Shown one piece after another: positions 1-64,000 of a stretch of 64,000 nt of DNA (its first letter is position 1; the number at the start of each line of letters is the position of its first letter). The position numbers were made by a program, and so were the translations under genes. The notes beneath the pieces were generated by a model. That model saw only the letters and a list, made by a program, of their open reading frames with translations, had not been told where the DNA came from and made no database searches. The stretch is from Solobacterium moorei (GTDB lineage Bacteria > Bacillota_I > Bacilli_A > Erysipelotrichales > Erysipelotrichaceae): assembly GCF_036323475.1 (NCBI RefSeq), contig NZ_AP028934.1:558001-622000 (forward strand), read 5' to 3'.

Positions 1-799
1 AGGCGTAGGAGAACTGTGTGAAGGTATCCTCGTCGTCGAAGGCCTTGGTTTTCTTTCTGTATTCAAATACGGTTCGTTTATCCGTATAGAATAGAGCGGG
101 TATGCCATAGTCGACTAGTATCTGATGGAAAACGTTGTAATAGCCACGTAGGGTCTCCTGTATATCAAAGTGGGCTCCAACAGCAGTACCGGTCGCATCA
201 TCTACAGCTAGGTGTAGATGCCATATCTCGCCAGGAATCCATTCGTAGCTTGAAGCGTCCATTTGAATCATCTCTCCCATATATTTGGATCTAGATCTTC
301 GTGAATGAGGCGTATCATCTTCAATTGATTCGATTTGTTCATTGATTGCGTTTCTGGCCTTTGTAGATGTTGTTTGGTCTAATCGTTTTGTCAAACGTTC
401 CTTTAATTGTTTCTTGGTTTTTCGATGGGCCTTTGGGGACAAGACATCGTGTTCTGATAACCAGTTTCTAATAGTGGTGTCACTGATGGAGATGCCGAGG
501 TCCATCTGGACGATTTCACTGAAATGAGTGATGTTGGCATCAAGATACTCGTTAAGATAGAGTTCAATGATTTTGTTTTTCGTTTCCAGTGAGAATGTGT
601 TTGATGGTAATCGTCCACGATTACCATGTGAAAATGAGGATTTGCCTTCAGACTTATAACGTGTAATCAGGCGGTTGATAGTACGAATAGAACAATTTAG
701 TTTTAATGCCGCACGGCGTTTATTGCCAGAATGATCAACCAGTTCTTTAATAATGTTGTATTTGTTTTCTTCCATAGGGGTTAATATAATCTTTTTCAT
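1..799 (-). CDS. IS1202/ISNCY-type transposase, 3' end cut by the window edge
   Basis: An open frame runs leftward from an ATG at 799 to the window edge with no stop (266 codons seen). The N-terminal ~60 residues form an HTH resembling NKRRAALKLNCSIRTINRL. After it comes a DDE-type core start reading GEMIQMDASSYEWIPG, then LHLAVDDATGTAVGAHF and a YTDKRTVFEY stretch. This order and these motifs are what I know from the IS1202 group of ISNCY transposases. The frame looks intact as far as it can be seen. It lies divergent from the tRNA operon. The family call is by motif memory; the element ends were not located. Confidence 0.8.
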   Translation of the reverse strand, partial: MKKIILTPMEENKYNIIKELVDHSGNKRRAALKLNCSIRTINRLITRYKSEGKSSFSHGNRGRLPSNTFSLETKNKIIELYLNEYLDANITHFSEIVQMDLGISISDTTIRNWLSEHDVLSPKAHRKTKKQLKERLTKRLDQTTSTKARNAINEQIESIEDDTPHSRRSRSKYMGEMIQMDASSYEWIPGEIWHLHLAVDDATGTAVGAHFDIQETLRGYYNVFHQILVDYGIPALFYTDKRTVFEYRKKTKAFDDEDTFTQFSYA

Positions 800-925
800 A
801 TTCAATCCAATCTAATGGAATGAATCATAACAATTCCTTTCTATAAATGGGGCATTTTCCCTTTCGGTTCATTAAGACAATATCAACTTCGATTCAGAAA
901 TTTGAAAAAAAGAAATTAAAAAGTG

Positions 926-954
926 TTGACGATGAAAAGTCACCATGCTACTAT
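926..954 (+). promoter_or_regulatory. Sigma-A promoter of the tRNA operon
   Basis: TTGACG (926-931), a 17-bp spacer, then TACTAT (949-954), about 40 bp before the first tRNA. Confidence 0.75.
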
Positions 955-994
955 ATTAAAGCATTCCACAAAATAAGGAATGTAAGGGATAGAT

Positions 995-1070
995 GGAGGT
1001 TTAGCTCAGTTGGGAGAGCATCTGCCTTACAAGCAGAGGGTCAGCGGTTCGAGCCCGTTAACCTCCACCA
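995..1070 (+). tRNA. tRNA-Val (anticodon TAC)
   Basis: 76 nt, acceptor GGAGGTT pairing with AACCTCC, anticodon loop CTTACAA giving TAC, TPsiC arm with GGTTCGAGCCC, CCA encoded. First gene of a six-tRNA operon. Confidence 0.97.
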
Positions 1071-1078
1071 TTTTTTTC

Positions 1079-1154
1079 GCCGACTTAGCTCAATTGGCAG
1101 AGCAATTGATTTGTAATCAATAGGTTGTAGGTTCGATTCCTATAGTCGGCACCA
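1079..1154 (+). tRNA. tRNA-Thr (anticodon TGT)
   Basis: 76 nt, acceptor GCCGACT/AGTCGGC, loop TTTGTAA giving TGT, CCA encoded. Confidence 0.97.
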
Positions 1155-1161
1155 TTTATTT

Positions 1162-1246
1162 GGAGACGTAGCGAAGTGGCTAAACGCGGCAGACTGTAAA
1201 TCTGCTCCCTCTGGGTTCGGTGGTTCGAAACCACCCGTCTCCACCA
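1162..1246 (+). tRNA. tRNA-Tyr (anticodon GTA)
   Basis: 85 nt with a long variable arm, acceptor GGAGACG/CGTCTCC, loop CTGTAAA giving GTA, CCA encoded. The long variable arm is normal for bacterial tRNA-Tyr. Confidence 0.97.
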
Positions 1247-1293
1247 TTTACTGATGATGCATCGAGTGATGCTTACGAGTTGGACTTGATTAT

Positions 1294-1368
1294 TGGGGTA
1301 TAGCCAAGCGGTAAGGCAAGGGACTTTGACTCCCTCATTCGTAAGTTCGAATCTTACTACCCCAGCCA
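1294..1368 (+). tRNA. tRNA-Gln (anticodon TTG)
   Basis: 75 nt, acceptor TGGGGTA/TACCCCA, loop CTTTGAC giving TTG, CCA encoded. Confidence 0.96.
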
Positions 1369-1375
1369 TTTAAGA

Positions 1376-1452
1376 TGTCTCGGTAGCTCAGACGGTAGAG
1401 CAACTGACTTTTAATCAGTGGGTCGAGGGTTCGAGTCCCTTCCGAGACACCA
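1376..1452 (+). tRNA. tRNA-Lys (anticodon TTT)
   Basis: 77 nt, acceptor TGTCTCG/CGAGACA, loop CTTTTAA giving TTT, CCA encoded. Confidence 0.96.
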
Positions 1453-1467
1453 CTTTATTTAAAATAT

Positions 1468-1541
1468 GCGAGTGTAGTTCAATGGTAGAACGACAGCCTT
1501 CCAAGCTGTATACGTGAGTTCGATTCTCATCACTCGCTCCA
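1468..1541 (+). tRNA. tRNA-Gly (anticodon TCC), integration target
   Basis: 74 nt, acceptor GCGAGTG/CACTCGC, loop CTTCCAA giving TCC, CCA encoded. Its last 8 bases begin the 15-bp repeat found again at 38598-38612, so the conjugative element is joined at this gene's 3' end without destroying it. Confidence 0.96.
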
Positions 1542-1548
1542 TAACATT
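1534..1548 (+). repeat. Left attachment repeat (attL core)
   Basis: TCGCTCCATAACATT, identical to 38598-38612. It overlaps the 3' end and CCA of tRNA-Gly, the usual kind of target for tyrosine integrases. Confidence 0.75.
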
Positions 1549-1550
1549 CA

Positions 1551-1588
1551 AATAGGTAGCTATAGGTAACTTATAGCTACCTATTTTT
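1551..1588 (+). terminator. Intrinsic terminator after the tRNA operon
   Basis: Perfect 13-bp stem (1552-1564 with 1572-1584), 7-nt loop, then a T-run. It lies inside the element, so the element supplies the stop for the tRNA transcript. Confidence 0.85.
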
Positions 1589-1632
1589 GCGTTTTACGAA
1601 AGAAATTTGTCTAAAGAAAGGAGGGTGAGCAA

Positions 1633-1941
1633 ATGGGTGATTGGAGTAGAGTTACAGTTAGAAATAGAGAAGATCTGATTGCATGGAGATATATGGTGCA
1701 AGATTTCGAAAAACGAATTGGCAAAAATATAAATGGAGCAGATAAGCAAATTCTGATGCAGGCAATAAATATGAATAAGTATACGTTCAATAAATATACC
1801 AGAGGAGATATTCCTAGAATATCCTTACGATACTTCATTACTTATTGTAAAGCGTTCCATATTGATTCTTCTAAATACTTTGCTGGACTTGCAGAAGCTA
1901 TCGAAAATGATATGAAAAAATATCCAGATGAATATAAATAA
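1633..1941 (+). CDS. Small putative HTH protein at the element's left end
   Basis: 102 aa, ATG start after AAGGAGGGTGAG, an excellent ribosome site. I do not recognise the family. The central part, roughly residues 35-75, has the spacing of a Cro/CI-like helix-turn-helix (NMNKYTFNKYTRGDIPRIS followed by a helix with KAFHIDSSKYF). It is the first gene inside attL and is followed by the iteron region, so a role in controlling replication or excision is plausible. This is position-based inference only. Confidence 0.6.
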   Translation: MGDWSRVTVRNREDLIAWRYMVQDFEKRIGKNINGADKQILMQAINMNKYTFNKYTRGDIPRISLRYFITYCKAFHIDSSKYFAGLAEAIENDMKKYPDEYK

Positions 1942-1997
1942 AAAAATCACCGAACGCTCAAGCTTGGCGGCAATGAGTTCTGTGATTAAAGGGGAAA

Positions 1998-2014
1998 GAA
2001 GGTTAATAACCTTC
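1998..2014. repeat. 17-bp palindrome upstream of the iterons
   Basis: GAAGGTTAATAACCTTC, a near-perfect palindrome (odd centre) between the first gene and the iterons. It may be a protein-binding site in the origin region. Confidence 0.4.
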
Positions 2015-2040
2015 AATATAGTGCATTAATAGAGGACTAA

Positions 2041-2097
2041 GATACCCTCAGTATGACCTGATACCCTCAGTATGACCTGATACCCTCAGTACGACCT
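2041..2097 (+). repeat. Three 19-bp iterons
   Basis: Three abutting copies of GATACCCTCAGTATGACCT (2041-2059, 2060-2078, 2079-2097; the third has one T-to-C change). Tandem iterons just upstream of an initiator gene, next to an AT-rich tract, are the usual layout of a theta-type plasmid origin. Confidence 0.8.
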
Positions 2098-2225
2098 GAA
2101 GAACCTCACCACCTCTTTGCATATATAAATATATAAGATTTAAATAAAAAAATCAATTTTAAAGATGTTAAAAATTTATTAAAAATCACAAATAAATAAA
2201 AAAACAACAACATAGGAAACCTATG
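2041..2225. other. Candidate replication origin of the element
   Basis: The iterons are followed by a very AT-rich stretch (about 2121-2210, long A and T runs) suited to strand opening. A 15-bp palindrome CATAGGAAACCTATG follows at 2211-2225, 30 bp before the start of the next gene, and fits an operator. Origin function is inferred from layout. Confidence 0.6.
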
Positions 2226-2255
2226 ATGTGTAGTTAATAAGATGAAAGGAACCTT

Positions 2256-3290
2256 ATGCATTCATTTTTCAACCGTAGCAATCTGTTTGATGACCTTCAA
2301 TCAGTCTTAAGTATTTCCGAGTGGCTTGCTGAAACCGCTGGTGAATTAGTAGCTGATGCTACTGTAGCTTCTCTAGGTTATTTAGAATTCTTTTCTCAAC
2401 TAGAGCAGTTTGAGATTCTTCGTGCAGGCAAGAGAACTCAAAGCAACAATATTCAAGCAAAATCCTTAGAGATTTTGATCCCAGATAGTATTCAGGATTG
2501 TAAGCACTGTGCTTGCTCCATCATGGATGAAATCTTTGGAGATGAACCACCGTTACCTTATGTAGCTTTCTTAGTTACACGAGGAAAGGGCAGATATTTA
2601 AGAATCCTTATCTCAGAGCGTTATTACAGTGAAGAGGAGATTGTTTATGTAGACCGCTGGAAAAGCGACCGTTATCAAAACAAAGTGACTGGACGATTAT
2701 GCAAAGCTGCTGATCCAGAAGCTAAAAAGATTGTTAGTGCTGGAGATGTTAGAAAAACTTGGGTATCTCATTTCAGTTTAAAGAGCCGAATGTTCAGTGC
2801 TGATGGTTTTGCTAGAAAACATTCCAACCGAAAGGAAAGAATTGGATTTGATAGATTATTGAAGCATCTTAGACAGTGCATTGTTGCAGCTTTTGTTAAA
2901 TTGAAAGTTCAATTTACGAAAGAATTCAATATTCCAAAACTTAAGAGACATGATTGGTTGAATCAATATCAAAATATCAATCTCACAAGAATCAATAATG
3001 CAATACATCATATTGAAAACGAGCTGCAAGAAGAATGGATTGCAGTCAGAGATGGTTATTTTATACAAAATGCTAAGACGTATGACCGCTTTATGGCACT
3101 TGCAAAGAGATATTTAAATCGTTTCAAAAATGGTTTTTTCAATAAGAGAGTTGGAGGAAACAGAAAACTGAAACTATCATTCTCACCGTTTATGAACGTA
3201 GTGAGAGTTCAAGAGAATCTGGATTCTCTAATTGAAGATTTTGATCAGGAAATTGAAGAATTCCGTATGCAGGAAAGATATGGAATCTAG
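2256..3290 (+). CDS. Putative replication initiator
   Basis: 344 aa, ATG preceded by GAAAGG. No family is recognised. It has a predicted globular N-terminal half and a Lys/Arg-rich C-terminal half with long helices. The call rests on place: it directly follows three iterons, an AT-rich tract and a palindrome, and directly precedes a parAB pair, as rep genes do. It could instead be another DNA-binding maintenance protein. No HUH motif or Walker motif was seen, so a rolling-circle or helicase role is not supported. Confidence 0.5.
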   Translation: MHSFFNRSNLFDDLQSVLSISEWLAETAGELVADATVASLGYLEFFSQLEQFEILRAGKRTQSNNIQAKSLEILIPDSIQDCKHCACSIMDEIFGDEPPLPYVAFLVTRGKGRYLRILISERYYSEEEIVYVDRWKSDRYQNKVTGRLCKAADPEAKKIVSAGDVRKTWVSHFSLKSRMFSADGFARKHSNRKERIGFDRLLKHLRQCIVAAFVKLKVQFTKEFNIPKLKRHDWLNQYQNINLTRINNAIHHIENELQEEWIAVRDGYFIQNAKTYDRFMALAKRYLNRFKNGFFNKRVGGNRKLKLSFSPFMNVVRVQENLDSLIEDFDQEIEEFRMQERYGI

Positions 3291-3301
3291 AAAGGGAAAA
3301 T

Positions 3302-3484
3302 ATGGACAGAGAGATAGTTAGAGAACTACAGCAGGTGATTTATAAAGTGAATGAAGCGGCAAAATCTACGGTTTCTGTAAATGGGAAGGCAGAATTGGAA
3401 TCTATAATAGATGATTTACTCAAAGTGGAAACAAGATTGAGTGTCTATCAGAAATACACACAAAACAGAAAGGAAGAAATATGA
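3302..3484 (+). CDS. Small protein between rep-like gene and parA
   Basis: 60 aa, ATG after AAGGGAAAAT, 11 bp downstream of the previous stop. Its last four bases overlap the parA start (ATGA), so the two are translationally coupled. It is helical and charged, with no known domain recognised. The tight operon position suggests a partner of the replication or partition proteins. Confidence 0.6.
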   Translation: MDREIVRELQQVIYKVNEAAKSTVSVNGKAELESIIDDLLKVETRLSVYQKYTQNRKEEI

Positions 3485-4254
3485 TCACATCAATTTGGAA
3501 TGTCAAAGGTGGTGTTGGTAAAACACTGACCAGCATCAATTTAGCTGCTGGATTTGCGAAGGAAGGAAAGAAAACACTATTAGTGGATATGGACGGACAG
3601 TCCAGTGTGTCTTATCTCTTATTTCCGGAAAGAGAGTTTGAGGATGGAGATTTGACGATTGTAGATGCTTTAGCAGGAACAGGTGAAATAAGTGAATGTA
3701 TCTATCATACGAATATTGAAAATTTGGATGTTATTCCTGCAACAATCTACTTATTTACGGTAGAAAAGCAAATGTTGGTAAATACATCATCTGGAATACA
3801 ACAGACAAAACTAAAGAAGTTGCTGAAGAAGTTACAAGGTTATGACGAAATCATCATAGATAATAATCCTTCTATCAATCTATGTACTACCAATGCATTA
3901 TGTGCATGCGACAGATTAATCATTCCTGCCGACCTTGAAAAGGGCGCTTTGAAAGGAATTGAATTGACTCTGCAGCATTCTCAGGAAATCTTAGAAAACA
4001 TTGATGGGGCAAACTTTGAAATCAGAGTCCTTCCTACGAAAATCCAACGAAACAAGATTGATACAGAAACATTGGAAGAATTAAAGATAGCATATGGATC
4101 CATGGTTTATCAGACCAATATCCGTTATCAAGCTGCACCGATTAAAGATTCTTCTATGAAGGGAAGAATGTTGATAAATGATATGAAATCACGTTCAAAG
4201 GTTGCGCAAGACTATAGAGACCTAGTGGCGGAAGTTCTGCAGGAGGAGAAATAA
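3481..4254 (+). CDS. parA: ParA-family partition ATPase
   Basis: 257 aa. Begins with a deviant Walker A (WNVKGGVGKTLTSINLA, residues ~6-22), then VDMDGQSS and the Walker B-type strand IIIDNNPSINL, the standard ParA/Soj order. This ATPase class positions replicons by binding DNA non-specifically and being stimulated by ParB. The family has about 250-260 aa in small Firmicute forms, so it is full length. It overlaps the upstream 60-aa gene by 4 bp and is 2 bp from parB. The asparagine in DNNPS, where DxPP is more usual, is a mild variation. Confidence 0.92.
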   Translation: MITSIWNVKGGVGKTLTSINLAAGFAKEGKKTLLVDMDGQSSVSYLLFPEREFEDGDLTIVDALAGTGEISECIYHTNIENLDVIPATIYLFTVEKQMLVNTSSGIQQTKLKKLLKKLQGYDEIIIDNNPSINLCTTNALCACDRLIIPADLEKGALKGIELTLQHSQEILENIDGANFEIRVLPTKIQRNKIDTETLEELKIAYGSMVYQTNIRYQAAPIKDSSMKGRMLINDMKSRSKVAQDYRDLVAEVLQEEK

Positions 4255-4256
4255 AA

Positions 4257-5030
4257 ATGGGACTACTAACATCTAAAAATGGATTATTAAATAGCGCTTC
4301 TCTTGAAGCAGCAAAACTAGGAAAGATTATCTATGTTTCCGTTGAGGAACTTTGTGCTAATGAGAAGAACGTCTATGAAATGGATGATATAGACCTGCTA
4401 GTTGAAAACATCCAGGAGATGGGATTGATTGAACCACTACATGCATTTAAAAGTGGTGATGGACAATATGTCCTTACATCTGGACATCGTAGATTACAGG
4501 CAATCAAAGAGATTATTGAAAGTGGAGAAACTGTTAAATATAACGGGAAGGCACTTGATGATCATGAGATACCAGTGATCTTGAATTATCCAGACAATGA
4601 GTTGCAAGAAAGAGTGATGCTGCTAAGTTCTAATGCGTATAGAACGATGGATAAAAAGGAGCGTAGACAAGTCATATTAGAAGCACACCGCTGCTATACA
4701 ATCCACTGTGCAAATGGAGATAAGCCAGAAGGACGTGAAAGAGAATGGATCACAGCCATTACGGGTATTTCCGATGGAACAGTAAAGGATGTCCTGGCAG
4801 AGATAAATAAGAAAGATGTGGATGGAGATTTATCAATATCTGCTGAAGATATCGTAGAGAAAGAACCGGAAGAAGATGAGTTTCAAAAGTGCATCAAAAA
4901 GATTCAAAGCCTGGATAAATTTCTGCAAAAGAAATCACCAGATTTTAGAGAGAAAGATGAATTGACCAAACAACAACTAAGGATAGCGATTGATGGGCTA
5001 ATTGATACCTTGGAGATATTAAGAGGATAA
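4257..5030 (+). CDS. parB: ParB-like partition/operator-binding protein
   Basis: 257 aa. The N-terminal ParB/sulfiredoxin-like domain is clear: IYVSVEELCANEKN, then VENIQEMGLIEPLHAF and the nucleotide-binding stretch YVLTSGHRRLQAIKE (residues ~76-90). A middle HTH region follows (ITAITGISDGTVKDVLAEI) and a coiled C-terminus. It works with ParA in segregation. The family includes KorB of RK2, which binds many dispersed palindromic operators. The element carries a dispersed 15-bp palindrome beginning 25 bp after this gene, so a KorB-like link is attractive but unproven. Confidence 0.88.
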   Translation: MGLLTSKNGLLNSASLEAAKLGKIIYVSVEELCANEKNVYEMDDIDLLVENIQEMGLIEPLHAFKSGDGQYVLTSGHRRLQAIKEIIESGETVKYNGKALDDHEIPVILNYPDNELQERVMLLSSNAYRTMDKKERRQVILEAHRCYTIHCANGDKPEGREREWITAITGISDGTVKDVLAEINKKDVDGDLSISAEDIVEKEPEEDEFQKCIKKIQSLDKFLQKKSPDFREKDELTKQQLRIAIDGLIDTLEILRG

Positions 5031-5054
5031 GTGATAAAGGTTTAGTGATACCTT

Positions 5055-5069
5055 GGGGCAAATTGCCCC
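5055..5069. repeat. GGGGCAAATTGCCCC palindrome, copy 1
   Basis: Perfect copy, central A. It lies between the parB stop and the next ribosome site. Confidence 0.9.
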
Positions 5070-5099
5070 AAAGGAAAGAAAGTGAAGCGGAGGAAAACT

Positions 5100-5453
5100 A
5101 TGGAACTGGAAGATATGGTGAAAAATATTGATGATATCTGTGGAACAGTTTTACAAACGGCAAGTAGTGAAACAAGTCCGGAGATATGGCATATGATAGC
5201 AACTCTTAAAGTGCTTTCCGGCGCTTCATTGAACCAGGTGCAGACTTTGGAAATGAATAACCTTGAATTAAAGAAGTCTGATCAACTGCACTTAAAAGAC
5301 CTGATTTATCTTTATTTGAAAACTGCATCACTTAACAATTTGATGGAACTAGAACAAATGATTCCGAATTTCAAACTGAAATACCAAGCAAAGATTCTAA
5401 ATGAAGCAGAGATGGAACTGATTAGAAAATCTATGGAGAACAGAGGTGGATAA
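5100..5453 (+). CDS. Hypothetical helical protein
   Basis: 117 aa from ATG at 5100, chosen because GCGGAGG stands 7 bp upstream; a GTG at 5082 has no such site. All-helical, with Leu-rich segments and no recognised domain. It overlaps the next start by one base (TAATG), so the two are coupled. First gene of the palindrome-separated block. Confidence 0.6.
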   Translation: MELEDMVKNIDDICGTVLQTASSETSPEIWHMIATLKVLSGASLNQVQTLEMNNLELKKSDQLHLKDLIYLYLKTASLNNLMELEQMIPNFKLKYQAKILNEAEMELIRKSMENRGG

Positions 5454-6019
5454 TGATTGGATATGAAGTGATGATTAAAAAAACAAGCTCATATGCAAGA
5501 CTGAAATATTTATTTGGAATCTGGCTTGATTTTTCTAAGATGGTTGGCAATGTCTATTCTATAAATGATGACTATACAATTCACGTTGAAGAAGATTTTG
5601 AAAGGATGCACTATAAATCAGCAACGAAATGGATACTCTCTGCATCTGATGAAAACAACCATCAGCAAGAAGACACGGTGATTCAAAGAATGGATAGAGA
5701 TAAAGATACTTATAACTTTATAAAATACTGGGCTAAAAGCATTAATGGAAACTACCTTGACGCACTCGAAAGAGAACTAATCATCAGGAAATGGCTTTTA
5801 AATCAAAAACATGAATGCATTTGCAGGGAATGTTATATCTCCAGAAGTACATATTTTAAAAAGGTCAAAGATGCGGAAAGAATGCTGATCCTGTTGTGGA
5901 AGCTGGATCATTATGATGAATACGGAAATATGAGGCAATATCAAGAAATATTCCAGGAGCGATATGAAGCACTTGGAGAAAGGGCAAAGATAGATGAATA
6001 CTATCCAGCATTCCTTTAA
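5453..6019 (+). CDS. Putative sigma-region-4-like HTH protein
   Basis: 188 aa, coupled by a TAATG overlap to the gene before. The C-terminal half has an HTH-like run at residues ~105-145: a helix DALERELIIRKWLL, then CICRECYISRSTYFKKVKDAERMLILLW. Its layout resembles the region-4 HTH of phage ArpU/RinA-like late regulators, which suggests transcription control of downstream accessory genes. The N-terminal ~100 residues are unrecognised. Two cysteines in CICREC may be incidental. Confidence 0.5.
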   Translation: MIGYEVMIKKTSSYARLKYLFGIWLDFSKMVGNVYSINDDYTIHVEEDFERMHYKSATKWILSASDENNHQQEDTVIQRMDRDKDTYNFIKYWAKSINGNYLDALERELIIRKWLLNQKHECICRECYISRSTYFKKVKDAERMLILLWKLDHYDEYGNMRQYQEIFQERYEALGERAKIDEYYPAFL

Positions 6020-6029
6020 AAAGATTTTT

Positions 6030-6044
6030 GGGGCAAATTGCCCC
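6030..6044. repeat. GGGGCAAATTGCCCC palindrome, copy 2
   Basis: Perfect copy, 18 bp before the ATG at 6063, with AGGAAAGGAAAG directly after it. Confidence 0.9.
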
Positions 6045-6062
6045 AGGAAAGGAAAGTAAGCG

Positions 6063-6242
6063 ATGGATGAAGAATTGATGGTGATTTTATCTAAAGATAA
6101 TAGAGCCTTTGAAACTGCTTGGTTCAGTAATATGAAAGCAGCTAAGAAGTGGGCGGATAAGATTAGAGATACTAACGATTATGTGGTAACGATTTTTAAA
6201 GGCTCTGATGATAACCCAATCGAGCAATATATGGTGATATAA
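6063..6242 (+). CDS. Small hypothetical protein
   Basis: 59 aa, ATG 18 bp after a palindrome copy, with an AGGAAAGGAAAG ribosome site. The sequence starts MDEELMVILSKDNRAFETAW and reads like a small alpha/beta fold, possibly ending in a strand (YVVTIFKGSDD). No family recognised. Its stop lies 6 bp before the next palindrome copy, making a clean gene-plus-palindrome unit. Confidence 0.65.
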   Translation: MDEELMVILSKDNRAFETAWFSNMKAAKKWADKIRDTNDYVVTIFKGSDDNPIEQYMVI

Positions 6243-6247
6243 AAATT

Positions 6248-6262
6248 GGGGCAAATTGCCCC
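6248..6262. repeat. GGGGCAAATTGCCCC palindrome, copy 3
   Basis: Perfect copy, 16 bp before the ATG at 6279. Confidence 0.9.
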
Positions 6263-6278
6263 AGAAGAAGGAAATAAG

Positions 6279-6554
6279 ATGAAGGAAAAATTTTATACAA
6301 GATATCTGATTCTGAATACATTGTTACTGACATTGAGTCTGGTGTTTTATTTGGTATTGTCAGATTTATATATAAGATACCTTGTTTTGGCAAGTTTATA
6401 TATTATTAGCGAAGTAGTGCTAATACGAATAATGTGTGATGACAAGAAAGTATATATATCACGTTTGCTTTTGGTTACTGTAACAATGGTTGTATATGCG
6501 ATTGTAATGACGATTTTATTTATGAAAGTGTATCCTTTAATTTTTGGATCTTAG
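6279..6554 (+). CDS. Small membrane protein, three helices
   Basis: 91 aa from ATG 6279, with GAAGAAGGAAATA upstream; upstream in-frame starts would run through the palindrome. Three hydrophobic segments (residues ~10-28, 32-50, 60-84) indicate a polytopic inner-membrane protein of unknown function. Its 3' end overlaps the convergent gene at 6537-7094 by 18 bp. Confidence 0.6.
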   Translation: MKEKFYTRYLILNTLLLTLSLVFYLVLSDLYIRYLVLASLYIISEVVLIRIMCDDKKVYISRLLLVTVTMVVYAIVMTILFMKVYPLIFGS

Positions 6555-7094
6555 TGATAATTCTATATCTTTAATGATATGTTCTACAGCAATCTTACTA
6601 CAGTATAGGGAAGAACCTAAAAATGAGAGAAGTAGAATATTCATAAAACGTATAGTCATGTTTGTTATTCCAAACATATCAAAAAGTGGGCTTGCGATAC
6701 CTATAACAAAGGAAAAAACAGCGGTACTTAATAACTGGAAAAATGTTGATAGATTATTAAGTGGAACTAATTTATCCTCCTGTGTATAGTCATTTATTTC
6801 AAGTATAGAATTAATCGTCCATTTAATTGAGATGAATAGAATATATAAGAAAAGAATGAATAATGCAGCAGTATATAAGAAGAATAGGACAGCTTTATTA
6901 GAAACATTTTGTACGAGAGAGAGCCATATTATCAAATAAAAGCCAAACAAATAAAAAATTATTATGCAAATTAATATTCCACAGAAAAAATATGATTTTT
7001 TCTTGGTATAAGAAATTACTTTATCAATAGGTACCTTATGCTTGTGATAAAACAATCTGAGCGGATTATGGATCTTATTAGGTGATTTATCCAT
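6537..7094 (-). CDS. Membrane protein, about four helices
   Basis: 185 aa, one of only two element genes on the minus strand. The N-terminus is cytoplasmic and basic, followed by hydrophobic segments at ~35-55, 65-85, 118-135 and 145-165. No family recognised. It is divergent from the HTH gene at 7156 across 61 bp that hold a 16-bp palindrome, so that regulator probably controls it. Divergent regulator plus membrane protein is a common layout for small immunity or exclusion modules, but nothing here proves such a role. Confidence 0.6.
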   Translation of the reverse strand: MDKSPNKIHNPLRLFYHKHKVPIDKVISYTKKKSYFFCGILICIIIFYLFGFYLIIWLSLVQNVSNKAVLFFLYTAALFILFLYILFISIKWTINSILEINDYTQEDKLVPLNNLSTFFQLLSTAVFSFVIGIASPLFDMFGITNMTIRFMNILLLSFLGSSLYCSKIAVEHIIKDIELSLRSKN

Positions 7095-7124
7095 GTTAGT
7101 ACCTCCAATATGCTATTAAATTAT

Positions 7125-7140
7125 ACTCCCATAAGGGAGT
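7125..7140. promoter_or_regulatory. Likely operator in a divergent promoter region
   Basis: ACTCCC-ATAA-GGGAGT, a palindrome midway between two divergent genes. A comparable one (8521-8538) precedes the second HTH gene at the same place, both next to TTATAC. Confidence 0.5.
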
Positions 7141-7155
7141 GGAAGGAACACTATT

Positions 7156-7353
7156 ATGTTGTCAAACAAAATTGAGCAATTAAGAAAAGAAAAAGGATAT
7201 ACTTTTGCAAAACTATCCGAATTATCAGGAATCAGTACAGGAAGATTATCTGATCTGGCTACAGGGAAACGAAATAATCCAACTATGGATACTCTTATAA
7301 AATTGGCAGATGCATTAGATGTAACATTAGATGAGTTGGTAGGAAGAAAATGA
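7156..7353 (+). CDS. Cro/CI-type HTH regulator 1
   Basis: 65 aa, ATG after GGAAGGAA. The whole protein is a single XRE-type helix-turn-helix: IEQLRKEKGYTFAKLSELSG, recognition helix around ISTGRLSDLATGKRN, then TMDTLIKLADALDVTLDELVGRK. It binds DNA as a small repressor in this family. The last ~16 residues and their codons are almost identical to those of the HTH genes at 8553 and 9458, while the front halves differ strongly. That pattern suggests module swapping at the 3' end. It probably controls its own promoter through 7125-7140. Confidence 0.9.
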   Translation: MLSNKIEQLRKEKGYTFAKLSELSGISTGRLSDLATGKRNNPTMDTLIKLADALDVTLDELVGRK

Positions 7354-7363
7354 AAACAAGCTT

Positions 7364-7378
7364 GGGGCAAATTGCCCC
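7364..7378. repeat. GGGGCAAATTGCCCC palindrome, copy 4
   Basis: Perfect copy, just after the HTH gene and 19 bp before ATG 7398. Confidence 0.9.
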
Positions 7379-7397
7379 CAGAGGTGAGTATAACGAT

Positions 7398-7946
7398 ATG
7401 AAGAAAATAGGAATTCATACTATAAAGAAGTATCTAAATAAATCGTTCTTGAAATCTAATGGCTGGGATTATTTTGAAAAAACCATTCCTAACACAGCAG
7501 AAGAGGAACATTGGATGGTAGAAAATACAATTAGAAAGAAATTTTTGATAACCACCCATGGATATAAAATTGAACTACATAAATATGGATTTAAATGGGT
7601 AATACTTGCAAAGCAAGTAAATACCGATAAAATGCTTGAATCCTCTAAAAGAATCCTTGAATGGATTGAACTGTATTTGAGAAAGTTTGAAGTTAGGTAT
7701 TACCTAAAAATGAAATGGCAACATGTGTGGCAAATGGATTATGGGAAATGGTACGAGCCTTCAAGGGAGTTTTCAAATATCAAAAATTTCATTCGTTTGC
7801 AGTATAAGGATTTAGTAAACCATGGGACATATTATTTTGATTTTCCTGAAGAAATGCTTCCAGAAAGTTTAGAAAGTATTCAATATCTTCAGCATTGTCT
7901 AATTGAGCTAAGTGTTGCTTGCTTGTTATCCAATGATAAGAAATAA
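7398..7946 (+). CDS. Hypothetical protein following HTH 1
   Basis: 182 aa from ATG 7398, chosen for the AGAGGTGAG ribosome site. An upstream ATG at 7350 overlaps the HTH stop but would translate the palindrome as GQIAP. The protein is rich in Tyr, Trp and Lys, with no recognised domain. Its 3' 158 bp lie antisense to the end of the gene at 7789-8487, an unusually long convergent overlap, so one of the two may have an altered 3' end. Confidence 0.5.
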   Translation: MKKIGIHTIKKYLNKSFLKSNGWDYFEKTIPNTAEEEHWMVENTIRKKFLITTHGYKIELHKYGFKWVILAKQVNTDKMLESSKRILEWIELYLRKFEVRYYLKMKWQHVWQMDYGKWYEPSREFSNIKNFIRLQYKDLVNHGTYYFDFPEEMLPESLESIQYLQHCLIELSVACLLSNDKK

Positions 7947-8487
7947 AGTCGATATATGAATCAAAGCAAAATACGGATAAATCAGATTGTGATAGAAGTT
8001 CAATTTTAAAATTATAGAAAAAACTATTTCTAGAATGTATCGCTCTATGGTTTCCGTCAATTAGAAGAAGCGGAGTAGAATGATAAAAATATTGAACAGC
8101 AATTCCTTTACGCTTAGGGTGAGTTGTATCATTCTGCAAATTTGGCTCTGAAGTATAAATCAACTTGGAATAATTTTTAAATTTAGTGTGCTGGGGAATA
8201 ATATCACCTTGATAAATGAGAGCGTGAATATTATTCACGTTAAAATTAATCTCCCAGTTAGCAGTAGGTGATGTTTCCTTAATTAGATAATGCTCTATAT
8301 ATTGTTTATTCCATTTTTCTGAATACCGTATGTTAGGGTAGTAATAATTTTCGGCTAGTTTTGGAAATAGGATACCTTCCCACAACGTAGCGAACTTAGT
8401 CATGGTTGTATTATTTGCTAATGTTTTATAGTGATTAAAAAGTTTAAGAATATCATCATATCTTGCTTCATCTTCAGACAGGAACAT
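7789..8487 (-). CDS. GNHR-motif protein, ParB/sulfiredoxin-like
   Basis: 232 aa, ATG at 8487 on the minus strand after AGGAGG. The key stretch, LLLIDGNHRAIHSRN near residue 150, resembles the G-x-H-R nucleotide-binding motif of ParB/sulfiredoxin-fold enzymes, and a similar GDGNHRTLA occurs in 10042-10707. A strand-rich segment with GDIIPQHTKFKNY precedes it. The substrate is unknown. It is divergent from HTH 2 across a palindrome (8521-8538), implying control by that regulator. A ParB-fold kinase or nuclease-like effector is possible but not shown. Confidence 0.55.
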   Translation of the reverse strand: MFLSEDEARYDDILKLFNHYKTLANNTTMTKFATLWEGILFPKLAENYYYPNIRYSEKWNKQYIEHYLIKETSPTANWEINFNVNNIHALIYQGDIIPQHTKFKNYSKLIYTSEPNLQNDTTHPKRKGIAVQYFYHSTPLLLIDGNHRAIHSRNSFFYNFKIELLSQSDLSVFCFDSYIDFISYHWITSKQHLAQLDNAEDIEYFLNFLEAFLQENQNNMSHGLLNPYTANE

Positions 8488-8520
8488 GAGACAAAATCCT
8501 CCTAAATGTAATTGAATTAT

Positions 8521-8538
8521 ACTTCACATAAATGAAGT
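8521..8538. promoter_or_regulatory. Likely operator before HTH regulator 2
   Basis: ACTTCA-CATAAA-TGAAGT palindrome in the divergent gap between 8487 and 8553, matching in place and context the one at 7125-7140. Confidence 0.5.
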
Positions 8539-8552
8539 TAGAAAGGAAACCA

Positions 8553-8966
8553 ATGAATACAGAAAGTTTCAAGCGGTTAAAGAAAGAAAAAGGAATAAAC
8601 AATTATGAAATACATAAAAGATCAGGTGTGCTTGAATCGACCTTATCTGAATTTGAAAGAGGAAAGCATACAGATCTACGCATAAGTACACTTATAAAGA
8701 TAGCGGATGCATTAGATGTAACATTGAATGAGTTGGTGGGAAGGGGCGATGGTTGGAACCTAACACAAGGTATATGTGTTGCGGGTACATGGATGATAAA
8801 GAACCACAATGAGGAAACTATGGTCATTGACATGCTTGCATCTATGCATATTACAAAAGAACTGATGCAACAGGAACATGTTGCGGAAGAGGATTATGAA
8901 ATATTGTCTGAAGCAATAGATTCTAATTGGGGAAGATATGTTAGACAACTGCCAGAAAATATTTAA
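8553..8966 (+). CDS. Cro/CI-type HTH regulator 2 with C-terminal extension
   Basis: 137 aa from ATG 8553 (GAAAGGAAACCA upstream); an ATG at 8532 lies inside the operator palindrome. Residues 1-65 are an XRE HTH (FKRLKKEKGINNYEIHKRSG, then LESTLSEFERGK, then TLIKIADALDVTLNELVGR). A further ~70 residues follow that are helical and unrecognised, with several Met and acidic residues. The shared tail ADALDVTL(D/N)ELVGR matches the HTH genes at 7156 and 9458. It probably regulates itself and the divergent GNHR gene. Confidence 0.85.
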   Translation: MNTESFKRLKKEKGINNYEIHKRSGVLESTLSEFERGKHTDLRISTLIKIADALDVTLNELVGRGDGWNLTQGICVAGTWMIKNHNEETMVIDMLASMHITKELMQQEHVAEEDYEILSEAIDSNWGRYVRQLPENI

Positions 8967-8994
8967 AATACAGTTCCAAAGCAAAAGTGAGTCT

Positions 8995-9011
8995 GGGGGC
9001 GAAACGCCCCC
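8995..9011. repeat. Palindrome variant GGGGGCG-AAA-CGCCCCC
   Basis: Same position and spacing as the 15-bp family (18 bp before the next start) but with compensating changes in both arms. Symmetry is kept while sequence changed. Confidence 0.8.
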
Positions 9012-9029
9012 AGAAGAAAGGATAAGGAT

Positions 9030-9338
9030 GTGAAAATAATATTACTTGGCTTACTTATTGCATTACATTTTGCAATCGTTGCACCAAAAATTACTGATAC
9101 AAATGATAAAGCTGCAGAAATTTTTATTGGAATAACAAAATTATCAATAATCTATCTATTATTTATGAATATTGATATGCAGATTATTAAATATACATTT
9201 GGAAAGGAAGGAGAATATATAGCAAATATCATTTGTTATACAGGCTCGATATTTTTGATACCAACATACTGTATCTGCTATGCATTAAAACTATTGTTTT
9301 TAAAATGGGAGAAGAAACTGGAAAACAGATGGAAGTAA
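9030..9338 (+). CDS. Small membrane protein
   Basis: 102 aa from GTG 9030 (the overlapping ATG runs straight into TGA), with GAAAGGATAAGG upstream. Hydrophobic segments at residues ~2-18, 32-50 and 65-90, and a basic C-terminus (KWEKKLENRWK) likely cytoplasmic. No family recognised. It follows HTH 2 across the variant palindrome, paralleling the membrane gene beside HTH 1. Confidence 0.55.
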   Translation: MKIILLGLLIALHFAIVAPKITDTNDKAAEIFIGITKLSIIYLLFMNIDMQIIKYTFGKEGEYIANIICYTGSIFLIPTYCICYALKLLFLKWEKKLENRWK

Positions 9339-9457
9339 GGATATTAAATTGAAGAGAAAATCCATAAATAAAACCTCCGAGATATGACCAAATTATATAA
9401 AAACAGAGATGTGCTGTATGGTCTTTAAGGACTACATATGTAGAAAGAGATGAAATT

Positions 9458-9661
9458 ATGATAAATGAAAATTTAAAGAAGATATGTGAAGAAAAGGATA
9501 TAAGTGCGTATCACTTAGCAAAGATTACACAATTGCCTATAAGTGTAGTAGCAAAGATTATTAGAGGTGAAGTGAAAAATCCACGCATTGATAGTGTTAT
9601 CAAAATGGCAGATGCATTAGATGTAACATTAGATGAGTTGGTTGGTAGAAAAAGGAATTAA
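9458..9661 (+). CDS. Cro/CI-type HTH regulator 3
   Basis: 67 aa, ATG after GAAAGAGATGAAATT. XRE-type HTH: NLKKICEEKDISAYHLAKIT, then LPISVVAKIIRGEVKNPR, then SVIKMADALDVTLDELVGRKRN. Third member of the set with the shared 3' end. The 120-bp leader contains GTCTTTAAGGAC (9421-9432) and TACATATGTA, short palindromes that may be its operator. Unlike the first two it has no divergent partner. Confidence 0.88.
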   Translation: MINENLKKICEEKDISAYHLAKITQLPISVVAKIIRGEVKNPRIDSVIKMADALDVTLDELVGRKRN

Positions 9662-9666
9662 TGTTT

Positions 9667-9704
9667 GGGGGCGACACCGCAGGCGTACCTTGGTAAACGC
9701 CCCC
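9667..9704. repeat. Split palindrome variant GGGGGCG ... CGCCCCC
   Basis: The same 7-bp arms as 8995-9011, but separated by 24 bp containing CCGCAGGCG, as if something had been inserted between the arms. It precedes ATG 9725 by 20 bp. Confidence 0.6.
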
Positions 9705-9724
9705 AGAAGAAAGGGATTTTCAAT

Positions 9725-10051
9725 ATGCTTGATGGAGAAAGCTATATATTTAAATTATCTGATACGGTGAAAGAACAATTGACAGACGGAAAACAAGGCG
9801 AATACGTTAGAAAAATCATTGAGAAATGTGAGGCAATAGTGACAAATGAACCTAGTAAATTGATAAAAGAATATGAAGATATAAGTTACATTGAAATAAA
9901 CTGGTTAATCCAATTCAAATTCTATTTCAAGATGATGAAGGACTATAAAGAGGCGTGGTTTAGTACAGAAGATCTAAGGCAGTTGGCACAAAAGGATTTT
10001 GTCCGATATCATTTAGTTAAAGATATGATAGAGGAATGTTTATGCACTTAA
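9725..10051 (+). CDS. Hypothetical protein following HTH 3
   Basis: 108 aa from ATG 9725 (AGAAAGGGATTTTC upstream); the TTG at 9665 would translate the split palindrome and is unlikely. Acidic/basic mixed helical protein, with no recognised domain. It overlaps the next start by 10 bp, so 9725 and 10042 are coupled. Confidence 0.55.
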   Translation: MLDGESYIFKLSDTVKEQLTDGKQGEYVRKIIEKCEAIVTNEPSKLIKEYEDISYIEINWLIQFKFYFKMMKDYKEAWFSTEDLRQLAQKDFVRYHLVKDMIEECLCT

Positions 10052-10707
10052 AATTGTTTTCAAGGAAAAATGAAGTGACCACATTAAAAGATGAGGATAT
10101 TCAAATTTGCAAGTTTAGAAGGTGCTTACAAGGTATTAGAGAAAATGTGGATACTCTTGTTAAAAATATGGATGGGCAAGAGCGGCGAAAGATAAACAAC
10201 TATAAAAAGAAGCTTCTAGCAGCTTTTGCTGAAATGTATAGAAAGCAATTGTTATATGAAGTAGCAACCGAAGATATTAATAGAATAAAAAACTTTGATA
10301 TGCACAAAGAAGTGTATCCACCATTAAAAAACGTCTGTAATGATTATTCAATAGAGGTAATGGATATATCAAAACTATCTATACTAACCACATATAGAAA
10401 ACCATATTCATTAATAGGTGGTCTTAGAAAAGAAACATTAAAGTATAAAAACTATAATATCTACTTCTATAAACATTTAAAAATAGGTGGATGTGGAGAT
10501 GGAAATCATAGAACACTAGCAATTATATTAAATCAACAGCCATTTTATAAAGAAGTGAAAGTATATGATGACAGCGAATATTTCCGATATGTTCGTACAG
10601 ATGGATATTGGTGGTATCAAATAAGTGACAACCAAGTTCTAGGTAAAGTATTTGATTATAAAGTTGCTATTATATTTGAACTAGAAAAAGAAAGCTGCTC
10701 TTTATAA
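10042..10707 (+). CDS. GDGNHR-motif protein
   Basis: 221 aa from ATG 10042 (GAGG 7 bp upstream; ATG 10036 is too close). The N-terminal half is helical and charged. The C-terminal half has LKIGGCGDGNHRTLAIILNQQ near residue 150, a ParB/sulfiredoxin-like G-(N)-H-R signature shared with the minus-strand gene at 7789. Both sit in HTH-led modules, so they may be related effectors that share a catalytic core. The substrate is unknown; overall similarity outside the motif is not evident by eye. Confidence 0.55.
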   Translation: MHLKLFSRKNEVTTLKDEDIQICKFRRCLQGIRENVDTLVKNMDGQERRKINNYKKKLLAAFAEMYRKQLLYEVATEDINRIKNFDMHKEVYPPLKNVCNDYSIEVMDISKLSILTTYRKPYSLIGGLRKETLKYKNYNIYFYKHLKIGGCGDGNHRTLAIILNQQPFYKEVKVYDDSEYFRYVRTDGYWWYQISDNQVLGKVFDYKVAIIFELEKESCSL

Positions 10708-10724
10708 CTAGAGTGAAAATGTCT

Positions 10725-10739
10725 GGGGCAAATTGCCCC
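10725..10739. repeat. GGGGCAAATTGCCCC palindrome, copy 5
   Basis: Perfect copy after 10042-10707. Here the next gene is 260 bp away. Confidence 0.9.
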
Positions 10740-10888
10740 AGAAGGTAAAGAGTTTATTTAAAAAATATGAGATTGGTATTTCTCTTTATCACAGAAAACA
10801 GTAAAAGTCAATAGTGAATGGGTCTCAACTTTTTCTCGGAATTTTTAGGAATGAAACGTGGTATTATGGTAATGTGGAAATTCACATG

Positions 10889-10922
10889 AAAGGTACCCGG
10901 AGTAGTAGCCAGGTACCTTTTT
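10889..10922 (+). terminator. Intrinsic terminator or attenuator
   Basis: Nine-base stem AAAGGTACC with GGTACCTTT, 14-nt loop, then TTC; located 80 bp before the gene at 11001. Confidence 0.6.
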
Positions 10923-11000
10923 CAATGATTGGAACAAATTAGAGACTTGGATGGTTTTTGGTACAAAGCAAGTGGTAATTTATAAGAGAAGGGATGGAAG

Positions 11001-11861
11001 ATGAATGAACAAGAAAAGATGAAGCATCAACTATATGGCTTGAATACCGTCGCAGTATTAGAAACTTTATGTATCAATGTGATTGACATCATGGACAGCA
11101 TAGAGGCTTTTAAGAAAGAATATGGTGTAGGTGCTGGTGCAGAGGTAATCCGTGGACTGGATGAGGTTCAGAAAAACTTTGATGTGAATCGAAAGAAGTT
11201 AGCTAAGATGGTAGGTGTAGTGGCTGATGGTATAGAAGACTATATGAGCGGCAAAAAAATGATGCCACGTTACCAGATCCAACTGATTGATGATGATCTA
11301 GTCTTTAAGAATACAGATGGTGCAGTGTATTTGAAAATTCCTGAAGAAGTGTTGGATGGCAATATGAAGGTGAAGTTGTCTAAGCGATTTCTTACAGTCT
11401 ATGATAAGGGCTTTATGGAATGGAGATATTATCCAGAAACAAAGGTGTATTTATATAACGGAGACAATAGAGAAGAGTGTAGTTCATTCTCCTTTGTAAA
11501 ACTGCTAAAGGAATCAAATTCTGTAATGGAACGGAAACGACAGGAAGACCTGAGTAAGAAGGCTAACTTGATTGGAGCAATAGATGGATTCTTTCATAAA
11601 TATGATCCAAACGGTTATGAAAAAGTCTATGCAAATCAAGAAGATGCAATGATTGATTTTGATAGATATCTTCTGCAGCAACCTGATGCACTTAAAAATG
11701 CAATCAGTAAGACTGCAGAGAATGCAAAACTTGCTGGTGAAGAGTTACAACACATTCAAACTATACTAACAGCGATTGAAGAATTTACGAGCAAATATTC
11801 TTTAAAAGCAGAGAGTTCATTATTCAACAACTTGGAAACAAGTGCAGAAATAGAAATTTAA
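11001..11861 (+). CDS. Hypothetical cytoplasmic protein
   Basis: 286 aa, ATG after AGAGAAGGGATGGAAG. Helical ends flank a strand-rich middle (residues ~95-165: RYQIQLIDDDLVFKN, then YLKIPEEVLDGNMKVKLSK). No family recognised. No signal peptide or membrane segment. It starts a run of genes (11001-16608) that continues with membrane and surface proteins, so it may be their cytoplasmic partner; that is inference from order alone. Confidence 0.6.
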   Translation: MNEQEKMKHQLYGLNTVAVLETLCINVIDIMDSIEAFKKEYGVGAGAEVIRGLDEVQKNFDVNRKKLAKMVGVVADGIEDYMSGKKMMPRYQIQLIDDDLVFKNTDGAVYLKIPEEVLDGNMKVKLSKRFLTVYDKGFMEWRYYPETKVYLYNGDNREECSSFSFVKLLKESNSVMERKRQEDLSKKANLIGAIDGFFHKYDPNGYEKVYANQEDAMIDFDRYLLQQPDALKNAISKTAENAKLAGEELQHIQTILTAIEEFTSKYSLKAESSLFNNLETSAEIEI

Positions 11862-11880
11862 TAAGTCGAAAGGAAAAGTT

Positions 11881-12219
11881 ATGAACAGACAAGAACAGTA
11901 TCAAAATGCATTAGTAGACACAAACAAGGAATTCTTTATCACATTGATTGAAGGAATCATCTTATCAGTGGCTATCTGGATGATAGGTAAGAATGAGATG
12001 AAATTTGCGTATCTAGTGTATTATGCAATGATTCCATTTGGTTACAAACTGATAAATTACTTATTATCTAAAACGAGAATCATGTTGATTGCTTCACCTG
12101 CATTCTGGATCGGATTATTCATTGCAAAGGTCATTGCTGCAGGTATTATCTGTGTACCAGCATTCATATATCAGTTGGTCAAGGTTATTATGAGCAACTA
12201 CAAGCCAAAACAAGCCTAA
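11881..12219 (+). CDS. Membrane protein, about three helices
   Basis: 112 aa, ATG after CGAAAGGAAAAGTT. Hydrophobic segments at residues ~18-36, 42-62 and 75-103; short soluble ends with KPKQA at the C-terminus. Nineteen base pairs after the previous gene, so likely in one transcript. Function unknown. Confidence 0.6.
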   Translation: MNRQEQYQNALVDTNKEFFITLIEGIILSVAIWMIGKNEMKFAYLVYYAMIPFGYKLINYLLSKTRIMLIASPAFWIGLFIAKVIAAGIICVPAFIYQLVKVIMSNYKPKQA

Positions 12220-12249
12220 TCACTATAGATAACATTTAAAAAGACCTTT

Positions 12250-12264
12250 GGGGCAATTTGCCCC
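12250..12264. repeat. GGGGCAATTTGCCCC palindrome, copy 6
   Basis: Perfect copy with central T, immediately followed by AGGAAAGGAAAG. Confidence 0.9.
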
Positions 12265-12287
12265 AGGAAAGGAAAGATGGTGATTGT

Positions 12288-13367
12288 TTGGAAGAAATAG
12301 ACAAATATAGGCAGCTTGGCTTCAGAGGCAATAAACTGCAGCAGATCAAGATGGGACTTGAAGAGGGACTGGATGTTTCGATTTATGCAAAGCCAGAATA
12401 TAACGAATGGCAAATGGAACAAATCAGACTTGGACTAAAGGATCATATTGATGTAAGTGTATATGCCTTTATAACGATTCCAGCAGATGAGATGCAACAT
12501 ATCCGTGAGAAGCTTGTATACGAAAGCGGACAGCTTGAGATGCGAGATGAGGAAATCAAGCAGAAAAGATTAAAAAAGATATTGCTTCTGATTGTATCTG
12601 CAATTGCAGTTGTAGGATTGATATTGATTAGCGTGATTGGTGGAGATAAAATCAAACGCTATATGCAAAGACTTGAAATCAACCTAAAAGATAGTTCTGT
12701 TGAAGTAGACTATCAATCAATGTTTAATCCTAGAGATTATATAGTAGATTATTCAGAAGAAAATGAAGTAAAACTAAGTATTGATAGTGATGTTGATACA
12801 AGTAAATTAGGTTTGTATAAAGTTAAATATACGATTGATAACGGAATCAAGAATATCTCCAAAACATTAGATGTCAAAGTTGTAGATAAGGATGCTCCAG
12901 TAATCACATTAAGAGAAACTAATGTATCAATGTATCGAACAGATACATTCTCTTGTGAGGCTTACATCCAATCAGCAATAGATAATGTGGACGGTGATAT
13001 TTCCAAAAATGTTAAGTGTAGCAGTATCGACTCAACTAAGGATACTCAAGTAGTAACGTATAGTGTTGAAGACAGCCAGCATAATAAAGCGGAGGCTACA
13101 TTGAACCTGCATCTATCTGATAAACCTGCACCTACACCTGATGTTATCTATGTTGAGGTGCCATCACAAGGAAACAATGGCTCGGGGCAAATTGCCCCAA
13201 GCACAAGTACATCACACGGAACGCAATACTTCATGTTCAGTGATGGATACAATCTTGATTCAGGATATTCAGCATGTATTGCGACTGGATCTGGATACGG
13301 AGCATATTCATGTGAACCAATCATGGGTGCAGATGGATTATACAAAGGATATAAATTAACTTATTAA
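12288..13367 (+). CDS. Membrane-anchored protein with Ig-like repeats and an in-frame palindrome
   Basis: About 359 aa. The start is uncertain: TTG 12288 follows AGGAAAGGAAAG, while the upstream TTG 12258 lies in the palindrome. Two ~36-residue repeats of the type MxxIRxGLxxxxDVSxYA come first (residues ~10-75). One membrane segment follows at ~97-118, then extracellular Ig-like domains of the DUF5011 kind (LGLYKVKYTIDN; DKDAPVITL; VVTYSVEDSQHNKAEATL). A linker encodes SGQIAPS, translated from a palindrome copy at 13184-13198. Probably a surface factor of the mating apparatus or an adhesin. Confidence 0.65.
   Translation: MEEIDKYRQLGFRGNKLQQIKMGLEEGLDVSIYAKPEYNEWQMEQIRLGLKDHIDVSVYAFITIPADEMQHIREKLVYESGQLEMRDEEIKQKRLKKILLLIVSAIAVVGLILISVIGGDKIKRYMQRLEINLKDSSVEVDYQSMFNPRDYIVDYSEENEVKLSIDSDVDTSKLGLYKVKYTIDNGIKNISKTLDVKVVDKDAPVITLRETNVSMYRTDTFSCEAYIQSAIDNVDGDISKNVKCSSIDSTKDTQVVTYSVEDSQHNKAEATLNLHLSDKPAPTPDVIYVEVPSQGNNGSGQIAPSTSTSHGTQYFMFSDGYNLDSGYSACIATGSGYGAYSCEPIMGADGLYKGYKLTY
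13184..13198. repeat. GGGGCAAATTGCCCC palindrome, copy 7 (inside a gene)
   Basis: In-frame in 12288-13367, read as GQIAP followed by Ser (AGC). Same frame and same following codon as the copy at 24591. Confidence 0.9.
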
Positions 13368-13373
13368 AATATT

Positions 13374-13388
13374 GGGGCAAATTGCCCC
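13374..13388. repeat. GGGGCAAATTGCCCC palindrome, copy 8
   Basis: Perfect copy, 6 bp after the previous stop and 15 bp before ATG 13404. Confidence 0.9.
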
Positions 13389-13403
13389 GAAGGGAGAAAA
13401 GAC

Positions 13404-14045
13404 ATGAATAAAAAGAAAATATTCATCATCGTTAGCATCTTTGCTGCAATTGGATTAGTAGTTATGCTATTCATGCTACCTAAGCCAAGAACCAACAATT
13501 CAGCAAAACATGAAACAAGCACCGAAACTTCTACATCGAAGAAGAACGATAAGAAAGATGATAAGAAGGATAACAAACAATCCGACAAGAAAGATAGCAA
13601 GAAGGATGATAAAAAGGAAGATAAGAAAGAAGATACTTCCACTACATCCGAAACACCAGTTACTCCTACAACTGAGATAACTACTACTGAGACACAGAAC
13701 AATAACACTGGTTCTTCAGTAACCAATACTCCAACTACGAATACAACTCCATCTCAACCAGATCCGCAGCCGATTTATCAAACGATTCATCATGACGAAG
13801 TAGGACACTATGAAACACAGGTCATAGCTGAAGCTTGGGACGAGCCAATCTATGAACGTAAGATTATTGGTAATCAGACGGGTACTGTATATAACTCTTT
13901 AGATGAGTGGGGAAATTCAGAAGATGGCAGTTACCACGTTGGTGATGTGCAAGTAGGCACTACACACCACGATGCGGTTACTCAACAAGTTTGGGTGGTT
14001 GATCAATATGCTTGGGATGAAACAATAATCGTTGGGTATAAATAA
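13404..14045 (+). CDS. Membrane-anchored Lys/Thr-rich surface protein
   Basis: 213 aa, ATG after GGGAGAAAAGAC. Basic N-terminus and one hydrophobic segment (residues 5-25) act as anchor or uncleaved signal. Residues ~40-75 are a Lys/Asp stalk (repeated KKDDKK). Residues ~78-120 are Thr/Pro/Asn-rich linker. The C-terminal ~90 residues contain two related motifs: HHDEVGHYETQV...AWDEPIYERKI and HHDAVTQQVWV...AWDETIIVGYK. Cell-surface location is inferred. The stalk's codons are low-complexity, which also creates false frames on the other strand. Confidence 0.65.
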   Translation: MNKKKIFIIVSIFAAIGLVVMLFMLPKPRTNNSAKHETSTETSTSKKNDKKDDKKDNKQSDKKDSKKDDKKEDKKEDTSTTSETPVTPTTEITTTETQNNNTGSSVTNTPTTNTTPSQPDPQPIYQTIHHDEVGHYETQVIAEAWDEPIYERKIIGNQTGTVYNSLDEWGNSEDGSYHVGDVQVGTTHHDAVTQQVWVVDQYAWDETIIVGYK

Positions 14046-14084
14046 GATTTAAAAATTAAATTCAGTCAATTTTCTCCTAAAGAG

Positions 14085-14116
14085 GGCGATAGATGTGAAA
14101 ATCTACCGCCTTTTTT
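14085..14116 (+). terminator. Intrinsic terminator
   Basis: Stem GGCGATAGAT with ATCTACCGCC around GTGAAA, then TTTTTT. It ends the run of surface genes before 14254. Confidence 0.85.
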
Positions 14117-14253
14117 AATGGAGAAATCTTAAAGATAACATTGCCTATTTTGATTATCTGCTACAGCAAATAGGCGATGAGATATATCGCAGCACACGAC
14201 AAGCTTCATACAATGCAGAGAAATGAAATTCATAACACAGGAGGAATTGAAGA

Positions 14254-16608
14254 ATGAATTTACAAAATAAAATTAAGAAGAAAGCCGTCAAATTATTCAG
14301 TGTGTTGATGGCTTTTTTAATGGCACTAGCAGTTTTCCCAATGCATTTGGTGACAACACCGGTAGATGCCAGCACTGTTAGCGTTGATACGCTGGAAGTT
14401 GGTGATACATTTTCCGGAACATTAGGCACCTCTAATACAGATGCCGGTATTGGGCATCATACATTTGACATTGATTATATTGATGGACTATTAGGAAGCG
14501 TATCAAATCAAATTGTTAATCAGTTAGCGGTGTATTGTGAAGAACCGGGACACATTGGGTTGACATATAAAACAGCCTATGAACCGGGAGATAAGACATA
14601 TTATCCGTATAACGCTACTGTAACGGATGTTCAACCGGATGGTAGAGTAACGATCCGTATCGACGTACCACGTTACCTGAATCCATATACCGGCGAAGAG
14701 GCAACGGGAACCAACTATGATACGGGAACTACAGTTCCATATCAAAGATGTGGAGCTACATGGGTGATTCAGACTGCACCACGAAATATCACAGTAAATG
14801 TTACATTAGATAAATCAAATGGTAATCCTGCAATGACACAAGGTAACGCAGCTTGCTATGCTCAAGATTTAAGTGGAGCAGTATATGGGGTTTACTCAGA
14901 TGCTGCATTAACAAATGAAGTGGGACGTATTACTACAGATGCCAATGGTCATGGTGAATTAAATGGAATCGTTGTACAGCGCAATGCAGTCTTATATACA
15001 AAAGAATTGGTAGCACCAAGAGGATTTAATCTTGATTCACAGGTTTACCGTCATGCATTCACAACAAATGGCGAAACATACAATGTGCAATCTACTGATC
15101 AGCCACTTAATGACCCATTAAATATCGAATTAAATAAGGTTTCTGCAGATGGAAATGTTATTGCAAATCCTGCAAGTCTAGAAGGAGCTGAATTTACTAT
15201 TAAATACTATGCAGGGCAATATACATTTGATGATTTGCCAACCACAGCAACACGTACTTGGGTAATTAAAACAATTAGAGCAAATAATGGAAGTTATAGG
15301 GCATGGTTAGATAATAATCATCTTGTATCTGGTGATCCATTTTATTTAGATGCAGGTATTCCAACATTACCACTTGGAACTTTGACTGTGGAAGAGACCA
15401 AGGCTCCAGCAGGATACACGTTAGACAATAAAGTTATTGATGCATCTAATACACCAGCACCAAATATTAGAAATGGTGTGGTTCTATTTAATATTGTAGA
15501 TGACAATTCAACTGCTAGAGTTGTTGGTGGCAACGAGTACACTGTTGTGGAAGGTGTTGTACGTGGTGGTTTAGAAATCCAGAAGAAAGATGCAGATACA
15601 AATGAAAATGTAGGTGTAGCAACATTCCAAATTGTTAATAAGAATAACTATGATGTTGTGGCAAGAGATGAAAACGGTGATGTTGTGGCTACAGCAGCTG
15701 CTGGTGAAAGTTTACCATATACAATCACAACAGATGCTAACGGATACTGGAAATCAAACGATAGTTTCCTTCCGGCTGGAAAATATGAACTTGTAGAAAC
15801 CAAAGCCCCTGAAGGATACTACTTAAACACAACAGCAAAATCATTTGAAATCAAAGACAATGGAGCAATCGTTAGTCTTCAATATGCAGACGATAAGATT
15901 GTGATTGATGTAGCGAAGACAGATGGCAAGGGCAACAACGTTGCTGGCGCTAAGATGACACTGATTGACAAGGTGACTGGTAATGAGATTGCTACATTCA
16001 CATCCACTAAGGAAAACACAGACATTTCTAAGTTTGTTGAAGGTGGTAAGACTTATATCTTACGTGAAGATGAAGCACCATTTGGATTTAATAAGTTTGA
16101 GGACATTGGATTTACTGTTACAGGTACACGCCAGCACGAACAAGTTGTGATGGCTGTAGACACACGTAAAGTGTTCTACGTGAGCGCAATTAAGGTTGAT
16201 GCAATGGATAACTCAAAGAAACTAAAAGGTGCTGAATTGACGTTATTTAAAGCGGATGGCACGGTTGCTTTAGATAAGGACGGTAAAGAATGCAAAGGAA
16301 TCACTGATGGTGAAGGAGTTATCACTTGGGCAGTAGAATACGCTGAAGATCTTGGTGGATATTATATTCAAGAAACTGCCGCACCGGAAGGTTATAGAAT
16401 TAACAATGATCATCATAAAGTTGTAATTTCCGAAGACTATGATTTTGCTGTAAACAATGCCGTAAAAGTGGTAGTTAATGATACAGCATTACCGGCAATC
16501 GTTAAGACAGCCGATACATTCAATGCGGTATTATTTGTAGTCTTGTTGATTGGCAGCCTGGGTGCAGCAGTATTCTTATTCTTTAAGAAGAAGGAATTAG
16601 TGAAGTAA
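14254..16608 (+). CDS. SpaA/Cna-B-type surface protein (putative pilin or adhesin)
   Basis: 784 aa, ATG after CAGGAGGAATTGAAGA. Signal peptide at residues 1-40 (KKKAVKLFSVLMAFLMALAV, ending around VDAS). An N-terminal domain with YCEEPGH follows. Then come at least four SpaA/Cna-B-like domains, each with a lysine-bearing first strand and the E-T-K-A-P-x-G-Y end (VEETKAPAGYTL, VETKAPEGYYL, IQETAAPEGYRI). The C-terminus has LPAIVKTADT, a 20-residue membrane segment and KKKELVK, so it is a wall-anchor arrangement, but the sorting motif is not a standard LPxTG. No sortase is encoded nearby. Likely aids donor-recipient contact. Confidence 0.8.
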   Translation: MNLQNKIKKKAVKLFSVLMAFLMALAVFPMHLVTTPVDASTVSVDTLEVGDTFSGTLGTSNTDAGIGHHTFDIDYIDGLLGSVSNQIVNQLAVYCEEPGHIGLTYKTAYEPGDKTYYPYNATVTDVQPDGRVTIRIDVPRYLNPYTGEEATGTNYDTGTTVPYQRCGATWVIQTAPRNITVNVTLDKSNGNPAMTQGNAACYAQDLSGAVYGVYSDAALTNEVGRITTDANGHGELNGIVVQRNAVLYTKELVAPRGFNLDSQVYRHAFTTNGETYNVQSTDQPLNDPLNIELNKVSADGNVIANPASLEGAEFTIKYYAGQYTFDDLPTTATRTWVIKTIRANNGSYRAWLDNNHLVSGDPFYLDAGIPTLPLGTLTVEETKAPAGYTLDNKVIDASNTPAPNIRNGVVLFNIVDDNSTARVVGGNEYTVVEGVVRGGLEIQKKDADTNENVGVATFQIVNKNNYDVVARDENGDVVATAAAGESLPYTITTDANGYWKSNDSFLPAGKYELVETKAPEGYYLNTTAKSFEIKDNGAIVSLQYADDKIVIDVAKTDGKGNNVAGAKMTLIDKVTGNEIATFTSTKENTDISKFVEGGKTYILREDEAPFGFNKFEDIGFTVTGTRQHEQVVMAVDTRKVFYVSAIKVDAMDNSKKLKGAELTLFKADGTVALDKDGKECKGITDGEGVITWAVEYAEDLGGYYIQETAAPEGYRINNDHHKVVISEDYDFAVNNAVKVVVNDTALPAIVKTADTFNAVLFVVLLIGSLGAAVFLFFKKKELVK

Positions 16609-16625
16609 GGATATAAAAAATGCTT

Positions 16626-16640
16626 GGGGCAAATTGCCCC
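16626..16640. repeat. GGGGCAAATTGCCCC palindrome, copy 9
   Basis: Extended symmetry CTT...AAG and followed by TTTTTTA, so as RNA it is also terminator-like. The 46 bp from here to the next ATG are closely shared with 20760-20803 and 23420-23463. Confidence 0.9.
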
Positions 16641-16670
16641 AAGTTTTTTAAAGGGAAAGGATGTGAAAAA

Positions 16671-17282
16671 ATGAGTGAGATTCCTTATAAATCAAAACTC
16701 TATACTGTAATAAGAGAGGCATATAAACATGATCAAAGAGTAGAAGATTATTTGAAGTTCAGAGTTTATTATGAGAAGAAATCTGTACGTTCATTTGGAG
16801 CAACCTATACGCCGGAAAATAAAACAATACGAATATTGCTAAACGGTACCAATTATGAGGATTTATTATTATCTGTTTTGATACATGAAGCAACACACCA
16901 TGTACAGTATGTGATGGAAGGAAAAACGGACCATTCACCAAATTTTAGGAATATACAAAAGAAGCTATTATTTACAGCAATGAATTTAAAGTATATCAAT
17001 CCATTTAAGTTAAAAGCGTATTATAAATATTTATCTTCTTATTCCGAAGCTTCCAAAGTTATACGGATGATAGAAGAATATGTAAAAGGGAAAGAAAAAG
17101 ATTGTTTCTTTATAGGATACATTATTCCATATGACAAAAACGAAATTGCGAGGTTGAAAGAGGCTGGATATAAGTATTGCAAGCATGGTAGACGTGGTTT
17201 GTCTAATATATGGTATAAATTCAGCAACATAAAAGAAAAACCTTTATATACGAGTGATGCATGTGTAATCTTACAAGATTAA
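16671..17282 (+). CDS. HExxH zinc-metallopeptidase-like protein
   Basis: 203 aa from ATG 16671 (AAAGGATGTGAAAAA upstream); the longer frame reads through the palindrome. Residues ~62-82 contain LLLSVLIHEATHHVQYVMEG, a HEATHH zinc-binding helix of the kind in SprT/WSS1-like and related minimal peptidases. A nearby acidic or His third ligand is not certain. The C-terminal part (IIPYDKNEIARLKEAGYKYC) resembles a small DNA- or protein-binding tail. In mobile elements such proteins often act against host defence or on DNA-protein crosslinks; that is inference. Confidence 0.6.
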   Translation: MSEIPYKSKLYTVIREAYKHDQRVEDYLKFRVYYEKKSVRSFGATYTPENKTIRILLNGTNYEDLLLSVLIHEATHHVQYVMEGKTDHSPNFRNIQKKLLFTAMNLKYINPFKLKAYYKYLSSYSEASKVIRMIEEYVKGKEKDCFFIGYIIPYDKNEIARLKEAGYKYCKHGRRGLSNIWYKFSNIKEKPLYTSDACVILQD

Positions 17283-17375
17283 TGTGACTATAAGACAAAT
17301 ATAAGATATGGAAATTGTGAATGTAGGCTTATAAGGGAACTGGAAAAAAAGTATTAAAAGAAAGGAAAAAGAAAT

Positions 17376-17450
17376 ATGTGGAACAACAACGTGATTTTAT
17401 CTGGGAATTTAGCTAGGGATGTCAATGTGAAGGTGATGGAAGAAGCATAA
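17376..17450 (+). pseudogene. Fragment of an ssb gene 5' end
   Basis: Reads MWNNNVILSGNLARDVNVKV then stops after 24 codons. It matches the first ~20 codons of the intact ssb at 19419 (MWNNRVILSGNLVRDIEVKV), with the same AAGGAAAAAGAAAT-type leader. A remnant of duplication or recombination at an ssb start. Confidence 0.8.
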
Positions 17451-17526
17451 AGTCTTTGAAACATCATAAGTGTAACAGGGGCGTATTTCCCGAAGAAGAA
17501 AGCGTTTGATAAATATAAAAGATATA

Positions 17527-17575
17527 AAAAAGAGATTTCTCATGTGATTGTAAGATTACATGAAATTTCTCTTTT
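17527..17575 (+). terminator. Intrinsic terminator
   Basis: AAAGAGA...CATGT stem pairing with ACATG...TCTCTTT, ending in TTTT. Confidence 0.7.
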
Positions 17576-17598
17576 GTTGTCTAATAAGAAATAAAAAA

Positions 17599-17653
17599 GT
17601 AAGAAGTCTCACCTAATGGAACAATCAAGGCTTGTTCTGCCTGTTCTTCTTAC
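17599..17653 (+). ncRNA. Branched hairpin upstream of 17691
   Basis: Outer stem GTAAGAAG/CTTCTTAC enclosing GGAACAA/TTGTTCT. No T-run follows. It could be an mRNA leader structure or the RNA partner of the next gene, which looks toxin-like. Confidence 0.4.
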
Positions 17654-17690
17654 ATAGATATTATATTAGATGAAAGGGTAAATTTCAATA

Positions 17691-18245
17691 ATGAAAATAG
17701 TTAGAATAGATGAAAATTTTATTGCAGAGACTATAGCAAGAACTGGAAGCGAGCAGCTATTAAATAAATCTACCAGAAGCTATGTTGGTTTGTATGATGA
17801 AGAAACAAGTTGGTATATACCGTTAAGGTCTAATTTAGGTAGGAAAAAAACTCCGAATGCAATATTTGAAACACCTTTTAAAACAGATAATCCTCATTTT
17901 AAAAGAGCAGGATTGGATTTTGAAAAAAGTTTATTTGTACCACTAGATAGTGTAATTGAAATACAGAATACATTGCCGAAGGAACAATCTGAATTCATTA
18001 AAGATAATGAAGATGAAATTAGGGAAAAATTCGCTAATTATATTTGCAGTATAAAAAAGATGGATAAAACATCTACGAGTTATTTATTTTCAACTGCCGC
18101 ATTATTTCCGGAGGGAATTGAGCAAATTGAAAATAAATTTTATGCAAATAGACCACTTAATTCTGAACTCATAATTAAAGATGATCATGAATATTTACAA
18201 ACTGATATTTATTGTGATGAAGATATAGATATTGATTTTGATTAA
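17691..18245 (+). CDS. Possible ToxN/TenpN-like protein
   Basis: 184 aa, ATG after GAAAGGGTAAATTTCAATA. The stretch SYVGLYDEETSWYIPLRSN (residues ~29-47), with GLDFEKSLFVPLDSV further on, recalls the first strands of type III toxin endoribonucleases (ToxN/TenpN family), which begin with a similar strand-turn-strand and P-L-(T/R)-S. A structured leader (17599-17653) precedes it but no tandem repeats are seen. It ends in an acidic tail DIDIDFD similar to that of 19768-20751. Family assignment is tentative; it may be an unrelated protein. Confidence 0.4.
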   Translation: MKIVRIDENFIAETIARTGSEQLLNKSTRSYVGLYDEETSWYIPLRSNLGRKKTPNAIFETPFKTDNPHFKRAGLDFEKSLFVPLDSVIEIQNTLPKEQSEFIKDNEDEIREKFANYICSIKKMDKTSTSYLFSTAALFPEGIEQIENKFYANRPLNSELIIKDDHEYLQTDIYCDEDIDIDFD

Positions 18246-18253
18246 GAATGCTT

Positions 18254-18268
18254 GGGGCAATTTGCCCC
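18254..18268. repeat. GGGGCAATTTGCCCC palindrome, copy 10
   Basis: Central T. The ~34 bp from the preceding gene's last codons through the palindrome are shared with 20737-20775. Confidence 0.9.
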
Positions 18269-18313
18269 AGAGAAAAGAAGTAAGTATAAAAGATGGTGGA
18301 ATGAGGTGAAAAT

Positions 18314-18544
18314 GTGAAAAAGGTATTGAATAATCCTGCTAGTTTGAATCAAAATACTATTGAAGACCACAGTGATTGTGAAGCTTGCCAAGAAGACTAT
18401 ATATTTGCGATGAAAGATAAATATCATGAATTTAGTATTGGACTACGCACAATCCTAGATTGTCTAGAACTAGCAGAGCAGGAAGGAGCGGTACCTAAAT
18501 TATCTGAAGAATGGTGGATACAAGTTCAAAATAGGTACGATTAG
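18314..18544 (+). CDS. Small hypothetical protein
   Basis: 76 aa from GTG 18314 (GAGGTGAAAAT upstream). Helical, acidic, with CEACQE and an aromatic C-terminus (EEWWIQVQNRYD). No family recognised. Four base pairs before the next gene, so probably co-translated. Confidence 0.5.
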   Translation: MKKVLNNPASLNQNTIEDHSDCEACQEDYIFAMKDKYHEFSIGLRTILDCLELAEQEGAVPKLSEEWWIQVQNRYD

Positions 18545-18548
18545 GCAG

Positions 18549-19334
18549 ATGGATGTATTTAAAAGATTCCCTTATACCAAAGAATCAATTTTGATTTCTG
18601 AGAAGAATTTTAGTGAATATACAAAAAAAGCGAAGCCGTATTACTCTAGTGTCAATGGAATAGGAAAATATTATGCAGTATGTCCTGTGTGTGATAATCC
18701 AATCCAAATCATTGGATTATATAAATCTGAAGAAGGAGAAAAGAGAGCGCCATTTGGAAAACACTATAAAGGTGATATCAAAGGATTAGCTAAGTATAAT
18801 GACCAAGCATATCATCTATGTCCATATCATAATCCGTATTATCAAGGGAAAAGAATGAGACGTGCAAAAGGCAATAAAACCTCTAATGCAATATATAACT
18901 ATTTGATAAATCATTTTGATGAAATCATAAAGAAATTGGAAGAAAGAATACATATTAAAATCAGTTATACATTTGCAAAAGAACTTAAAGAGTCATTTCT
19001 GTTAAATGCAGGGTGGGAATACTATGATTGTACATATGATAATCTTCCACTCATGCTATTATATGCACAACCTGCATATACGCTAGTCAAAAGAAGAATA
19101 CGCAAGAATACAGAAATTTCTAAAATGTTGGGAAGCATAGAGGATATTATACTAGAAGATATTGAAGGTGAGAATTACCTTAAAGTGGAACCTAAGGCAA
19201 AGAAATTTGTGGAATTGTCTTTTATGGTTTGCAATCATAAAAAAGAAATCAAAAAAGAAAGATTGATAGAAACATTTAAACTTTTAGTTTATAAAGGTAG
19301 TCAGAAAATATATTCAGAAACCATAGTAATATAA
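18549..19334 (+). CDS. Hypothetical protein with a Cys/His cluster
   Basis: 261 aa, ATG 18549. CPVCDNP at residues ~45-51 and CPYHNPYY at ~91-98 could form one treble-clef-like zinc site, a feature of DNA- or RNA-binding proteins. The remainder is mixed helix and strand, with no known domain recognised. It lies in the run that leads to ssb. Confidence 0.55.
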   Translation: MDVFKRFPYTKESILISEKNFSEYTKKAKPYYSSVNGIGKYYAVCPVCDNPIQIIGLYKSEEGEKRAPFGKHYKGDIKGLAKYNDQAYHLCPYHNPYYQGKRMRRAKGNKTSNAIYNYLINHFDEIIKKLEERIHIKISYTFAKELKESFLLNAGWEYYDCTYDNLPLMLLYAQPAYTLVKRRIRKNTEISKMLGSIEDIILEDIEGENYLKVEPKAKKFVELSFMVCNHKKEIKKERLIETFKLLVYKGSQKIYSETIVI

Positions 19335-19349
19335 GTAGCAAAAATGCTT

Positions 19350-19364
19350 GGGGCAAATTGCCCC
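19350..19364. repeat. GGGGCAAATTGCCCC palindrome, copy 11
   Basis: Flanked by CTT/AAG and followed by TTTTTTT, terminator-like as RNA; 55 bp before ssb. Confidence 0.9.
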
Positions 19365-19418
19365 AAGTTTTTTTAAAGATTAAAAGAAATGTTGTAAACA
19401 GAGGGAGGAGAAATAAAA

Positions 19419-19754
19419 ATGTGGAACAACAGAGTGATTTTGTCAGGAAATTTAGTTAGAGATATTGAAGTGAAAGTTACAGAAGGAGAAAGTGGCAAGC
19501 ATGTAGCAAACTTTACGGTTGCTGTGCAACGTACAAGATCCAAAGAAGATGCTGCAGACTTTATCAATTGCGTTGCCTGGGGACAGGTTGCTGATTATTT
19601 AGGTTCTTATGGTAAGAAAGGCAAGCGTATTGAGTTGGAAGGACAGTTACATACACGTTCCTATGAGAAGGAGGATAAGAAAATCTATATAACAGAAGTG
19701 TATGTGGATGATTGCCATCTGACTTCAAGCAAGAATTCAAATGAAGAAGAATAG
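19419..19754 (+). CDS. ssb: Single-stranded DNA-binding protein
   Basis: 111 aa, ATG after GGGAGGAGAAATAAAA. A clear OB fold: NRVILSGNLVRDIEVKV, then VANFTVAVQR, DFINCVAWGQVADYL, then GSYGKKGKRIELEGQLHTRSYE and KIYITEVYVDDCHL. SSBs of conjugative elements coat the incoming single strand and help escape host responses. It is shorter than typical chromosomal SSB (~150-170 aa) and ends KNSNEEE, without the usual DDDIPF-like tip that recruits partner enzymes. A broken copy of its start lies at 17376. Confidence 0.92.
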   Translation: MWNNRVILSGNLVRDIEVKVTEGESGKHVANFTVAVQRTRSKEDAADFINCVAWGQVADYLGSYGKKGKRIELEGQLHTRSYEKEDKKIYITEVYVDDCHLTSSKNSNEEE

Positions 19755-19767
19755 AGGCTTTTAAGCT

Positions 19768-20751
19768 ATGGGTATAGAGGAACTTAGAAGAATAAACAGT
19801 GACATAGTACACGAAGATGGAAGCATTGATTCGTTTGATAGACAATTAATTGATCTATCCAGTGGAGTGTACAATGTTACGAATCCAATGGTTGTGTCTC
19901 CAGAATCTAAATCTATAGCATTTGCTGGTGGATTGGATGAATCAAAACCAATTGTTATTAATGTATCAACGGTTATTAAACTACGTGAAAAACATCAACT
20001 TGGATATGCTTTTGTGAGTAGAATCAATGAGATGTTAGAGAAAAGTTATCTAGCATTTGATAGTTTAGTACAGGATACAAGTAGAATATTCCTACTAGAT
20101 GAGGTTGGAGAAATACAGAAGAAACCAGTCATTGCAATATGTAGATATGACAAAAATATAAAGATGATTGAAGTTCACGAAATTACATCAATCTATGAGA
20201 GAAATGATTTTCAAGAGTTTATGCGTAGAACATTTGAAGAAAATAAAACTTTCTACTGCAACGATAAAACAAAAGCATCTATTAAATCTCATGCGGGCTT
20301 ACAATTGCCCCGAGAAATAATAGATGCTTTATCTGTAATTGATTATAGTGGGTCATTTAATAAAAGTCAAATAAAAGAGGTAGCTTCTCGAGGGCTCCAA
20401 TTGCCCCTAGACATACTATCTCCGTACGCATATGATATATCATCTGCTGTACATAATCAAGTAGAAAAAAACGAGTTATCTTCAACCACTGGTGAAATAA
20501 CAAAAGCATCTATTGAATCTTCTGCGGGCTTCCAATTGCCCCAAGAAACAACAGATGCTTTATCTGAAGTTGATTATAGTAAGGCATCTAGCAAAAGTCA
20601 AACAGAAGATACAACATCAGTAGAGCTAGAAGTGATAGAAACGCAACAAGAGGTTGTGGTACCTTTAGAGGAAGATGGAAGCATAGAGGATAATAATTCA
20701 TCTTTATTGGAGAATGTCCCCATGGAAGATGATGGAATTGATTTTGATTAA
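19768..20751 (+). CDS. MuF-C-like protein with internal repeats
   Basis: 327 aa, ATG after AGAGGCTTTTAAGCT. Residues ~30-150 (TVIKLREKHQLGYAFVSRINEMLE ... EITSIYER) resemble the MuF-C domain found beside polymorphic or phage toxins. Residues ~165-270 contain an 81-bp unit repeated twice (20269-20349 and 20500-20580), with GLQLP or GFQLP encoded by decayed palindromes and a third such site between them. The C-terminus is acidic (EDDGIDFD). It may be a substrate or modulator delivered during mating; this is a guess from domain type. Confidence 0.55.
   Translation: MGIEELRRINSDIVHEDGSIDSFDRQLIDLSSGVYNVTNPMVVSPESKSIAFAGGLDESKPIVINVSTVIKLREKHQLGYAFVSRINEMLEKSYLAFDSLVQDTSRIFLLDEVGEIQKKPVIAICRYDKNIKMIEVHEITSIYERNDFQEFMRRTFEENKTFYCNDKTKASIKSHAGLQLPREIIDALSVIDYSGSFNKSQIKEVASRGLQLPLDILSPYAYDISSAVHNQVEKNELSSTTGEITKASIESSAGFQLPQETTDALSEVDYSKASSKSQTEDTTSVELEVIETQQEVVVPLEEDGSIEDNNSSLLENVPMEDDGIDFD
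20269..20349 (+). repeat. 81-bp intragenic direct repeat, unit A
   Basis: Diverged copy of 20500-20580, 231 bp apart and in frame. It includes GCGGGCTTACAATTGCCCC, in which only the right arm of the palindrome survives. Confidence 0.75.
20500..20580 (+). repeat. 81-bp intragenic direct repeat, unit B
   Basis: Partner of 20269-20349, containing GCGGGCTTCCAATTGCCCC. A third, isolated decayed site is at 20391-20407. Confidence 0.75.
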
Positions 20752-20759
20752 GAATGCTT

Positions 20760-20774
20760 GGGGCAATTTGCCCC
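20760..20774. repeat. GGGGCAATTTGCCCC palindrome, copy 12
   Basis: Perfect copy with CTT/AAG extension and a T-run after it; head of a leader module shared with 16626 and 23420. Confidence 0.9.
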
Positions 20775-20803
20775 AAGTTTTTAAAGAGAAAGGATGTGAG
20801 GAA

Positions 20804-21337
20804 ATGATATATGAATACTGGTACACGATTGGTGATAAGAATGGGATTGATTTGATTTATTATAGTCAGATTTCTTCAATAAAAAATGAGTTCAGTACCA
20901 GTTATAGCTCAGTGACTGAGTTAAAAAAAGCGATGGAAAGTAGATTCTCTAAGTTATTGAGAAAAGGTGTAACGATTGAACTAAATACAAAGGAACAGAA
21001 TAATGTTACTTTTGATATTTTCTTCAATGGAATTCCTATTTTAGAAAAATGCTGTAATTTTATTTATCTAGGTGATGCTAGAGATGCAATCCATCGAATA
21101 GAACGGTATAAGATTCAAAGCTTAGAATCTGTAATTCACAATAAGAGATTGTATTACAAGGTAGCCATCAAAGATAAAGTGTTAATGATTCTCAAGTATC
21201 CAGATATGGTATTTCAAGGATATGCGACACCAAAGAGAAATTTTGAAGTAGTTACAGATGATCTCATTTCAAGAATCACAATGGAAATCGCAAAGATAAT
21301 GGTAAAGATGGGAGATTTGGATGCAGGAGGGAGTTAA
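20804..21337 (+). CDS. Hypothetical protein
   Basis: 177 aa from ATG 20804 (AAAGGATGTGAGGAA upstream); the longer frame reads the palindrome. Strand-rich N-terminus (YEYWYTIGDKNGIDLIYYS), then helices, ending GDLDAGGS. No recognised family. It overlaps the next gene by 17 bp, so the pair is probably expressed together. Confidence 0.55.
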   Translation: MIYEYWYTIGDKNGIDLIYYSQISSIKNEFSTSYSSVTELKKAMESRFSKLLRKGVTIELNTKEQNNVTFDIFFNGIPILEKCCNFIYLGDARDAIHRIERYKIQSLESVIHNKRLYYKVAIKDKVLMILKYPDMVFQGYATPKRNFEVVTDDLISRITMEIAKIMVKMGDLDAGGS

Positions 21338-21596
21338 TCAATTACGGATAAAAGTTGATCCAATGAAGTTGGATGGACGAGAGTATAAAGTATATTTTCC
21401 AAAAGGTTCTAGATATGAAGGCTATTATGTAATTTTGAATCTTTCAAAAGCGAAAGTAGATAAGGCTGAATTAAATAGTCTAATCATCGAAGATAAAAAA
21501 TATAGTAAATACACCATTACGAATGGTATAGAACAACAAATCATTTCTTTTGATGAGTTGATTTATGTCATGTGTTTAGAGATTTTATCAGACTAG
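21321..21596 (+). CDS. Small hypothetical protein
   Basis: 91 aa, ATG within the end of the previous gene (AGATGGGAGATTTGG upstream). Strand-helix pattern with YKVYFPKGSRYEGYYVILNL. No family recognised. The overlap suggests a functional pair with 20804-21337. Confidence 0.55.
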   Translation: MQEGVNQLRIKVDPMKLDGREYKVYFPKGSRYEGYYVILNLSKAKVDKAELNSLIIEDKKYSKYTITNGIEQQIISFDELIYVMCLEILSD

Positions 21597-21619
21597 TTAT
21601 AAGTGATTTTAAAAGATTT

Positions 21620-21634
21620 GGGGCAATTTGCCCC
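21620..21634. repeat. GGGGCAATTTGCCCC palindrome, copy 13
   Basis: Central T, followed by AGGAAAGG; 18 bp before ATG 21653. Confidence 0.9.
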
Positions 21635-21652
21635 AGGAAAGGACAGTAATAG

Positions 21653-21790
21653 ATGGAGAAAAAACAAGAGATAGAGATGACAGAGGACGACTTCAAAGAA
21701 TTATTGAAAACGATTAATGAAGAAGATGAAGAATCATCTCTACTAGAAGAAAATCCTGATGAGGAGATTTTGTTCTATGTCAGAAAATAA
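21653..21790 (+). CDS. Very small acidic protein
   Basis: 45 aa, ATG 21653 after AGGAAAGGACAGTAATAG. Highly acidic (EEDEESSLLEENPDEEI). It overlaps the ArdC-like gene's start by 14 bp. Acidic small proteins coupled to ArdC-type genes could be DNA-mimic helpers, but this is speculation from charge. Confidence 0.5.
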   Translation: MEKKQEIEMTEDDFKELLKTINEEDEESSLLEENPDEEILFYVRK

Positions 21791-23060
21791 AAAGTTTGTT
21801 ACGAAGACAAGAGAGCAGCTTGCGGAGTTCTATCTAAAATCATTAGAAGAAAACGTCATACCTTGGGAAAAGACGTGGCAAGGTTCACGACCAGAAAATC
21901 CTATTTCAAAAACAAGGTATAGAGGAATTAATTACTTGCTGTTGGATTACATTGCGACTAAAAGAGGGTATGAAGATACTAGATGGGCTACATTCAATCA
22001 GATTGCTGATAAGGATAATAAATATCATCCTAATCAAAAATGGCACTTGAAAAAGGATTCTAAAGGAGTGCCAGTAGAAATAGCCAAGATGATCAACCGT
22101 GAAACAAAACAAACGATTGATTTTGTGGAATATGCAAGGATTGTTGCCGATGATCCAAGTGAAGCACAGAACTATGCATTAATGATGCGTACCTACACAG
22201 TATTTAATTACTCATGTATAGAAGGCGTGCCAGAGCGTACAAAGCGAAGAGAACACACAGTATCTATGCCAGCTTTACAAGAGTTTTGTGATGAAGCTTT
22301 AAAAACAATGGGTGTTGAATTGAACCATTATGGGGATAGAGCATTCTATAGTGTGAAAGATGACAAGATTGTATTACCTACAAAGGATTCATTTGAAACT
22401 ATTGCGGATTATTATGCGACACGATTGCATGAAACGGCACACTCTACTGGAGCAGAAAAACGCTTGAATAGGGATTTGAGTGGAAGATTTGGAAGTGCTG
22501 AATATGCTGAAGAAGAACTGAGAGCAGAGATTGCATCATCTATTCTTTTTGCGGATCTACATATGCCAACGGAAGCTAAACTATTAGATAATCACAAAGC
22601 GTATATTCAGTCTTGGGTTGAGATATTAAAAAACGATCCAAAGATTCTTTTCCAAGCAATCAAAGATGCGGAAAAGATTAGTGATTATATCCAAGAGCAG
22701 GCACCAATCGCAAGAGAGAAGATACGTCAAGAAAAGTTACAAGAGGAAAATCAACAAGATCATTCCAAATACATCCAGGAGAAAATCAAGGATGATTTTT
22801 TAAATGAGAGAATATCTGAGATGGAATATAGATGTCTAGATGAACATCAGGACTGGATTAATGATAAGTTCGATGCGTATAAGAAGGGTGATTCTGAAGA
22901 AGAAAAGAGTGCTACATATGAAACCTTACGAGATGCAATCCTAATCAATGCTGGCTTTAGATTAATACATGAAAACCAGGAAGTATTGTCAAGCGATGCA
23001 AGCATTATGAATGAGGGCATCGTAGGCATGGGCTTTGAGGACGAAGGAATAAGTTTTTAA
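21777..23060 (+). CDS. ArdC-like antirestriction/metallopeptidase protein
   Basis: 427 aa from ATG 21777 (GAGGAG upstream, 10-bp gap). The N-terminal ssDNA-binding-type domain of ArdC is clear: REQLAEFYLKSLEENVIPWEKTW, then NPISKTRYRGINYLLL and RWATFNQIADKD. Residues ~205-300 form a zincin-like peptidase domain with LHETAHSTGAEKRLNR (HExxH) and EELRAEIASSILF as third-ligand helix. ArdC proteins protect incoming plasmid DNA. The C-terminal ~100 residues are acidic and helical and end EDEGISF. Close to ssb and the transfer genes, as expected for early entry functions. Confidence 0.85.
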   Translation: MSENKKFVTKTREQLAEFYLKSLEENVIPWEKTWQGSRPENPISKTRYRGINYLLLDYIATKRGYEDTRWATFNQIADKDNKYHPNQKWHLKKDSKGVPVEIAKMINRETKQTIDFVEYARIVADDPSEAQNYALMMRTYTVFNYSCIEGVPERTKRREHTVSMPALQEFCDEALKTMGVELNHYGDRAFYSVKDDKIVLPTKDSFETIADYYATRLHETAHSTGAEKRLNRDLSGRFGSAEYAEEELRAEIASSILFADLHMPTEAKLLDNHKAYIQSWVEILKNDPKILFQAIKDAEKISDYIQEQAPIAREKIRQEKLQEENQQDHSKYIQEKIKDDFLNERISEMEYRCLDEHQDWINDKFDAYKKGDSEEEKSATYETLRDAILINAGFRLIHENQEVLSSDASIMNEGIVGMGFEDEGISF

Positions 23061-23079
23061 TTAGAAAGAAGGAAATAAG

Positions 23080-23412
23080 ATGAAGAATATTAGAAATAAA
23101 GTATCTGCAGCAATTACTACAGTATCTGTAACCGCATTGAACGTAATGACTACACATGCGGATGGATTAACATTCAATGAAGGAGCAGCTAAATCACTTG
23201 TAGAGACATTCTTCAAGCCATTAACAAGTTTCTTATTATGGTTTGTGCCTTTAGCGGCTTTAGCAGCAAGTATTTGGGTTTATATCAAATGGACAGGAAA
23301 AGACGAAGCTGAGCAAGAACAGAAACCATGGTCAAAGTCGGTTGTAAAGATTGTTACAGGGGCAGTTGTTGTTGAAGCCTTATCTGCAATCATGAAAGTT
23401 TTTGGACTTTAA
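23080..23412 (+). CDS. Small membrane protein, VirB2-like pilin candidate
   Basis: 110 aa, ATG after GAAAGAAGGAAATAAG. Signal-like start (residues 1-28, MKNIRNKVSAAITTVSVTAL... HADG), then two hydrophobic helices (~48-68 and ~88-108) separated by a short basic/acidic loop. Size, topology and place directly before the VirB6-like and PrgI genes fit the VirB2-type pilin or Maff2-like proteins of Gram-positive conjugation loci. No sequence motif proves it. Confidence 0.6.
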   Translation: MKNIRNKVSAAITTVSVTALNVMTTHADGLTFNEGAAKSLVETFFKPLTSFLLWFVPLAALAASIWVYIKWTGKDEAEQEQKPWSKSVVKIVTGAVVVEALSAIMKVFGL

Positions 23413-23419
23413 AGAGTCT

Positions 23420-23434
23420 GGGGCAATTTGCCCC
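23420..23434. repeat. GGGGCAATTTGCCCC palindrome, copy 14
   Basis: Same leader module as 16626 and 20760 (palindrome, T-run, AAAG..AAAGGATGTGA). Confidence 0.9.
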
Positions 23435-23463
23435 AAGTTTTTAAAGAGAAAGGATGTGAGGAA

Positions 23464-24981
23464 ATGAAACCAGGAGATATGCTGTTGGACATGATCAGAA
23501 ATATGATCTGGTTCTTCTGTAAATTCTCATTTGAATTGATGGATCTGATATATGGGATTTTAAAAGAATTAATAGGATTGAATCTAGGAAACTTTGATTT
23601 TATCTGGAATTGGTGGACTGGATTACTTGTCCTAACGGGTTCTTTGATTATCATTCGATTTGTATTTTATTATTTACAGACAATAACGGATGAAGAGAAG
23701 ATTCTAAAATTTAGTCCAACGGATGTATTTAAAAAGTTTGCTATTTTAGGAATTGTTATATTACTTATGCCTGGATTCTTTAAAGGAGTCTCTGGTATTT
23801 CAAGCGGCTTAACGAAAAGCATAGGTACATTGATTACAGGTTTTGATGAGAATACAAAACCATCATCAATTATGGTCGCTGCAGGATATGGTGGAAGTGA
23901 TGTTTCTGAAGTTAAATTAGACACGATTGACATCAATAAACTGAATGCAACAAAAGATGCTTATCTAATTTATCCATCTGCTTTTGATATTGTATTTGCT
24001 GGAGTCTCCGCTGGTGTGGCAGACTTTTTATTTGTGTTTATAGGAATACAAGTTGCACAGCGAATTATTAATCTTCTATTGAAGATATTGATTTCACCAT
24101 GGGTTTTTTCTGGAATGTTTGATCCAGACAATAATACCTTCTCGATATGGTGGAAATTATGCCTGGCTGATTTTTTAACTAATTTTTATCAGATGATGCT
24201 AGTAATTTTAGTATTGGCGGTTACACCAGCCGTTCCGATTTCTGCACTAGCAAAAGTAATCTTCTTCATCGGTGCCTTATCTGCAGTTATGAATGCTCCT
24301 ACTGGTATTGCACAGTTGCTTGGAGGAGATGTTGGTGTAGGTACTGCATTCCAACAGATGCAATCATTAGGCATGATTTCTTCTGCAATGAGCGGTATTG
24401 GTGGTGTAGCTGCTGGAGCGGCTCTTACAATGGGTGCTAGTGCCATTTATGGAGGCGGACGTTTAGCAGGTGGGACTGGATTACTACATTCTGCTGGAGA
24501 AGCTTTAGGTGGTCTTACAGGAGGCTCTGGAGGCATCCTTGCAGGAATCGGAAATTCAAACAGTTCTGAAGGTGGTGGCACTAGTCCTTTGGGGCAAATT
24601 GCCCCAAGCCAGGGAACTGCAGGTGGTACAAATGGAGTGCCTGGATTAGATGATTCTAATATGCCACAAAGCAGTGTAAATCCATCCATGCTAAGTGGAT
24701 TGGGTAGTGGAGAAGGTACACCTAGACGAATGACAAAAGACGGAAATTCTATTGCAAGAAGAATTGCAGATATGAATAGTAATAGCAGAATTGGACGAAT
24801 GGTGAATCAGGCTGGTTCAAGTCTATATCAGATGTCAGCAAATCGTCTATCCAGACCGGTACAAAAACGTACCAAGGATGGACTGGTCAAGACAAGACAA
24901 TCACATCTTGTTTCGGCTTCAAGGGCTGCGCATGGCGTGTATGATGCCGTAAAGAATTCAGCAGGAGGTGATACAAGATGA
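23464..24981 (+). CDS. VirB6-like polytopic conjugation protein
   Basis: 505 aa from ATG 23464 (AAAGGATGTGAGGAA upstream). About seven hydrophobic segments fall in residues ~15-300 (for example WNWWTGLLVLTGSLIIIRFVF and FAILGIVILLMPGFF). A Gly/Ala-rich segment and a polar Ser/Gly/Asn tail (300-505) follow. This is the layout of the VirB6/TrbL-type inner-membrane channel component in Firmicute conjugation systems. The tail contains SPLGQIAPS encoded by a palindrome copy at 24591. It overlaps the PrgI gene by 4 bp (ATGA). Confidence 0.8.
   Translation: MKPGDMLLDMIRNMIWFFCKFSFELMDLIYGILKELIGLNLGNFDFIWNWWTGLLVLTGSLIIIRFVFYYLQTITDEEKILKFSPTDVFKKFAILGIVILLMPGFFKGVSGISSGLTKSIGTLITGFDENTKPSSIMVAAGYGGSDVSEVKLDTIDINKLNATKDAYLIYPSAFDIVFAGVSAGVADFLFVFIGIQVAQRIINLLLKILISPWVFSGMFDPDNNTFSIWWKLCLADFLTNFYQMMLVILVLAVTPAVPISALAKVIFFIGALSAVMNAPTGIAQLLGGDVGVGTAFQQMQSLGMISSAMSGIGGVAAGAALTMGASAIYGGGRLAGGTGLLHSAGEALGGLTGGSGGILAGIGNSNSSEGGGTSPLGQIAPSQGTAGGTNGVPGLDDSNMPQSSVNPSMLSGLGSGEGTPRRMTKDGNSIARRIADMNSNSRIGRMVNQAGSSLYQMSANRLSRPVQKRTKDGLVKTRQSHLVSASRAAHGVYDAVKNSAGGDTR
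24591..24605. repeat. GGGGCAAATTGCCCC palindrome, copy 15 (inside a gene)
   Basis: In-frame in the VirB6-like gene's disordered tail, encoding GQIAP then Ser, exactly as at 13184. Confidence 0.9.
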
Positions 24982-25319
24982 TATTCAATAGCCCAGCACC
25001 TTTTAAAAGTGGAAAATTGGTTTTAGGAAAATATAGGAAGTTGGATCTAATGATACTTGCGGCAGGTATTATTAGTACTTTCTTTTTCATGTATGTTTAT
25101 TTATCTGCACTGGAAGGAAGAAGTGCGGTTGTAATCGTGCTATTGGCACTTCCTGCAGGTATTGGTTATATGCTGATTCAGCCCTATGGAATCTATCACA
25201 ACTGGCTAGAGTATCTACATGTACTCTTTTTATTTAGCCGTACAAGAAAAGTATGGGTAAGTGCTGGTGAATATCAAAATGCTGGTGGAAGTTCAATAGA
25301 TGAGGAAGTTAAGCTATGA
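24978..25319 (+). CDS. PrgI-family conjugation membrane protein
   Basis: 113 aa, ATG overlapping the previous stop. Two close membrane segments (residues ~25-43 and 50-67) after a short basic leader, with YRKLDLMILAAGIISTFFFMY then LLALPAGIGYMLIQPYG. This is the short VirB3-like form (PrgI) that always precedes VirB4 in these loci. It overlaps VirB4 by 4 bp, so VirB6-PrgI-VirB4 are coupled. Confidence 0.85.
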   Translation: MIFNSPAPFKSGKLVLGKYRKLDLMILAAGIISTFFFMYVYLSALEGRSAVVIVLLALPAGIGYMLIQPYGIYHNWLEYLHVLFLFSRTRKVWVSAGEYQNAGGSSIDEEVKL

Positions 25320-27895
25320 ATAAAATAAGAAAACTAACTAGCCTAGAAAAGAAACAAAAAGATAGGCTAATAAAAGCGAAGAAGGACACAAAAACTTTGC
25401 GGAAAAAAGTAAATACTACAATGGATTGGATGAATATCCGTGAAGTTGGAGAAGACTATATCATGCTGAAGGATGGTAATAAAGAAGCATGGATTAGAGG
25501 CATTAAAGTCAATCCGCACGACATTTTTTTAGATGATTATGAGGAACAAGTTAGACATGTCGATGGACTGAGAATTTGTTTGAATAAGTTACGCTTTAAG
25601 ATGTACTACAGTTTTGTATTAACAAAAGTTGATGTCCAGTCATATATTGATCAGATTATTGAAGGACAGAGAATGGAAGATGACCGTATTATCCAGACAA
25701 TGATGGATGGAGATATCGACAAATTAGACAGCTTCTGTGATGCATATAAAGAATTAAATTTCTTTATCATGATCCGCTCTAGCGATCCAAAAGAGTTAGA
25801 TAAAAATTATTGGGAATTGTTTAATGAGTTTTCTGTTGCAGGCTTTCAACCAAAGAAGTTGAATGAATTTGATTTTTATAACTACATTGCGTATGTATTT
25901 GAAAATACTCCAGTGCCAGATTACTACTATTCCAGAGGAATATTCTCATATGAAAATGTCGAAATGAAATATAATGCTACGGAAGATCAATATGAGCTGG
26001 TAGATAATACCAAACCATTATTAGATGCAAGGGATGCACCTATTGAAAATCTCATTCCTGAGATTGGTACTATCAGACAATCGAGAATGGCACCATTTTG
26101 TTTCTCATTAAAGCCAGATCATTACATGATTGGAGAAAAATATGTATCCAATATCTTGATAAAGCGATTGCCACAAGGATACAGTCTTGGTATTCTTTGT
26201 GATTATGTAAATAATCCAAATATCAAGTTATTTATGACAACGGATACTGCAGATGAAAGTATTGCTAAAGGGTTAAAAATGGAGTACCAGGAAAAGGAAA
26301 GAAAGTATTACCAGACCAGGGATCCACAAGTCAGACAACATCTGCAAAATGACCTGGCATCTTTGAATGAGTATATTCAGGAAATCCTACGTGATACGGA
26401 TAGAACACATAATGTCATTATGGTGTTATCTGTATATGCTGATGATTTACAGAGTCTAAGAGGAATGGTAAAGGATATAAAACTACGGATGCGTAGCATA
26501 GGTTTCATGCTTGCAGATGCAAGATATTTAGAAGAAGCTGTTCTACGTATATCCTGTCCTTTATTCTTTAAAGCAAAATCTCCGTTTATCGTTGAGCAGA
26601 ACTTTGGTTTCTTGCTACCGTCTAGAGGTGTTGCAGGACTATGGCCATACGTTTTTGAAACACTGAAAGACCCAAAGGGGATGCTGCTAGGATGTGAGCT
26701 ACAGAATAAGGGAATCATCATGTTTGATCCATTCTTCTATAACACGCATAAGAGTGAGGCTCGTTTAACACAACGCATCAATGGCAATATGATTGTTGTT
26801 GGTAAATCCGGTTCAGGTAAGAGTACGACAATGGGACTACTTATCAGAGACCTCATAAAGAGAAAAGTCCGTATCGTATGGATTGATCCAGAAAATAAGA
26901 ATAGAAATCTTACCAAGAAATATGGTGGAACGTATGTTGCTTGGGGACAAAAAGGAAATATCATCAATATCTTTGATCTAAAGAAGATTACTTCAGAGGA
27001 AGAGGGCGGAGATGAGAAGATGTATGATACTGAAATTGCTATCTACAATGTCATTGAAGATATTAACCAGGTACTACAATTCTTATATCCAAATATTTCT
27101 GAAGATACTTTAACTTTCACTGGTGATATTACGTTTAGAGCATATGCGAAAGTTGGCATTACAAGAGATGCGAACGGGCAATTTGCAAGTTTTAAGGGAC
27201 TACGTTATGAAGATATGCCTACATTCGAGACATTTAATGAATGCCTGGAAGAGAGAATCAAAGAATTAAAGGAAGATACTGCAGCTAGAGTTGAATTGGA
27301 TCGCTTGATGGATCTAAGAATGAAGATGCAGCGTATTATGGTTGAATGGAGTGTTTACTTTGTTGGTCATACAACAGTTACATTTACAAATCCAGAAAGA
27401 CAGATCATTGCCTTTGGAACAAAAGCATTATTCAACGCATCTTCTAATCTGAGTGCAGCTTTGAATCACATTATGTTCAAGTTCTCCTGGGATCAATGTT
27501 TGGATAACAATGACCAGTCAGCTTTTATCATTGACGAGGCACACACGATGATTCTGCAAGGTTCTACAGCACCATTGATTGCTCAATTCTACAGACGTGC
27601 TAGAAAGTATAACTGCATGATGATTGTCGGTACACAAGAACCACGAGACTTCGCAGATGACAGTATCATCACGCACGGTAAAGCAATTTTTAATAACTCT
27701 ACATATAAGATCGTCATGTACCTGGATAAAGATGCATGTAATGACGTATTGAAATTATGCAACTTCAATAGTAATGAAATTACTTATCTGCAGGATTTCC
27801 AATTAGGGCAAGCAATCTTTATTTGCGGCAATAGAAGAATACCGATTCAAATCATCGCTACTGATCAAGAATTAAAGGAAATAGGAGTTGAGTAA
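25316..27895 (+). CDS. virB4: VirB4-type conjugation ATPase
   Basis: 859 aa, full length for the family. The N-terminal ~440 residues form the membrane-associated VirB4 domain. Walker A (VVGKSGSGKSTT) lies near residue 495, Walker B (AFIIDEAHTMI) near 735, and the VGTQEPRDF motif near 775. VirB4 powers assembly of the mating channel. It sits in the coupled run 23464-27895 and is followed within 6 bp by the lytic protein gene. Confidence 0.95.
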   Translation: MNKIRKLTSLEKKQKDRLIKAKKDTKTLRKKVNTTMDWMNIREVGEDYIMLKDGNKEAWIRGIKVNPHDIFLDDYEEQVRHVDGLRICLNKLRFKMYYSFVLTKVDVQSYIDQIIEGQRMEDDRIIQTMMDGDIDKLDSFCDAYKELNFFIMIRSSDPKELDKNYWELFNEFSVAGFQPKKLNEFDFYNYIAYVFENTPVPDYYYSRGIFSYENVEMKYNATEDQYELVDNTKPLLDARDAPIENLIPEIGTIRQSRMAPFCFSLKPDHYMIGEKYVSNILIKRLPQGYSLGILCDYVNNPNIKLFMTTDTADESIAKGLKMEYQEKERKYYQTRDPQVRQHLQNDLASLNEYIQEILRDTDRTHNVIMVLSVYADDLQSLRGMVKDIKLRMRSIGFMLADARYLEEAVLRISCPLFFKAKSPFIVEQNFGFLLPSRGVAGLWPYVFETLKDPKGMLLGCELQNKGIIMFDPFFYNTHKSEARLTQRINGNMIVVGKSGSGKSTTMGLLIRDLIKRKVRIVWIDPENKNRNLTKKYGGTYVAWGQKGNIINIFDLKKITSEEEGGDEKMYDTEIAIYNVIEDINQVLQFLYPNISEDTLTFTGDITFRAYAKVGITRDANGQFASFKGLRYEDMPTFETFNECLEERIKELKEDTAARVELDRLMDLRMKMQRIMVEWSVYFVGHTTVTFTNPERQIIAFGTKALFNASSNLSAALNHIMFKFSWDQCLDNNDQSAFIIDEAHTMILQGSTAPLIAQFYRRARKYNCMMIVGTQEPRDFADDSIITHGKAIFNNSTYKIVMYLDKDACNDVLKLCNFNSNEITYLQDFQLGQAIFICGNRRIPIQIIATDQELKEIGVE

Positions 27896-27900
27896 CCACA

Positions 27901-28851
27901 ATGAAGATATCCTTTGAGAAGCTGTTTAAATGGGTTTGTACGGGCTTTCTTATTATGATGATAGGAATGGTACCTATTATGGCAATTGGCACCGTTCTGC
28001 AGCCTGTAGTGACTGCTACGAATGCAATCGTATCCTTCTTCAAAGGTCTCAATGGAAATGCAAATATGGAAGGCATAGAAGAAAGTGTTAAAGCCTGGAT
28101 AAATAGTCCGGAATACCAAGGTATATCTAAGTATAAGCCTTCCGATTATCGCTCATATTATCTTGCACAATCTATCTCATTTTATTATTTCAAGACAACA
28201 GGTGAATATATCGTAAGTGATGGTGATTATGCAGCGTATATGCAAATCTTCAAAGATGCAGATTCACAAGAGTGCTTGAAAAAGGTTGAATCAAGATATG
28301 GTTTCAAAATGAGTGAAGACGAATCAACAAATGTAAAATCACTGGCAGTTGCGTTGATACCTGGAGGACAAAGAGGAATCAACGATCCAGTAGGCGAACC
28401 GGTTGAAAGGGCGATTGCATGGATGACACAAATAGCCAATGATGATAGTCATGGTTATTCTCAGGTAACTAGAAATGGCAATCCAAACTATGACTGCTCT
28501 TCATTGATCTGTTCAGCAATGAGATATGCTGGTGGATTTAATGTACCAATTACTTCCACACACTCAATGCGATTGGTATTTACCAATGCGGGAAATTGGA
28601 TATGGATTCCTAGATCCGAGTTAGGAGACATTTCTAATGAAGCTGTCATAAGCGGACGTTCCAATCTAAAAAGGGGAGATATTCTTTTAAATGAAACAGA
28701 ACATACAGAAATCTACCTTGGAAATGGACTTAATCTAGGAGCGCATTGGGACTGGGATGGAGTTGATGGTGATTCATCAGGAAAGGAAATCTGTAGTGGA
28801 TTGTATTGGGATTCAAATTGGGACGGCGTTTTACGTTATATAGGAAATTAG
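27901..28851 (+). CDS. NlpC/P60-type cell-wall hydrolase of the transfer system
   Basis: 316 aa, ATG after AGGAGTTGAGTAACCACA. One N-terminal membrane segment (residues ~12-35) anchors it outside the membrane. The C-terminal ~150 residues carry the peptidase: YDCSSLICSAMRYAGG (catalytic Cys), then RGDILLNETEHTEIYLGNG (catalytic His) and a later polar residue. VirB1-like wall hydrolases of this class open peptidoglycan for the mating channel. The lysozyme-like first domain seen in some homologues is not obvious here. Confidence 0.85.
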   Translation: MKISFEKLFKWVCTGFLIMMIGMVPIMAIGTVLQPVVTATNAIVSFFKGLNGNANMEGIEESVKAWINSPEYQGISKYKPSDYRSYYLAQSISFYYFKTTGEYIVSDGDYAAYMQIFKDADSQECLKKVESRYGFKMSEDESTNVKSLAVALIPGGQRGINDPVGEPVERAIAWMTQIANDDSHGYSQVTRNGNPNYDCSSLICSAMRYAGGFNVPITSTHSMRLVFTNAGNWIWIPRSELGDISNEAVISGRSNLKRGDILLNETEHTEIYLGNGLNLGAHWDWDGVDGDSSGKEICSGLYWDSNWDGVLRYIGN

Positions 28852-28856
28852 TTTTT

Positions 28857-28871
28857 GGGGCAATTTGCCCC
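28857..28871. repeat. GGGGCAATTTGCCCC palindrome, copy 16
   Basis: Perfect copy, 5 bp after the stop of 27901-28851. The next gene is 520 bp away. Confidence 0.9.
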
Positions 28872-28906
28872 AAAGATTACCTGGTAGTAGATTCATATGG
28901 ATACGC

Positions 28907-28948
28907 AGCAGCACACTCAACCATTCAGGTCTTGTGTGCTGCTTTTAA
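28907..28948 (+). terminator. Stem-loop terminator after the transfer run
   Basis: Perfect 10-bp stem AGCAGCACAC/GTGTGCTGCT, 17-nt loop, then TTTAAAA. The weak T-run makes it a partial terminator. Confidence 0.6.
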
Positions 28949-28949
28949 A

Positions 28950-29390
28950 ATGCTTTAACTGCATGGATGCCTTCGCAGAATGCAATCTGCTCAGGCTTCC
29001 TTTTTTAAAAGCAATCTGTTTTGCAAACAGACTGCTAAATTAATTCTGATTTATCTTTCAACCCTTGGCACTCCGACCTTATCGCATAGACGAGATACAA
29101 AACAAGGATACGAGTTTCTAACGAAACTCTATCAAGCAGCTTTGCTGTCCTTTGTTTTTTATCTCTTGACGTTACACATTTACGAGCCTGATTTCATGGA
29201 TTGACCCTTGTCATTTTTTTCATCCTATGACAGTAAACTGTCAAGGACTTCGCAAGCTCAAAAAATGCAAGGGCTATGCAAGTCAATCACATTTCATTGG
29301 CTTGGCTCTTCAATGTTTCACTTGTCTATGCTCTTGCGTAGTCGTGCCAAGGGTGGCACTAGAAAGACTACCGAAAGGTAGATGAGGAAT
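28950..29390 (+). ncRNA. Candidate large structured non-coding RNA
   Basis: About 440 bp without a convincing gene but with many strong stems on the plus strand. These are AGCA..CTGTTT/AAACAG..TGCT (29010-29036), a three-way junction closed by AAAACAAGGA with TCCTTTGTTTT (about 29097-29158) that encloses GAGTTTC/GAAACTC and GCAGC/GCTGT, TGACAGT/ACTGTCA (29228-29243), GTGCCA/TGGCAC (29344-29359), and CTACC-GAAA-GGTAG with a GNRA tetraloop (29368-29381). It ends just before a gene. Size and density resemble the large ornate RNAs of mobile elements, but no known family was matched. Confidence 0.5.
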
Positions 29391-29395
29391 TCCAC

Positions 29396-29818
29396 ATGAA
29401 ACACTACTACAGATTTATTATCAACTACGATGAAGATGAAACACGTATCTTCATCAGTCCAAAGGAACTAAAGAAAGGTGCTGTTGCTGTTGTCCATTCT
29501 TATGGTGAGCAATTTGCGATTGCTACTGTCTTAGAACCAGTCAGTGAACTAGAGGCACTTACCGGTTATCAACGCAAATGTCTTGAAGATATCATTTGCA
29601 CAGTTGATGTTACAGAATATCTCACAAAGCAAAAAGCAATCTCTGAACGTTCTAAACTTGAAGAGTTGATGGACGAAAAGATGGCAGAGTTGAAGTATGA
29701 AGACCAACTCAAAAAGACTGCTGATAGAAGTGCAGACTTCAAAGTTCTGTATGAAGCATATCTCAAAACATTATCGCCTGTTACAGATGATGTACAGGAA
29801 ACTTTAGATGGTGAATAG
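29396..29818 (+). CDS. Hypothetical protein after the structured region
   Basis: 140 aa, ATG 29396 with GATGAGGAATTCCAC upstream. The N-terminal ~60 residues are strand-rich (YYRFIINYDEDETRIFISPKELKKGAVAVVHS), followed by a long charged helix (KAISERSKLEELMDEKMAELKYEDQLKK) that may form a coiled coil. The front part resembles a small SH3-like fold. No family recognised. Confidence 0.6.
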   Translation: MKHYYRFIINYDEDETRIFISPKELKKGAVAVVHSYGEQFAIATVLEPVSELEALTGYQRKCLEDIICTVDVTEYLTKQKAISERSKLEELMDEKMAELKYEDQLKKTADRSADFKVLYEAYLKTLSPVTDDVQETLDGE

Positions 29819-29876
29819 TTGTTGGGTGTGGGAAGAGCAATCTTCCCACAACAACATCAGATGAAAAGGAGAACAT

Positions 29877-30059
29877 ATGGATTACTTGGTTATGAAAGCA
29901 CTCTTTCAACTAATGATTGATAAGAGCCATCGTGAATTTATCAAAGCGATAATTTCAATTGAAACGGATGTAGAAGATGAAGACAGATTAAACAGGTTAT
30001 ATGACTTCTACATGGAAGATGATGATATGTCGTTATTAAATTATGCTTTAGTGGAGTAA
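29877..30059 (+). CDS. Small hypothetical protein
   Basis: 60 aa, ATG after AAAAGGAGAACAT, a strong ribosome site. Helical and acidic (VEDEDRLNRLYDFYMEDDD). No family recognised. Its stop is 7 bp before a palindrome copy. Confidence 0.6.
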   Translation: MDYLVMKALFQLMIDKSHREFIKAIISIETDVEDEDRLNRLYDFYMEDDDMSLLNYALVE

Positions 30060-30066
30060 TGGCTTT

Positions 30067-30081
30067 GGGGCAAATTGCCCC
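30067..30081. repeat. GGGGCAAATTGCCCC palindrome, copy 17
   Basis: Last and right-most perfect copy; beyond it lie the oriT-like field and mobilisation genes, which have none. Confidence 0.9.
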
Positions 30082-30083
30082 AA

Positions 30084-30143
30084 AGACTGCCGGCTCCACC
30101 CAGCCAAGATAATTTCCTTGGCTGACGTTACGCACGGCAGTAA
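30084..30143 (+). other. Branched stem upstream of the oriT-like region
   Basis: ACTGCCG/CGGCAGT outer stem enclosing AGCCAAG/CTTGGCT, followed at 30165-30198 by TTACCAA/TTGGTAA and a T-run. It reads as a terminator region closing the upstream transcript. Confidence 0.55.
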
Positions 30144-30269
30144 AAACGTAGCAACACTTCACAAAAAAATTACCAAAAATAATCTTGGTAATAGTTTTTT
30201 GTTCGTGTTTATATTGGTTCACCACTTCGTATCTCATATAAATGGATACTCGTGGTTTTCAATCTATGA

Positions 30270-30490
30270 TTCCAGCCAAAATCGCAAAAAACGCTCTATT
30301 TGTCTGGAAAGCAAGATAAGGAATTTCGTATTACGAAATTCGGTGTTACGCAATTGCTCAACGAGCAATTCGTTTATTTTAAAGGTTTTTTCGTATTACA
30401 AATCGTAATACGACGTAAACGCTTTTTTGATTTTCGTAATACGTTCGTAAACGCTTTTTTCGTAGTTATTTTTTCGTAAAAATAATTTGA
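30270..30490. other. Candidate origin of transfer (oriT)
   Basis: Gene-free DNA directly upstream of the mobilisation genes with stacked palindromes: TTCCAG/CTGGAA (30270-30309), a perfect 21-bp palindrome with arms GAATTTCGTA (30321-30341), AATTGCTC/GAGCAATT (30352-30370) and CGTATTAC/GTAATACG (30392-30412). Two direct copies of CGTAAACGCTTTTTT (30414-30428, 30446-30460) follow. Such arrays upstream of relaxase operons are typical of oriT. The nick site is not identified. Confidence 0.6.
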
Positions 30491-30531
30491 GTTTTTAAGG
30501 AAAATAAAAAAATAAATGATAGGAAGGTGAT

Positions 30532-31056
30532 GTGATTGTGGCAAAGAATGTAGTGGCTTTTCGATTGGGAGATGATACAAAATCTCAATTAGATTTGTTA
30601 GAAAGTATGGATTATAAATTGGCAGTTTCTGAAAATAGAAGACCATTAACGAGAACAGAAATTGTAGAACAAGCAATCAATAATTATTACATACAGAATA
30701 CAAATGAATATAAAAATGATCCACAAGTTAAGATGATGTTTAAAGTCATGGATGAATTATTTCAAAAATATTTTGGTGAGTTGAATGATGATCTTGGGAA
30801 GCAATGGTATGACATTCGTCTGTTACTTTTATATGTCCAGGTGATTTCAAGAACATTAAATTTCCAAGAGCAACCAGCAGAGTTTGCATTGAAATTTATT
30901 AATGGACGATATGATTTTGAAGATGAAATTGAAGCAAAAGTAAATCGTGATTTGGCTGATTCAAGAATTATTTCTTTAGTGAAATCTATTCAAGATTTGC
31001 AACGTGAGTCAAAAAAATTAAGAACAGAAAGTGAAGAGGAAAACGAAAATGAATAA
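30532..31056 (+). CDS. Ribbon-helix-helix-like relaxosome accessory protein
   Basis: 174 aa from GTG 30532, or GTG 30538, which is better spaced from AGGAAGGTG. The first ~50 residues (NVVAFRLGDDTKSQLDLLESM, then LTRTEIVEQAINNYY) fit a ribbon-helix-helix DNA-binding fold, as in MobC-type accessory proteins. The rest is helical with an acidic tail. It lies between the oriT-like field and the relaxase and overlaps the next gene by 8 bp. It likely binds oriT and represses or assembles the relaxosome. Confidence 0.65.
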   Translation: MIVAKNVVAFRLGDDTKSQLDLLESMDYKLAVSENRRPLTRTEIVEQAINNYYIQNTNEYKNDPQVKMMFKVMDELFQKYFGELNDDLGKQWYDIRLLLLYVQVISRTLNFQEQPAEFALKFINGRYDFEDEIEAKVNRDLADSRIISLVKSIQDLQRESKKLRTESEEENENE

Positions 31057-31312
31057 GCAAAAATTACTAAGCGAAATTATGAAAAGAGAACAAAAGATTG
31101 CACAACTATCTAAAAAAATTAATGAGTATCGTTCTCAAAAGAATGGAGTACAAAGTGAACTTAATGAATTGAATCGTATTAGAAAAAAGATTGAAGATAT
31201 TGAAGCTGAAGCAATCAAAAAACAAAATACTTTGGAAGAGGATTTGAAAAAAATATTAGATAGACCTACCAAGCAAAAGCAAGAGAAAGTAGCTGAGACA
31301 GATGCCGGTTGA
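31049..31312 (+). CDS. Small coiled-coil mobilisation protein
   Basis: 87 aa from ATG 31049 (GAAGAGGAAAACGAAA upstream). Almost entirely heptad-like coiled coil (EQKIAQLSKKINEYRSQKNGVQSELNELNRI). It overlaps both neighbours (8 bp and 11 bp), so it is part of one coupled mobilisation operon. Possibly a second accessory protein or a scaffold for the relaxase. Confidence 0.6.
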   Translation: MNKQKLLSEIMKREQKIAQLSKKINEYRSQKNGVQSELNELNRIRKKIEDIEAEAIKKQNTLEEDLKKILDRPTKQKQEKVAETDAG

Positions 31313-33089
31313 AATAGATAAAGTTAGATTCTTTCAATTAGGAAGTCAGGCTCCAAAGAACTCTAGGTTCAAAGGAATCATCACACAAGATACATTATTT
31401 GGAAAAGGTGGATGGTTAGAATATACACAACGTGATGAGGCAACGCAGCCAGATAAAGAGTATTATGCTGAGCGTGATGATGGATTCTTTGGGTACACTT
31501 TCAGACAAGAAGCGGCAGATGGATTGACTATGACTTCAATGGGAGATTTTTCTATAGATAATATTTCTACATTTGCTGAAGCATGTAAATCATCATTTAA
31601 AAAGAATGGGGATATTGTTTGGGACATGGTAATTTCTTTACCATCATATGACTATGCAGAGAAGTGTGGATTACATAGTCAAAAAGATTATGCAACCATG
31701 ATTTCTAAAATCATGCCAGAGTTTTTCAGGAAGATTGGATTAAGACCAAGCAATATGTTATGGTGGGAAAACTATCATAAGAATACAGAACATCCACATA
31801 TGCATGTGTGCTATCTTGAAAAAAATAAGACAAGGGATAGAGGTAAACTTACTCTTTCAGAATTAAAAAAATTAAAAGCAATTATCATAAAAGAAATTGG
31901 ATTAAGAGAAGAGTTGTTTAAAAATACTGCTATTGATCCAGAACGTTTTTTTAAAAATAAAGATGCAGAAACTAGAGAACTTATACGTGCAACTCGCAAT
32001 TATGATTTTACAAAGATCAAGAATGTTCTAGACCTGGCTACAGTGTTACCTAGATACGGACGTATGCAGTATGGCTCATATCAGATCATGCCATATAGAG
32101 AGAAGCTGGATGAGATTGCAGAGGAGTTTCTAAACTCAGATGCACTCAAGGAGATGTATAAAAGTTTCTTAGAAAAACTAGATACTCTTTCACAAACAAT
32201 GGATACGGCTGCAGGTACGGACATAGCAACTATTAAAGATACAGAAATCAAAAAACTACATAAACAAATTGGAAACATTATTTTGGATCAGATTAAAGAC
32301 ATGCGAGCTGCCAATTATAAGAGTTCAAGATTAGACAAGCCATTTGTAGAAAGACAATTTGAAAAGGCAGAAGTACCTTTACTAGAAAAAAACAGTAATA
32401 ATCCAGAATGGAAAGAGTACCTGGAAGTGAAGAGACAATTAGAAAATGGTAATTCAAAAGGTGAAAAGGTGAATCATTCCTTTCTGCATGGATGCATAGA
32501 AACACTTGAAGGATTGGTAAATAAAATTACAGATTCTAAATTAAATGCTTTGGTTTCACATAGATTAGCAAAAATGTATTTCTATGGTGAAGGCGGAATC
32601 ACTGATCCACTAAAGACAGTTAAATATGCAAAGCAAGCCATCAAGAATGGATACACAAAAGATTATATTCTTCTGGCGAAGGCACAGTTCAAGCTGGATA
32701 GGGCATCTGAAGGAATGGATACATTGTACGTTGGAATGACACATGGAGATCCACTGGCTACATACTCATATGGAATTCATGAAGTAAAAGGGGACATGTG
32801 TAACAAGAACAAGATAGATGGATTTAGATGTATCAAAGTGGCTGCAGAGATGGGTTGTCTTCCTGCTATCAACTACTTGAAGACACATGATAAGGCTGGA
32901 TTTAAAGAGACCGTGGAGAAGAATCTTGGAGTAAAGATTAAGAAGCCTGTTATCTCTTCAGGAAAGCAGATGAGTGAAGCTGCTAAGTATATGTATAACT
33001 CTTCTCAACTTAGCGTAGCGACAGGGCTAATCAATCGAGAGATTGAAGCGTATCTGAATAATGATAAAGAATTAGAAACGGAGTGGTAA
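31302..33089 (+). CDS. MOBP-type relaxase with Sel1-like repeats
   Basis: 595 aa. The three-His metal motif HPHMHVCY lies near residues 164-171, within ENYHKNTEHPHMHVCYLEK, as in MOBP relaxases. A tyrosine-containing segment (SLPSYDYAEKCG) is ~40 residues upstream. Residues ~405-540 show Sel1/TPR-like repeats (HRLAKMYFYGEGG, then LLAKAQFKLDRASEGMDTLYVG, then CIKVAAEMGCLPAINYL), which fits the MobP3 group of Firmicute elements. It nicks oriT and pilots the strand. The coupling-protein gene starts 4 bp after it. Confidence 0.85.
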   Translation: MPVEIDKVRFFQLGSQAPKNSRFKGIITQDTLFGKGGWLEYTQRDEATQPDKEYYAERDDGFFGYTFRQEAADGLTMTSMGDFSIDNISTFAEACKSSFKKNGDIVWDMVISLPSYDYAEKCGLHSQKDYATMISKIMPEFFRKIGLRPSNMLWWENYHKNTEHPHMHVCYLEKNKTRDRGKLTLSELKKLKAIIIKEIGLREELFKNTAIDPERFFKNKDAETRELIRATRNYDFTKIKNVLDLATVLPRYGRMQYGSYQIMPYREKLDEIAEEFLNSDALKEMYKSFLEKLDTLSQTMDTAAGTDIATIKDTEIKKLHKQIGNIILDQIKDMRAANYKSSRLDKPFVERQFEKAEVPLLEKNSNNPEWKEYLEVKRQLENGNSKGEKVNHSFLHGCIETLEGLVNKITDSKLNALVSHRLAKMYFYGEGGITDPLKTVKYAKQAIKNGYTKDYILLAKAQFKLDRASEGMDTLYVGMTHGDPLATYSYGIHEVKGDMCNKNKIDGFRCIKVAAEMGCLPAINYLKTHDKAGFKETVEKNLGVKIKKPVISSGKQMSEAAKYMYNSSQLSVATGLINREIEAYLNNDKELETEW

Positions 33090-33092
33090 GCA

Positions 33093-35312
33093 ATGGGAAA
33101 GATTATTAGATTTTTATTTCTATCAATCACTGCAGCGATGGGAATACTCTTTTTAGCAATCCAGGTAATTCACTTAGGAGTTACCCATGATCCACAAGTA
33201 TCTTTTGATTATAGGTTCCTTCTTCTTGGCGAGGATTATGTATTGTTAAAGGTAGTAGGAGCATTGATTGGACTAATGACCTTCCAGATCTTTTATGCTA
33301 CCTTCTTTGGAAGAAGCGGACATGGAGCAAAAGGAAAACATAAACGAGCATTGACGAGCCAGGAGAAAAAACAGTTTTCTGATGTTGCGAATTGGCGAGA
33401 GATAAAAAGAAATAGTCAGAGACTTGAATATGATAATACAGGGCATCTAAAAACAAGATCTATATTGATTTGGTTGGATCATGTACTGGATCCATTTAGA
33501 AGGTTTTGGAATGAGTGCTGTACGATTCTAAAAGTTTCTGATAAGTACCGTAAAAACACAATCAGGACATATGAAATAGCAGGCAAGAAAACGAATTTTA
33601 GAGGTGGTATTCCATTAGCTGTGAAATGGAACAGACTCTATGTTGATGCAGGTGATAATCACGCAATTATCAATGCATCATCCAATGCTGGTAAGACTGT
33701 TTCTTTTGTAAATCCAATGATTGATACCTTACGTATGACAGGGGAATCTATGATTATTAACGATCCGAAGGGAGAATTACTTTATGAACATAAAGAACAA
33801 TTACTTTCAGATGGATATGATGTAAGGGTAATTAATTATATCCACCCAGAGGAAGGAGATAGATATTCTCCATTAAGTATTGTTATTGATTCTTATCGAA
33901 AGGCAGAAAAAGAATACCTGGAGAGCAAGGAAGAATACACTGCAAAAATCAAAGAATACCTGGATAAAATGAATGCTGCTGAAGGGCTACAAAAACAAAG
34001 GCTAGAGAATGAATTGTTAGAATATAAGAAGTACTATGCACCAGAGTTTGACTATTCTAAAGCAGCTATGTTTTTAAGAGAACTTGCTGATCAGTTCTTT
34101 TATGATCCAAAGGCACACAATGAGGCACATTTTAATGATCAGGCTTCTAGTTTGTTCCAGGGAATCGTGTTTTTACTATTAGAGGAAAAGTCCTATAATC
34201 CAGAAAGTAAGAAAAGAGAACCTGTTCCGGATGAGGAAATCAATTTCAAGTCTGTAATGGAGACATATAGATCAGGAATGGAAACAGTAATGGTTAAAGC
34301 AGGTGCAACCGTTATGAAAGTACCAAAGTTGAAATTCTTGTTAGAGAAAAAGCGTAAGAAGACAGATGAATCCTATAAAAAATTAATGGCATTCTTGAGT
34401 ACTGGAGATAAGGAAAGAGGTTCTATTGTTACTTCATTTGAAAATAAGATGAAGGACGTTACCTTAAATGAAACTGTCTTACGAATGATGGCAAAATCAG
34501 ACTTTGATGTTGCGGACATTGGAAGAAAGAAGACAGCACTATTTATAGTCGTTCATGGTGAAAAGGATACTTATTACAGATTGGTATCCTTGATCATTAA
34601 TCAGACCTTCCAATTATTGATGCAATTAACTGAAGAGCAACAAAAAAAGACAGGTAAAAAGAGACTGCCAGTGCCATGTAATTTGATTTTTGATGAATTT
34701 GGAAACTTCCCAGCATTAAAGAATATTAAAGGTATTTTAACTTTTAGCCGCTCTGCAGGATTTAGATCATTTATGGTAGTCCAGGATCTACATCAGTTCT
34801 CTGAGATATATGGTAGGGATGTTGAATCAATCATAGAAAATAACTCAGCTAACTTTATTTACCTATATGGTAAAGATATGGATACAATCAAGCGTATTTC
34901 AGCTATGAGTGGTAAGAAGCTTGTGTGGAAATCGGATAAAGGTTCCTATGAGGAAGCTCCAGTTATTTCTACGGATCAATTACAGCAATTATCTATGGGT
35001 GATGCAGTCATTATTAGTGCAAGAAAGAAGGCATATATCTTCAGAATGCGTAATTATAAGAAGTATTCCTTCTACAAGAATAAGAAGAAGTATGTTCCTG
35101 GAGAAACAAGAAGATTACGTAATGTTAGAGTGTATAACGTTCAAGAGCATTACGATGCAGACCAGAAGATCAATGATGCATTAGAGAGTAAGAAAGACCT
35201 GCTGTCTGATGATCCTCAGTTATCTGCAGAGTTAAAAACGGGTATTGGACAACTGCAGGATAAACAATCTTTGATTCCTACTGCAGGATTTGGATTGGGT
35301 GCCGCAAAATAA
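33093..35312 (+). CDS. VirD4-like coupling protein (T4CP)
   Basis: 739 aa, ATG 33093 after GGAGTGGTAAGCA. Two N-terminal membrane segments (residues ~5-27 and ~47-68). The nucleotide-binding stretch AIINASSNAGKTVSFVNP near residue 192 is a Walker A whose first Gly is replaced (ASSNAGKT). INDPKGELL follows, and the Walker B LIFDEFGNFPAL is near residue 530. This protein links the relaxosome to the mating channel and drives DNA export. Long charged insertions (residues ~270-330 and 415-450) are typical of this Firmicute subgroup. Confidence 0.93.
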   Translation: MGKIIRFLFLSITAAMGILFLAIQVIHLGVTHDPQVSFDYRFLLLGEDYVLLKVVGALIGLMTFQIFYATFFGRSGHGAKGKHKRALTSQEKKQFSDVANWREIKRNSQRLEYDNTGHLKTRSILIWLDHVLDPFRRFWNECCTILKVSDKYRKNTIRTYEIAGKKTNFRGGIPLAVKWNRLYVDAGDNHAIINASSNAGKTVSFVNPMIDTLRMTGESMIINDPKGELLYEHKEQLLSDGYDVRVINYIHPEEGDRYSPLSIVIDSYRKAEKEYLESKEEYTAKIKEYLDKMNAAEGLQKQRLENELLEYKKYYAPEFDYSKAAMFLRELADQFFYDPKAHNEAHFNDQASSLFQGIVFLLLEEKSYNPESKKREPVPDEEINFKSVMETYRSGMETVMVKAGATVMKVPKLKFLLEKKRKKTDESYKKLMAFLSTGDKERGSIVTSFENKMKDVTLNETVLRMMAKSDFDVADIGRKKTALFIVVHGEKDTYYRLVSLIINQTFQLLMQLTEEQQKKTGKKRLPVPCNLIFDEFGNFPALKNIKGILTFSRSAGFRSFMVVQDLHQFSEIYGRDVESIIENNSANFIYLYGKDMDTIKRISAMSGKKLVWKSDKGSYEEAPVISTDQLQQLSMGDAVIISARKKAYIFRMRNYKKYSFYKNKKKYVPGETRRLRNVRVYNVQEHYDADQKINDALESKKDLLSDDPQLSAELKTGIGQLQDKQSLIPTAGFGLGAAK

Positions 35313-35324
35313 GGAGAAGTCATA

Positions 35325-35795
35325 ATGAATACTATAAAGTTTGTAGAAGAAGTACGCTTAAAGGAAGCGTTTTGGGATAAATATAAATACAGAACAAACA
35401 TTCTAGCTAGTCAGTTCGAGAGCGTTGCTAGACATGGTGGTGTAGATCTGCTTACTGCAGAATTGGTAGAAAATAAAACAACAAAAGAAACAGCAATCCA
35501 ATTTGTATCTTTCGAGTTCAAACTGGATGATATTAAGAAGGCTATAGCACAAGCTGAAGAAAATAGCCGTTTCTGTCATAAGTCATTTATAGTGATTCCA
35601 TTAGAAAAAGAAAAGGTAATCAATGATAGATACAAAGACTACCTGAAGAAAGCGAAGTATATTGGAGTCATGGGAGTTGCAACAGATGGTAGATGGACGA
35701 TTCTACACAAACCATGGACTCATAAAGATGAAGAGTTAGTGTACAACCAGGTACTATTGAAAATGCTGGTAAATAGTAGCAAATCAGTAATATAA
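35325..35795 (+). CDS. PD-(D/E)xK-like nuclease-fold protein
   Basis: 156 aa, ATG after AAGGAGAAGTCATA. GGVDLLTAELVEN (residues ~38-50), then IQFVSFEFKLDDIKKAIAQAEENSRFCHKSFIVIP fits the D...ExK...-helix pattern of PD-(D/E)xK nuclease-like proteins, often found beside coupling proteins in these elements. The pattern is by eye only. Thirteen base pairs after the T4CP gene, last gene of the mobilisation operon. Confidence 0.55.
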   Translation: MNTIKFVEEVRLKEAFWDKYKYRTNILASQFESVARHGGVDLLTAELVENKTTKETAIQFVSFEFKLDDIKKAIAQAEENSRFCHKSFIVIPLEKEKVINDRYKDYLKKAKYIGVMGVATDGRWTILHKPWTHKDEELVYNQVLLKMLVNSSKSVI

Positions 35796-35809
35796 GACTT
35801 TGCTAGAGA

Positions 35810-35838
35810 TTGTATTAAATGTACAAATGTGATATCAT
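35810..35838 (+). promoter_or_regulatory. Promoter of the ToxI antitoxin RNA
   Basis: TTGTAT (35810-35815), 17-bp spacer, TATCAT (35833-35838), 15 bp before the first repeat. Confidence 0.6.
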
Positions 35839-35852
35839 TCAGTCGTAGTTAG

Positions 35853-35985
35853 TGGAGAGTCCTAGCCGTAGTAGGAAGTTGACAAAATGTGGAGAGTTCT
35901 AGCCGTAGTAGGAATTTGACAAAATGTGGAGAGTCCTAGCCGTAGTAGGAAGTAAAAAAATGCCTCATTGAATGGGGCTTTTTTT
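35853..35985 (+). ncRNA. toxI: Type III antitoxin RNA (ToxI-like): 37-nt tandem repeats and terminator
   Basis: Repeat units start at 35853, 35890 and 35927 with an exact 37-bp period (TGGAGAG-T/C-CTAGCCGTAGTAGG...), about 2.7 copies with few changes. A perfect 7-bp terminator hairpin GCCTCAT-TGA-ATGGGGC (35962-35978) and T-run stand between the repeats and the toxin gene. This repeat-terminator-toxin order defines type III toxin-antitoxin loci, where processed repeat RNAs wrap the toxin and the terminator limits toxin expression. Confidence 0.88.
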
Positions 35986-35996
35986 GTGGAGGAATA

Positions 35997-36542
35997 ATGG
36001 AAAGAAAAATATATCTATACACAATATCTAATAGTTATATAAACTATCTTCAGCAATTTGACAAAAAAGTTTCATTGCATAATTCAGCGCAAGGTGGTGT
36101 TTATGTAGGGGCTGTTTTAGAAATAAGCAAAGATGTTTCATACTTTGTACCTTTGACAAGTTACTCAAAGGAAAAAGAAGTGAAAATGAAACATAGAAAG
36201 CAATTGATTTTAAGCTTACATGAACTTGGAAACAGTGATAACAAACTAGGGTATATGTTATTTAATAATATGATTCCTGTTCCGAAGATAGAATTGCAAC
36301 TAATTGATTTATCAGATCAAAGCATTCCAAAGAATAGGATGATGAAGCTGCAACAAACATATATGAGAAGCATCTTAAGTGGAATAGAAAATAAATCTGC
36401 AGTGGTATATCGAAAACAGATTGATGGTGATCCGTATTATGTTAAATGGTGTTGTGATTTTACTTTACTAGAAAGAAGGTGCATTGAGTTTATTGAGAGT
36501 AACCATAGTCAGTCACAGTTGATTGAAAAAAGTCTATGCTGA
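35997..36542 (+). CDS. toxN: Type III toxin, ToxN/AbiQ-family endoribonuclease
   Basis: 181 aa, ATG after GTGGAGGAATA. The start YLYTISNSYINYLQQFDKKVS, then YVGAVLEISKDVSYFVPLTSYS, KLGYMLFNNMIPVPKIELQLIDL and a C-terminal helical region match the ToxN/AbiQ fold and length (~170-200 aa). These enzymes cut RNA and are held inactive by the ToxI repeats, and several of them stop phage growth. The toxin's last 20 bp overlap the truncated resolvase frame that follows, so the locus landed in or beside that gene. Confidence 0.88.
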   Translation: MERKIYLYTISNSYINYLQQFDKKVSLHNSAQGGVYVGAVLEISKDVSYFVPLTSYSKEKEVKMKHRKQLILSLHELGNSDNKLGYMLFNNMIPVPKIELQLIDLSDQSIPKNRMMKLQQTYMRSILSGIENKSAVVYRKQIDGDPYYVKWCCDFTLLERRCIEFIESNHSQSQLIEKSLC

Positions 36543-37014
36543 TAAGGCAACAGGGAAGCATATGGATAGACCACAACTTAAAGCTATGCTGGAGTTTGCT
36601 AGAGAAGGAGATACAATCGTAGTAGAATCTTTTTCCAGACTCAGCAGATCAACAAAGGATTTACTTCATTTAGTGGAAAGTATGCATGCAAAGGGAATTG
36701 CATTTGAATCTCAGAAAGAGAAGATAGATACCAGCACGGCTTCAGGGAAGTTGTTTTTAACTATCATAGCTGCATTAAATGAGTTTGAACGAGAAGTATT
36801 ATTAGAACGGCAAGCTGAAGGGATTGCAATTGCAAAGAAAAATGGGAAGTATAAAGGCAGACTTCATGCAAGCATAGATAAATTTTTGTTTGCTGAACTG
36901 TATAAAGAGTATAAGAAAAGAAATATTACTCAGAAATATATGTGTACGAGATTAGGAATCAGTCGATCTACACTATATAAAGAAATTAAAAAGTATGAAT
37001 TAAATAATCTATAA
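36523..37014 (+). pseudogene. 5'-truncated serine resolvase/invertase
   Basis: The frame starts inside the toxin gene and reads ATGKHMDRPQLKAMLEFAREGDTIVVESFSRLSRSTKDLL, then DTSTASGKLFLTIIAALNEFEREVLLERQAEGIA and an HTH end (ITQKYMCTRLGISRSTLYKEI). It is a Hin/resolvase-type protein without the ~45 N-terminal residues that hold the catalytic serine (YxRVS). Some translation is possible, but it cannot be an active recombinase. Probably cut by arrival of the ToxIN module. Confidence 0.75.
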
Positions 37015-37026
37015 ATACATAACTAA

Positions 37027-37063
37027 GATACCAGTATACGAATATTGAATATTGGTATTTTTT
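37027..37063 (+). terminator. Intrinsic terminator
   Basis: ATACCAGTAT pairs with ATATTGGTAT, followed by TTTTTTC, between the resolvase remnant and the large recombinase. Confidence 0.65.
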
Positions 37064-37125
37064 CTTGGTGTAATTGAATGCGTGCTTGATGCCGGCACAC
37101 AACAAAAACAAGGAGATAGTTAAGG

Positions 37126-38430
37126 ATGAAAAAAATAATTGGATATGTTCGTGAATCAACTCAACTGCAGGTAATTAATGGGTACAATCTTGGAGAACAG
37201 AAGCGAAAGATTGAACTTTACTGTCAATACAAATATGAGAAGGATAGTTATACATTAGAAGTTAAAGAAGAGCGTGGTGTTTCTGCAAGGAATCTAAAGA
37301 GACCACAGATACAATCAATAATTGAATTAATTAAAGCAAAAAGCATTGATATATTAATTATTCATAATCTGGATCGGCTTACTAGAAGTGTAAAAGATTT
37401 AGCCTATTTAATAGAAATACTAGAAAAAAATCATATAGAACTAATCAGTATTACAGAAAATATTGACACTAGTACGCCTTCAGGAAGGATGTTTATATTG
37501 ATTATAGGAGTCATATCACAATGGGAAGAAGATAGTATCTCCTGGCGGACAAAGAGAGGATTAGAAGAGGCTGCAAGAAGAGGATTTTATTGCAAAGGGA
37601 AAGTTCCACTAGGATACAAAAGAAACCCAGATGATAAACATTATTTGATTATTGATGATGAAACTGCAGGAGTTATCAAAAATATATTTGATTGCATCGT
37701 AAACAAAGGTATGAATGCTTGGAATGTAACATTAGAGTATAGAAGAAATAAAGTGCTAAATAGAAAATGGCAGAAAAATGATATTTATACAATAGTGAGA
37801 AACTTAGTATATAGTGGCACCCTAGTTTTTGGTGAAAATAGTTACGATGGCGTCATACCTCCGATTGTTGATAAAGAAACACAATTGGAAGCAATTAGAC
37901 TAACAAATTTGAAATCGAGAAACAGAAGATATAAATACCTATTTAAGAGAGAAATCATATGTAAGAGTTGTGGAAATACATTAGTTTGCAATTGTAGCTC
38001 CAGAAAGAAAAAGCATACACAAAAGAGGGAAGTATATAAGTATTATGTGTGCAGCAAATGTAAGAAACGAATCAGCGAATCAGTAATAAGTGAAAGTGTA
38101 AAGGGACAATTAAAAAAATATTTAATTGAACATCAGATTAAATTAGAACAGAAAAAATCTCGTATCAAGTTGAAAGAAATTGATAAAGAGATGAATGCGG
38201 TGCTGGACATGGTTATAAGTAATGGAAGAGATGAGGTGCTGATTAAGAGATACAATGAACTAGCGGAAAAAAGAATGAAATTGTCTCATGGTAATGGTGG
38301 ATGTGGTGATGGAGATTTGGATGAAGAAGAACTTTCAAATTATGTGAGAAAATACGTTCAAAAAATTATTGTTGATTTTGAAAATCAGAGGGTTAAAACC
38401 ATATTCAAAAGAAGAAAAGAAATAAAATAA
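37126..38430 (+). CDS. Large serine recombinase
   Basis: 434 aa, ATG after AAGGAGATAGTTAAGG. The resolvase domain has the catalytic Ser11 in GYVRESTQLQ and the R-motif NLDRLTRSVKDLAYL. A recombinase domain follows (residues ~150-260), then a zinc ribbon CKSCGN ... CSKCKKR (~285-315) and a coiled coil. These enzymes integrate and excise elements between short att sites. It lies ~170 bp inside the right attachment repeat, the usual end position. At 434 aa it is at the short end of the family (450-550 aa), but no domain is missing. Confidence 0.9.
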   Translation: MKKIIGYVRESTQLQVINGYNLGEQKRKIELYCQYKYEKDSYTLEVKEERGVSARNLKRPQIQSIIELIKAKSIDILIIHNLDRLTRSVKDLAYLIEILEKNHIELISITENIDTSTPSGRMFILIIGVISQWEEDSISWRTKRGLEEAARRGFYCKGKVPLGYKRNPDDKHYLIIDDETAGVIKNIFDCIVNKGMNAWNVTLEYRRNKVLNRKWQKNDIYTIVRNLVYSGTLVFGENSYDGVIPPIVDKETQLEAIRLTNLKSRNRRYKYLFKREIICKSCGNTLVCNCSSRKKKHTQKREVYKYYVCSKCKKRISESVISESVKGQLKKYLIEHQIKLEQKKSRIKLKEIDKEMNAVLDMVISNGRDEVLIKRYNELAEKRMKLSHGNGGCGDGDLDEEELSNYVRKYVQKIIVDFENQRVKTIFKRRKEIK

Positions 38431-38453
38431 TACGACTTAAAAAATGAAGTTTG

Positions 38454-38506
38454 TTCTAACAGTACAAAAAACAGCCAGAGTCAGAAACTTTTGGGTACTG
38501 TTAGAA
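38454..38506. repeat. Inverted repeat after the serine recombinase
   Basis: Perfect 12-bp arms TTCTAACAGTAC (38454-38465) and GTACTGTTAGAA (38495-38506), separated by 29 bp. Size and symmetry fit a binding site of the serine recombinase (att half-sites) or a stem that ends its transcript. Confidence 0.55.
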
Positions 38507-38521
38507 ATTTATAAAAAGTTA

Positions 38522-38550
38522 TTGATTATGATTACACAATTGTGTATAAT
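38522..38550 (+). promoter_or_regulatory. Outward promoter at the right end of the element
   Basis: TTGATT (38522-38527), 17-bp spacer, TATAAT (38545-38550), pointing across the right att repeat. In the integrated state it meets the terminator at 38613. In a circle it would read across the joined att site towards the left-end genes. Confidence 0.6.
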
Positions 38551-38597
38551 GTACTTGTAAGTTATTTAAAGTTCTTTATTTGGATAATTTGGAGTAT

Positions 38598-38612
38598 TCG
38601 CTCCATAACATT
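38598..38612 (+). repeat. Right attachment repeat (attR core)
   Basis: TCGCTCCATAACATT, identical to 1534-1548. It abuts the terminator and 3' end of the tyrosine integrase gene. Confidence 0.75.
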
Positions 38613-38614
38613 AA

Positions 38615-38637
38615 AAAGCCTTATTTTAAAGGCTTTT
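38615..38637. terminator. Bidirectional terminator at the integrase 3' end
   Basis: AAAAGCCTT/AAGGCTTTT-type stem with A- and T-runs on both sides; the integrase's last codons lie within it. Confidence 0.75.
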
Positions 38638-39697
38638 CTTTATTTGTGGCACCTTTTTGGCACCCTTTTCTCATATTTTCGATTGTTTCGTTCAGGAATT
38701 TATCTGTATCCTTTAGCAAATGTGTGTATGTTTGTAACGTCTGCTCGATGGATGCGTGTCCGAGTCGCTTGGATACTGCCACAATATTTACGCCACTGTT
38801 AATTAGAATTGTAGCATGGCTGTGCCGTAGATCGTGTAGACGAATTTTATTAACACCAGATAGTTCTATTGCTTTTGTAAATCTTTTTTGTATCTGCGTT
38901 ATAGGGAGGCTTGTTATACCACCAAAAAGAAAATCACCGTCAACGTCCAATAATGGTTGTAATCTGTTTCTTAGATCATCGTCAATCCATACTTTTCTTG
39001 ATTGCTTCGTCTTGGTCGGTTTTAAGCCGTTTACGAAGTGTTTGATGCTGGCATGAATATTTAACCAATTGTTATCGAAATCGCTCTTCTGTAGCGCCAT
39101 AATCTCGCCACGACGCGCTCCAGTCCAGAATAGCGTTTCAAAGAAGAGGGAATAAAGTGGACTATCGACACAGGATAGAAATTGATTGAACTCATCAACG
39201 GTCCAGACACTCATTTCCTGCATTAGCTCTTGATCGGTCTTTTTAAGGCGTTTTAGGATAATGCTGTTATCAACAACGTTGTAGACTGTCGAGTAATAGC
39301 GAAATACGCCCTTGACGAACGAAATGGTATCATTCTTTATCTTTGTTCCGCATTGGTCGCTATTAGCTAATTCTGACCGCCACGCGACGAGCTGTGCACG
39401 GGTAATTGATTTGATTGGGCGTTTATACAAGTCGGCGAATCTACGTTCAAATGCTACTTGGTGGCGACGTGCTTGTTCCTTTGATGGCAATGCATACTCT
39501 TCCCATTGATGAGCTACTTGTTCAAAAGTTAAATCGCTTGGATCGTTCCCTTGTTGCATTGCTTCAGCTTCGTAAATCTTGGCTTCACGCTTTGTTTTGA
39601 AACCGCGTTTTTTCTTAGTTCGTTGTTTAAACGTAAGAGGGTCGCGATATTTGACCTGTACGAAATATGTTTTTCTGACCTCATCGTATCCGATCAT
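38621..39697 (-). CDS. int: Tyrosine integrase
   Basis: 358 aa, ATG at 39697 with AAAGGAGGAAACGC upstream. N-terminal arm-binding region (VRKTYFVQVKYRDPLTFKQRTKKKRGF), a core-binding SAM-like helix domain (residues ~55-150), then the catalytic set TGARRGEIMALQ (Arg), HDLRHSHATILI (His-x-x-Arg), LGHAS (His) and TYTHL (Tyr). The gene reads towards the repeat at 38598 and ends 8 bp from it. It therefore belongs to the segment right of that repeat, although it could act on both copies. Confidence 0.95.
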   Translation of the reverse strand: MIGYDEVRKTYFVQVKYRDPLTFKQRTKKKRGFKTKREAKIYEAEAMQQGNDPSDLTFEQVAHQWEEYALPSKEQARRHQVAFERRFADLYKRPIKSITRAQLVAWRSELANSDQCGTKIKNDTISFVKGVFRYYSTVYNVVDNSIILKRLKKTDQELMQEMSVWTVDEFNQFLSCVDSPLYSLFFETLFWTGARRGEIMALQKSDFDNNWLNIHASIKHFVNGLKPTKTKQSRKVWIDDDLRNRLQPLLDVDGDFLFGGITSLPITQIQKRFTKAIELSGVNKIRLHDLRHSHATILINSGVNIVAVSKRLGHASIEQTLQTYTHLLKDTDKFLNETIENMRKGCQKGATNKEKPLK

Positions 39698-39711
39698 GCG
39701 TTTCCTCCTTT

Positions 39712-39849
39712 CTATGATTTTCTGTATTTGTTGCTGAAGTAATCGGCGAATGCTAGATGCAAAACTTCCATCAAGTGTTCTCTTTCAGTGGGCGACATCT
39801 TGTAGAGTGCATCTTCAATTTCTTCTAAATACTTTTCTATCTGTTCCAT
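39712..39849 (-). CDS. 45-aa protein upstream of the integrase
   Basis: ATG at 39849 with AAAGGAGCCATTAT upstream, 14 bp before the integrase start. Sequence MEQIEKYLEEIEDALYKMSP then helical to the end. The size and place fit a small excisionase or regulator, but it has no clear HTH. Function unknown. Confidence 0.6.
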   Translation of the reverse strand: MEQIEKYLEEIEDALYKMSPTEREHLMEVLHLAFADYFSNKYRKS

Positions 39850-39939
39850 ATAATGGCTCCTTTATGCTAAAATTGAGTACAGTAAAAGCACTTGGTTGTG
39901 AGTTTACTGCGTGTCCGGCTGTTGGTAGCAGTCGGATTT
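39850..39939 (-). other. Leader with two hairpins between the Abi gene and the small ORF
   Basis: CAGTAAA/TTTACTG (about 39880-39910) and TCCGGCTG/CAGTCGGA (about 39915-39937). Read on the plus strand the second is followed by TTTTTAA, so it could end a plus-strand transcript too. Confidence 0.35.
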
Positions 39940-40890
39940 TTAAATGGTATTTATCCAGTCAATTGGGAATCCAAGTGCACATGTAATTTTGTTGTAATCT
40001 ATTATTGTGATGTGTCGTCTTAAATCCTTTATTCTTCTTTTAAAAGCTCCTATCATATTTTTATACTCATCTGGTGATATCAAGCATTGAAAGATCAACA
40101 CCATATTGTATAAGTCCGCTCTGAAGTTACTTCTTTGTGTTGAAGCACCGTGAATAGAAGGGATGTATGGAAGGTTGTTTGAACTATTCATATTTAATAT
40201 TCGATTATCGTGAGCCACACAATTTCTAAAATCTCTTACATTCTGCATAATTGTTAGTAGTTCCCGAGTTCCAAGTATTTGATTTGGCATAGACGTATTG
40301 CTTATTAAGAATGAAGAAAACATTTTTGCTACATCCGTCTGTACACTGTCTTCACAGCATCGGTATAGTTTAATTACGTCACCTAAGTACATGAACTGTA
40401 TAACTACCCATAAAGGGATATTTGTGTGAACTCTTGAATAGTGTCGTATACCATTTGTATTGTGTTTTTTGGAATAATCATCAATAACCTTTGCAATGCG
40501 ACTTATGATATCAATTGCATTTAGTCTTTCTTTGTTTGATTTGTGTTTATAACAGTTTAGATTTAGGTAATCGTAGCTATTTGGATGTTGTAAACAAAAA
40601 TAATACGCTAAAGTAGATTTTAAGTATTTTTCGAATTCTAATGAATGCGTATATAGAATAGTTTTGATTGCCTTATCAAAAAGATATACTGAATTTATAT
40701 CTTTAAGAGTCGTACCACTTATGTAAACGTCGGATGTAACAGTAAAAAATCTGCCATAATCGTTAATCATACTATAGTAATTACGATTAATTAAAAAATT
40801 AGAAGCATATACTTCATCGTCAATAGTAATTCCTCTTGAACGCAAAATGGAAATTTGGTCATTGACACTCCGAAATGGTTTGTTTGCCAT
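39940..40890 (-). CDS. abiF: AbiF/Abi_2-family HEPN protein
   Basis: 316 aa from ATG 40890 (AAGGAGATCAAT upstream); a longer frame would translate the RNA hairpin. N-terminal KPFRSVNDQISILRSRGITIDDEVYASNFLINRNYYSMINDYG is the hallmark start of Abi_2 (AbiD/AbiF) proteins. VRDFRNCVAHDNRIL near residue 225 gives the HEPN R-x4-6-H catalytic pair. Such proteins are abortive-infection ribonucleases. It is preceded by a structured RNA leader, the usual partner of this family, and lies with the integrase in a small mobile segment. Confidence 0.85.
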   Translation of the reverse strand: MANKPFRSVNDQISILRSRGITIDDEVYASNFLINRNYYSMINDYGRFFTVTSDVYISGTTLKDINSVYLFDKAIKTILYTHSLEFEKYLKSTLAYYFCLQHPNSYDYLNLNCYKHKSNKERLNAIDIISRIAKVIDDYSKKHNTNGIRHYSRVHTNIPLWVVIQFMYLGDVIKLYRCCEDSVQTDVAKMFSSFLISNTSMPNQILGTRELLTIMQNVRDFRNCVAHDNRILNMNSSNNLPYIPSIHGASTQRSNFRADLYNMVLIFQCLISPDEYKNMIGAFKRRIKDLRRHITIIDYNKITCALGFPIDWINTI

Positions 40891-40907
40891 ATTGATCTCC
40901 TTAAATA

Positions 40908-40992
40908 TAAAAACCCCACTTGCGATAATACAAGCGAGGTTTTTACGCAACTGAGTCCTGCTTTGCAGCTGGGAGTATCAGCGCTTCCGTAC
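40908..40992 (-). ncRNA. abiF-type structured RNA
   Basis: On the minus strand, between promoter and abiF. It has a GC-containing fold with CUGC-AAA-GCAG and flanking segments able to form pseudoknots. A 13-bp hairpin from AAAACCTCGCTTG to CAAGTGGGGTTTT (40909-40945) then ends in T's. The order (RNA, terminator-like stem, Abi_2 gene) and the hairpin agree with the abiF RNA motif known from comparative genomics. It is likely the antitoxin-like partner and also attenuates the gene. Confidence 0.7.
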
Positions 40993-40997
40993 TCGTA

Positions 40998-41025
40998 TTA
41001 TCATTGATATTTTGTGGTTTGTCAA
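40998..41025 (-). promoter_or_regulatory. Promoter of the abiF RNA
   Basis: TTGACA (41025-41020), 16-bp spacer, TGATAA (41003-40998), just upstream of the RNA. Confidence 0.65.
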
Positions 41026-41061
41026 CCACTTTGTATCTTTCTACGATTCTAAATCTGACGC

Positions 41062-41091
41062 CTCAAGTGAAAAGTTAAATTCCACTTCTAA
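41062..41091 (+). repeat. IS30 left inverted repeat
   Basis: 30 bp, perfect match to the complement of 42735-42764. Confidence 0.95.
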
Positions 41092-41197
41092 GGTACGAAA
41101 GTTGAATTTAGTTATTCACCAAGCTCTAGTTGAATTTACTCTTACACTTCTAGTTCAATATAAGTGCCGATTCTTCGTGTTTTAGGAGGAAAACATT

Positions 41198-42472
41198 ATG
41201 TTAACGAAGAATTCACACATGTCTTATTCAGATAGACAGATCATTGAAACTGGTATCGAAAATGGTTCTACCAAACAAGCTATCGCTACTACCCTTGGTA
41301 AAGACAAATCAACCATAGGAAAAGAAATCAAATTCCATCGTGTCCTTGCATACAAATGTAATCTGCCTCTAGAGTGTGCTAACTACAAACGCTGTAAACA
41401 TGAACGCCATTGTACTCTGGATTGTATCGATTATGTCCCTTTCAAATGTACTCGCAGGGACAAGTCACCAGGAGCTTGTAATGGATGTGGAAACTATCGC
41501 TCTTGTCGCTATGAAAAATATCGATACTCTGCCCTCGATGCACAGCACGACTACCAGATGACACTTACATCTTCACGACAAGGTGTCAATGCGACAGTAA
41601 ATGATATCAAGCAGCTCGGTGAACTCTTATTACCATTGATTAAGAAAGGTCAGTCCATCTACTCTATTCTTCAAAGCCACAAAGAGATCAAGCTATCCGA
41701 AAAGACGATATACAACTATATCGAAAATGGTGTCTTCCAAGATGTGGGTGTATCGATCGGTGCCATCGACCCGAAACGTGTCGTAAGACGAAAGATGTCC
41801 AAACAAAAGCGCAATACATACAAGCCACGTAAAGACAATCGATACCTGACAGGAAGAAAGTACTCCGACTTCTTGATATACATGGAAAAGAATCCAAATG
41901 CCAAGGTCGTAGAGATGGATACGGTATACAACGACGTGTCCAACGGACCTTTCCTACAGACCTTCAAATTCAGAGAGTATGACCTGTTGATATGTATCTA
42001 TCAAACCGTAAAGGACTCCTTACATATGTTGGATGGGATCCTATTATTGGAAAAGATATTAGGAAAAGAAATGTTCGAAAAAGAAGCCGAGGTCATATTA
42101 ACAGACAGAGGAAGTGAATTCGTCCTAGCTGAAGAAGCGGAGATACGTGAAGATGGAACTCGCAGGACACGTATGTTCTACTGTGATTCGATGGCCTCTT
42201 GGCAGAAAGGTAGTCTAGAGAACCTACACCTATTGGTAAGAGAGATATGCCCAAAGGGATGTGATCTCCATGCATTGGGACTTACATCACAAGAAAAGGC
42301 AAATCTCATCAGTATCCATATTAATTCATATCCAAAAGAAAAGCTGCACGGAAGATCATCCATACAGCTGCTCCATTTCTACAACGAAGAAATGGCCAAG
42401 AAACTCTATGATTTTGGAATTACCGAAATCCCACCAGACGAAGTAATTCTAAAACCATATCTTCTAAAGTAA
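41198..42472 (+). CDS. IS30-family transposase
   Basis: 424 aa, ATG after TAGGAGGAAAACATT. N-terminal HTH (YSDRQIIETGIENGSTKQAIATTLGKDKSTIGKEIK). A Cys-rich segment (CNLPLECANYKRCKHERHC ... CNGCGNYRSC) typical of this subgroup follows. The DDE core has VVEMDTVYN, VILTDRGSEF and a final Glu in KGSLENLHLLVRE. Intact and flanked by perfect ends, so probably active recently. Confidence 0.95.
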   Translation: MLTKNSHMSYSDRQIIETGIENGSTKQAIATTLGKDKSTIGKEIKFHRVLAYKCNLPLECANYKRCKHERHCTLDCIDYVPFKCTRRDKSPGACNGCGNYRSCRYEKYRYSALDAQHDYQMTLTSSRQGVNATVNDIKQLGELLLPLIKKGQSIYSILQSHKEIKLSEKTIYNYIENGVFQDVGVSIGAIDPKRVVRRKMSKQKRNTYKPRKDNRYLTGRKYSDFLIYMEKNPNAKVVEMDTVYNDVSNGPFLQTFKFREYDLLICIYQTVKDSLHMLDGILLLEKILGKEMFEKEAEVILTDRGSEFVLAEEAEIREDGTRRTRMFYCDSMASWQKGSLENLHLLVREICPKGCDLHALGLTSQEKANLISIHINSYPKEKLHGRSSIQLLHFYNEEMAKKLYDFGITEIPPDEVILKPYLLK

Positions 42473-42734
42473 GAAGATAACCAAGAAGTTTCAAAATCAA
42501 TTACACACGAAGGATCGGCATATAACTTTCACCAAACAACGAAGTAGAATCAACTCTTACAAATTTTTTGAACAGTAGATTCTGCCTACCTTTCATGCGC
42601 TCATTTTTCTGTTACTTCACCTTCATTCTAACTAAAATAAAATCATTTTCAACTTAAAAATAGTACCATCTTGGATTATCAATCCTTGCCAGTACTATTT
42701 CTGAATGACTTACTTCCACTTTATTGTTTATTCT

Positions 42735-42764
42735 TTAGAAGTGGAATTTAACTTTTCACTTGAG
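42735..42764 (-). repeat. IS30 right inverted repeat
   Basis: 30 bp, perfect complement of 41062-41091. Confidence 0.95.
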
Positions 42765-42838
42765 CTTCAGTTTTTATATAGGAATTAGAGACAATTATAT
42801 ATTTTTGGATATGCTATATAAAATAAGGGAGATAACTT

Positions 42839-43096
42839 ATGAGAAAATTTGCATCAGGAGATATCATTCAACATTTTAAAAGAGAAACTGTTGATCAAAA
42901 CAGCATGCAATATCTATATGAATATATTGGTGTTGCTATGCACTCTGAAACACGTGATAGGATGATTGTTTATCGAGCTTTGTATGGAGAAAAGGGATTA
43001 TTTGTTAGGCCATATGAGATGTTTATGGAAGAAGTAGATCACGAAAAGTACCCAGAAATACGACAAAAGTATCGTTTTGAAAAGACTCTAAAATAG
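42839..43096 (+). CDS. DUF1653-family protein
   Basis: 85 aa, ATG after AAGGGAGATAACTT. The small conserved fold of DUF1653 is visible: ASGDIIQHFKRETVD, then YLYEYIGVAMHSETRDRMIVYRALYGEKGLFVRPYEMFMEEV. The family is widespread in Bacillota and its role is not known. It is the first clearly chromosomal gene right of the mobile segments. Confidence 0.85.
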   Translation: MRKFASGDIIQHFKRETVDQNSMQYLYEYIGVAMHSETRDRMIVYRALYGEKGLFVRPYEMFMEEVDHEKYPEIRQKYRFEKTLK

Positions 43097-43225
43097 AATA
43101 TTCACAAGTGAAATAAAAAAATTACAAATAGAATTGTTATTTTTCGTTATTTTATTTGTATTAATCGGTAATAAATAGGCATTATTATAAAAAGTTATGA
43201 CAATTGTATAAAATTAAATGTTTTG

Positions 43226-43253
43226 AAAAGTGGCTATTAGTAGCCACTTTTTT
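43226..43253 (+). terminator. Intrinsic terminator
   Basis: AAAAGTGGCTA-TTAG-TAGCCACTTTTTT, perfect stem, in the 340-bp gap before mglB. Confidence 0.85.
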
Positions 43254-43331
43254 ACAACTGCTAATTTCTATACAGCGTAAAATGAATAAAAGAGCTTATA
43301 AATCCTTAAGGTTTTATAAAGAGGATATGCG

Positions 43332-43389
43332 TTGACGGTCATTTTGCATGGTGATATGATTTTTTCATCGGAAACGCGAAAGCGCTTTC
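43332..43389 (+). promoter_or_regulatory. mgl promoter with cre site
   Basis: TTGACG (43332-43337), 17-bp spacer, TATGAT (43355-43360), then a perfect GAAAGCGCTTTC palindrome (43378-43389) just after the start point. This is the CcpA catabolite-control (cre) pattern placed as a roadblock, so the operon should be low in rich sugars. Confidence 0.8.
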
Positions 43390-43435
43390 CACAGTTTCAA
43401 AGCCAAATAATTTAGGGGAGGAAAGAAAAACTTTT

Positions 43436-44683
43436 ATGAAGAAATTATTTGCGGTTATGACTTCTGCGGTTTTAGCACTATCACTCGTTGGTTGTGGTTC
43501 TAAGACAAGCGACAAAGGCGGAAGCTCAAGCACAGAATCAACAGTTTCAAACGCTGATAAGCCATTAGTATGGTACAACCGTCAGCCATCTAACAGTACA
43601 ACAGGTGAGTTAGATAAAGATGCTTTAAACTTCAACAAGGACACTTACTATGTAGGATTCGATGCTAACCAGGGTGCAGAATTACAGGGTAAGATGGTTG
43701 CTGATTACATCGCTGCTCACAAGGATATCATCGACCGTAACGGTGATGGTGTTATCGGTTATGTATTAGCTATCGGTGACGTTGGACACAACGACTCAAT
43801 CGCTCGTACAAGAGGTGTTCGTAAGGCTTTAGGCACAGCTGTTGAAAAGGATGGCACAATTGATGCTACTCCAGCAGGAACAAACACAGATGGTTCCGCT
43901 ACAGTTGTTAAGGATGGTAAGGTTGGCGACTTCAAGGTTCGCGAGCTTGCTTCTCAGGAAATGAAGAACTCTGCAGGTGCTACATGGGATGCTGCTACTG
44001 CAGGTAACGCTATCGGTACATGGTCAGCTTCATTCGGTGATGAAATTGACTTAGTTATCTCTAATAACGATGGTATGGGTATGTCAATGTTCACAGCGTG
44101 GGCTAAGGATAAGAAGGTTGCTACATTCGGTTACGATGCGAACAGTGATGCAGTAGCTGCTATCGCTGAAGGTTACGGCGGAACAATTTCTCAGCACGCT
44201 GACGTTCAGGCATACTTAACATTAAGAGTATTACGTAACGCTTTAGATGGTGTTGATATCAATACAGGTATCGCAAAGGCTGACGAAGCCGGAAACGTTC
44301 TTGAAGAAGGTGTTGACTACGTATATAACGAAGAAGAACGTTCATTCTATGCATTGAACCTTGCTGTTACAGCTGATAACTACAAGAACTTCATGGATGC
44401 TACTAAGACATTTGAACCAGTATCTAAGGAAGTTAAGAGCGACACTAAGAAGGTTTGGTTGAACATCTACAATGCTTCCGACAACTTCTTAAGCTCAACA
44501 TACCAGCCATTACTTGAAAAGTATGATGATTTACTACACTTGGATGTTGAATACATCGGTGGTGATGGTCAGACAGAATCTAATATCACAAACCGTTTAG
44601 GAAACCCAAGTCAATATGATGCGTATGCAATTAACATGGTTAAGACAGACAACGCTACATCATATACTTCACTCTTAAAGTAA
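43436..44683 (+). CDS. mglB: Galactose/glucose-type ABC transporter lipoprotein
   Basis: 415 aa, ATG after GGGGAGGAAAGAAAAACTTTT. Lipoprotein signal (LALSLVGCGS, lipid-attached Cys at ~21), then a periplasmic-binding-protein fold of the MglB type: TYYVGFDANQGAELQGKMVADYI, a Ca-site-like loop DRNGDGVIGYV, VISNNDGMGMSMFTAW and ATFGYDANSDAVAAI. It captures galactose or glucose outside the membrane for MglA/MglC. Longer than E. coli MglB (~330 aa), with extra C-terminal residues. Codon use is highly biased (AAC, TTC, GTT), suggesting high expression. Confidence 0.9.
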   Translation: MKKLFAVMTSAVLALSLVGCGSKTSDKGGSSSTESTVSNADKPLVWYNRQPSNSTTGELDKDALNFNKDTYYVGFDANQGAELQGKMVADYIAAHKDIIDRNGDGVIGYVLAIGDVGHNDSIARTRGVRKALGTAVEKDGTIDATPAGTNTDGSATVVKDGKVGDFKVRELASQEMKNSAGATWDAATAGNAIGTWSASFGDEIDLVISNNDGMGMSMFTAWAKDKKVATFGYDANSDAVAAIAEGYGGTISQHADVQAYLTLRVLRNALDGVDINTGIAKADEAGNVLEEGVDYVYNEEERSFYALNLAVTADNYKNFMDATKTFEPVSKEVKSDTKKVWLNIYNASDNFLSSTYQPLLEKYDDLLHLDVEYIGGDGQTESNITNRLGNPSQYDAYAINMVKTDNATSYTSLLK

Positions 44684-44699
44684 TTCAGTAAGATTTTCT

Positions 44700-44743
44700 A
44701 AGAGGCTAGCAGGTAGGCTTTTGAAAACCTGATAGCCTCTTTC
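44700..44743 (+). terminator. Partial terminator between mglB and mglA
   Basis: AAGAGGCTA/TAGCCTCTT with inner AGGT/ACCT; short T-run. It would let the binding protein be made in excess over the transporter, as in other ABC operons. Confidence 0.7.
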
Positions 44744-44804
44744 TAAGTAGTTTGTAGTTAACCATACTGCTTATGATTTTTAGTTAAACAGGGGTAAATC
44801 AATT

Positions 44805-46313
44805 ATGTCAGAAAGAAATGACAATTTAATCTTGTCAATAAAGGGCATGTCGAAATCATTCGGCAGAAACAGAGTGCTTGATCACATCAATTTAGATGTG
44901 AAACCCGGCTCAATTATGGGTCTCATGGGTGAAAATGGTGCTGGCAAATCTACAATGATGAAGTGTTTGTTCGGTACATATCAAAAAGATGAAGGAAGTA
45001 TCTTCCTAGATGGAAAAGAAGTAAGTTTTACTGGTCCAAAGGATGCGCTTGAAAATGGTATTGCGATGGTTCACCAAGAATTAAACCAGTGTTTAGAGCG
45101 TAGTGTTATCGATAACTTATTCTTGGGGCGCTATCCAGTAAATTCTTTAGGTGTTGTTGATGAAGGAAGAATGAAGAAGGAAGCTTCTGAGCTGTTCCGT
45201 AGTTTAGGTATCACTGTCAATTTGACACAGCCAATGCGTACAATGTCCGTATCTGCTCGTCAGATGTGTGAAATTGCAAAGGCAATTTCGTATCATTCCA
45301 AGATTATCGTTTTGGATGAGCCTACATCTTCATTAACTGAACCGGAAGTTAAGAAGTTATTCCAGATGATGCGTAAGCTACGTAGTCAGGGAATTTCCAT
45401 TATTTATATTTCTCATAAGATGGATGAAATTTTTGATATATGTGATCAGGTGTCTGTATTACGTGATGGTAAGATGATCATGACTAAGGACGTCACTGAC
45501 ACAAATATGAATGACTTGATTGCGGCGATGGTTGGACGTTCTCTTGATAACCGTTTCCCACCGGTTGATAACACACCAGGTGAAACAATTCTTTCTGTCA
45601 AGGATCTTTCAACGAAGTTTGCACCATACCTTGACGATGTAAGTTTCGACGTTAAGGAAGGAGAAATCTTCGGCTTGTATGGTCTAGTTGGTGCTGGACG
45701 TACAGAGTTAATGGAAACAATCTTTGGTGTTCGTACTAGAGCAGCAGGTCGTGTTTATTACAAAGGTAAGCTCATGAACTTCGATAGTGCAAAAGAAGCC
45801 ATGGACAATGGATTTGCTATGATTACCGAAGAAAGAAAGGCTAATGGATTATTTTTGAAGAGTGATTTAACTTTCAATACATGTATTGCAAATATGGATC
45901 ACTATAAGAATGGTATCGTTGTGTCTGACGAAAAGATGAAGAAGGCAACGGTAAAAGAGATTGCCTTGATGCATACAAAGTGTATGGGACCAGATGATGC
46001 GATTACATCATTATCTGGTGGTAATCAGCAGAAAATCATCTTTGGTAAGTGGTTAGAAAGAAATCCGAAGGTGTTTATGATGGATGAGCCAACCCGTGGT
46101 ATCGATGTTGGTGCAAAATATGAGATCTATGATTTAATCATCAAGATGGCAAAGAAGGGTAAGACAATTATTGTATGTTCATCTGAAATGCCAGAGATTC
46201 TCGGTATCACAAATCGAATCGGTGTTATGTCCAATGGGCGTCTTGCCGGAATCGTTAATACAAAAGAGACAAATCAGGAAGAACTCCTGAGACTCAGCGC
46301 AATGTATTTGTAA
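44805..46313 (+). CDS. mglA: Sugar ABC transporter, double ATPase
   Basis: 502 aa. Two ABC modules: Walker A GENGAGKSTMMKCL (residues ~43-56), a signature-like VSARQMCEIAKA and IIVLDEPTSSLTE in the first. The second has a degenerate Walker A (GLVGAGRTELME), then LSGGNQQKIIFGKWL and VFMMDEPTRGIDVGAKYEIY. This is the fused-ATPase layout of MglA/RbsA. The ATG at 44805 follows a weak AGGGGTAAATCAATT site; an operon with mglB and mglC is clear. Confidence 0.93.
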   Translation: MSERNDNLILSIKGMSKSFGRNRVLDHINLDVKPGSIMGLMGENGAGKSTMMKCLFGTYQKDEGSIFLDGKEVSFTGPKDALENGIAMVHQELNQCLERSVIDNLFLGRYPVNSLGVVDEGRMKKEASELFRSLGITVNLTQPMRTMSVSARQMCEIAKAISYHSKIIVLDEPTSSLTEPEVKKLFQMMRKLRSQGISIIYISHKMDEIFDICDQVSVLRDGKMIMTKDVTDTNMNDLIAAMVGRSLDNRFPPVDNTPGETILSVKDLSTKFAPYLDDVSFDVKEGEIFGLYGLVGAGRTELMETIFGVRTRAAGRVYYKGKLMNFDSAKEAMDNGFAMITEERKANGLFLKSDLTFNTCIANMDHYKNGIVVSDEKMKKATVKEIALMHTKCMGPDDAITSLSGGNQQKIIFGKWLERNPKVFMMDEPTRGIDVGAKYEIYDLIIKMAKKGKTIIVCSSEMPEILGITNRIGVMSNGRLAGIVNTKETNQEELLRLSAMYL

Positions 46314-46328
46314 TCGGAGGGGTTAGAC

Positions 46329-48011
46329 ATGAGTCAAAATAACGAAAAATTAGGGGCAGAGGTTCTCTCTGTTGAACAAGAAGAAAGCCTATTAAAACCA
46401 ATTACGGACTACGTAGGTAAGATTCAAGCACAAATTGATGAATTACGTAAAGACGGAACAGATAAGGCTGTTGAGTTAATGAATGTAATTCAGATGACAA
46501 AGAATGATAAGAGTTTATCTAAAGGTGAAAAGGAAAACCGTATCACCGAAGCTAAGAAGGCTTTAGAAGCTGCTCAGCAGGTTGAAAAAACAAATAAGCC
46601 AGCTATTGATAAGCTAATCAACGAAGGCGTTACTTATTTAAATCAACATTTTGAAAAGGAATATTATTCAAAGGTTGTAGCAAGTTGTGTTGCAGAAAAA
46701 TCCCTTGCCGCAAAGAGACATAGCGATTTGTTAGTTGAAATAAAGAATGTTCATACACAGAATCTTTCTAAGCTTTCAGGTAATGACGCCGATGCAAAAC
46801 AAGAAATCAAAGATGAAAACTATGTATATAAAAACAAAGTCTTTGACGCAAAACTAATATATCAAAAAGAATTACAGGCAATTAAGGATCGTAAACATGA
46901 AGCGTTTATTCAACGTTACCATTTGGTCGACCTATTGAAGATGTCTAAATTCAGTTTTACTGAAACGCAGGCTCAGAAGATTGAACATTACTTATATACA
47001 TTCAATCGTAAGGATTGGCTATTACGTAATGGTCTATATCTTGTTATTATCCTTGTATTTATTGGTTTAGGTATTGTTACTCCAATTATCAAGAAAACTC
47101 CTTTATTTACAGTCAATAACATCTTAAATATCTTACAACAGGCTTCTCCAAGAATGTTTTTGGCATTAGGTGTAGCTGGTGTGATAATGCTTGCAGGTAC
47201 TGACTTATCCATTGGACGTATGGTGGGTATGGGTATGGTAGCTTCTACAATCATTATGCATAAGGGTATTAATACTGGTGCAGTATTTGGTAAGGTGTTT
47301 GATTTCACTAATCTTCCAATTGGTCTAAGAGCTGTGATGGCGCTGGTTGTGTGTATTATCTTATGTACCATCTTTACTTCCATTGCTGGGTTTTTTAAGG
47401 CGAAGTATAAGATGCATCCATTTATTTCATCAATGTCCAATATGTTAATTATCTTTGGTATGGTTACATATGCAACAAAGGGTGTATCATTCGGTGCAAT
47501 TGAGAATGATATTCCAGCAATGATTATTCCTAAGATTGGCAACTTCCCTACAATTATCTTATGGGCCGCTGTAGCTGTAATGATTGTGTGGTTTATTTGG
47601 AATAAGACGACATTTGGTAAAAACTTATATGCGGTTGGTGGAAATCCAGAAGCTGCTGCAGTATCAGGTATCGATGTATTTAGAGTGACAATTATGGCTT
47701 TTGTAATGGCTGGTGTACTCTATGGCTTTGGTGCATGGTTAGAATGTAACCGTATGGTAGGTTCTGGTTCTGCTGCGTACGGACAGGGTTGGGATATGGA
47801 CGCTATCGCTGCCTGCGTAGTAGGTGGTGTATCCTTCTCCGGTGGTATCGGTAAGATTTCTGGTGTTGTTGTCGGTGTAACAATCTTCACAGCGTTAACA
47901 TACTCATTAACAATCTTAGGTATTGACACAAACCTCCAGTTTGTATTCGAAGGTCTCATCATCTTAGCTGCGGTAACACTAGACTGCTTAAAGTACGTTC
48001 AAAAGAAGTAA
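46329..48011 (+). CDS. mglC: Sugar ABC permease with long N-terminal extension
   Basis: 560 aa, ATG after CGGAGGGGTTAGAC. Residues ~235-560 are the permease (eight or more membrane helices, AGVIMLAGTDLSIGRMVGMG, GGNPEAAAVSGIDV, ACVVGGVSFSGGIGKISGV). Residues 1-225 are a charged, coiled-coil-like region with no membrane segment, absent from E. coli MglC (336 aa). The extension is in frame with no internal ribosome site seen. It may dock the ATPase or a regulator. Last gene of mglBAC, followed by a terminator. Confidence 0.88.
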   Translation: MSQNNEKLGAEVLSVEQEESLLKPITDYVGKIQAQIDELRKDGTDKAVELMNVIQMTKNDKSLSKGEKENRITEAKKALEAAQQVEKTNKPAIDKLINEGVTYLNQHFEKEYYSKVVASCVAEKSLAAKRHSDLLVEIKNVHTQNLSKLSGNDADAKQEIKDENYVYKNKVFDAKLIYQKELQAIKDRKHEAFIQRYHLVDLLKMSKFSFTETQAQKIEHYLYTFNRKDWLLRNGLYLVIILVFIGLGIVTPIIKKTPLFTVNNILNILQQASPRMFLALGVAGVIMLAGTDLSIGRMVGMGMVASTIIMHKGINTGAVFGKVFDFTNLPIGLRAVMALVVCIILCTIFTSIAGFFKAKYKMHPFISSMSNMLIIFGMVTYATKGVSFGAIENDIPAMIIPKIGNFPTIILWAAVAVMIVWFIWNKTTFGKNLYAVGGNPEAAAVSGIDVFRVTIMAFVMAGVLYGFGAWLECNRMVGSGSAAYGQGWDMDAIAACVVGGVSFSGGIGKISGVVVGVTIFTALTYSLTILGIDTNLQFVFEGLIILAAVTLDCLKYVQKK

Positions 48012-48019
48012 TTCAATTT

Positions 48020-48049
48020 GCGGAAATCAGAGATGGCTTCCGCTTTTTT
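48020..48049 (+). terminator. Terminator of the mgl operon
   Basis: GCGGAA/TTCCGC stem with T6 tail. Confidence 0.8.
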
Positions 48050-48067
48050 CTCAGTTATAATGCATAT

Positions 48068-48643
48068 ATGAAAATCAATGAATTAAAAGAAAAATACTAT
48101 TCTTTAGAAGATAGTTATAAACGATATACATTAGTTCAGGAGTACTTAGCAAATCACAAAGACGATGAAATTGTGAAAGAAATGCTAGAAGTGCTGACGA
48201 AGCGTTATGGAAATGCGAGGTTAAGAAAGCCGGCAGATCACTTTATGCATGCATGTTTGATGATGAAACTGATGGCAGATGAAAAGTTTAGTAGTCTTAT
48301 GCTCGCAAAGAAAAAGCAGGAATATCAACAATTCCTACAAGAACTAGCAATCAGTGCAAAACAATCTGAGTATCTAGCTGCAGAGTGGAAACATCTAGCC
48401 AGAACGTATATTCGCTTAAGTAAGAAGAATAATTCTAAATCCTATTTCTTCGGTATGGGAAAACGGGATGAACATGTAGTCGTTGGAAATATAGCGGATG
48501 AAATCACAAATATCTTTGTGCGCTTACCAAAACGACTAGGATATACAAAAGAAGTTGCGAGTTTGTGCAAAATTGTAATGGATACATTCCTAGAAGAGTT
48601 TCCAAATGATGAAGAAATATTGAACAATGCAATTAAAAAGTGA
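48068..48643 (+). CDS. Hypothetical helical protein
   Basis: 191 aa, ATG 48068. All-helical, Lys/Glu-rich, with no signal or membrane segment. A Lys-rich middle (LRKPADHFMHACLMMKLMADEKFS) and YFFGMGKRDEHVVVG are the most distinctive stretches. It looks like a chromosomal protein seen in Erysipelotrichia, but I cannot name a family. A shared terminator closes it against deoD. Confidence 0.6.
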   Translation: MKINELKEKYYSLEDSYKRYTLVQEYLANHKDDEIVKEMLEVLTKRYGNARLRKPADHFMHACLMMKLMADEKFSSLMLAKKKQEYQQFLQELAISAKQSEYLAAEWKHLARTYIRLSKKNNSKSYFFGMGKRDEHVVVGNIADEITNIFVRLPKRLGYTKEVASLCKIVMDTFLEEFPNDEEILNNAIKK

Positions 48644-48665
48644 ACCAATTGGTCCACTTTTTTGA
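48637..48665. terminator. Bidirectional terminator
   Basis: AAAGTG-ACC-AATT-GGT-CACTTT stem with T and A runs between convergent genes. Confidence 0.8.
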
Positions 48666-48666
48666 T

Positions 48667-49383
48667 TTAGTCAGCGATAGCGGCGTCTAATGCAATCTTC
48701 ATCATATCTGTGAAGGCTGTTTGGCGCTGTTCAGCAGTTGTGATTTCTGGTGATACAAAACTATCAGAAACTGTTAATAAACAAGCTGCGTTCTTTCCTA
48801 ATACATTTGCATTTGAGAATAGAGCAAAGCTCTCCATTTCAACACCTAAGCAGTGTAGTTCGTTCATAACCTTTGGTAGGTAAGTAACATTCTTTTCACG
48901 ATAGAATACATCGGATGAATGAATCAAACCTTCTGTAATCTTCATTCCCAGATTAGCTGCAGCTTTCTTGATCTTTTCGTTTAATTCTGCAGATGGCTTG
49001 ATTGTATCGCTTGTATTTCCGCATTGTTCTCTTGCGAATGAAGATTCGGAATAAGCAGCATCTGCTAGAATTACATCAAATAATTTTAATTCTGGTTGGT
49101 ATGCACCGGCAGAACCAATACGAATAATATTTTCAACATCATATTCTGTAAATAATTCGTAAGAATAGATGCCAATCGATGGCATTCCCATTCCTGATGC
49201 CATAACGGATACTGGTTTGCCTTTCCAAGTTCCTGTGTATCCTTGAACGCCACGTACGTTATTAACTAGTACTGGATTCTCCAAGAATGTTTCAGCGATG
49301 AACTTTGCACGAAGTGGATCACCTGGCATTAAGACTGTTTTTGCAAACTGACCCTTTTCGGCACTGTTATGTGGTGTAGACAT
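48667..49383 (-). CDS. deoD: Purine-nucleoside phosphorylase (DeoD type)
   Basis: 238 aa, typical DeoD length. MPGDPLRAKFIAETFLENP (phosphate/ribose site), VQGYTGTWKGKPVSVMASGMGMPS, IRIGSAGAYQPELKLFD, then GVEMESFALF and LTVSDSF are the family signatures. It splits purine nucleosides with phosphate to base and ribose-1-phosphate. Start at 49383 (ATGTCTACACC), with GAAAGTTGAGGG upstream. Convergent with 48068. Confidence 0.95.
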   Translation of the reverse strand: MSTPHNSAEKGQFAKTVLMPGDPLRAKFIAETFLENPVLVNNVRGVQGYTGTWKGKPVSVMASGMGMPSIGIYSYELFTEYDVENIIRIGSAGAYQPELKLFDVILADAAYSESSFAREQCGNTSDTIKPSAELNEKIKKAAANLGMKITEGLIHSSDVFYREKNVTYLPKVMNELHCLGVEMESFALFSNANVLGKNAACLLTVSDSFVSPEITTAEQRQTAFTDMMKIALDAAIAD

Positions 49384-49421
49384 AATTAACCCTCAACTTT
49401 CTTTTCTCTATTATACATGAT

Positions 49422-49979
49422 TTATAGCCAATCTGTATGCATGTATTGTTTATGATCAAGCGTATAAACGGTGAAGCCATCTTCGCCGATAATGGCATAT
49501 GTTCTTGGATGGTTTTCTTTTGGCAAAGAGATAGATCCTGGGTTTAAAAGTAAGATGCCATCTTTTTCATAAGCAGTTGGAATATGCGTGTGTCCTGAAA
49601 GGAAACTATCTCCAGTACCTAGGGTAGGAAGGTTATTTGGACCATATACATGCCCGTGTGACATAGAGATTTGATGTGCTCCATGGAAAAGAACATTATA
49701 GTCAGCGGTGATTGGAAAGTTCAGTACCATCTGGTCTACTTCTGCGTCACAGTTGCCACGTACTGCAATGATCTTATCTTTGAATGCATTCATGATTGTA
49801 ATGACTTCTTTTGGGGCATAATCATTTGGTAAATTATTTCTTGGCCCATGATATAAAACATCGCCAAGACAGAGAATTTTATCTGCGTGATGATATGAGA
49901 AGGCTTCTTCCATTGCTTTTGCACCTGAAAGAGCACCGTGAATATCGGATACTACTAAAAACGTGTGTGAATTCGTCAT
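49422..49979 (-). CDS. yfcE: Metallophosphoesterase of the YfcE type
   Basis: 185 aa. Metal motifs DIHGA (D-x-H), CLGDVLYHG (GD), RGNCDAEVD (GNCD), ISMSHGHVYG (GH) and SGHTHIPTA (GHTH) are in the expected order for YfcE/MJ0936 phosphodiesterases, small two-metal enzymes active on model phosphodiesters. The physiological substrate is unknown. Divergent from coaBC. Confidence 0.9.
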   Translation of the reverse strand: MTNSHTFLVVSDIHGALSGAKAMEEAFSYHHADKILCLGDVLYHGPRNNLPNDYAPKEVITIMNAFKDKIIAVRGNCDAEVDQMVLNFPITADYNVLFHGAHQISMSHGHVYGPNNLPTLGTGDSFLSGHTHIPTAYEKDGILLLNPGSISLPKENHPRTYAIIGEDGFTVYTLDHKQYMHTDWL

Positions 49980-50049
49980 ATTTCATTTACCTCTGCCACT
50001 AATATTAGCATATTTTGCGTGTTATAATGTTTACAAGAAGGTACAGTAT

Positions 50050-51234
50050 ATGAAAAATAAGTGCATTGTTGTGGGAGTGACAGCAGGGATTGCTGCGTAT
50101 AAAATTTGTCAGTTAGTTTCCTCGCTGAAAAAACAAGGAAATGAAGTTCGTGTTATCATGACAAAGGAAGCAGAGAAGTTTGTAACTCCTCTAACATTCC
50201 AAACACTCAGCAGCCAAAAGGTAATTACGGATATGTTTACGGTGGACTATACACCGGATGTACATCATATCTCACTTGCGAAGAAAGCTGATTTATTTGT
50301 TGTAGCTCCTGCTACTGCAAATATCATTGCTAAGATTGCCCATGGCATAGCAGATGACATGTTAACGACTACATTTTTGGCATCCACATGTCCAAAAATG
50401 ATTGTTCCTGCAATGAATACAAATATGCTAAACAATCCAATCACACAGGATAATATTGCGACATGCCAAAAATATGGCATGCATATCATGTGTAGTGGTG
50501 CGGGATATCTAGCTTGTGGAGATGTAGGCGCAGGGCGTTTACCTGAACCAGAGGAAATCGAAGATGCGATTGCCTCCCTTGTAGAAACTGATCGCTACTT
50601 ACAAGGAAGACATGTTGTGATTACTGCAGGTGCTACCCAAGAAGAAATTGATCCTGTGCGTTATATAACGAACCATTCTACAGGAAAGATGGGCTATGCT
50701 TTGGCGAAAGAAGCACGTAATGCAGGTGCGAAGGTAACGCTGATTTCTGGCAAGACAAATTTACCGCAACCTTATGGGGTTGATGTCGTAAATGTCATAA
50801 GTGCTGCAGATATGAGAGAGTGTGTTGTCAACAACTTTGAAAAGGCAGACGTTGTAATTATGTCTGCGGCAGTTGCGGATTATACGCCAATTGAAAAGGC
50901 GGATCACAAGATTAAAAAAGCAGAGGGTGATTTATCCATCGCTCTGAAACGTACACAGGATATTCTTCTGACAATTGGAAAGAAGAAACGTGAAGATCAG
51001 GTCGTGATTGGCTTCGCGATGGAAACAGAGAATTTATTAGAAAACGCGGCAAAGAAACTACAAGAAAAAAATGCGAACTATATTATCGCAAATAGTATTC
51101 GTGAACCTGGTGCAGGCTTTGGTGTTGATACAAATATTGTAAAAATCATCTCCCCAACAAGTGTAGAGGATTTAGGATTATTATCCAAAGATGATACAGC
51201 GAAAGAGATACTGCGTCATTGCCTAAAGAAGTGA
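50050..51234 (+). CDS. coaBC: Bifunctional CoaBC (4'-phosphopantothenoylcysteine synthesis/decarboxylation)
   Basis: 394 aa from ATG 50050 (AAGAAGGTACAGT upstream; the frame extends upstream without a better site). The N-terminal flavoprotein decarboxylase has GVTAGIAAYKICQLVSSLKK, APATANIIAKIAHGIADDMLTT, PAMNTNM and CSGAGYLACGDVGAGRL. The C-terminal synthetase has VVITAGATQEEIDPVRYITNHSTGKMGYALA and SAAVADY. It makes 4'-phosphopantetheine from 4'-phosphopantothenate, directly downstream of CoaX's step. A TATAAT stands at 50023-50028. Overlaps or abuts coaX. Confidence 0.95.
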   Translation: MKNKCIVVGVTAGIAAYKICQLVSSLKKQGNEVRVIMTKEAEKFVTPLTFQTLSSQKVITDMFTVDYTPDVHHISLAKKADLFVVAPATANIIAKIAHGIADDMLTTTFLASTCPKMIVPAMNTNMLNNPITQDNIATCQKYGMHIMCSGAGYLACGDVGAGRLPEPEEIEDAIASLVETDRYLQGRHVVITAGATQEEIDPVRYITNHSTGKMGYALAKEARNAGAKVTLISGKTNLPQPYGVDVVNVISAADMRECVVNNFEKADVVIMSAAVADYTPIEKADHKIKKAEGDLSIALKRTQDILLTIGKKKREDQVVIGFAMETENLLENAAKKLQEKNANYIIANSIREPGAGFGVDTNIVKIISPTSVEDLGLLSKDDTAKEILRHCLKK

Positions 51235-51242
51235 GGACAATT

Positions 51243-52031
51243 ATGTTACTAACAATTGATGTTGGAAATACAAATATTTCTATGGGAATTCTCGATGGAG
51301 AGAAAATCATTGGTCGCTATCGACTCATGACACAAACAATACGTACTAGTGATGAGTATGGCTTCTTCATCACAACATTCCTAAATACATTAGAGTTAAA
51401 AGCTTTAGATATTACAGGTATTATCATTTCTTCTGTTGTGCCAAAGTTGATGTATTCTTTGACTTCTGCAGTGATTAAATATTTACATCAAAAACCAATG
51501 ATTGTAAGTAATGATATGCAGATGGATATTAAACTGGATACCGAGGCACCAAGATCGATAGGAGCAGACCGTATTGTAAATACAACATATGCATGGAATA
51601 CATTTCATCGTTCATGCATTATCGTAGACTTTGGAACTGCAACAACATATGACTATATTAATCAAAATGGTGTCTTCCGCTATGTAGTGATTCAGCCAGG
51701 ATTGGGTATTAGTCTAAATGCACTAACTTCTATGACGGCTAAGCTACCTGAAATTGAGATTGTGAAACCTAAGTCAGTGCTTGGTACAAATACAATTGAA
51801 GGCATGCAGGCAGGTGTTGTATATGGATATATTGGTTCGGTAGAATACATCATTAAAACAATGAAGAAGGAACTCAACGATCCAACATGCATGGTCATTG
51901 CGACTGGTGGTCTTGGTAAGATTATCGCAAATGAAACAGATGAGATTAACGCATATGATGCGGATATTGCATATAAGGGGATGAAGATTTTATACGATAT
52001 CAATAAGGGGAGAGAATATGAAAATCTTTGA
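51243..52031 (+). CDS. coaX: Type III pantothenate kinase
   Basis: 262 aa from ATG 51243 (AGTGAGGACAATT upstream; an earlier in-frame start at 51219 lies inside coaBC). LLTIDVGNTNISMGI (ATP-binding), IISSVVPKL, GADRIVNTTYAW and VDFGTATTYDYIN are CoaX signatures. It phosphorylates pantothenate at the first CoA step, next to coaBC in a pathway pair. Its end overlaps the dipeptidase gene by 14 bp. Confidence 0.95.
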   Translation: MLLTIDVGNTNISMGILDGEKIIGRYRLMTQTIRTSDEYGFFITTFLNTLELKALDITGIIISSVVPKLMYSLTSAVIKYLHQKPMIVSNDMQMDIKLDTEAPRSIGADRIVNTTYAWNTFHRSCIIVDFGTATTYDYINQNGVFRYVVIQPGLGISLNALTSMTAKLPEIEIVKPKSVLGTNTIEGMQAGVVYGYIGSVEYIIKTMKKELNDPTCMVIATGGLGKIIANETDEINAYDADIAYKGMKILYDINKGREYENL

Positions 52032-52941
52032 TTTACATGCGGACTTAGCAGAAGCGATTAAGCTTTTCTACACAGATGGCAAAACCTCCATCCTTAAGAA
52101 AGATTGGAACACTCGTTTTAAACAGGGGCAGATTGCATATACTTCTGCCGCAAGTTTCTTTGTGGGAACAGAAAACTGGCAAGAGATGCAAGATGTTGTC
52201 ACAAAGGTAAAGAATGATATTACTGCTTCTGGGCATAAAGTTATCTATACCAAGGATGATTTAGATGATGATCAACAAGAAACGGCATTCTTAATGACAA
52301 TTGAAGGAATGTGCGGTATCCACGACGATGTTGAAGAGAAAATTCAATGGTTATATGATATGGGCAATCGTATTGGTTCTCTTTGCTGGAATGATCAAAA
52401 TGCACTTGCGACAGGTAATTCTGGAGATCCTACAAGAGGGTTAACAGAACTCGGTAAGCAAGTAATCGTAAAGATGAATGAACTACATATGATAGTGGAT
52501 GTGTCTCATGCCAATGAGAAGACATTTTGGGATATTCTTTCCTGTTCAACACAACCAATCATTGCGACACATTCAAATGCGAAGGGCCGTTGCTTTGTGG
52601 AAAGAAATCTAACAGATCAGCAGATTCGTGCAATCGCGAGTAAAGATGGATTGATTGGTATGAATGCATGTTGTTCATTTATTCATACAGAACAACAAAA
52701 ACAAGATGCACTACATCTTGCAAAACATGCAAAATATATCACAGATCTTGTTGGGGTAAGACACGTTGCTTGTGGATTTGACTTTGGTGAATATTATAAC
52801 GATGGTGAGGAACATAATATGTATGGTCCTTCTCAAGCACAGAATTTTATCAAAGCGTTACAGCGTGTAGGATTTACAGCAGAGGAAATTAAAGATATTG
52901 CATATCGCAATGTTCTACGCTTTTTAAGAAAATATATGTAA
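52018..52941 (+). CDS. Membrane-dipeptidase-family (M19) peptidase
   Basis: 307 aa. FDLHADLAEAI (D-L-H-x-D metal pair), EGMCGIHDD (metal Glu), NRIGSLCWNDQNALATG, VDVSHANEKTFWDIL and IATHSNAKGRC (His ligands), and GFDFGEYYNDGEE place it in the renal-dipeptidase (M19) family of zinc dipeptidases. It would cleave dipeptides in the cytoplasm, as no signal peptide is seen. It overlaps the end of coaX and ends at a bidirectional terminator. Confidence 0.88.
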   Translation: MKIFDLHADLAEAIKLFYTDGKTSILKKDWNTRFKQGQIAYTSAASFFVGTENWQEMQDVVTKVKNDITASGHKVIYTKDDLDDDQQETAFLMTIEGMCGIHDDVEEKIQWLYDMGNRIGSLCWNDQNALATGNSGDPTRGLTELGKQVIVKMNELHMIVDVSHANEKTFWDILSCSTQPIIATHSNAKGRCFVERNLTDQQIRAIASKDGLIGMNACCSFIHTEQQKQDALHLAKHAKYITDLVGVRHVACGFDFGEYYNDGEEHNMYGPSQAQNFIKALQRVGFTAEEIKDIAYRNVLRFLRKYM

Positions 52942-52946
52942 AAGAA

Positions 52947-52974
52947 AAGCTCTTGTGCAATCGCACAAGGGCTT
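52947..52974. terminator. Bidirectional terminator
   Basis: AAGCTCTTGTGC-AATC-GCACAAGGGCTT, 12-bp stem, between convergent genes. Confidence 0.85.
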
Positions 52975-52976
52975 AA

Positions 52977-53885
52977 TTACTTCCAAAGGATATCTGGGTA
53001 GATTCCTGCTTCTTTCATTTCCGCAATCTTTTCAACTACAAGTGGCTTGTCTTCTTGATATGTTACACCAAACCATTGGTCTTTAGAGGAAAGTACTTTA
53101 ACTGTACACTTACCATCCTTAACCATTTGACCAACAGTAGTAGGAATGACATATTCACACTTCATTGGGTTTGATGCGAGGTTTGCATGAATGAATTCAT
53201 CAAAGTATACATCCATGTCATCAAATACCTTAGGTGTAAATCCCCAGAAGTTCATAGATACTAATGCATTAGGATCCATTTCTTTCCAAGTTCCATTGTC
53301 ATCATAAACAACCTTACCATCTTGACGGGCAATCTTCTGTACTTCAACAATGCTTGTTAAGTTGCCTTTTTCATCTTTTTGGCATACACCACGTGTAACT
53401 GTTCCGTGATCTGTAAGCGTATTATTTGCGGCATAACCAACCATTGCGTAATGGTCATCACTTACTTCAGTTGTTAGGAAATTGTAGATAACTTTGTATG
53501 CGTCCTTGCCATAGAAGTCATCTGCATTGATAATCGCAAATGGTCCATCAACGACACCCTTACATGCAAGTAATGCATGTGTTGTGCCCCATGGTTTTTC
53601 ACGTCCTTCAGGTACCACAATGTCAGATGGAACATTGTTGATATCCTGATAAGCAAACTTCACGTTTATTCCCTTCGATACGCGGTCTGTTAATGCGGTA
53701 TGGAATGCTTGTTCATGTTCACGACGGATGATGAGAACAACATTCTCAAAGCCTGCTTCTTTTGCGTCATAGATAGAAAATTCTATGATTGGTTCACCAT
53801 GGCTTCCAACTCCATCAATCTGTTTCATGCCACCATAGCGGCTACCCATTCCGGCAGCCAAAATAACTAATGTAGGTTTGTTCAT
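52977..53885 (-). CDS. Sugar-phosphate nucleotidyltransferase-like protein
   Basis: 302 aa, ATG at 53885. N-terminal signature LVILAAGMGSRYGGMKQIDGVG (the G-x-G-x-R-x(n)-K nucleotide loop), EFSIYDAKEAGFENVVLII, then AIINADDFYGKDAYK (metal Asp). The family makes NDP-sugars from NTP and sugar-1-phosphate. The exact sugar is not evident; homologues are annotated only as nucleotidyltransferases. Followed on the plus strand by maf. Confidence 0.8.
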   Translation of the reverse strand: MNKPTLVILAAGMGSRYGGMKQIDGVGSHGEPIIEFSIYDAKEAGFENVVLIIRREHEQAFHTALTDRVSKGINVKFAYQDINNVPSDIVVPEGREKPWGTTHALLACKGVVDGPFAIINADDFYGKDAYKVIYNFLTTEVSDDHYAMVGYAANNTLTDHGTVTRGVCQKDEKGNLTSIVEVQKIARQDGKVVYDDNGTWKEMDPNALVSMNFWGFTPKVFDDMDVYFDEFIHANLASNPMKCEYVIPTTVGQMVKDGKCTVKVLSSKDQWFGVTYQEDKPLVVEKIAEMKEAGIYPDILWK

Positions 53886-53986
53886 TCTTAATCCCTTTCA
53901 ATTTTTATTTCTTCAATAATTATATCACGTAAGCACTTTCATTAATTCCTAATTTTTCATAAAATAGTAAAAGAAAGAGGTTGTTT

Positions 53987-54550
53987 ATGAGAAAACTAGT
54001 GCTAGCTTCACAGAGTCCACGCCGTAAAGAACTATTAGAAAAAACGGGATTTTCGTTTATCTGTGATCCAGCAGATATTGATGAAACAATTGATTTACAG
54101 GCAGATCTTGTTGAGGAAAGTAAGAATCTATCTTATCGCAAAGCAAAGACAGTTTTAGAAAGACATCCAGAGTCTATCGTGATTGGTAGTGATACTTTAG
54201 TCTTATGCGATAACCAAGTTATGGGGAAACCAGAAGATGATGAGGATGCGTTTAAGATGTTGAAGAAGCTTCAAAATCACAAGAGTCAAGTACTAACAAG
54301 CTTATGCATTATTAGTGAAAAGAAGTGTTTTACATATGCAAGTGTTGCGGATGTCTATTTTGCGCAAATGAGTGATGAAGAAATCTGGGATTATATTCAT
54401 ACAGGGGAAACTGCAGATAAAGCAGGAGCCTATGCAATCCAAGGGTTTGGTGGAAGATACATCAAAGAAATTCATGGTGATTATTATACCATTATGGGAC
54501 TACCTTTACAGGTTGTTTATAATGAACTGAAAAACAGTACTGATTATTGA
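53987..54550 (+). CDS. maf: Maf-family nucleotide pyrophosphatase
   Basis: 187 aa from ATG 53987 (GAAAGAGG 6 bp upstream), preferred over TTG 53981. LASQSPRRKELLEKTGFSF is the Maf N-terminal signature; VIGSDTLVLCDNQVMGKPED and GETADKAGAYAIQGFGGRYIKEIHGDYYTIMGLPL complete it. It hydrolyses dTTP/UTP or modified nucleotides and has been tied to division arrest. Confidence 0.95.
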   Translation: MRKLVLASQSPRRKELLEKTGFSFICDPADIDETIDLQADLVEESKNLSYRKAKTVLERHPESIVIGSDTLVLCDNQVMGKPEDDEDAFKMLKKLQNHKSQVLTSLCIISEKKCFTYASVADVYFAQMSDEEIWDYIHTGETADKAGAYAIQGFGGRYIKEIHGDYYTIMGLPLQVVYNELKNSTDY

Positions 54551-54585
54551 TTTTTAGTTGTAGTTTGTTATTATATAAAGGCTAT

Positions 54586-54656
54586 GCCGCTTTAGTATAG
54601 TGGTAATACGCATCCATGGTAAGGATGAACGAGCAGTTCAATTCTGCTAAGCGGCA
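54586..54656 (+). tRNA. tRNA-Thr (anticodon GGT)
   Basis: 71 nt without CCA. Acceptor GCCGCTT/AAGCGGC, D arm GTAT/ATAC, anticodon stem CATCC/GGATG with loop ATGGTAA (anticodon GGT), T arm GCAG/CTGC. CCA is not encoded, unlike the six tRNAs at 995-1541. A32 in the loop is uncommon. Confidence 0.88.
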
Positions 54657-54670
54657 CTTTATAGAGATAG

Positions 54671-54698
54671 AGTCCTAGTTTTAGGGCTTTTCTTTTTT
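54671..54698 (+). terminator. Terminator after tRNA-Thr
   Basis: AGTCCTA-GTTT-TAGGGCT stem then TTTTCTTTTTT. Confidence 0.75.
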
Positions 54699-54881
54699 GC
54701 GGCATACAATTGGCACCATTTACAAAAATCTTCTGCTTTAGTAACGCTAATCTATTAGGAAGAAAATGATATGTATCAAAAATGTAATTAGATAACTTTG
54801 CTTATGATAAGTATAAATTTAGGTAGTACAATAAAATAACAGCCAGCAACAATGCACTAGATATATGAAAGAGGTGATTGC

Positions 54882-55046
54882 ATGATACTCATATATCCTG
54901 AAGAAATAAGAAAGCTAAAATCAATTTATGAGCCATATATGATAGGAGCAAAATTAAAAGATGATGCTCCTATCGAAGCTGTTGAGGCAGCTGAAAAGTT
55001 CAAAGAGTGGGTTAATGAACAATACAGAAAAGCAGGTATGGAATAA
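54882..55046 (+). CDS. Small hypothetical protein
   Basis: 54 aa, ATG after GAAAGAGGTGATTGC, a strong ribosome site. MILIYPEEIRKLKSIYEP then YMIGAKLKDDAPIEAVEAAEKFKEWV suggests two helices. It is alone between tRNA-Thr and nrdA. No family recognised. Confidence 0.55.
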   Translation: MILIYPEEIRKLKSIYEPYMIGAKLKDDAPIEAVEAAEKFKEWVNEQYRKAGME

Positions 55047-55307
55047 TATATCAATATGAATTGATTGGTTTTAGTAGGTCCTAACAGGGGCTTTTTTTGA
55101 TAATTTAAACAAATGATAAGCAAAGTTTTCAAGCCTTGAAAATGAAAAGGATGAATGATTTCAGAGAATAAAATTAGTGATTTTCACTATTTAAAATAAG
55201 AGGGCTTTTAAAGAGGGAATTGCGAGAAAAAGTTGGGCATTCAGATAGAAAAATAATTCTTTTTTTATTATGCTATTGAAAGACAGAATTCAGTGGAGGT
55301 GGAAGTT

Positions 55308-57821
55308 GTGGATAGGATAGTAAAACGTAACGGACAAGTTGTTCCATATGATGGAGCTAAGATTGTTTTAGCAATAGAAAAATCTTTCCTAAGCGTAAAA
55401 GAGAGTGTTGATCAAGCATATCTTTCTGACTTATTAGAGCAGATTGAAGCGCAGTTTGACGGTCGTCAAGAAGTTGATGTCGAAGAAATTCAAGATACTG
55501 TTGAAAAGATATTGATGAAGAACGAAAAATATAACGTTGCAAAGAGTTATATCTTATACCGTGAAAAGCGTACACAGATGCGTAATGATCGTCTTGAGTT
55601 AGTAAAACTCATCGGTGATGAAGAGTTGGAAGATGTTTTGGTTGACATCCAAAAGACTTATCCAGACTATGACCTAAAGAGATTGTATGAGAAGTTCTCT
55701 ACAATGTCTAAAGAAGGCCAATCTCTGAAAGATAGAATTACATTATTAACAAGAAGTTCTGCTGAACTTACAACAAAAGAAGAACCAAATTGGGAAAGAA
55801 TTGCTGGACGTTTACTAAGTTACAGTATTGCGTCTGATTTAAGAGCAACTGAAGAAAAACTTGGTCTAACAAGCTTTTACCAGAAAATCTCCTATATGAT
55901 TGAACAAGGATTATATGGAGCATATATTTTAGAAAACTATTCTCATAAAGAAGTCGATGAAATTGCAACACTAATCGACAATACACGTAATAACTTATTT
56001 ACATATAGTGGACTAGACTTATTATCCCAACGTTATCTCATTCGTAGCCACCAACATGTCCTATTGGAATCACCACAGGAGATGTATATTGGTATTGCGA
56101 TGCATTTAGCGATGAAGGAAACAAATAATCGTATCGGTTGGGTGAAGAAGTTCTACGATATGATGAGTTTACATAAGGTAACAATGGCAACTCCAACACA
56201 GGCGAATGCGAGAAAGCCATATCATCAGTTATCAAGTTGTTTTATCGATACCGTTCCAGATTCATTGGATGGTATTTATCATTCCATTTCTAACTTTGCC
56301 GATGTAAGTAAGTTTGGTGGTGGAATGGGTATGTATTTAGGTAAGGTTCGCTCCCGTGGTGGATCAATCCGTGGGTTTGAAGGTGCATCTGGTGGTGTTA
56401 TCCGTTGGATTCGTGTGATTAATGATACTGCGGTTGCAGTTGACCAACTTGGTGTAAGAGCTGGTGCTGTAGCGGTATATCTCGATGTATGGCATAAGGA
56501 CTTACCTGAATTCTTACAGTTACGTACAAACAACGGTGATGACCGTATGAAGGCTCATGACGTATTCCCTGCAGTATGTTATCCAGACTTATTCTGGAAG
56601 ATGGTGAAGGAAGATATGAACCAAGATTGGTATCTTCTTGATCCACATGATGTCCTCATGGTTAAGGGCTATTGCCTTGAAGACTTTTATGGCGAAGAAT
56701 GGGAGAAGAGATATTGGGAATGTGTTCATGACAACCGTATCTCTAAGCGTGTATTAGTATTAAAGGAAGTTGTTCGTTTAATCTTGAAGTCTATGGTAGA
56801 AACAGGAACACCATTTGCCTTCTATCGTGATGCGGTTAACCGTGCAAACCCTAATAAACACAAGGGTATGATTTATAGTTCTAACCTCTGTACAGAAATT
56901 GCACAGAATATGTCTGAAGTAAAACAGATATCTCGTGTTATTAAGACAGAGGATAGAGATGAAGTGATCGTCACAACAACAAAACCAGGTGATTATGTTG
57001 TATGTAACCTAGCTTCACTATGCTTAGGTAATATCAATGTGAAAGACCCTAAGGAAATCGAAGAGGTAACTGCGACTGTGGTACGTGCTCTTGATAATGT
57101 AATTGATCTAAACTTCTATCCATTACCAAATGCTCAGGTAACAAACCGTAAGTATCGTTCTATTGGTCTTGGTGTCAGTGGTTATCACCACATGCTTGCA
57201 AAGAACCATATCATGTGGGAAAGTGAAGAGCACTTAAAGTTCGTAGACAAAGTATTTGAAAATATTGCGTATGCGTCAATTAAGGCAAGTAATACACTTG
57301 CGAAGGAACGTGGAAGTTATCAGTACTTTGAAGGTTCTGAGTGGGAAAGTGGAGCATACTTTGATGCGCGTGGATATGACTCTGCACGTTGGAAAGAGCT
57401 CAAGGAAGAAGTACATGCGACAGGTATGCGTAATGCATATGTATTAGCAGTCGCTCCGACAAGTTCAACATCTATCTTGATTGGTACTTCAGCAGGACTT
57501 GACCCTGTTATGAATCGTTTCTTCTTAGAAGAAAAGAAGGGTTCTATCTTACCAAGAACTGCACCAGAATTATCTGCGGATACATATTGGTACTATAAGA
57601 CAGCACATACAATTGACCAGACTTGGTCAGTCAAAGCTGCTGGTATCCGTCAACGTCATATCGACCAAGCACAGAGTTTTAACTTATGGATTACAAATGA
57701 CTATAAGATGAGTCAGTTATTGCAGTTATATGTATTAGCGTATGATTGTGGTGTTAAGACTATCTACTACACACGCTCAAAGGCATTAGACCCTGAAGAT
57801 TGTGAAAGTTGTTCCGCATAG
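55308..57821 (+). CDS. nrdA: Ribonucleotide reductase alpha subunit
   Basis: 837 aa from GTG 55308, chosen because GGAGGTGG is 5 bp upstream; GTG 55293 has no site. The N-terminal ATP-cone (IVKRNGQVVPYDGAKIVLAIEKSF) is an allosteric activity domain. The catalytic barrel carries ANARKPYHQLSSCFIDTVPDSL (active Cys), GGGMGMYLGKVRSRG and GFEGASGGVIRW; the later part has NLCTEIAQNMSEV, and the C-terminus DCESCSA supplies the re-reducing Cys pair. It forms dNDPs with NrdB, whose gene starts 12 bp on. Confidence 0.95.
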   Translation: MDRIVKRNGQVVPYDGAKIVLAIEKSFLSVKESVDQAYLSDLLEQIEAQFDGRQEVDVEEIQDTVEKILMKNEKYNVAKSYILYREKRTQMRNDRLELVKLIGDEELEDVLVDIQKTYPDYDLKRLYEKFSTMSKEGQSLKDRITLLTRSSAELTTKEEPNWERIAGRLLSYSIASDLRATEEKLGLTSFYQKISYMIEQGLYGAYILENYSHKEVDEIATLIDNTRNNLFTYSGLDLLSQRYLIRSHQHVLLESPQEMYIGIAMHLAMKETNNRIGWVKKFYDMMSLHKVTMATPTQANARKPYHQLSSCFIDTVPDSLDGIYHSISNFADVSKFGGGMGMYLGKVRSRGGSIRGFEGASGGVIRWIRVINDTAVAVDQLGVRAGAVAVYLDVWHKDLPEFLQLRTNNGDDRMKAHDVFPAVCYPDLFWKMVKEDMNQDWYLLDPHDVLMVKGYCLEDFYGEEWEKRYWECVHDNRISKRVLVLKEVVRLILKSMVETGTPFAFYRDAVNRANPNKHKGMIYSSNLCTEIAQNMSEVKQISRVIKTEDRDEVIVTTTKPGDYVVCNLASLCLGNINVKDPKEIEEVTATVVRALDNVIDLNFYPLPNAQVTNRKYRSIGLGVSGYHHMLAKNHIMWESEEHLKFVDKVFENIAYASIKASNTLAKERGSYQYFEGSEWESGAYFDARGYDSARWKELKEEVHATGMRNAYVLAVAPTSSTSILIGTSAGLDPVMNRFFLEEKKGSILPRTAPELSADTYWYYKTAHTIDQTWSVKAAGIRQRHIDQAQSFNLWITNDYKMSQLLQLYVLAYDCGVKTIYYTRSKALDPEDCESCSA

Positions 57822-57833
57822 GAGGTAGAAAAC

Positions 57834-58883
57834 ATGCAGACAGATCAGATTAATCGTAAACCGTTATTTAACCCTGAGGGAGATATTGATGTACGTAATC
57901 GTCGTCTTATCAACTTCAACACAACAAATATCAATGACTTCAATAATATGAAGTATAACTGGGTATCCGATTGGTACCGTCAAGCAATGAATAACTTCTG
58001 GGTTCCAGAAGAAATTAACTTGAATCAAGACAAGTCAGACTATCCACGTCTTAGCTTGGCTGAAAAGACAGCGTACGATAAGATTTTGAGCTTCTTAGTT
58101 TATTTAGATTCTCTACAATCTGCTAACTTACCAAACATTTCTCAGTACATTACTGCAAATGAAGTGAACTTATGCTTGTCTATCCAGACATTCCAAGAGT
58201 GCATTCACTCACAGTCTTACAGCTACATGCTAGACTCCATCTGTTCTCCAGAACAGAGAAATGATATCCTCTATCAGTGGAAGACAGATGAGCACCTATT
58301 AAAGAGAAATGAATTTATTGGCGAACTCTATAATGAGTTCGTTGCCAAGCAAGATAAACAATCTTTCTTGAGAGTATGTATTGCAAACTTTATCCTAGAG
58401 GGTGTTTACTTCTACTCTGGATTTATGTTCTTCTACAATCTTGCAAGAAATGGTAAGATGCCAGGAAGTGTACAGGAAATTCGTTACATCAATCGTGATG
58501 AATCAACACACTTATGGTTATTCCGTAACATCTTAGTAGAGTTACAGAAGGAAGAACCGGAGTTATTTACACCAGAAAATATTCAGATGATTCGCGAAAT
58601 GATGAATACTGGTGTTGAACAAGAAATTGCATGGGGACACTATGTAATTGGTGATGAAATTCCAGGCTTAAATAAGCAGATGGTTACAGACTATATCAAG
58701 TATCTAGGGAACACACGTTTTGCGGCACTAGGCTTTGGTAATCTGTATGAAGAGTATGCAGAAGAGCCTGAATCCATGAAGTGGGTAAAACAATACTCAG
58801 ACGCAAACATGGTGAAGACGGATTTCTTTGAAGCTAGACCTTCTGCATATGCCAAGAGTGGTGCAATTGAAGATGACCTATAA
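57834..58883 (+). CDS. nrdB: Ribonucleotide reductase beta subunit
   Basis: 349 aa, ATG after AGGAGGTAGAAAAC. Metal-ligand and radical region: FLVYLDSLQSANLP (Asp), FQECIHSQSYSYMLD (Glu, His, radical Tyr), then ILEGVYFYSGFMFFY (Glu) and RYINRDESTHLWLF (Glu, His). It therefore looks like a standard class I di-metal tyrosyl-radical subunit. No nrdI or nrdH is linked. The last codons form the operon's terminator. Confidence 0.95.
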   Translation: MQTDQINRKPLFNPEGDIDVRNRRLINFNTTNINDFNNMKYNWVSDWYRQAMNNFWVPEEINLNQDKSDYPRLSLAEKTAYDKILSFLVYLDSLQSANLPNISQYITANEVNLCLSIQTFQECIHSQSYSYMLDSICSPEQRNDILYQWKTDEHLLKRNEFIGELYNEFVAKQDKQSFLRVCIANFILEGVYFYSGFMFFYNLARNGKMPGSVQEIRYINRDESTHLWLFRNILVELQKEEPELFTPENIQMIREMMNTGVEQEIAWGHYVIGDEIPGLNKQMVTDYIKYLGNTRFAALGFGNLYEEYAEEPESMKWVKQYSDANMVKTDFFEARPSAYAKSGAIEDDL

Positions 58884-58896
58884 GGTCATCTTTTAT
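58870..58896 (+). terminator. Terminator of nrdAB
   Basis: AAGATGACCT-ATA-AGGTCATCTT then TTATT; the stem includes nrdB's final codons. Confidence 0.8.
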
Positions 58897-58924
58897 TATA
58901 GGAAACGAAGTTTCCTATAAAAAC

Positions 58925-59606
58925 CATACGCTATGCGTATGAGAATGGAAAAGCTTAAGCGATGAAAAAAGCCTCCGTATATAATTGAATAAGGCTGACA
59001 ACCGAAATTCAAAATATAAGGAGGAGATATCAATGGCAACAAAGCCAAATGACGATTCAAGTCTATCACATACGAGATGGAACTGTAAGTATCATATTGT
59101 GTTCATACCAAAGTATAGAAGAAAGGCAATTTACGGAAAATTAAGAGCAGATATAGGAGGGATATTGAGACAGTTGTGTGCATATAAAGATGTAGAAATG
59201 ATAGAAGCACATGCAATGAGAGATCATATACATATGTTGGTAAAGATACCACCGAAGATAGCAGTATCAAGTTTCATGGGATACTTGAAAGGCAAATCAT
59301 CGTTGATGATATTTGAGAAACATGCAAATTTAAAATATAAATATGGCAATCGAAACTTTTGGGCGAAGGGTTACTATGCAAGTACGGTAGGACTGAATAC
59401 GAAGGTAGTAGAAGAATATATCCGAAATCAAGAAAAAGAAGATATGATACAGGATAATCTAAGTAAAAAAGAATATGTAGACCCTTTTAAAGGGTAGGCC
59501 ATAGTGTGCAAACACGGTTGTCGGTCTTTTACACAAGACCCTTAAGGGTCGAAGTGTGGTAAAGGCCCTTATAGGGTAGCCTAAAAACCGCACGTTATAC
59601 GTGCGG
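58925..59606 (+). mobile_element. IS200-like element (single-gene)
   Basis: One TnpA gene flanked by matching subterminal hairpins: CATACGC-TAT-GCGTATG (58925-58941) and CCGCACGT-TAT-ACGTGCGG (59588-59606), each preceded by AAAACC. No TnpB. The exact ends may lie a few tens of bases outside. It sits between nrdB and cdaA. Confidence 0.8.
59033..59497 (+). CDS. tnpA: IS200/IS605-type TnpA transposase
   Basis: 154 aa from ATG 59033 (AAGGAGGAGATATCA upstream); a longer frame from 58985 lacks a site. WNCKYHIVFIPKYRRKAIYGK opens the Y1 fold, MRDHIHMLVKIPP is the HUH pair, and the nucleophile Tyr is in AKGYYASTVGLN or the following helix. It moves single strands using the flanking hairpins. Length is standard, so probably functional. 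Confidence 0.93.
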   Translation: MATKPNDDSSLSHTRWNCKYHIVFIPKYRRKAIYGKLRADIGGILRQLCAYKDVEMIEAHAMRDHIHMLVKIPPKIAVSSFMGYLKGKSSLMIFEKHANLKYKYGNRNFWAKGYYASTVGLNTKVVEEYIRNQEKEDMIQDNLSKKEYVDPFKG

Positions 59607-59684
59607 ATTGTTATTTTGATGGGACTATAGTGCGCATGGTGGTGTGTGGTATAATAAGAACATATTTGAAAGGGGATATGTTAA

Positions 59685-60812
59685 ATGTCAACCTATAACC
59701 TATCATCATTGTGGGACAAGTTCTTAACTTTCAGTACGACAGTTATCGATATAGTAGTAATTTGGATGATTATCTTGGCTGCTTTACGTATTGTTCGTGG
59801 TAAGAGCAGTACCATGCAGATATTTAAAGGTATTATCTTTGTCATTATCGTAGATGTACTTGCAAAGGTCATGAATCTAAAGACTTTGCAGTTTTTAACA
59901 AACATGTTTATTAACTGGGGATTCTTAGCAGTTATTATTATCTTCCAACCAGAAATCCGTACGATTTTGGAAAGACTTGGTAAGAGCAGCTTCTTCTCTA
60001 GAATGAGTTCACTCAGTGGTAATGAAAAGGAAAAGTTAGTAGACAATATTGTGACTGCGGTACGCTTACTAAGTGCTGATCAAACGGGTGCGTTGATTTC
60101 CATTGAAAAGTCCCATCCTTTGGACGATTTTATTGCGACTGGTACACGCTTGAATTCAGATGTTACGGCAGAGCTTTTAACTTCAATCTTTGTAACCTCA
60201 ACGCCACTACATGATGGGGCTGTCATTATTCAGGGTGATAAGATTGCTTGTGCAAGTGCATACTTCCCACCGACAACAGCAGATATTCCATCGCGCTATG
60301 GTTCAAGACACCGTGCTGCAATTGGTATTAGTGAAATTACGGATGCGATAACAATTGTAGTCTCTGAGGAAACGGGAAACGTATCCATCGCTGAAGGTGG
60401 TAAGTTAACTACTGTAAATGAGCAACAATTACGTAAGTATCTAACACACATCATTGTTGGTCAAACAGAGGAAAATGGTGAAAATAACGATGATGAAACG
60501 ATCATTGAAGCAGATGTACATGAACTCCAAACAAAGATGGATGATACACCAGCTGCTAATGAAGAGACAATCCTTGAAGCAGGTAAGATTACTGCAGAAG
60601 AAGTCATTCCTGCTGAGCAAAATGATACAACTGTAAGTAGTAGTAAACATGCATTACAGGATGTACATGAAGCAGCAGATGCGGCTGCAAAGGCTGCTTC
60701 GATTAAGCTTCCGCATAAGAAGAAGCGTCCAACACCAAGTTATCCAAAGCACAACAAATCGAATTATAAACAATCAGATACCTCTGATCGTAAGCAAGGA
60801 GGTGAACGATAA
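59685..60812 (+). CDS. cdaA: Diadenylate cyclase CdaA with C-terminal extension
   Basis: 375 aa, ATG after GAAAGGGGATATGTTAA. Three N-terminal membrane helices (residues ~15-95), then the DAC domain with LHDGAVIIQGDKI (DGA motif, ~177) and SRYGSRHRAAIGISE (RHR motif, ~209), which makes c-di-AMP from ATP. Typical CdaA is ~270 aa; here about 100 more residues follow, acidic first and Lys-rich last (LPHKKKRPTPSYPKHNKS). The overlap with cdaR and glmM downstream is the classic c-di-AMP operon. Confidence 0.95.
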   Translation: MSTYNLSSLWDKFLTFSTTVIDIVVIWMIILAALRIVRGKSSTMQIFKGIIFVIIVDVLAKVMNLKTLQFLTNMFINWGFLAVIIIFQPEIRTILERLGKSSFFSRMSSLSGNEKEKLVDNIVTAVRLLSADQTGALISIEKSHPLDDFIATGTRLNSDVTAELLTSIFVTSTPLHDGAVIIQGDKIACASAYFPPTTADIPSRYGSRHRAAIGISEITDAITIVVSEETGNVSIAEGGKLTTVNEQQLRKYLTHIIVGQTEENGENNDDETIIEADVHELQTKMDDTPAANEETILEAGKITAEEVIPAEQNDTTVSSSKHALQDVHEAADAAAKAASIKLPHKKKRPTPSYPKHNKSNYKQSDTSDRKQGGER

Positions 60813-62200
60813 TGGCAAATAAGAAAAAACACCACATGGATCATAATAAGCTTGAACTTGCAAAGCATCTTGCAAATCAATCAAAGCGTATTTCAGGCCA
60901 GTATGATCGATTTGTACAGAAAATTATCCATTTCATTCACTACGCTTCTACAGGAATTGATCGTGTATTATTCAATGCGAAATATGCAAAAGTTGTATCA
61001 TTAATCTTGGCGGCACTTTTATATATTGTTGTAAACTACAACGATATTACATCGCTATATCAAACGTCACTAAAGACAAGTCGTACCGTTCAAAACGTTG
61101 CAGTATATGTACAATATGATACGCAAGAGTATGAAATTTCAGGGATTCCTACAACAACTGATGTTACAATTACGGGTGATGCGACAAGCGTTACTGCCGC
61201 AAGTACTACAAATGGTAAAGTTGTTGCGGATTTAACAAATCTAAGTGAAGGAACACATGCAGTAACATTGATTGCAGAAGGATTTGGGGATTCTGTTAGT
61301 ACGATCGTTAACCCATCGAATGCTGTTGTGACAATCAAGAAGAAGGTAACGCAACAATTCGCTATCTCTTATGATATTATTCACCGTGATAAGATGGATG
61401 GCATATATAACGTAGGTACTCCTCAATTTGCGTCCTCCGTTGTGGATATACGGGCATCACAGGATACATTGAATCAGATTGCCTTTGTGAAAGCACTCAT
61501 TGACGTATCTAATCAAGTTACGGACTTTGAACAAGATGCCAAGCTAGTTGCCTATGATGCCAATGGTCAAATTGTAAATGTAGATATTGAACCTCAAACC
61601 ATGCATGTATATGTACCAGTTACTTCGCCAAATAAGACGGTTCCTATTGAAGTGAAGATTAAAGGTACACCTGGTGATAACCAAGCGGTTGCCTCAGCTA
61701 TAGCTGATAAACAAACTGTTACAATCTATGGCACTGAAAGTGCGTTACTCGATGTTGATAAAATAACAGTAGAAGTCGATGTATCGAATCTTACAAAGGA
61801 TACGACTGTATCGCAGGACATTACATTACCTACCGGTATTACATCAGCGACTGTTTCTACGATTAGTGTTGATGTGAAATTTGGTGCAGGAACAACAAAG
61901 ACAATTACCGGCGTTCCAATCAACTATAAGAATAATATTCATAACTACAAAGCTACACAATCAGACAATATTACTACTATGGATGTAGAAGTGTTTGGCA
62001 CACAAGATAACATCAGTAAGATCAGCGCAAATGATATTTATCTATATATCGATATGTCAACGGCGGAGCCTGGCCTGCATGAGTTTGAAGTGAAGGTAGA
62101 ACAGTCAACGACAGGACTTGTAAAGTACAGTCTAAAAGACAATAAACTAACACTCACAATTTTAGGTGATCAAAATACGCAACAGAAAGAAGGAGAATAA
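60812..62200 (+). CDS. cdaR: CdaR (YbbR-domain regulator of CdaA)
   Basis: 462 aa, ATG after AAGGAGGTGAACGATA, overlapping cdaA by one base. One membrane helix (residues ~65-85), a cytoplasmic basic N-terminus, and several YbbR repeats outside (for example VYVQYDTQEYEISGIPTTTDVTITG and VPIEVKIKGTPGDNQAVASAI). CdaR binds CdaA and tunes cyclase activity. The long basic N-terminal tail (~55 residues) before the helix may pair with CdaA's added tail. Confidence 0.92.
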   Translation: MANKKKHHMDHNKLELAKHLANQSKRISGQYDRFVQKIIHFIHYASTGIDRVLFNAKYAKVVSLILAALLYIVVNYNDITSLYQTSLKTSRTVQNVAVYVQYDTQEYEISGIPTTTDVTITGDATSVTAASTTNGKVVADLTNLSEGTHAVTLIAEGFGDSVSTIVNPSNAVVTIKKKVTQQFAISYDIIHRDKMDGIYNVGTPQFASSVVDIRASQDTLNQIAFVKALIDVSNQVTDFEQDAKLVAYDANGQIVNVDIEPQTMHVYVPVTSPNKTVPIEVKIKGTPGDNQAVASAIADKQTVTIYGTESALLDVDKITVEVDVSNLTKDTTVSQDITLPTGITSATVSTISVDVKFGAGTTKTITGVPINYKNNIHNYKATQSDNITTMDVEVFGTQDNISKISANDIYLYIDMSTAEPGLHEFEVKVEQSTTGLVKYSLKDNKLTLTILGDQNTQQKEGE

Positions 62201-62203
62201 CGG

Positions 62204-63541
62204 ATGGGACGATATTTTGGCACGGATGGAATCCGTGGAAAAGCAAATGAAGTATTAACAGCAGAGAGGGCCTTCCAGGTTGGAAGATACCTGGGATACT
62301 ATTTCAGTAAACAAGGAAAGAATAAAATCGTTATCGGCAAGGACACAAGACTATCTAGCGATATGTTTGAAAATGCATTAGCAGCTGGTATTACATCCGA
62401 AGGTTGTGATGCATATCTAGCAGGATACTGTCCAACACCAATGATTTGCCTTTTAACAAAGGAGAATGGATTTGCGTGTGGTGCGATGATTTCTGCCAGT
62501 CATAATCCTTTCTACGATAATGGTATTAAAGTATTCTCAAATGATGGCTTCAAGTTATCCGGTGATATTGAAGGCCTAATTGAAGACTATATTGATGGCA
62601 AAGTTACAATTCCATATCGCACAGATAGTGAAATTGGTAAGGTTATCGCTTACCCACAAGGGATTGAAATTTACTTAGATTGGATTGTAAAAGAATATCC
62701 ATTAGATTTAAGTGGATGGAAGATTGCGATTGATTGTGCAAATGGGTCTTCTTCCTATACTGCTAAGAAGGCTCTTGAACGGTTAGGTGCTGAAGTAACA
62801 GCGTTCCACAATGAGCCAAATGGTATTAACATCAACACAAAGTGTGGTTCTACACATCCTGAGCTATTCTGTGAAGAGATGAGGAAGGGTAACTATACTG
62901 TTGGTTTAACGTTTGATGGTGATGCGGACCGTCAAATCATGGTTCGTCCAGATGGAGAACTTGTAAACGGTGACTTCATGTTGTATATCGTTGGTAAATA
63001 CCTACGTGATCAAAATAAGTTAACAAATAATACAATTGTTACAACTGTAATGGCAAACCTCGGTTTATATAAAGCGATGGAACGCGAAGGAATCCGAGTT
63101 GAAAAGACACAGGTAGGAGATAAGTATGTCTCTGAAGTCATGTTCCGCGATAACTATGTTATCGGTGGTGAGCAGAGTGGACATATCATTTTGAAGGAAC
63201 ATGCCACAACGGGTGATGGTTTATTAACAGCACTTTCTGTACTTGAAGTTATGAAGAACACGGGTAAGAGTATTATTGAACTCTGTGATGGACTTAAGAT
63301 TTATCCACAGTTACTAGTAAATGTTAAGGTTACAGATAAGACCCTAGTAATGGATGATAAAGAAGTTCAAAAGTCCATCGATGAAGTCAATGAAGAACTC
63401 AATGGAAATGGTCGTATTCTAGTTCGTCCTAGTGGAACAGAACCATTATTACGAGTGATGGCGGAAGCTGAGACAGATAAGATTTGTGAACGCCTAGTAG
63501 GCAAAGTTGCAGATATTATCCGTAGAAAATACGGTGCTTAA
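62204..63541 (+). CDS. glmM: Phosphoglucosamine mutase
   Basis: 445 aa, ATG after AAGGAGAATAACGG. GRYFGTDGIRGKANE, active-site serine loop ISASHNPFYDNGIKVFS (~97-113), metal loop TFDGDADRQIMV (~240-251), GGEQSGHII and VRPSGTEPLLRVM are the complete GlmM set. It converts glucosamine-6-P to glucosamine-1-P for peptidoglycan. Third gene of the cdaA-cdaR-glmM operon, where CdaA and GlmM interact. Confidence 0.97.
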   Translation: MGRYFGTDGIRGKANEVLTAERAFQVGRYLGYYFSKQGKNKIVIGKDTRLSSDMFENALAAGITSEGCDAYLAGYCPTPMICLLTKENGFACGAMISASHNPFYDNGIKVFSNDGFKLSGDIEGLIEDYIDGKVTIPYRTDSEIGKVIAYPQGIEIYLDWIVKEYPLDLSGWKIAIDCANGSSSYTAKKALERLGAEVTAFHNEPNGININTKCGSTHPELFCEEMRKGNYTVGLTFDGDADRQIMVRPDGELVNGDFMLYIVGKYLRDQNKLTNNTIVTTVMANLGLYKAMEREGIRVEKTQVGDKYVSEVMFRDNYVIGGEQSGHIILKEHATTGDGLLTALSVLEVMKNTGKSIIELCDGLKIYPQLLVNVKVTDKTLVMDDKEVQKSIDEVNEELNGNGRILVRPSGTEPLLRVMAEAETDKICERLVGKVADIIRRKYGA

Positions 63542-63553
63542 TAAGGAGTACAT

Positions 63554-64000
63554 ATGAAACAATATGATTATCTAGTTGTAGGTGCTGGATTATTTGGTGC
63601 AGTATTTGCCCAACAGGCAAAAGAAAAAGGCAAGAAAGTTCTAGTCATAGATAAGCGTCCTCATATTGCTGGTAATATCTACACAAAGAAGGTAGAAGGT
63701 ATTGATGTACATGAGTATGGTGCACATATTTTCCATACGAATGATAGGGATGTTTGGAAGTATATTACACAATTTATTGAATTTAATCGTTTTACGAATT
63801 CACCAGTTGCCAATTACCATGGGGAGTTATATTCTTTGCCATTTAATATGTACACATTTAATAAAATGTGGGGTGTTGTAACACCAGAAGAAGCCATCAA
63901 CAAAATCGAAGAACAGAAGAAAGCCGCGAATATCACAACAGCGACGAATCTTGAAGAACAGGCAATCTCACTTGTTGGGACAGATATCTATGAGAAACTA
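63554..64000 (+). CDS. glf: UDP-galactopyranose mutase, 5' part
   Basis: Open to the window edge (149 codons seen), ATG 63554 after AAGGAGTACAT, 12 bp beyond glmM. FAD dinucleotide loop YLVVGAGLFGAVFAQQAKEKG, then VIDKRPHIAGNIYTK, HEYGAHIFHTNDRDVWKYI and FNRFTNSPVANYHGELYSLPFNMYTF are Glf signatures. It interconverts UDP-galactopyranose and UDP-galactofuranose for surface glycans. Confidence 0.95.
   Translation, partial: MKQYDYLVVGAGLFGAVFAQQAKEKGKKVLVIDKRPHIAGNIYTKKVEGIDVHEYGAHIFHTNDRDVWKYITQFIEFNRFTNSPVANYHGELYSLPFNMYTFNKMWGVVTPEEAINKIEEQKKAANITTATNLEEQAISLVGTDIYEKL

Follow-up and report, generated by a model that had tools for sequence, protein, structure and literature searches.

A Conserved, Covarying Structured Element without a Consensus Promoter in the Putative Leading Region of an Integrative Conjugative Element of Solobacterium moorei

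Introduction

This study concerns the way in which Gram-positive conjugative elements activate their earliest genes after entering a recipient. The window analyzed here, a 64,000-nt stretch of Solobacterium moorei DNA (positions 558001–622000 of a 2.6-Mb contig), is a compact example: its core covaries, a candidate nic motif can be placed, and the predicted fold of the leading protein is suggestive. A preliminary description, made from the sequence alone, had pointed to about 440 bp without a good gene between a lytic transfer protein and a small gene, had listed a three-way junction, several perfect stems, and a GNRA tetraloop there, and had suggested that it could belong to the large mobile-element RNAs or form a new class, to be checked by a covariance search of Rfam and by an alignment of homologous loci for compensatory changes. 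The question raised by this locus is what the stretch is, on which strand it folds, and whether it acts as RNA or as DNA. Our analysis reveals a structured element about 500 bp long that is conserved and covaries, carries no consensus promoter, and occupies a fixed place in what would be the leading region of a conjugative element. All positions below are those of the window unless another sequence is named.

Gene Neighborhood and Extent of the Element

An integrative conjugative element (ICE) is formed by the genes between roughly 18 and 36 kb. They include those for an ArdC-like protein (21759–23060), a VirB4-type ATPase (25316–27895), and an NlpC/P60 transfer hydrolase (27901–28851, plus strand), the last being the final gene of the upstream transfer operon. 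The structured element (28900–29395) follows and leads directly into a 140-aa gene (MKHYYRF.., 29396–29818, plus strand) and a 60-aa ORF (29877–30059, plus strand), the second gene of the leading operon. Beyond these lie an inverted-repeat-rich stretch, a 174-aa gene, a MobL/MobP3-like relaxase gene (31302–33089, plus strand), and the gene for a VirD4-type coupling protein. The relaxase matched Pfam MobL with an E value of 6e-19 and NCBIfam MobP3 with an E value of 1.8e-35, the latter under that model's cut-off.

The lytic transfer protein and the small gene of the preliminary description correspond to the NlpC/P60 and 140-aa genes, and the region between them (28852–29395) indeed holds no plausible gene, the overlapping ORFs being only short and frame-shifted. 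A coding reading of the element was rejected because these ORFs change frame among its copies; they have no credible relative beyond the genome's own copies. The element extends a little beyond the stretch first claimed, starting at about 28900 and ending at the Shine-Dalgarno region of the 140-aa gene. On the basis of fold z scores, homologous copies, and covariation, we treat the whole as a putative leading-region control element, with the minus strand as the favored folded strand.

Predicted Fold of the Element

RNA folding of 28852–29395 gave −188.8 kcal/mol (z −8.7) for the plus strand and −203.3 kcal/mol (z −12.6) for the minus strand, with 0 of 100 shuffles as good in either case. DNA folding of 28900–29395 gave a z score of about −9.8 on both strands, and in a fold scan of the whole 64 kb the 250-nt windows of the element took ranks 3 and 4 among 255. 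The stretch, which the preliminary description judged too regular for a spacer, folds much better than expected by chance (z about −9 to −12 over both strands), and its structure is conserved.

The left end is formed by a hairpin with a perfect 10-bp stem, AGCAGCACAC..GTGTGCTGCT, followed by TTT (28907–28943), which is terminator-like on the plus strand and marks a sharp left edge of homology common to L001, L002rc, L003, and L008. A second predicted hairpin, GGATGCC..GCAGA..TCTGC..AGGCTTCC (28965–29000), is conserved in the related copy L003, and a third, AGCAATCTGTTTTGCAAACAGACTGCT (29010–29036), is a 12-nt inverted repeat of 92%. A long-range closing stem of 10 bp then spans about 290 nt, its 5′ arm CCCTTGGCAC (29062–29071) pairing with its 3′ arm GTGCCAAGGG (29344–29353); in L003, this stem shows a compensatory change from C-G to T-A. 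An inner stem, GCATAGAC/GTCTATGC (29084–29091 with 29324–29331), appears in both RNA and DNA folds and is (nearly) invariant in L003. The three-way junction, arranged as P1-TAC-P2-TATCAAG-P3-P1′, occupies 29097–29160, and the hairpin CTACC-GAAA-GGTAG (29368–29381), which is retained in L003 with a changed loop, stands directly 5′ of the Shine-Dalgarno sequence. The anatomy given in the preliminary description could be recovered in full: the junction, the GNRA tetraloop in this last hairpin, and the perfect stems, namely CCCTTGGCAC/GTGCCAAGGG, GCATAGAC/GTCTATGC, AGCAGCACAC/GTGTGCTGCT, and a further one, GAGTTTC/GAAACTC, are all present.

Copies of the Element and Covariation of the Junction

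Three further copies, 77% identical, are present in the same genome, and all of them immediately precede a copy of the 140-aa gene. The window holds one full copy; every other full copy belongs to a separate element at another site of the genome. The gene order around those in L049 and L051 matches that of the window (where read out). The copy in L002 is almost identical to those in L003 and L004, even though the 140-aa proteins of L002 and the window share only about half of their residues, and the element therefore appears to pass between conjugative elements by recombination.

Near-identical copies across otherwise diverged elements, the sharp left edge in four contexts, and a 59-nt stray copy of the left hairpin in L005 would all suit a small non-autonomous mobile or recombination cassette, rich in inverted repeats by chance. 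We consider such a cassette most improbable, as full-length copies always share one place and one orientation ahead of the same gene, and as compensatory changes are present. The stray copy (L005 1501–1559, at 333788 of the same genome; 81%) lies away from the transfer genes and is perhaps reused as a terminator. In a related genome, G190 (JALENJ010000013.1; L008/L017), the first 154 nt of the element are kept and run directly into the final 29 codons of the 140-aa gene, with the 60-aa gene preserved beside this remnant; the junction apparently reflects a microhomology deletion.

Among 272 genomes of the family, 16 encode relatives of the 140-aa protein. A covariance model that was built on the three-way junction in two copies matched L003 and also L016, L018, and L029 (E values of 1e-5 to 1e-7), which represent three more conjugative elements from two other genera and carry the junction upstream of the leading operon in each case. 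In the five-sequence junction alignment, which is fitted to the model and hence biased in its favor, 97% of the cells were paired; the compensatory changes can, however, also be seen directly in the raw sequences. Both sides had changed in 12 of the 21 pairs and one side only in none, so that the alignment of homologues proposed in the preliminary description gave a strong result. None of 500 shuffles was as good, and slid controls were only 38–55% paired. The consensus of the junction is P1-TAC-P2-TATCARG-P3-P1′.

A refined covariance model and an exact pattern yielded no further credible members of the junction in 395 and 294 genomes, respectively. Additional matches from the covariance search of the 395 class genomes and from viral-contig patterns were rejected as coding-region false positives or chance. 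Most other elements with the 140-aa gene family carry a different strongly folded stretch at the corresponding place before the operon, and in several of these elements the folded stretch precedes an SSB-like gene. Position and strong folding are therefore conserved more widely than any one fold.

Position Relative to the Putative Transfer Origin

On the minus strand, the interval that separates the leading operon from the relaxase operon carries 5′-CCTTATCYTG adjoining an inverted repeat. The corresponding candidate nic motif of the window, 5′-CCTTATCTTG^CTTTCC, lies beside this repeat at 30312–30321, and the same motif or a close variant occupies the same place in L049, L051, and L053. MOB_P-type nic sites carry a motif of this kind next to an inverted repeat. 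From this rule and the strand of the motif, we infer that the minus strand is transferred and enters leftwards from an oriT at about 30311; it is also the template of the leading genes. The order of entry would be the 60-aa gene, the 140-aa gene, and then the element, which, judging from the MobL relaxase and the nic motif, probably lies in the leading region. In related elements without a nearby nic motif, oriT was not located.

The stretch between the 60-aa gene and the nic motif (30060–30250) folds even more strongly (z −6.7) and has GACGTTACRCA in common with the element; it is probably part of oriT.

Promoter and Database Searches

An in silico search for sigma-A-like promoters gave none on either strand of the window element or of L003, with fewer matches than in shuffles. 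The other elements did not exceed shuffles, barring two marginal minus-strand matches. This absence weighs against a textbook Frpo and agrees with EGeRS1 (see below). The Frpo/ssi single-stranded promoters of F, ColIb-P9, and other plasmids (PMC11541004) resemble the present locus in lying in the leading region on a foldable single strand, and in serving genes that are transcribed towards oriT with the transferred strand as the template, an arrangement to which the nic motif and the relaxase point here. In contrast to them, the element has no −35/−10 sequences and no plasmid sequence match, and it is larger and more branched. A leading-region survey in 2024 described a Streptococcus pneumoniae island without any sequence significantly similar to Frpo (PMC11541004).

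The Rfam search proposed earlier returned no family match: gathering thresholds and more permissive ones alike yielded nothing beyond tRNAs and chance matches (E up to 5). Blastn and tblastn searches against plasmids and phages gave no match.

Comparison with EGeRS1

Plasmids of the pLS20 family and related Bacillus plasmids carry the establishment gene regulatory sequence type 1 (EGeRS1), which was published without a mechanism (Val-Calvo et al. 2021, PMC8708921). It is an inverted-repeat-rich sequence of 400–750 bp directly 5′ of the RBS of an establishment operon, consists of a branch of about 325 nt and an upstream branch, has no promoter in either orientation, and blocks read-through in its native orientation only (PMC8708921). 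The pLS20 copies are 62–95% similar among themselves, with several per element, one before each establishment operon (PMC8708921).

The element of the window shares with EGeRS1 an inverted-repeat-rich stretch of 400–600 bp that lies immediately 5′ of the RBS of genes with a presumed role on entry, a branch of about 300 nt closed by a long stem together with an upstream stem-loop branch, a raised GC content (41.2% vs. 35.7% here), the lack of a consensus promoter (here in silico), and a MobL relaxase. Strict Watson-Crick pairs and a bias toward folding of the template strand are also common to both, as judged from the pLS20-type copies analyzed here. However, blastn against plasmids revealed no sequence kinship, and the junction covariance model had no credible match in pLS20; moreover, the ICE carries one copy per element rather than several, with other genes downstream. 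A further difference concerns transfer: the position and orientation of the pLS20 nick sequence were confirmed, and the transferred strand is the coding strand of the EGeRS1 operons, whereas the transferred strand here would be the template. On this anatomical comparison, in which the likeness is close, we file the element as one that may work like EGeRS1 but is not a member of it.

In the EGeRS1 copies of pLS20 and its relatives (L065, L142–L149), the template strand folded much better than the sense strand, with a DNA difference of −16 to −21 kcal/mol and z scores of −3.5 to −8.4. This bias is stronger than in the ICE elements, and we did not see it in the describing paper (PMC8708921).

Strand Asymmetry and the Nature of the Folded Molecule

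A selected sense RNA is expected to show a clear excess of G.U pairs. The helices of the three-way junction contained 0 G.T in 101 cells, and the 22 non-redundant EGeRS1 copies contained 6 G.T and 10 A.C in about 1400 cells, in helices defined without wobble pairs. Neither strand showed an excess when G.U was compared with A.C at helix positions, and the mismatch counts gave no G.T excess on either strand. Only folding energy, loops, and purine asymmetry therefore support the minus strand. With DNA parameters, this strand folded better in 17 of 17 elements, and the minus-plus difference measured against shuffles had a mean z of −1.21 (14 of 17 negative, t −3.6), compared with a mean of 0.0 in 40 control windows. 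GNA/GNNA hairpin loops in the ICE set numbered 12 on the minus strand vs. 2 on the plus strand; unpaired bases were purine-rich on the minus strand and pyrimidine-rich on the plus strand. These tests, in which the elements are partly non-independent, independent sequences are few, and compositional effects may grow with the extent of structure, lean toward the template strand and toward DNA.

The main rival is a sense-strand RNA leader, a 5′ UTR of about 500 nt whose fold would terminate or pause read-through and keep the leading genes from being translated until an antiterminator or a transfer-specific signal acts, which is also the RNA reading of EGeRS1. The element directly abuts the Shine-Dalgarno sequence, its left hairpin is terminator-like, the plus-strand UAAC/UGAC and GAAA loops suit RNA tetraloops, and the read-through block of EGeRS1 in the native orientation only (PMC8708921) fits such a leader. 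In class C elements, furthermore, the 3′ arm of the closing stem is able to re-pair with a downstream site before the RBS (p 0.002 for L133). However, this re-pairing is weak across all elements (Fisher 0.018, class-C-driven), and the idea that the closing stem and a hairpin further downstream form a conserved switch was rejected, such a switch being clear in class C only. The lack of a G.U excess over A.C, the pyrimidine-rich unpaired plus-strand bases, and the better folding of the minus strand also speak against a leader RNA. Near-strict Watson-Crick pairing together with the template-strand asymmetry therefore does not favor a sense RNA; we regard the leader as possible but on balance doubtful, and folded DNA is a likelier working form of the element than an independent RNA.

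A stand-alone structured RNA gene on either strand, the ornate large RNA of the preliminary description, is very unlikely in our view. The size and the ornate fold, with a minus-strand RNA z score of −12.6, recall the large ornate RNAs of Rfam (GOLLD, ROOL, and HEARO), which also occur in mobile DNA, but no Rfam match was obtained at gathering thresholds, a consensus promoter is absent on both strands, and each full copy is fused to a gene. The element is thus, as far as visible, no independent transcription unit. The idea of a large mobile-element or stand-alone RNA was not supported for a stretch that is fused 5′ of an RBS, has no delimiting promoter, keeps Watson-Crick pairs, and leans toward the template strand.

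The 140-aa Leading Protein

PriA starts primosome assembly at forks and at single-strand sites. The AlphaFold model of the 140-aa protein (pLDDT 85, from a 13-sequence alignment) predicts a small beta barrel followed by long helices, and its seven best structural matches were all to PriA helicase, in the N-terminal 3′-DNA-binding domain (3′BD). The best VIA-align match superposed residues 2–72 of the model on PriA 1–69 (Z 9.6, 2.4 Å rmsd over 67 residues), with the next unrelated match at Z 5.1; the Foldseek E value was only 0.06. Sequence profiles of the protein gave no Pfam or PDB match supporting this likeness. Given the role of PriA in primosome assembly, the predicted resemblance to its 3′BD is therefore a lead, not proof, and hints at a role in single-strand initiation.

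This resemblance, the position in the leading region, and the strict Watson-Crick covariation, as expected if structure outweighs sequence, would also suit a single-strand origin (sso), for which structure is known to matter over sequence (PMC4595007). The sso1 of ICEBs1 likewise lies downstream of oriT and has several stem-loops on the transferred strand, but it is only about 200 nt long and is sequence-related to plasmid sso types (PMC4595007), whereas the element adjoins a gene and has no match to a known sso type in the blastn search against plasmids. Its end, moreover, always coincides with the RBS of the gene, which would be unnecessary for an sso, and we think it improbable that the element is one.

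Proposed Role on Entry into the Recipient

We tentatively favor the reading, to which we would give somewhat less than an even chance, that the element is a single-strand control or priming element that is silent in the donor and serves the leading operon on entry. The strand that folds in vivo, the insulation in the donor, and what loads on the element would, as we infer, be as follows. In the donor, where the DNA is double-stranded, the promoterless element would shield the 140-aa and 60-aa genes from read-through of the transfer operon. On transfer, the minus strand would enter 5′ end first from oriT at about 30311, bringing in the element within the first 1.5 kb. This strand, the template of the leading operon, would then fold as a single strand and offer a site at which RNA polymerase or the priming machinery could load, and the leading genes, and probably the complementary strand, would be made at once in the recipient. 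The absence of a sigma-A-like promoter from the window element and L003 counts against this favored single-strand reading, as a promoter of the Frpo type would need one.

A broader proposal is that the element represents a novel class of single-stranded-DNA control or priming elements of Gram-positive conjugative elements, in which a large folded transferred strand, unrelated to Frpo or known sso, acts with a leading protein resembling the PriA 3′BD (often with SSB) to start transcription or complementary-strand synthesis; we hold this to be rather unlikely. Since the transferred strand of pLS20 is the coding strand, one common single-strand mechanism does not fit both EGeRS1 and the element. 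The pLS20 authors had put aside a single-stranded promoter partly because the transferred strand is the non-template strand (PMC8708921). Here, the transferred strand would be the template, and the single-strand hypothesis set aside for pLS20 therefore becomes directly testable.

Minor Features of the Locus

The 420-bp gap before the ArdC-like gene (21338–21758) lies outside the strongly folded windows, unlike the region that precedes ardC in pLS20. In other elements of the genome, a class B sortase-like gene (L049 7142–8011) sits between the NlpC/P60 gene and the element. In the window, a palindromic 28-nt hairpin at 28854–28881, to the left of the element, recurs with 89% identity at 30064–30091, to the right of the leading operon, so that the pair flanks the element and its operon, each copy standing directly after a stop codon.
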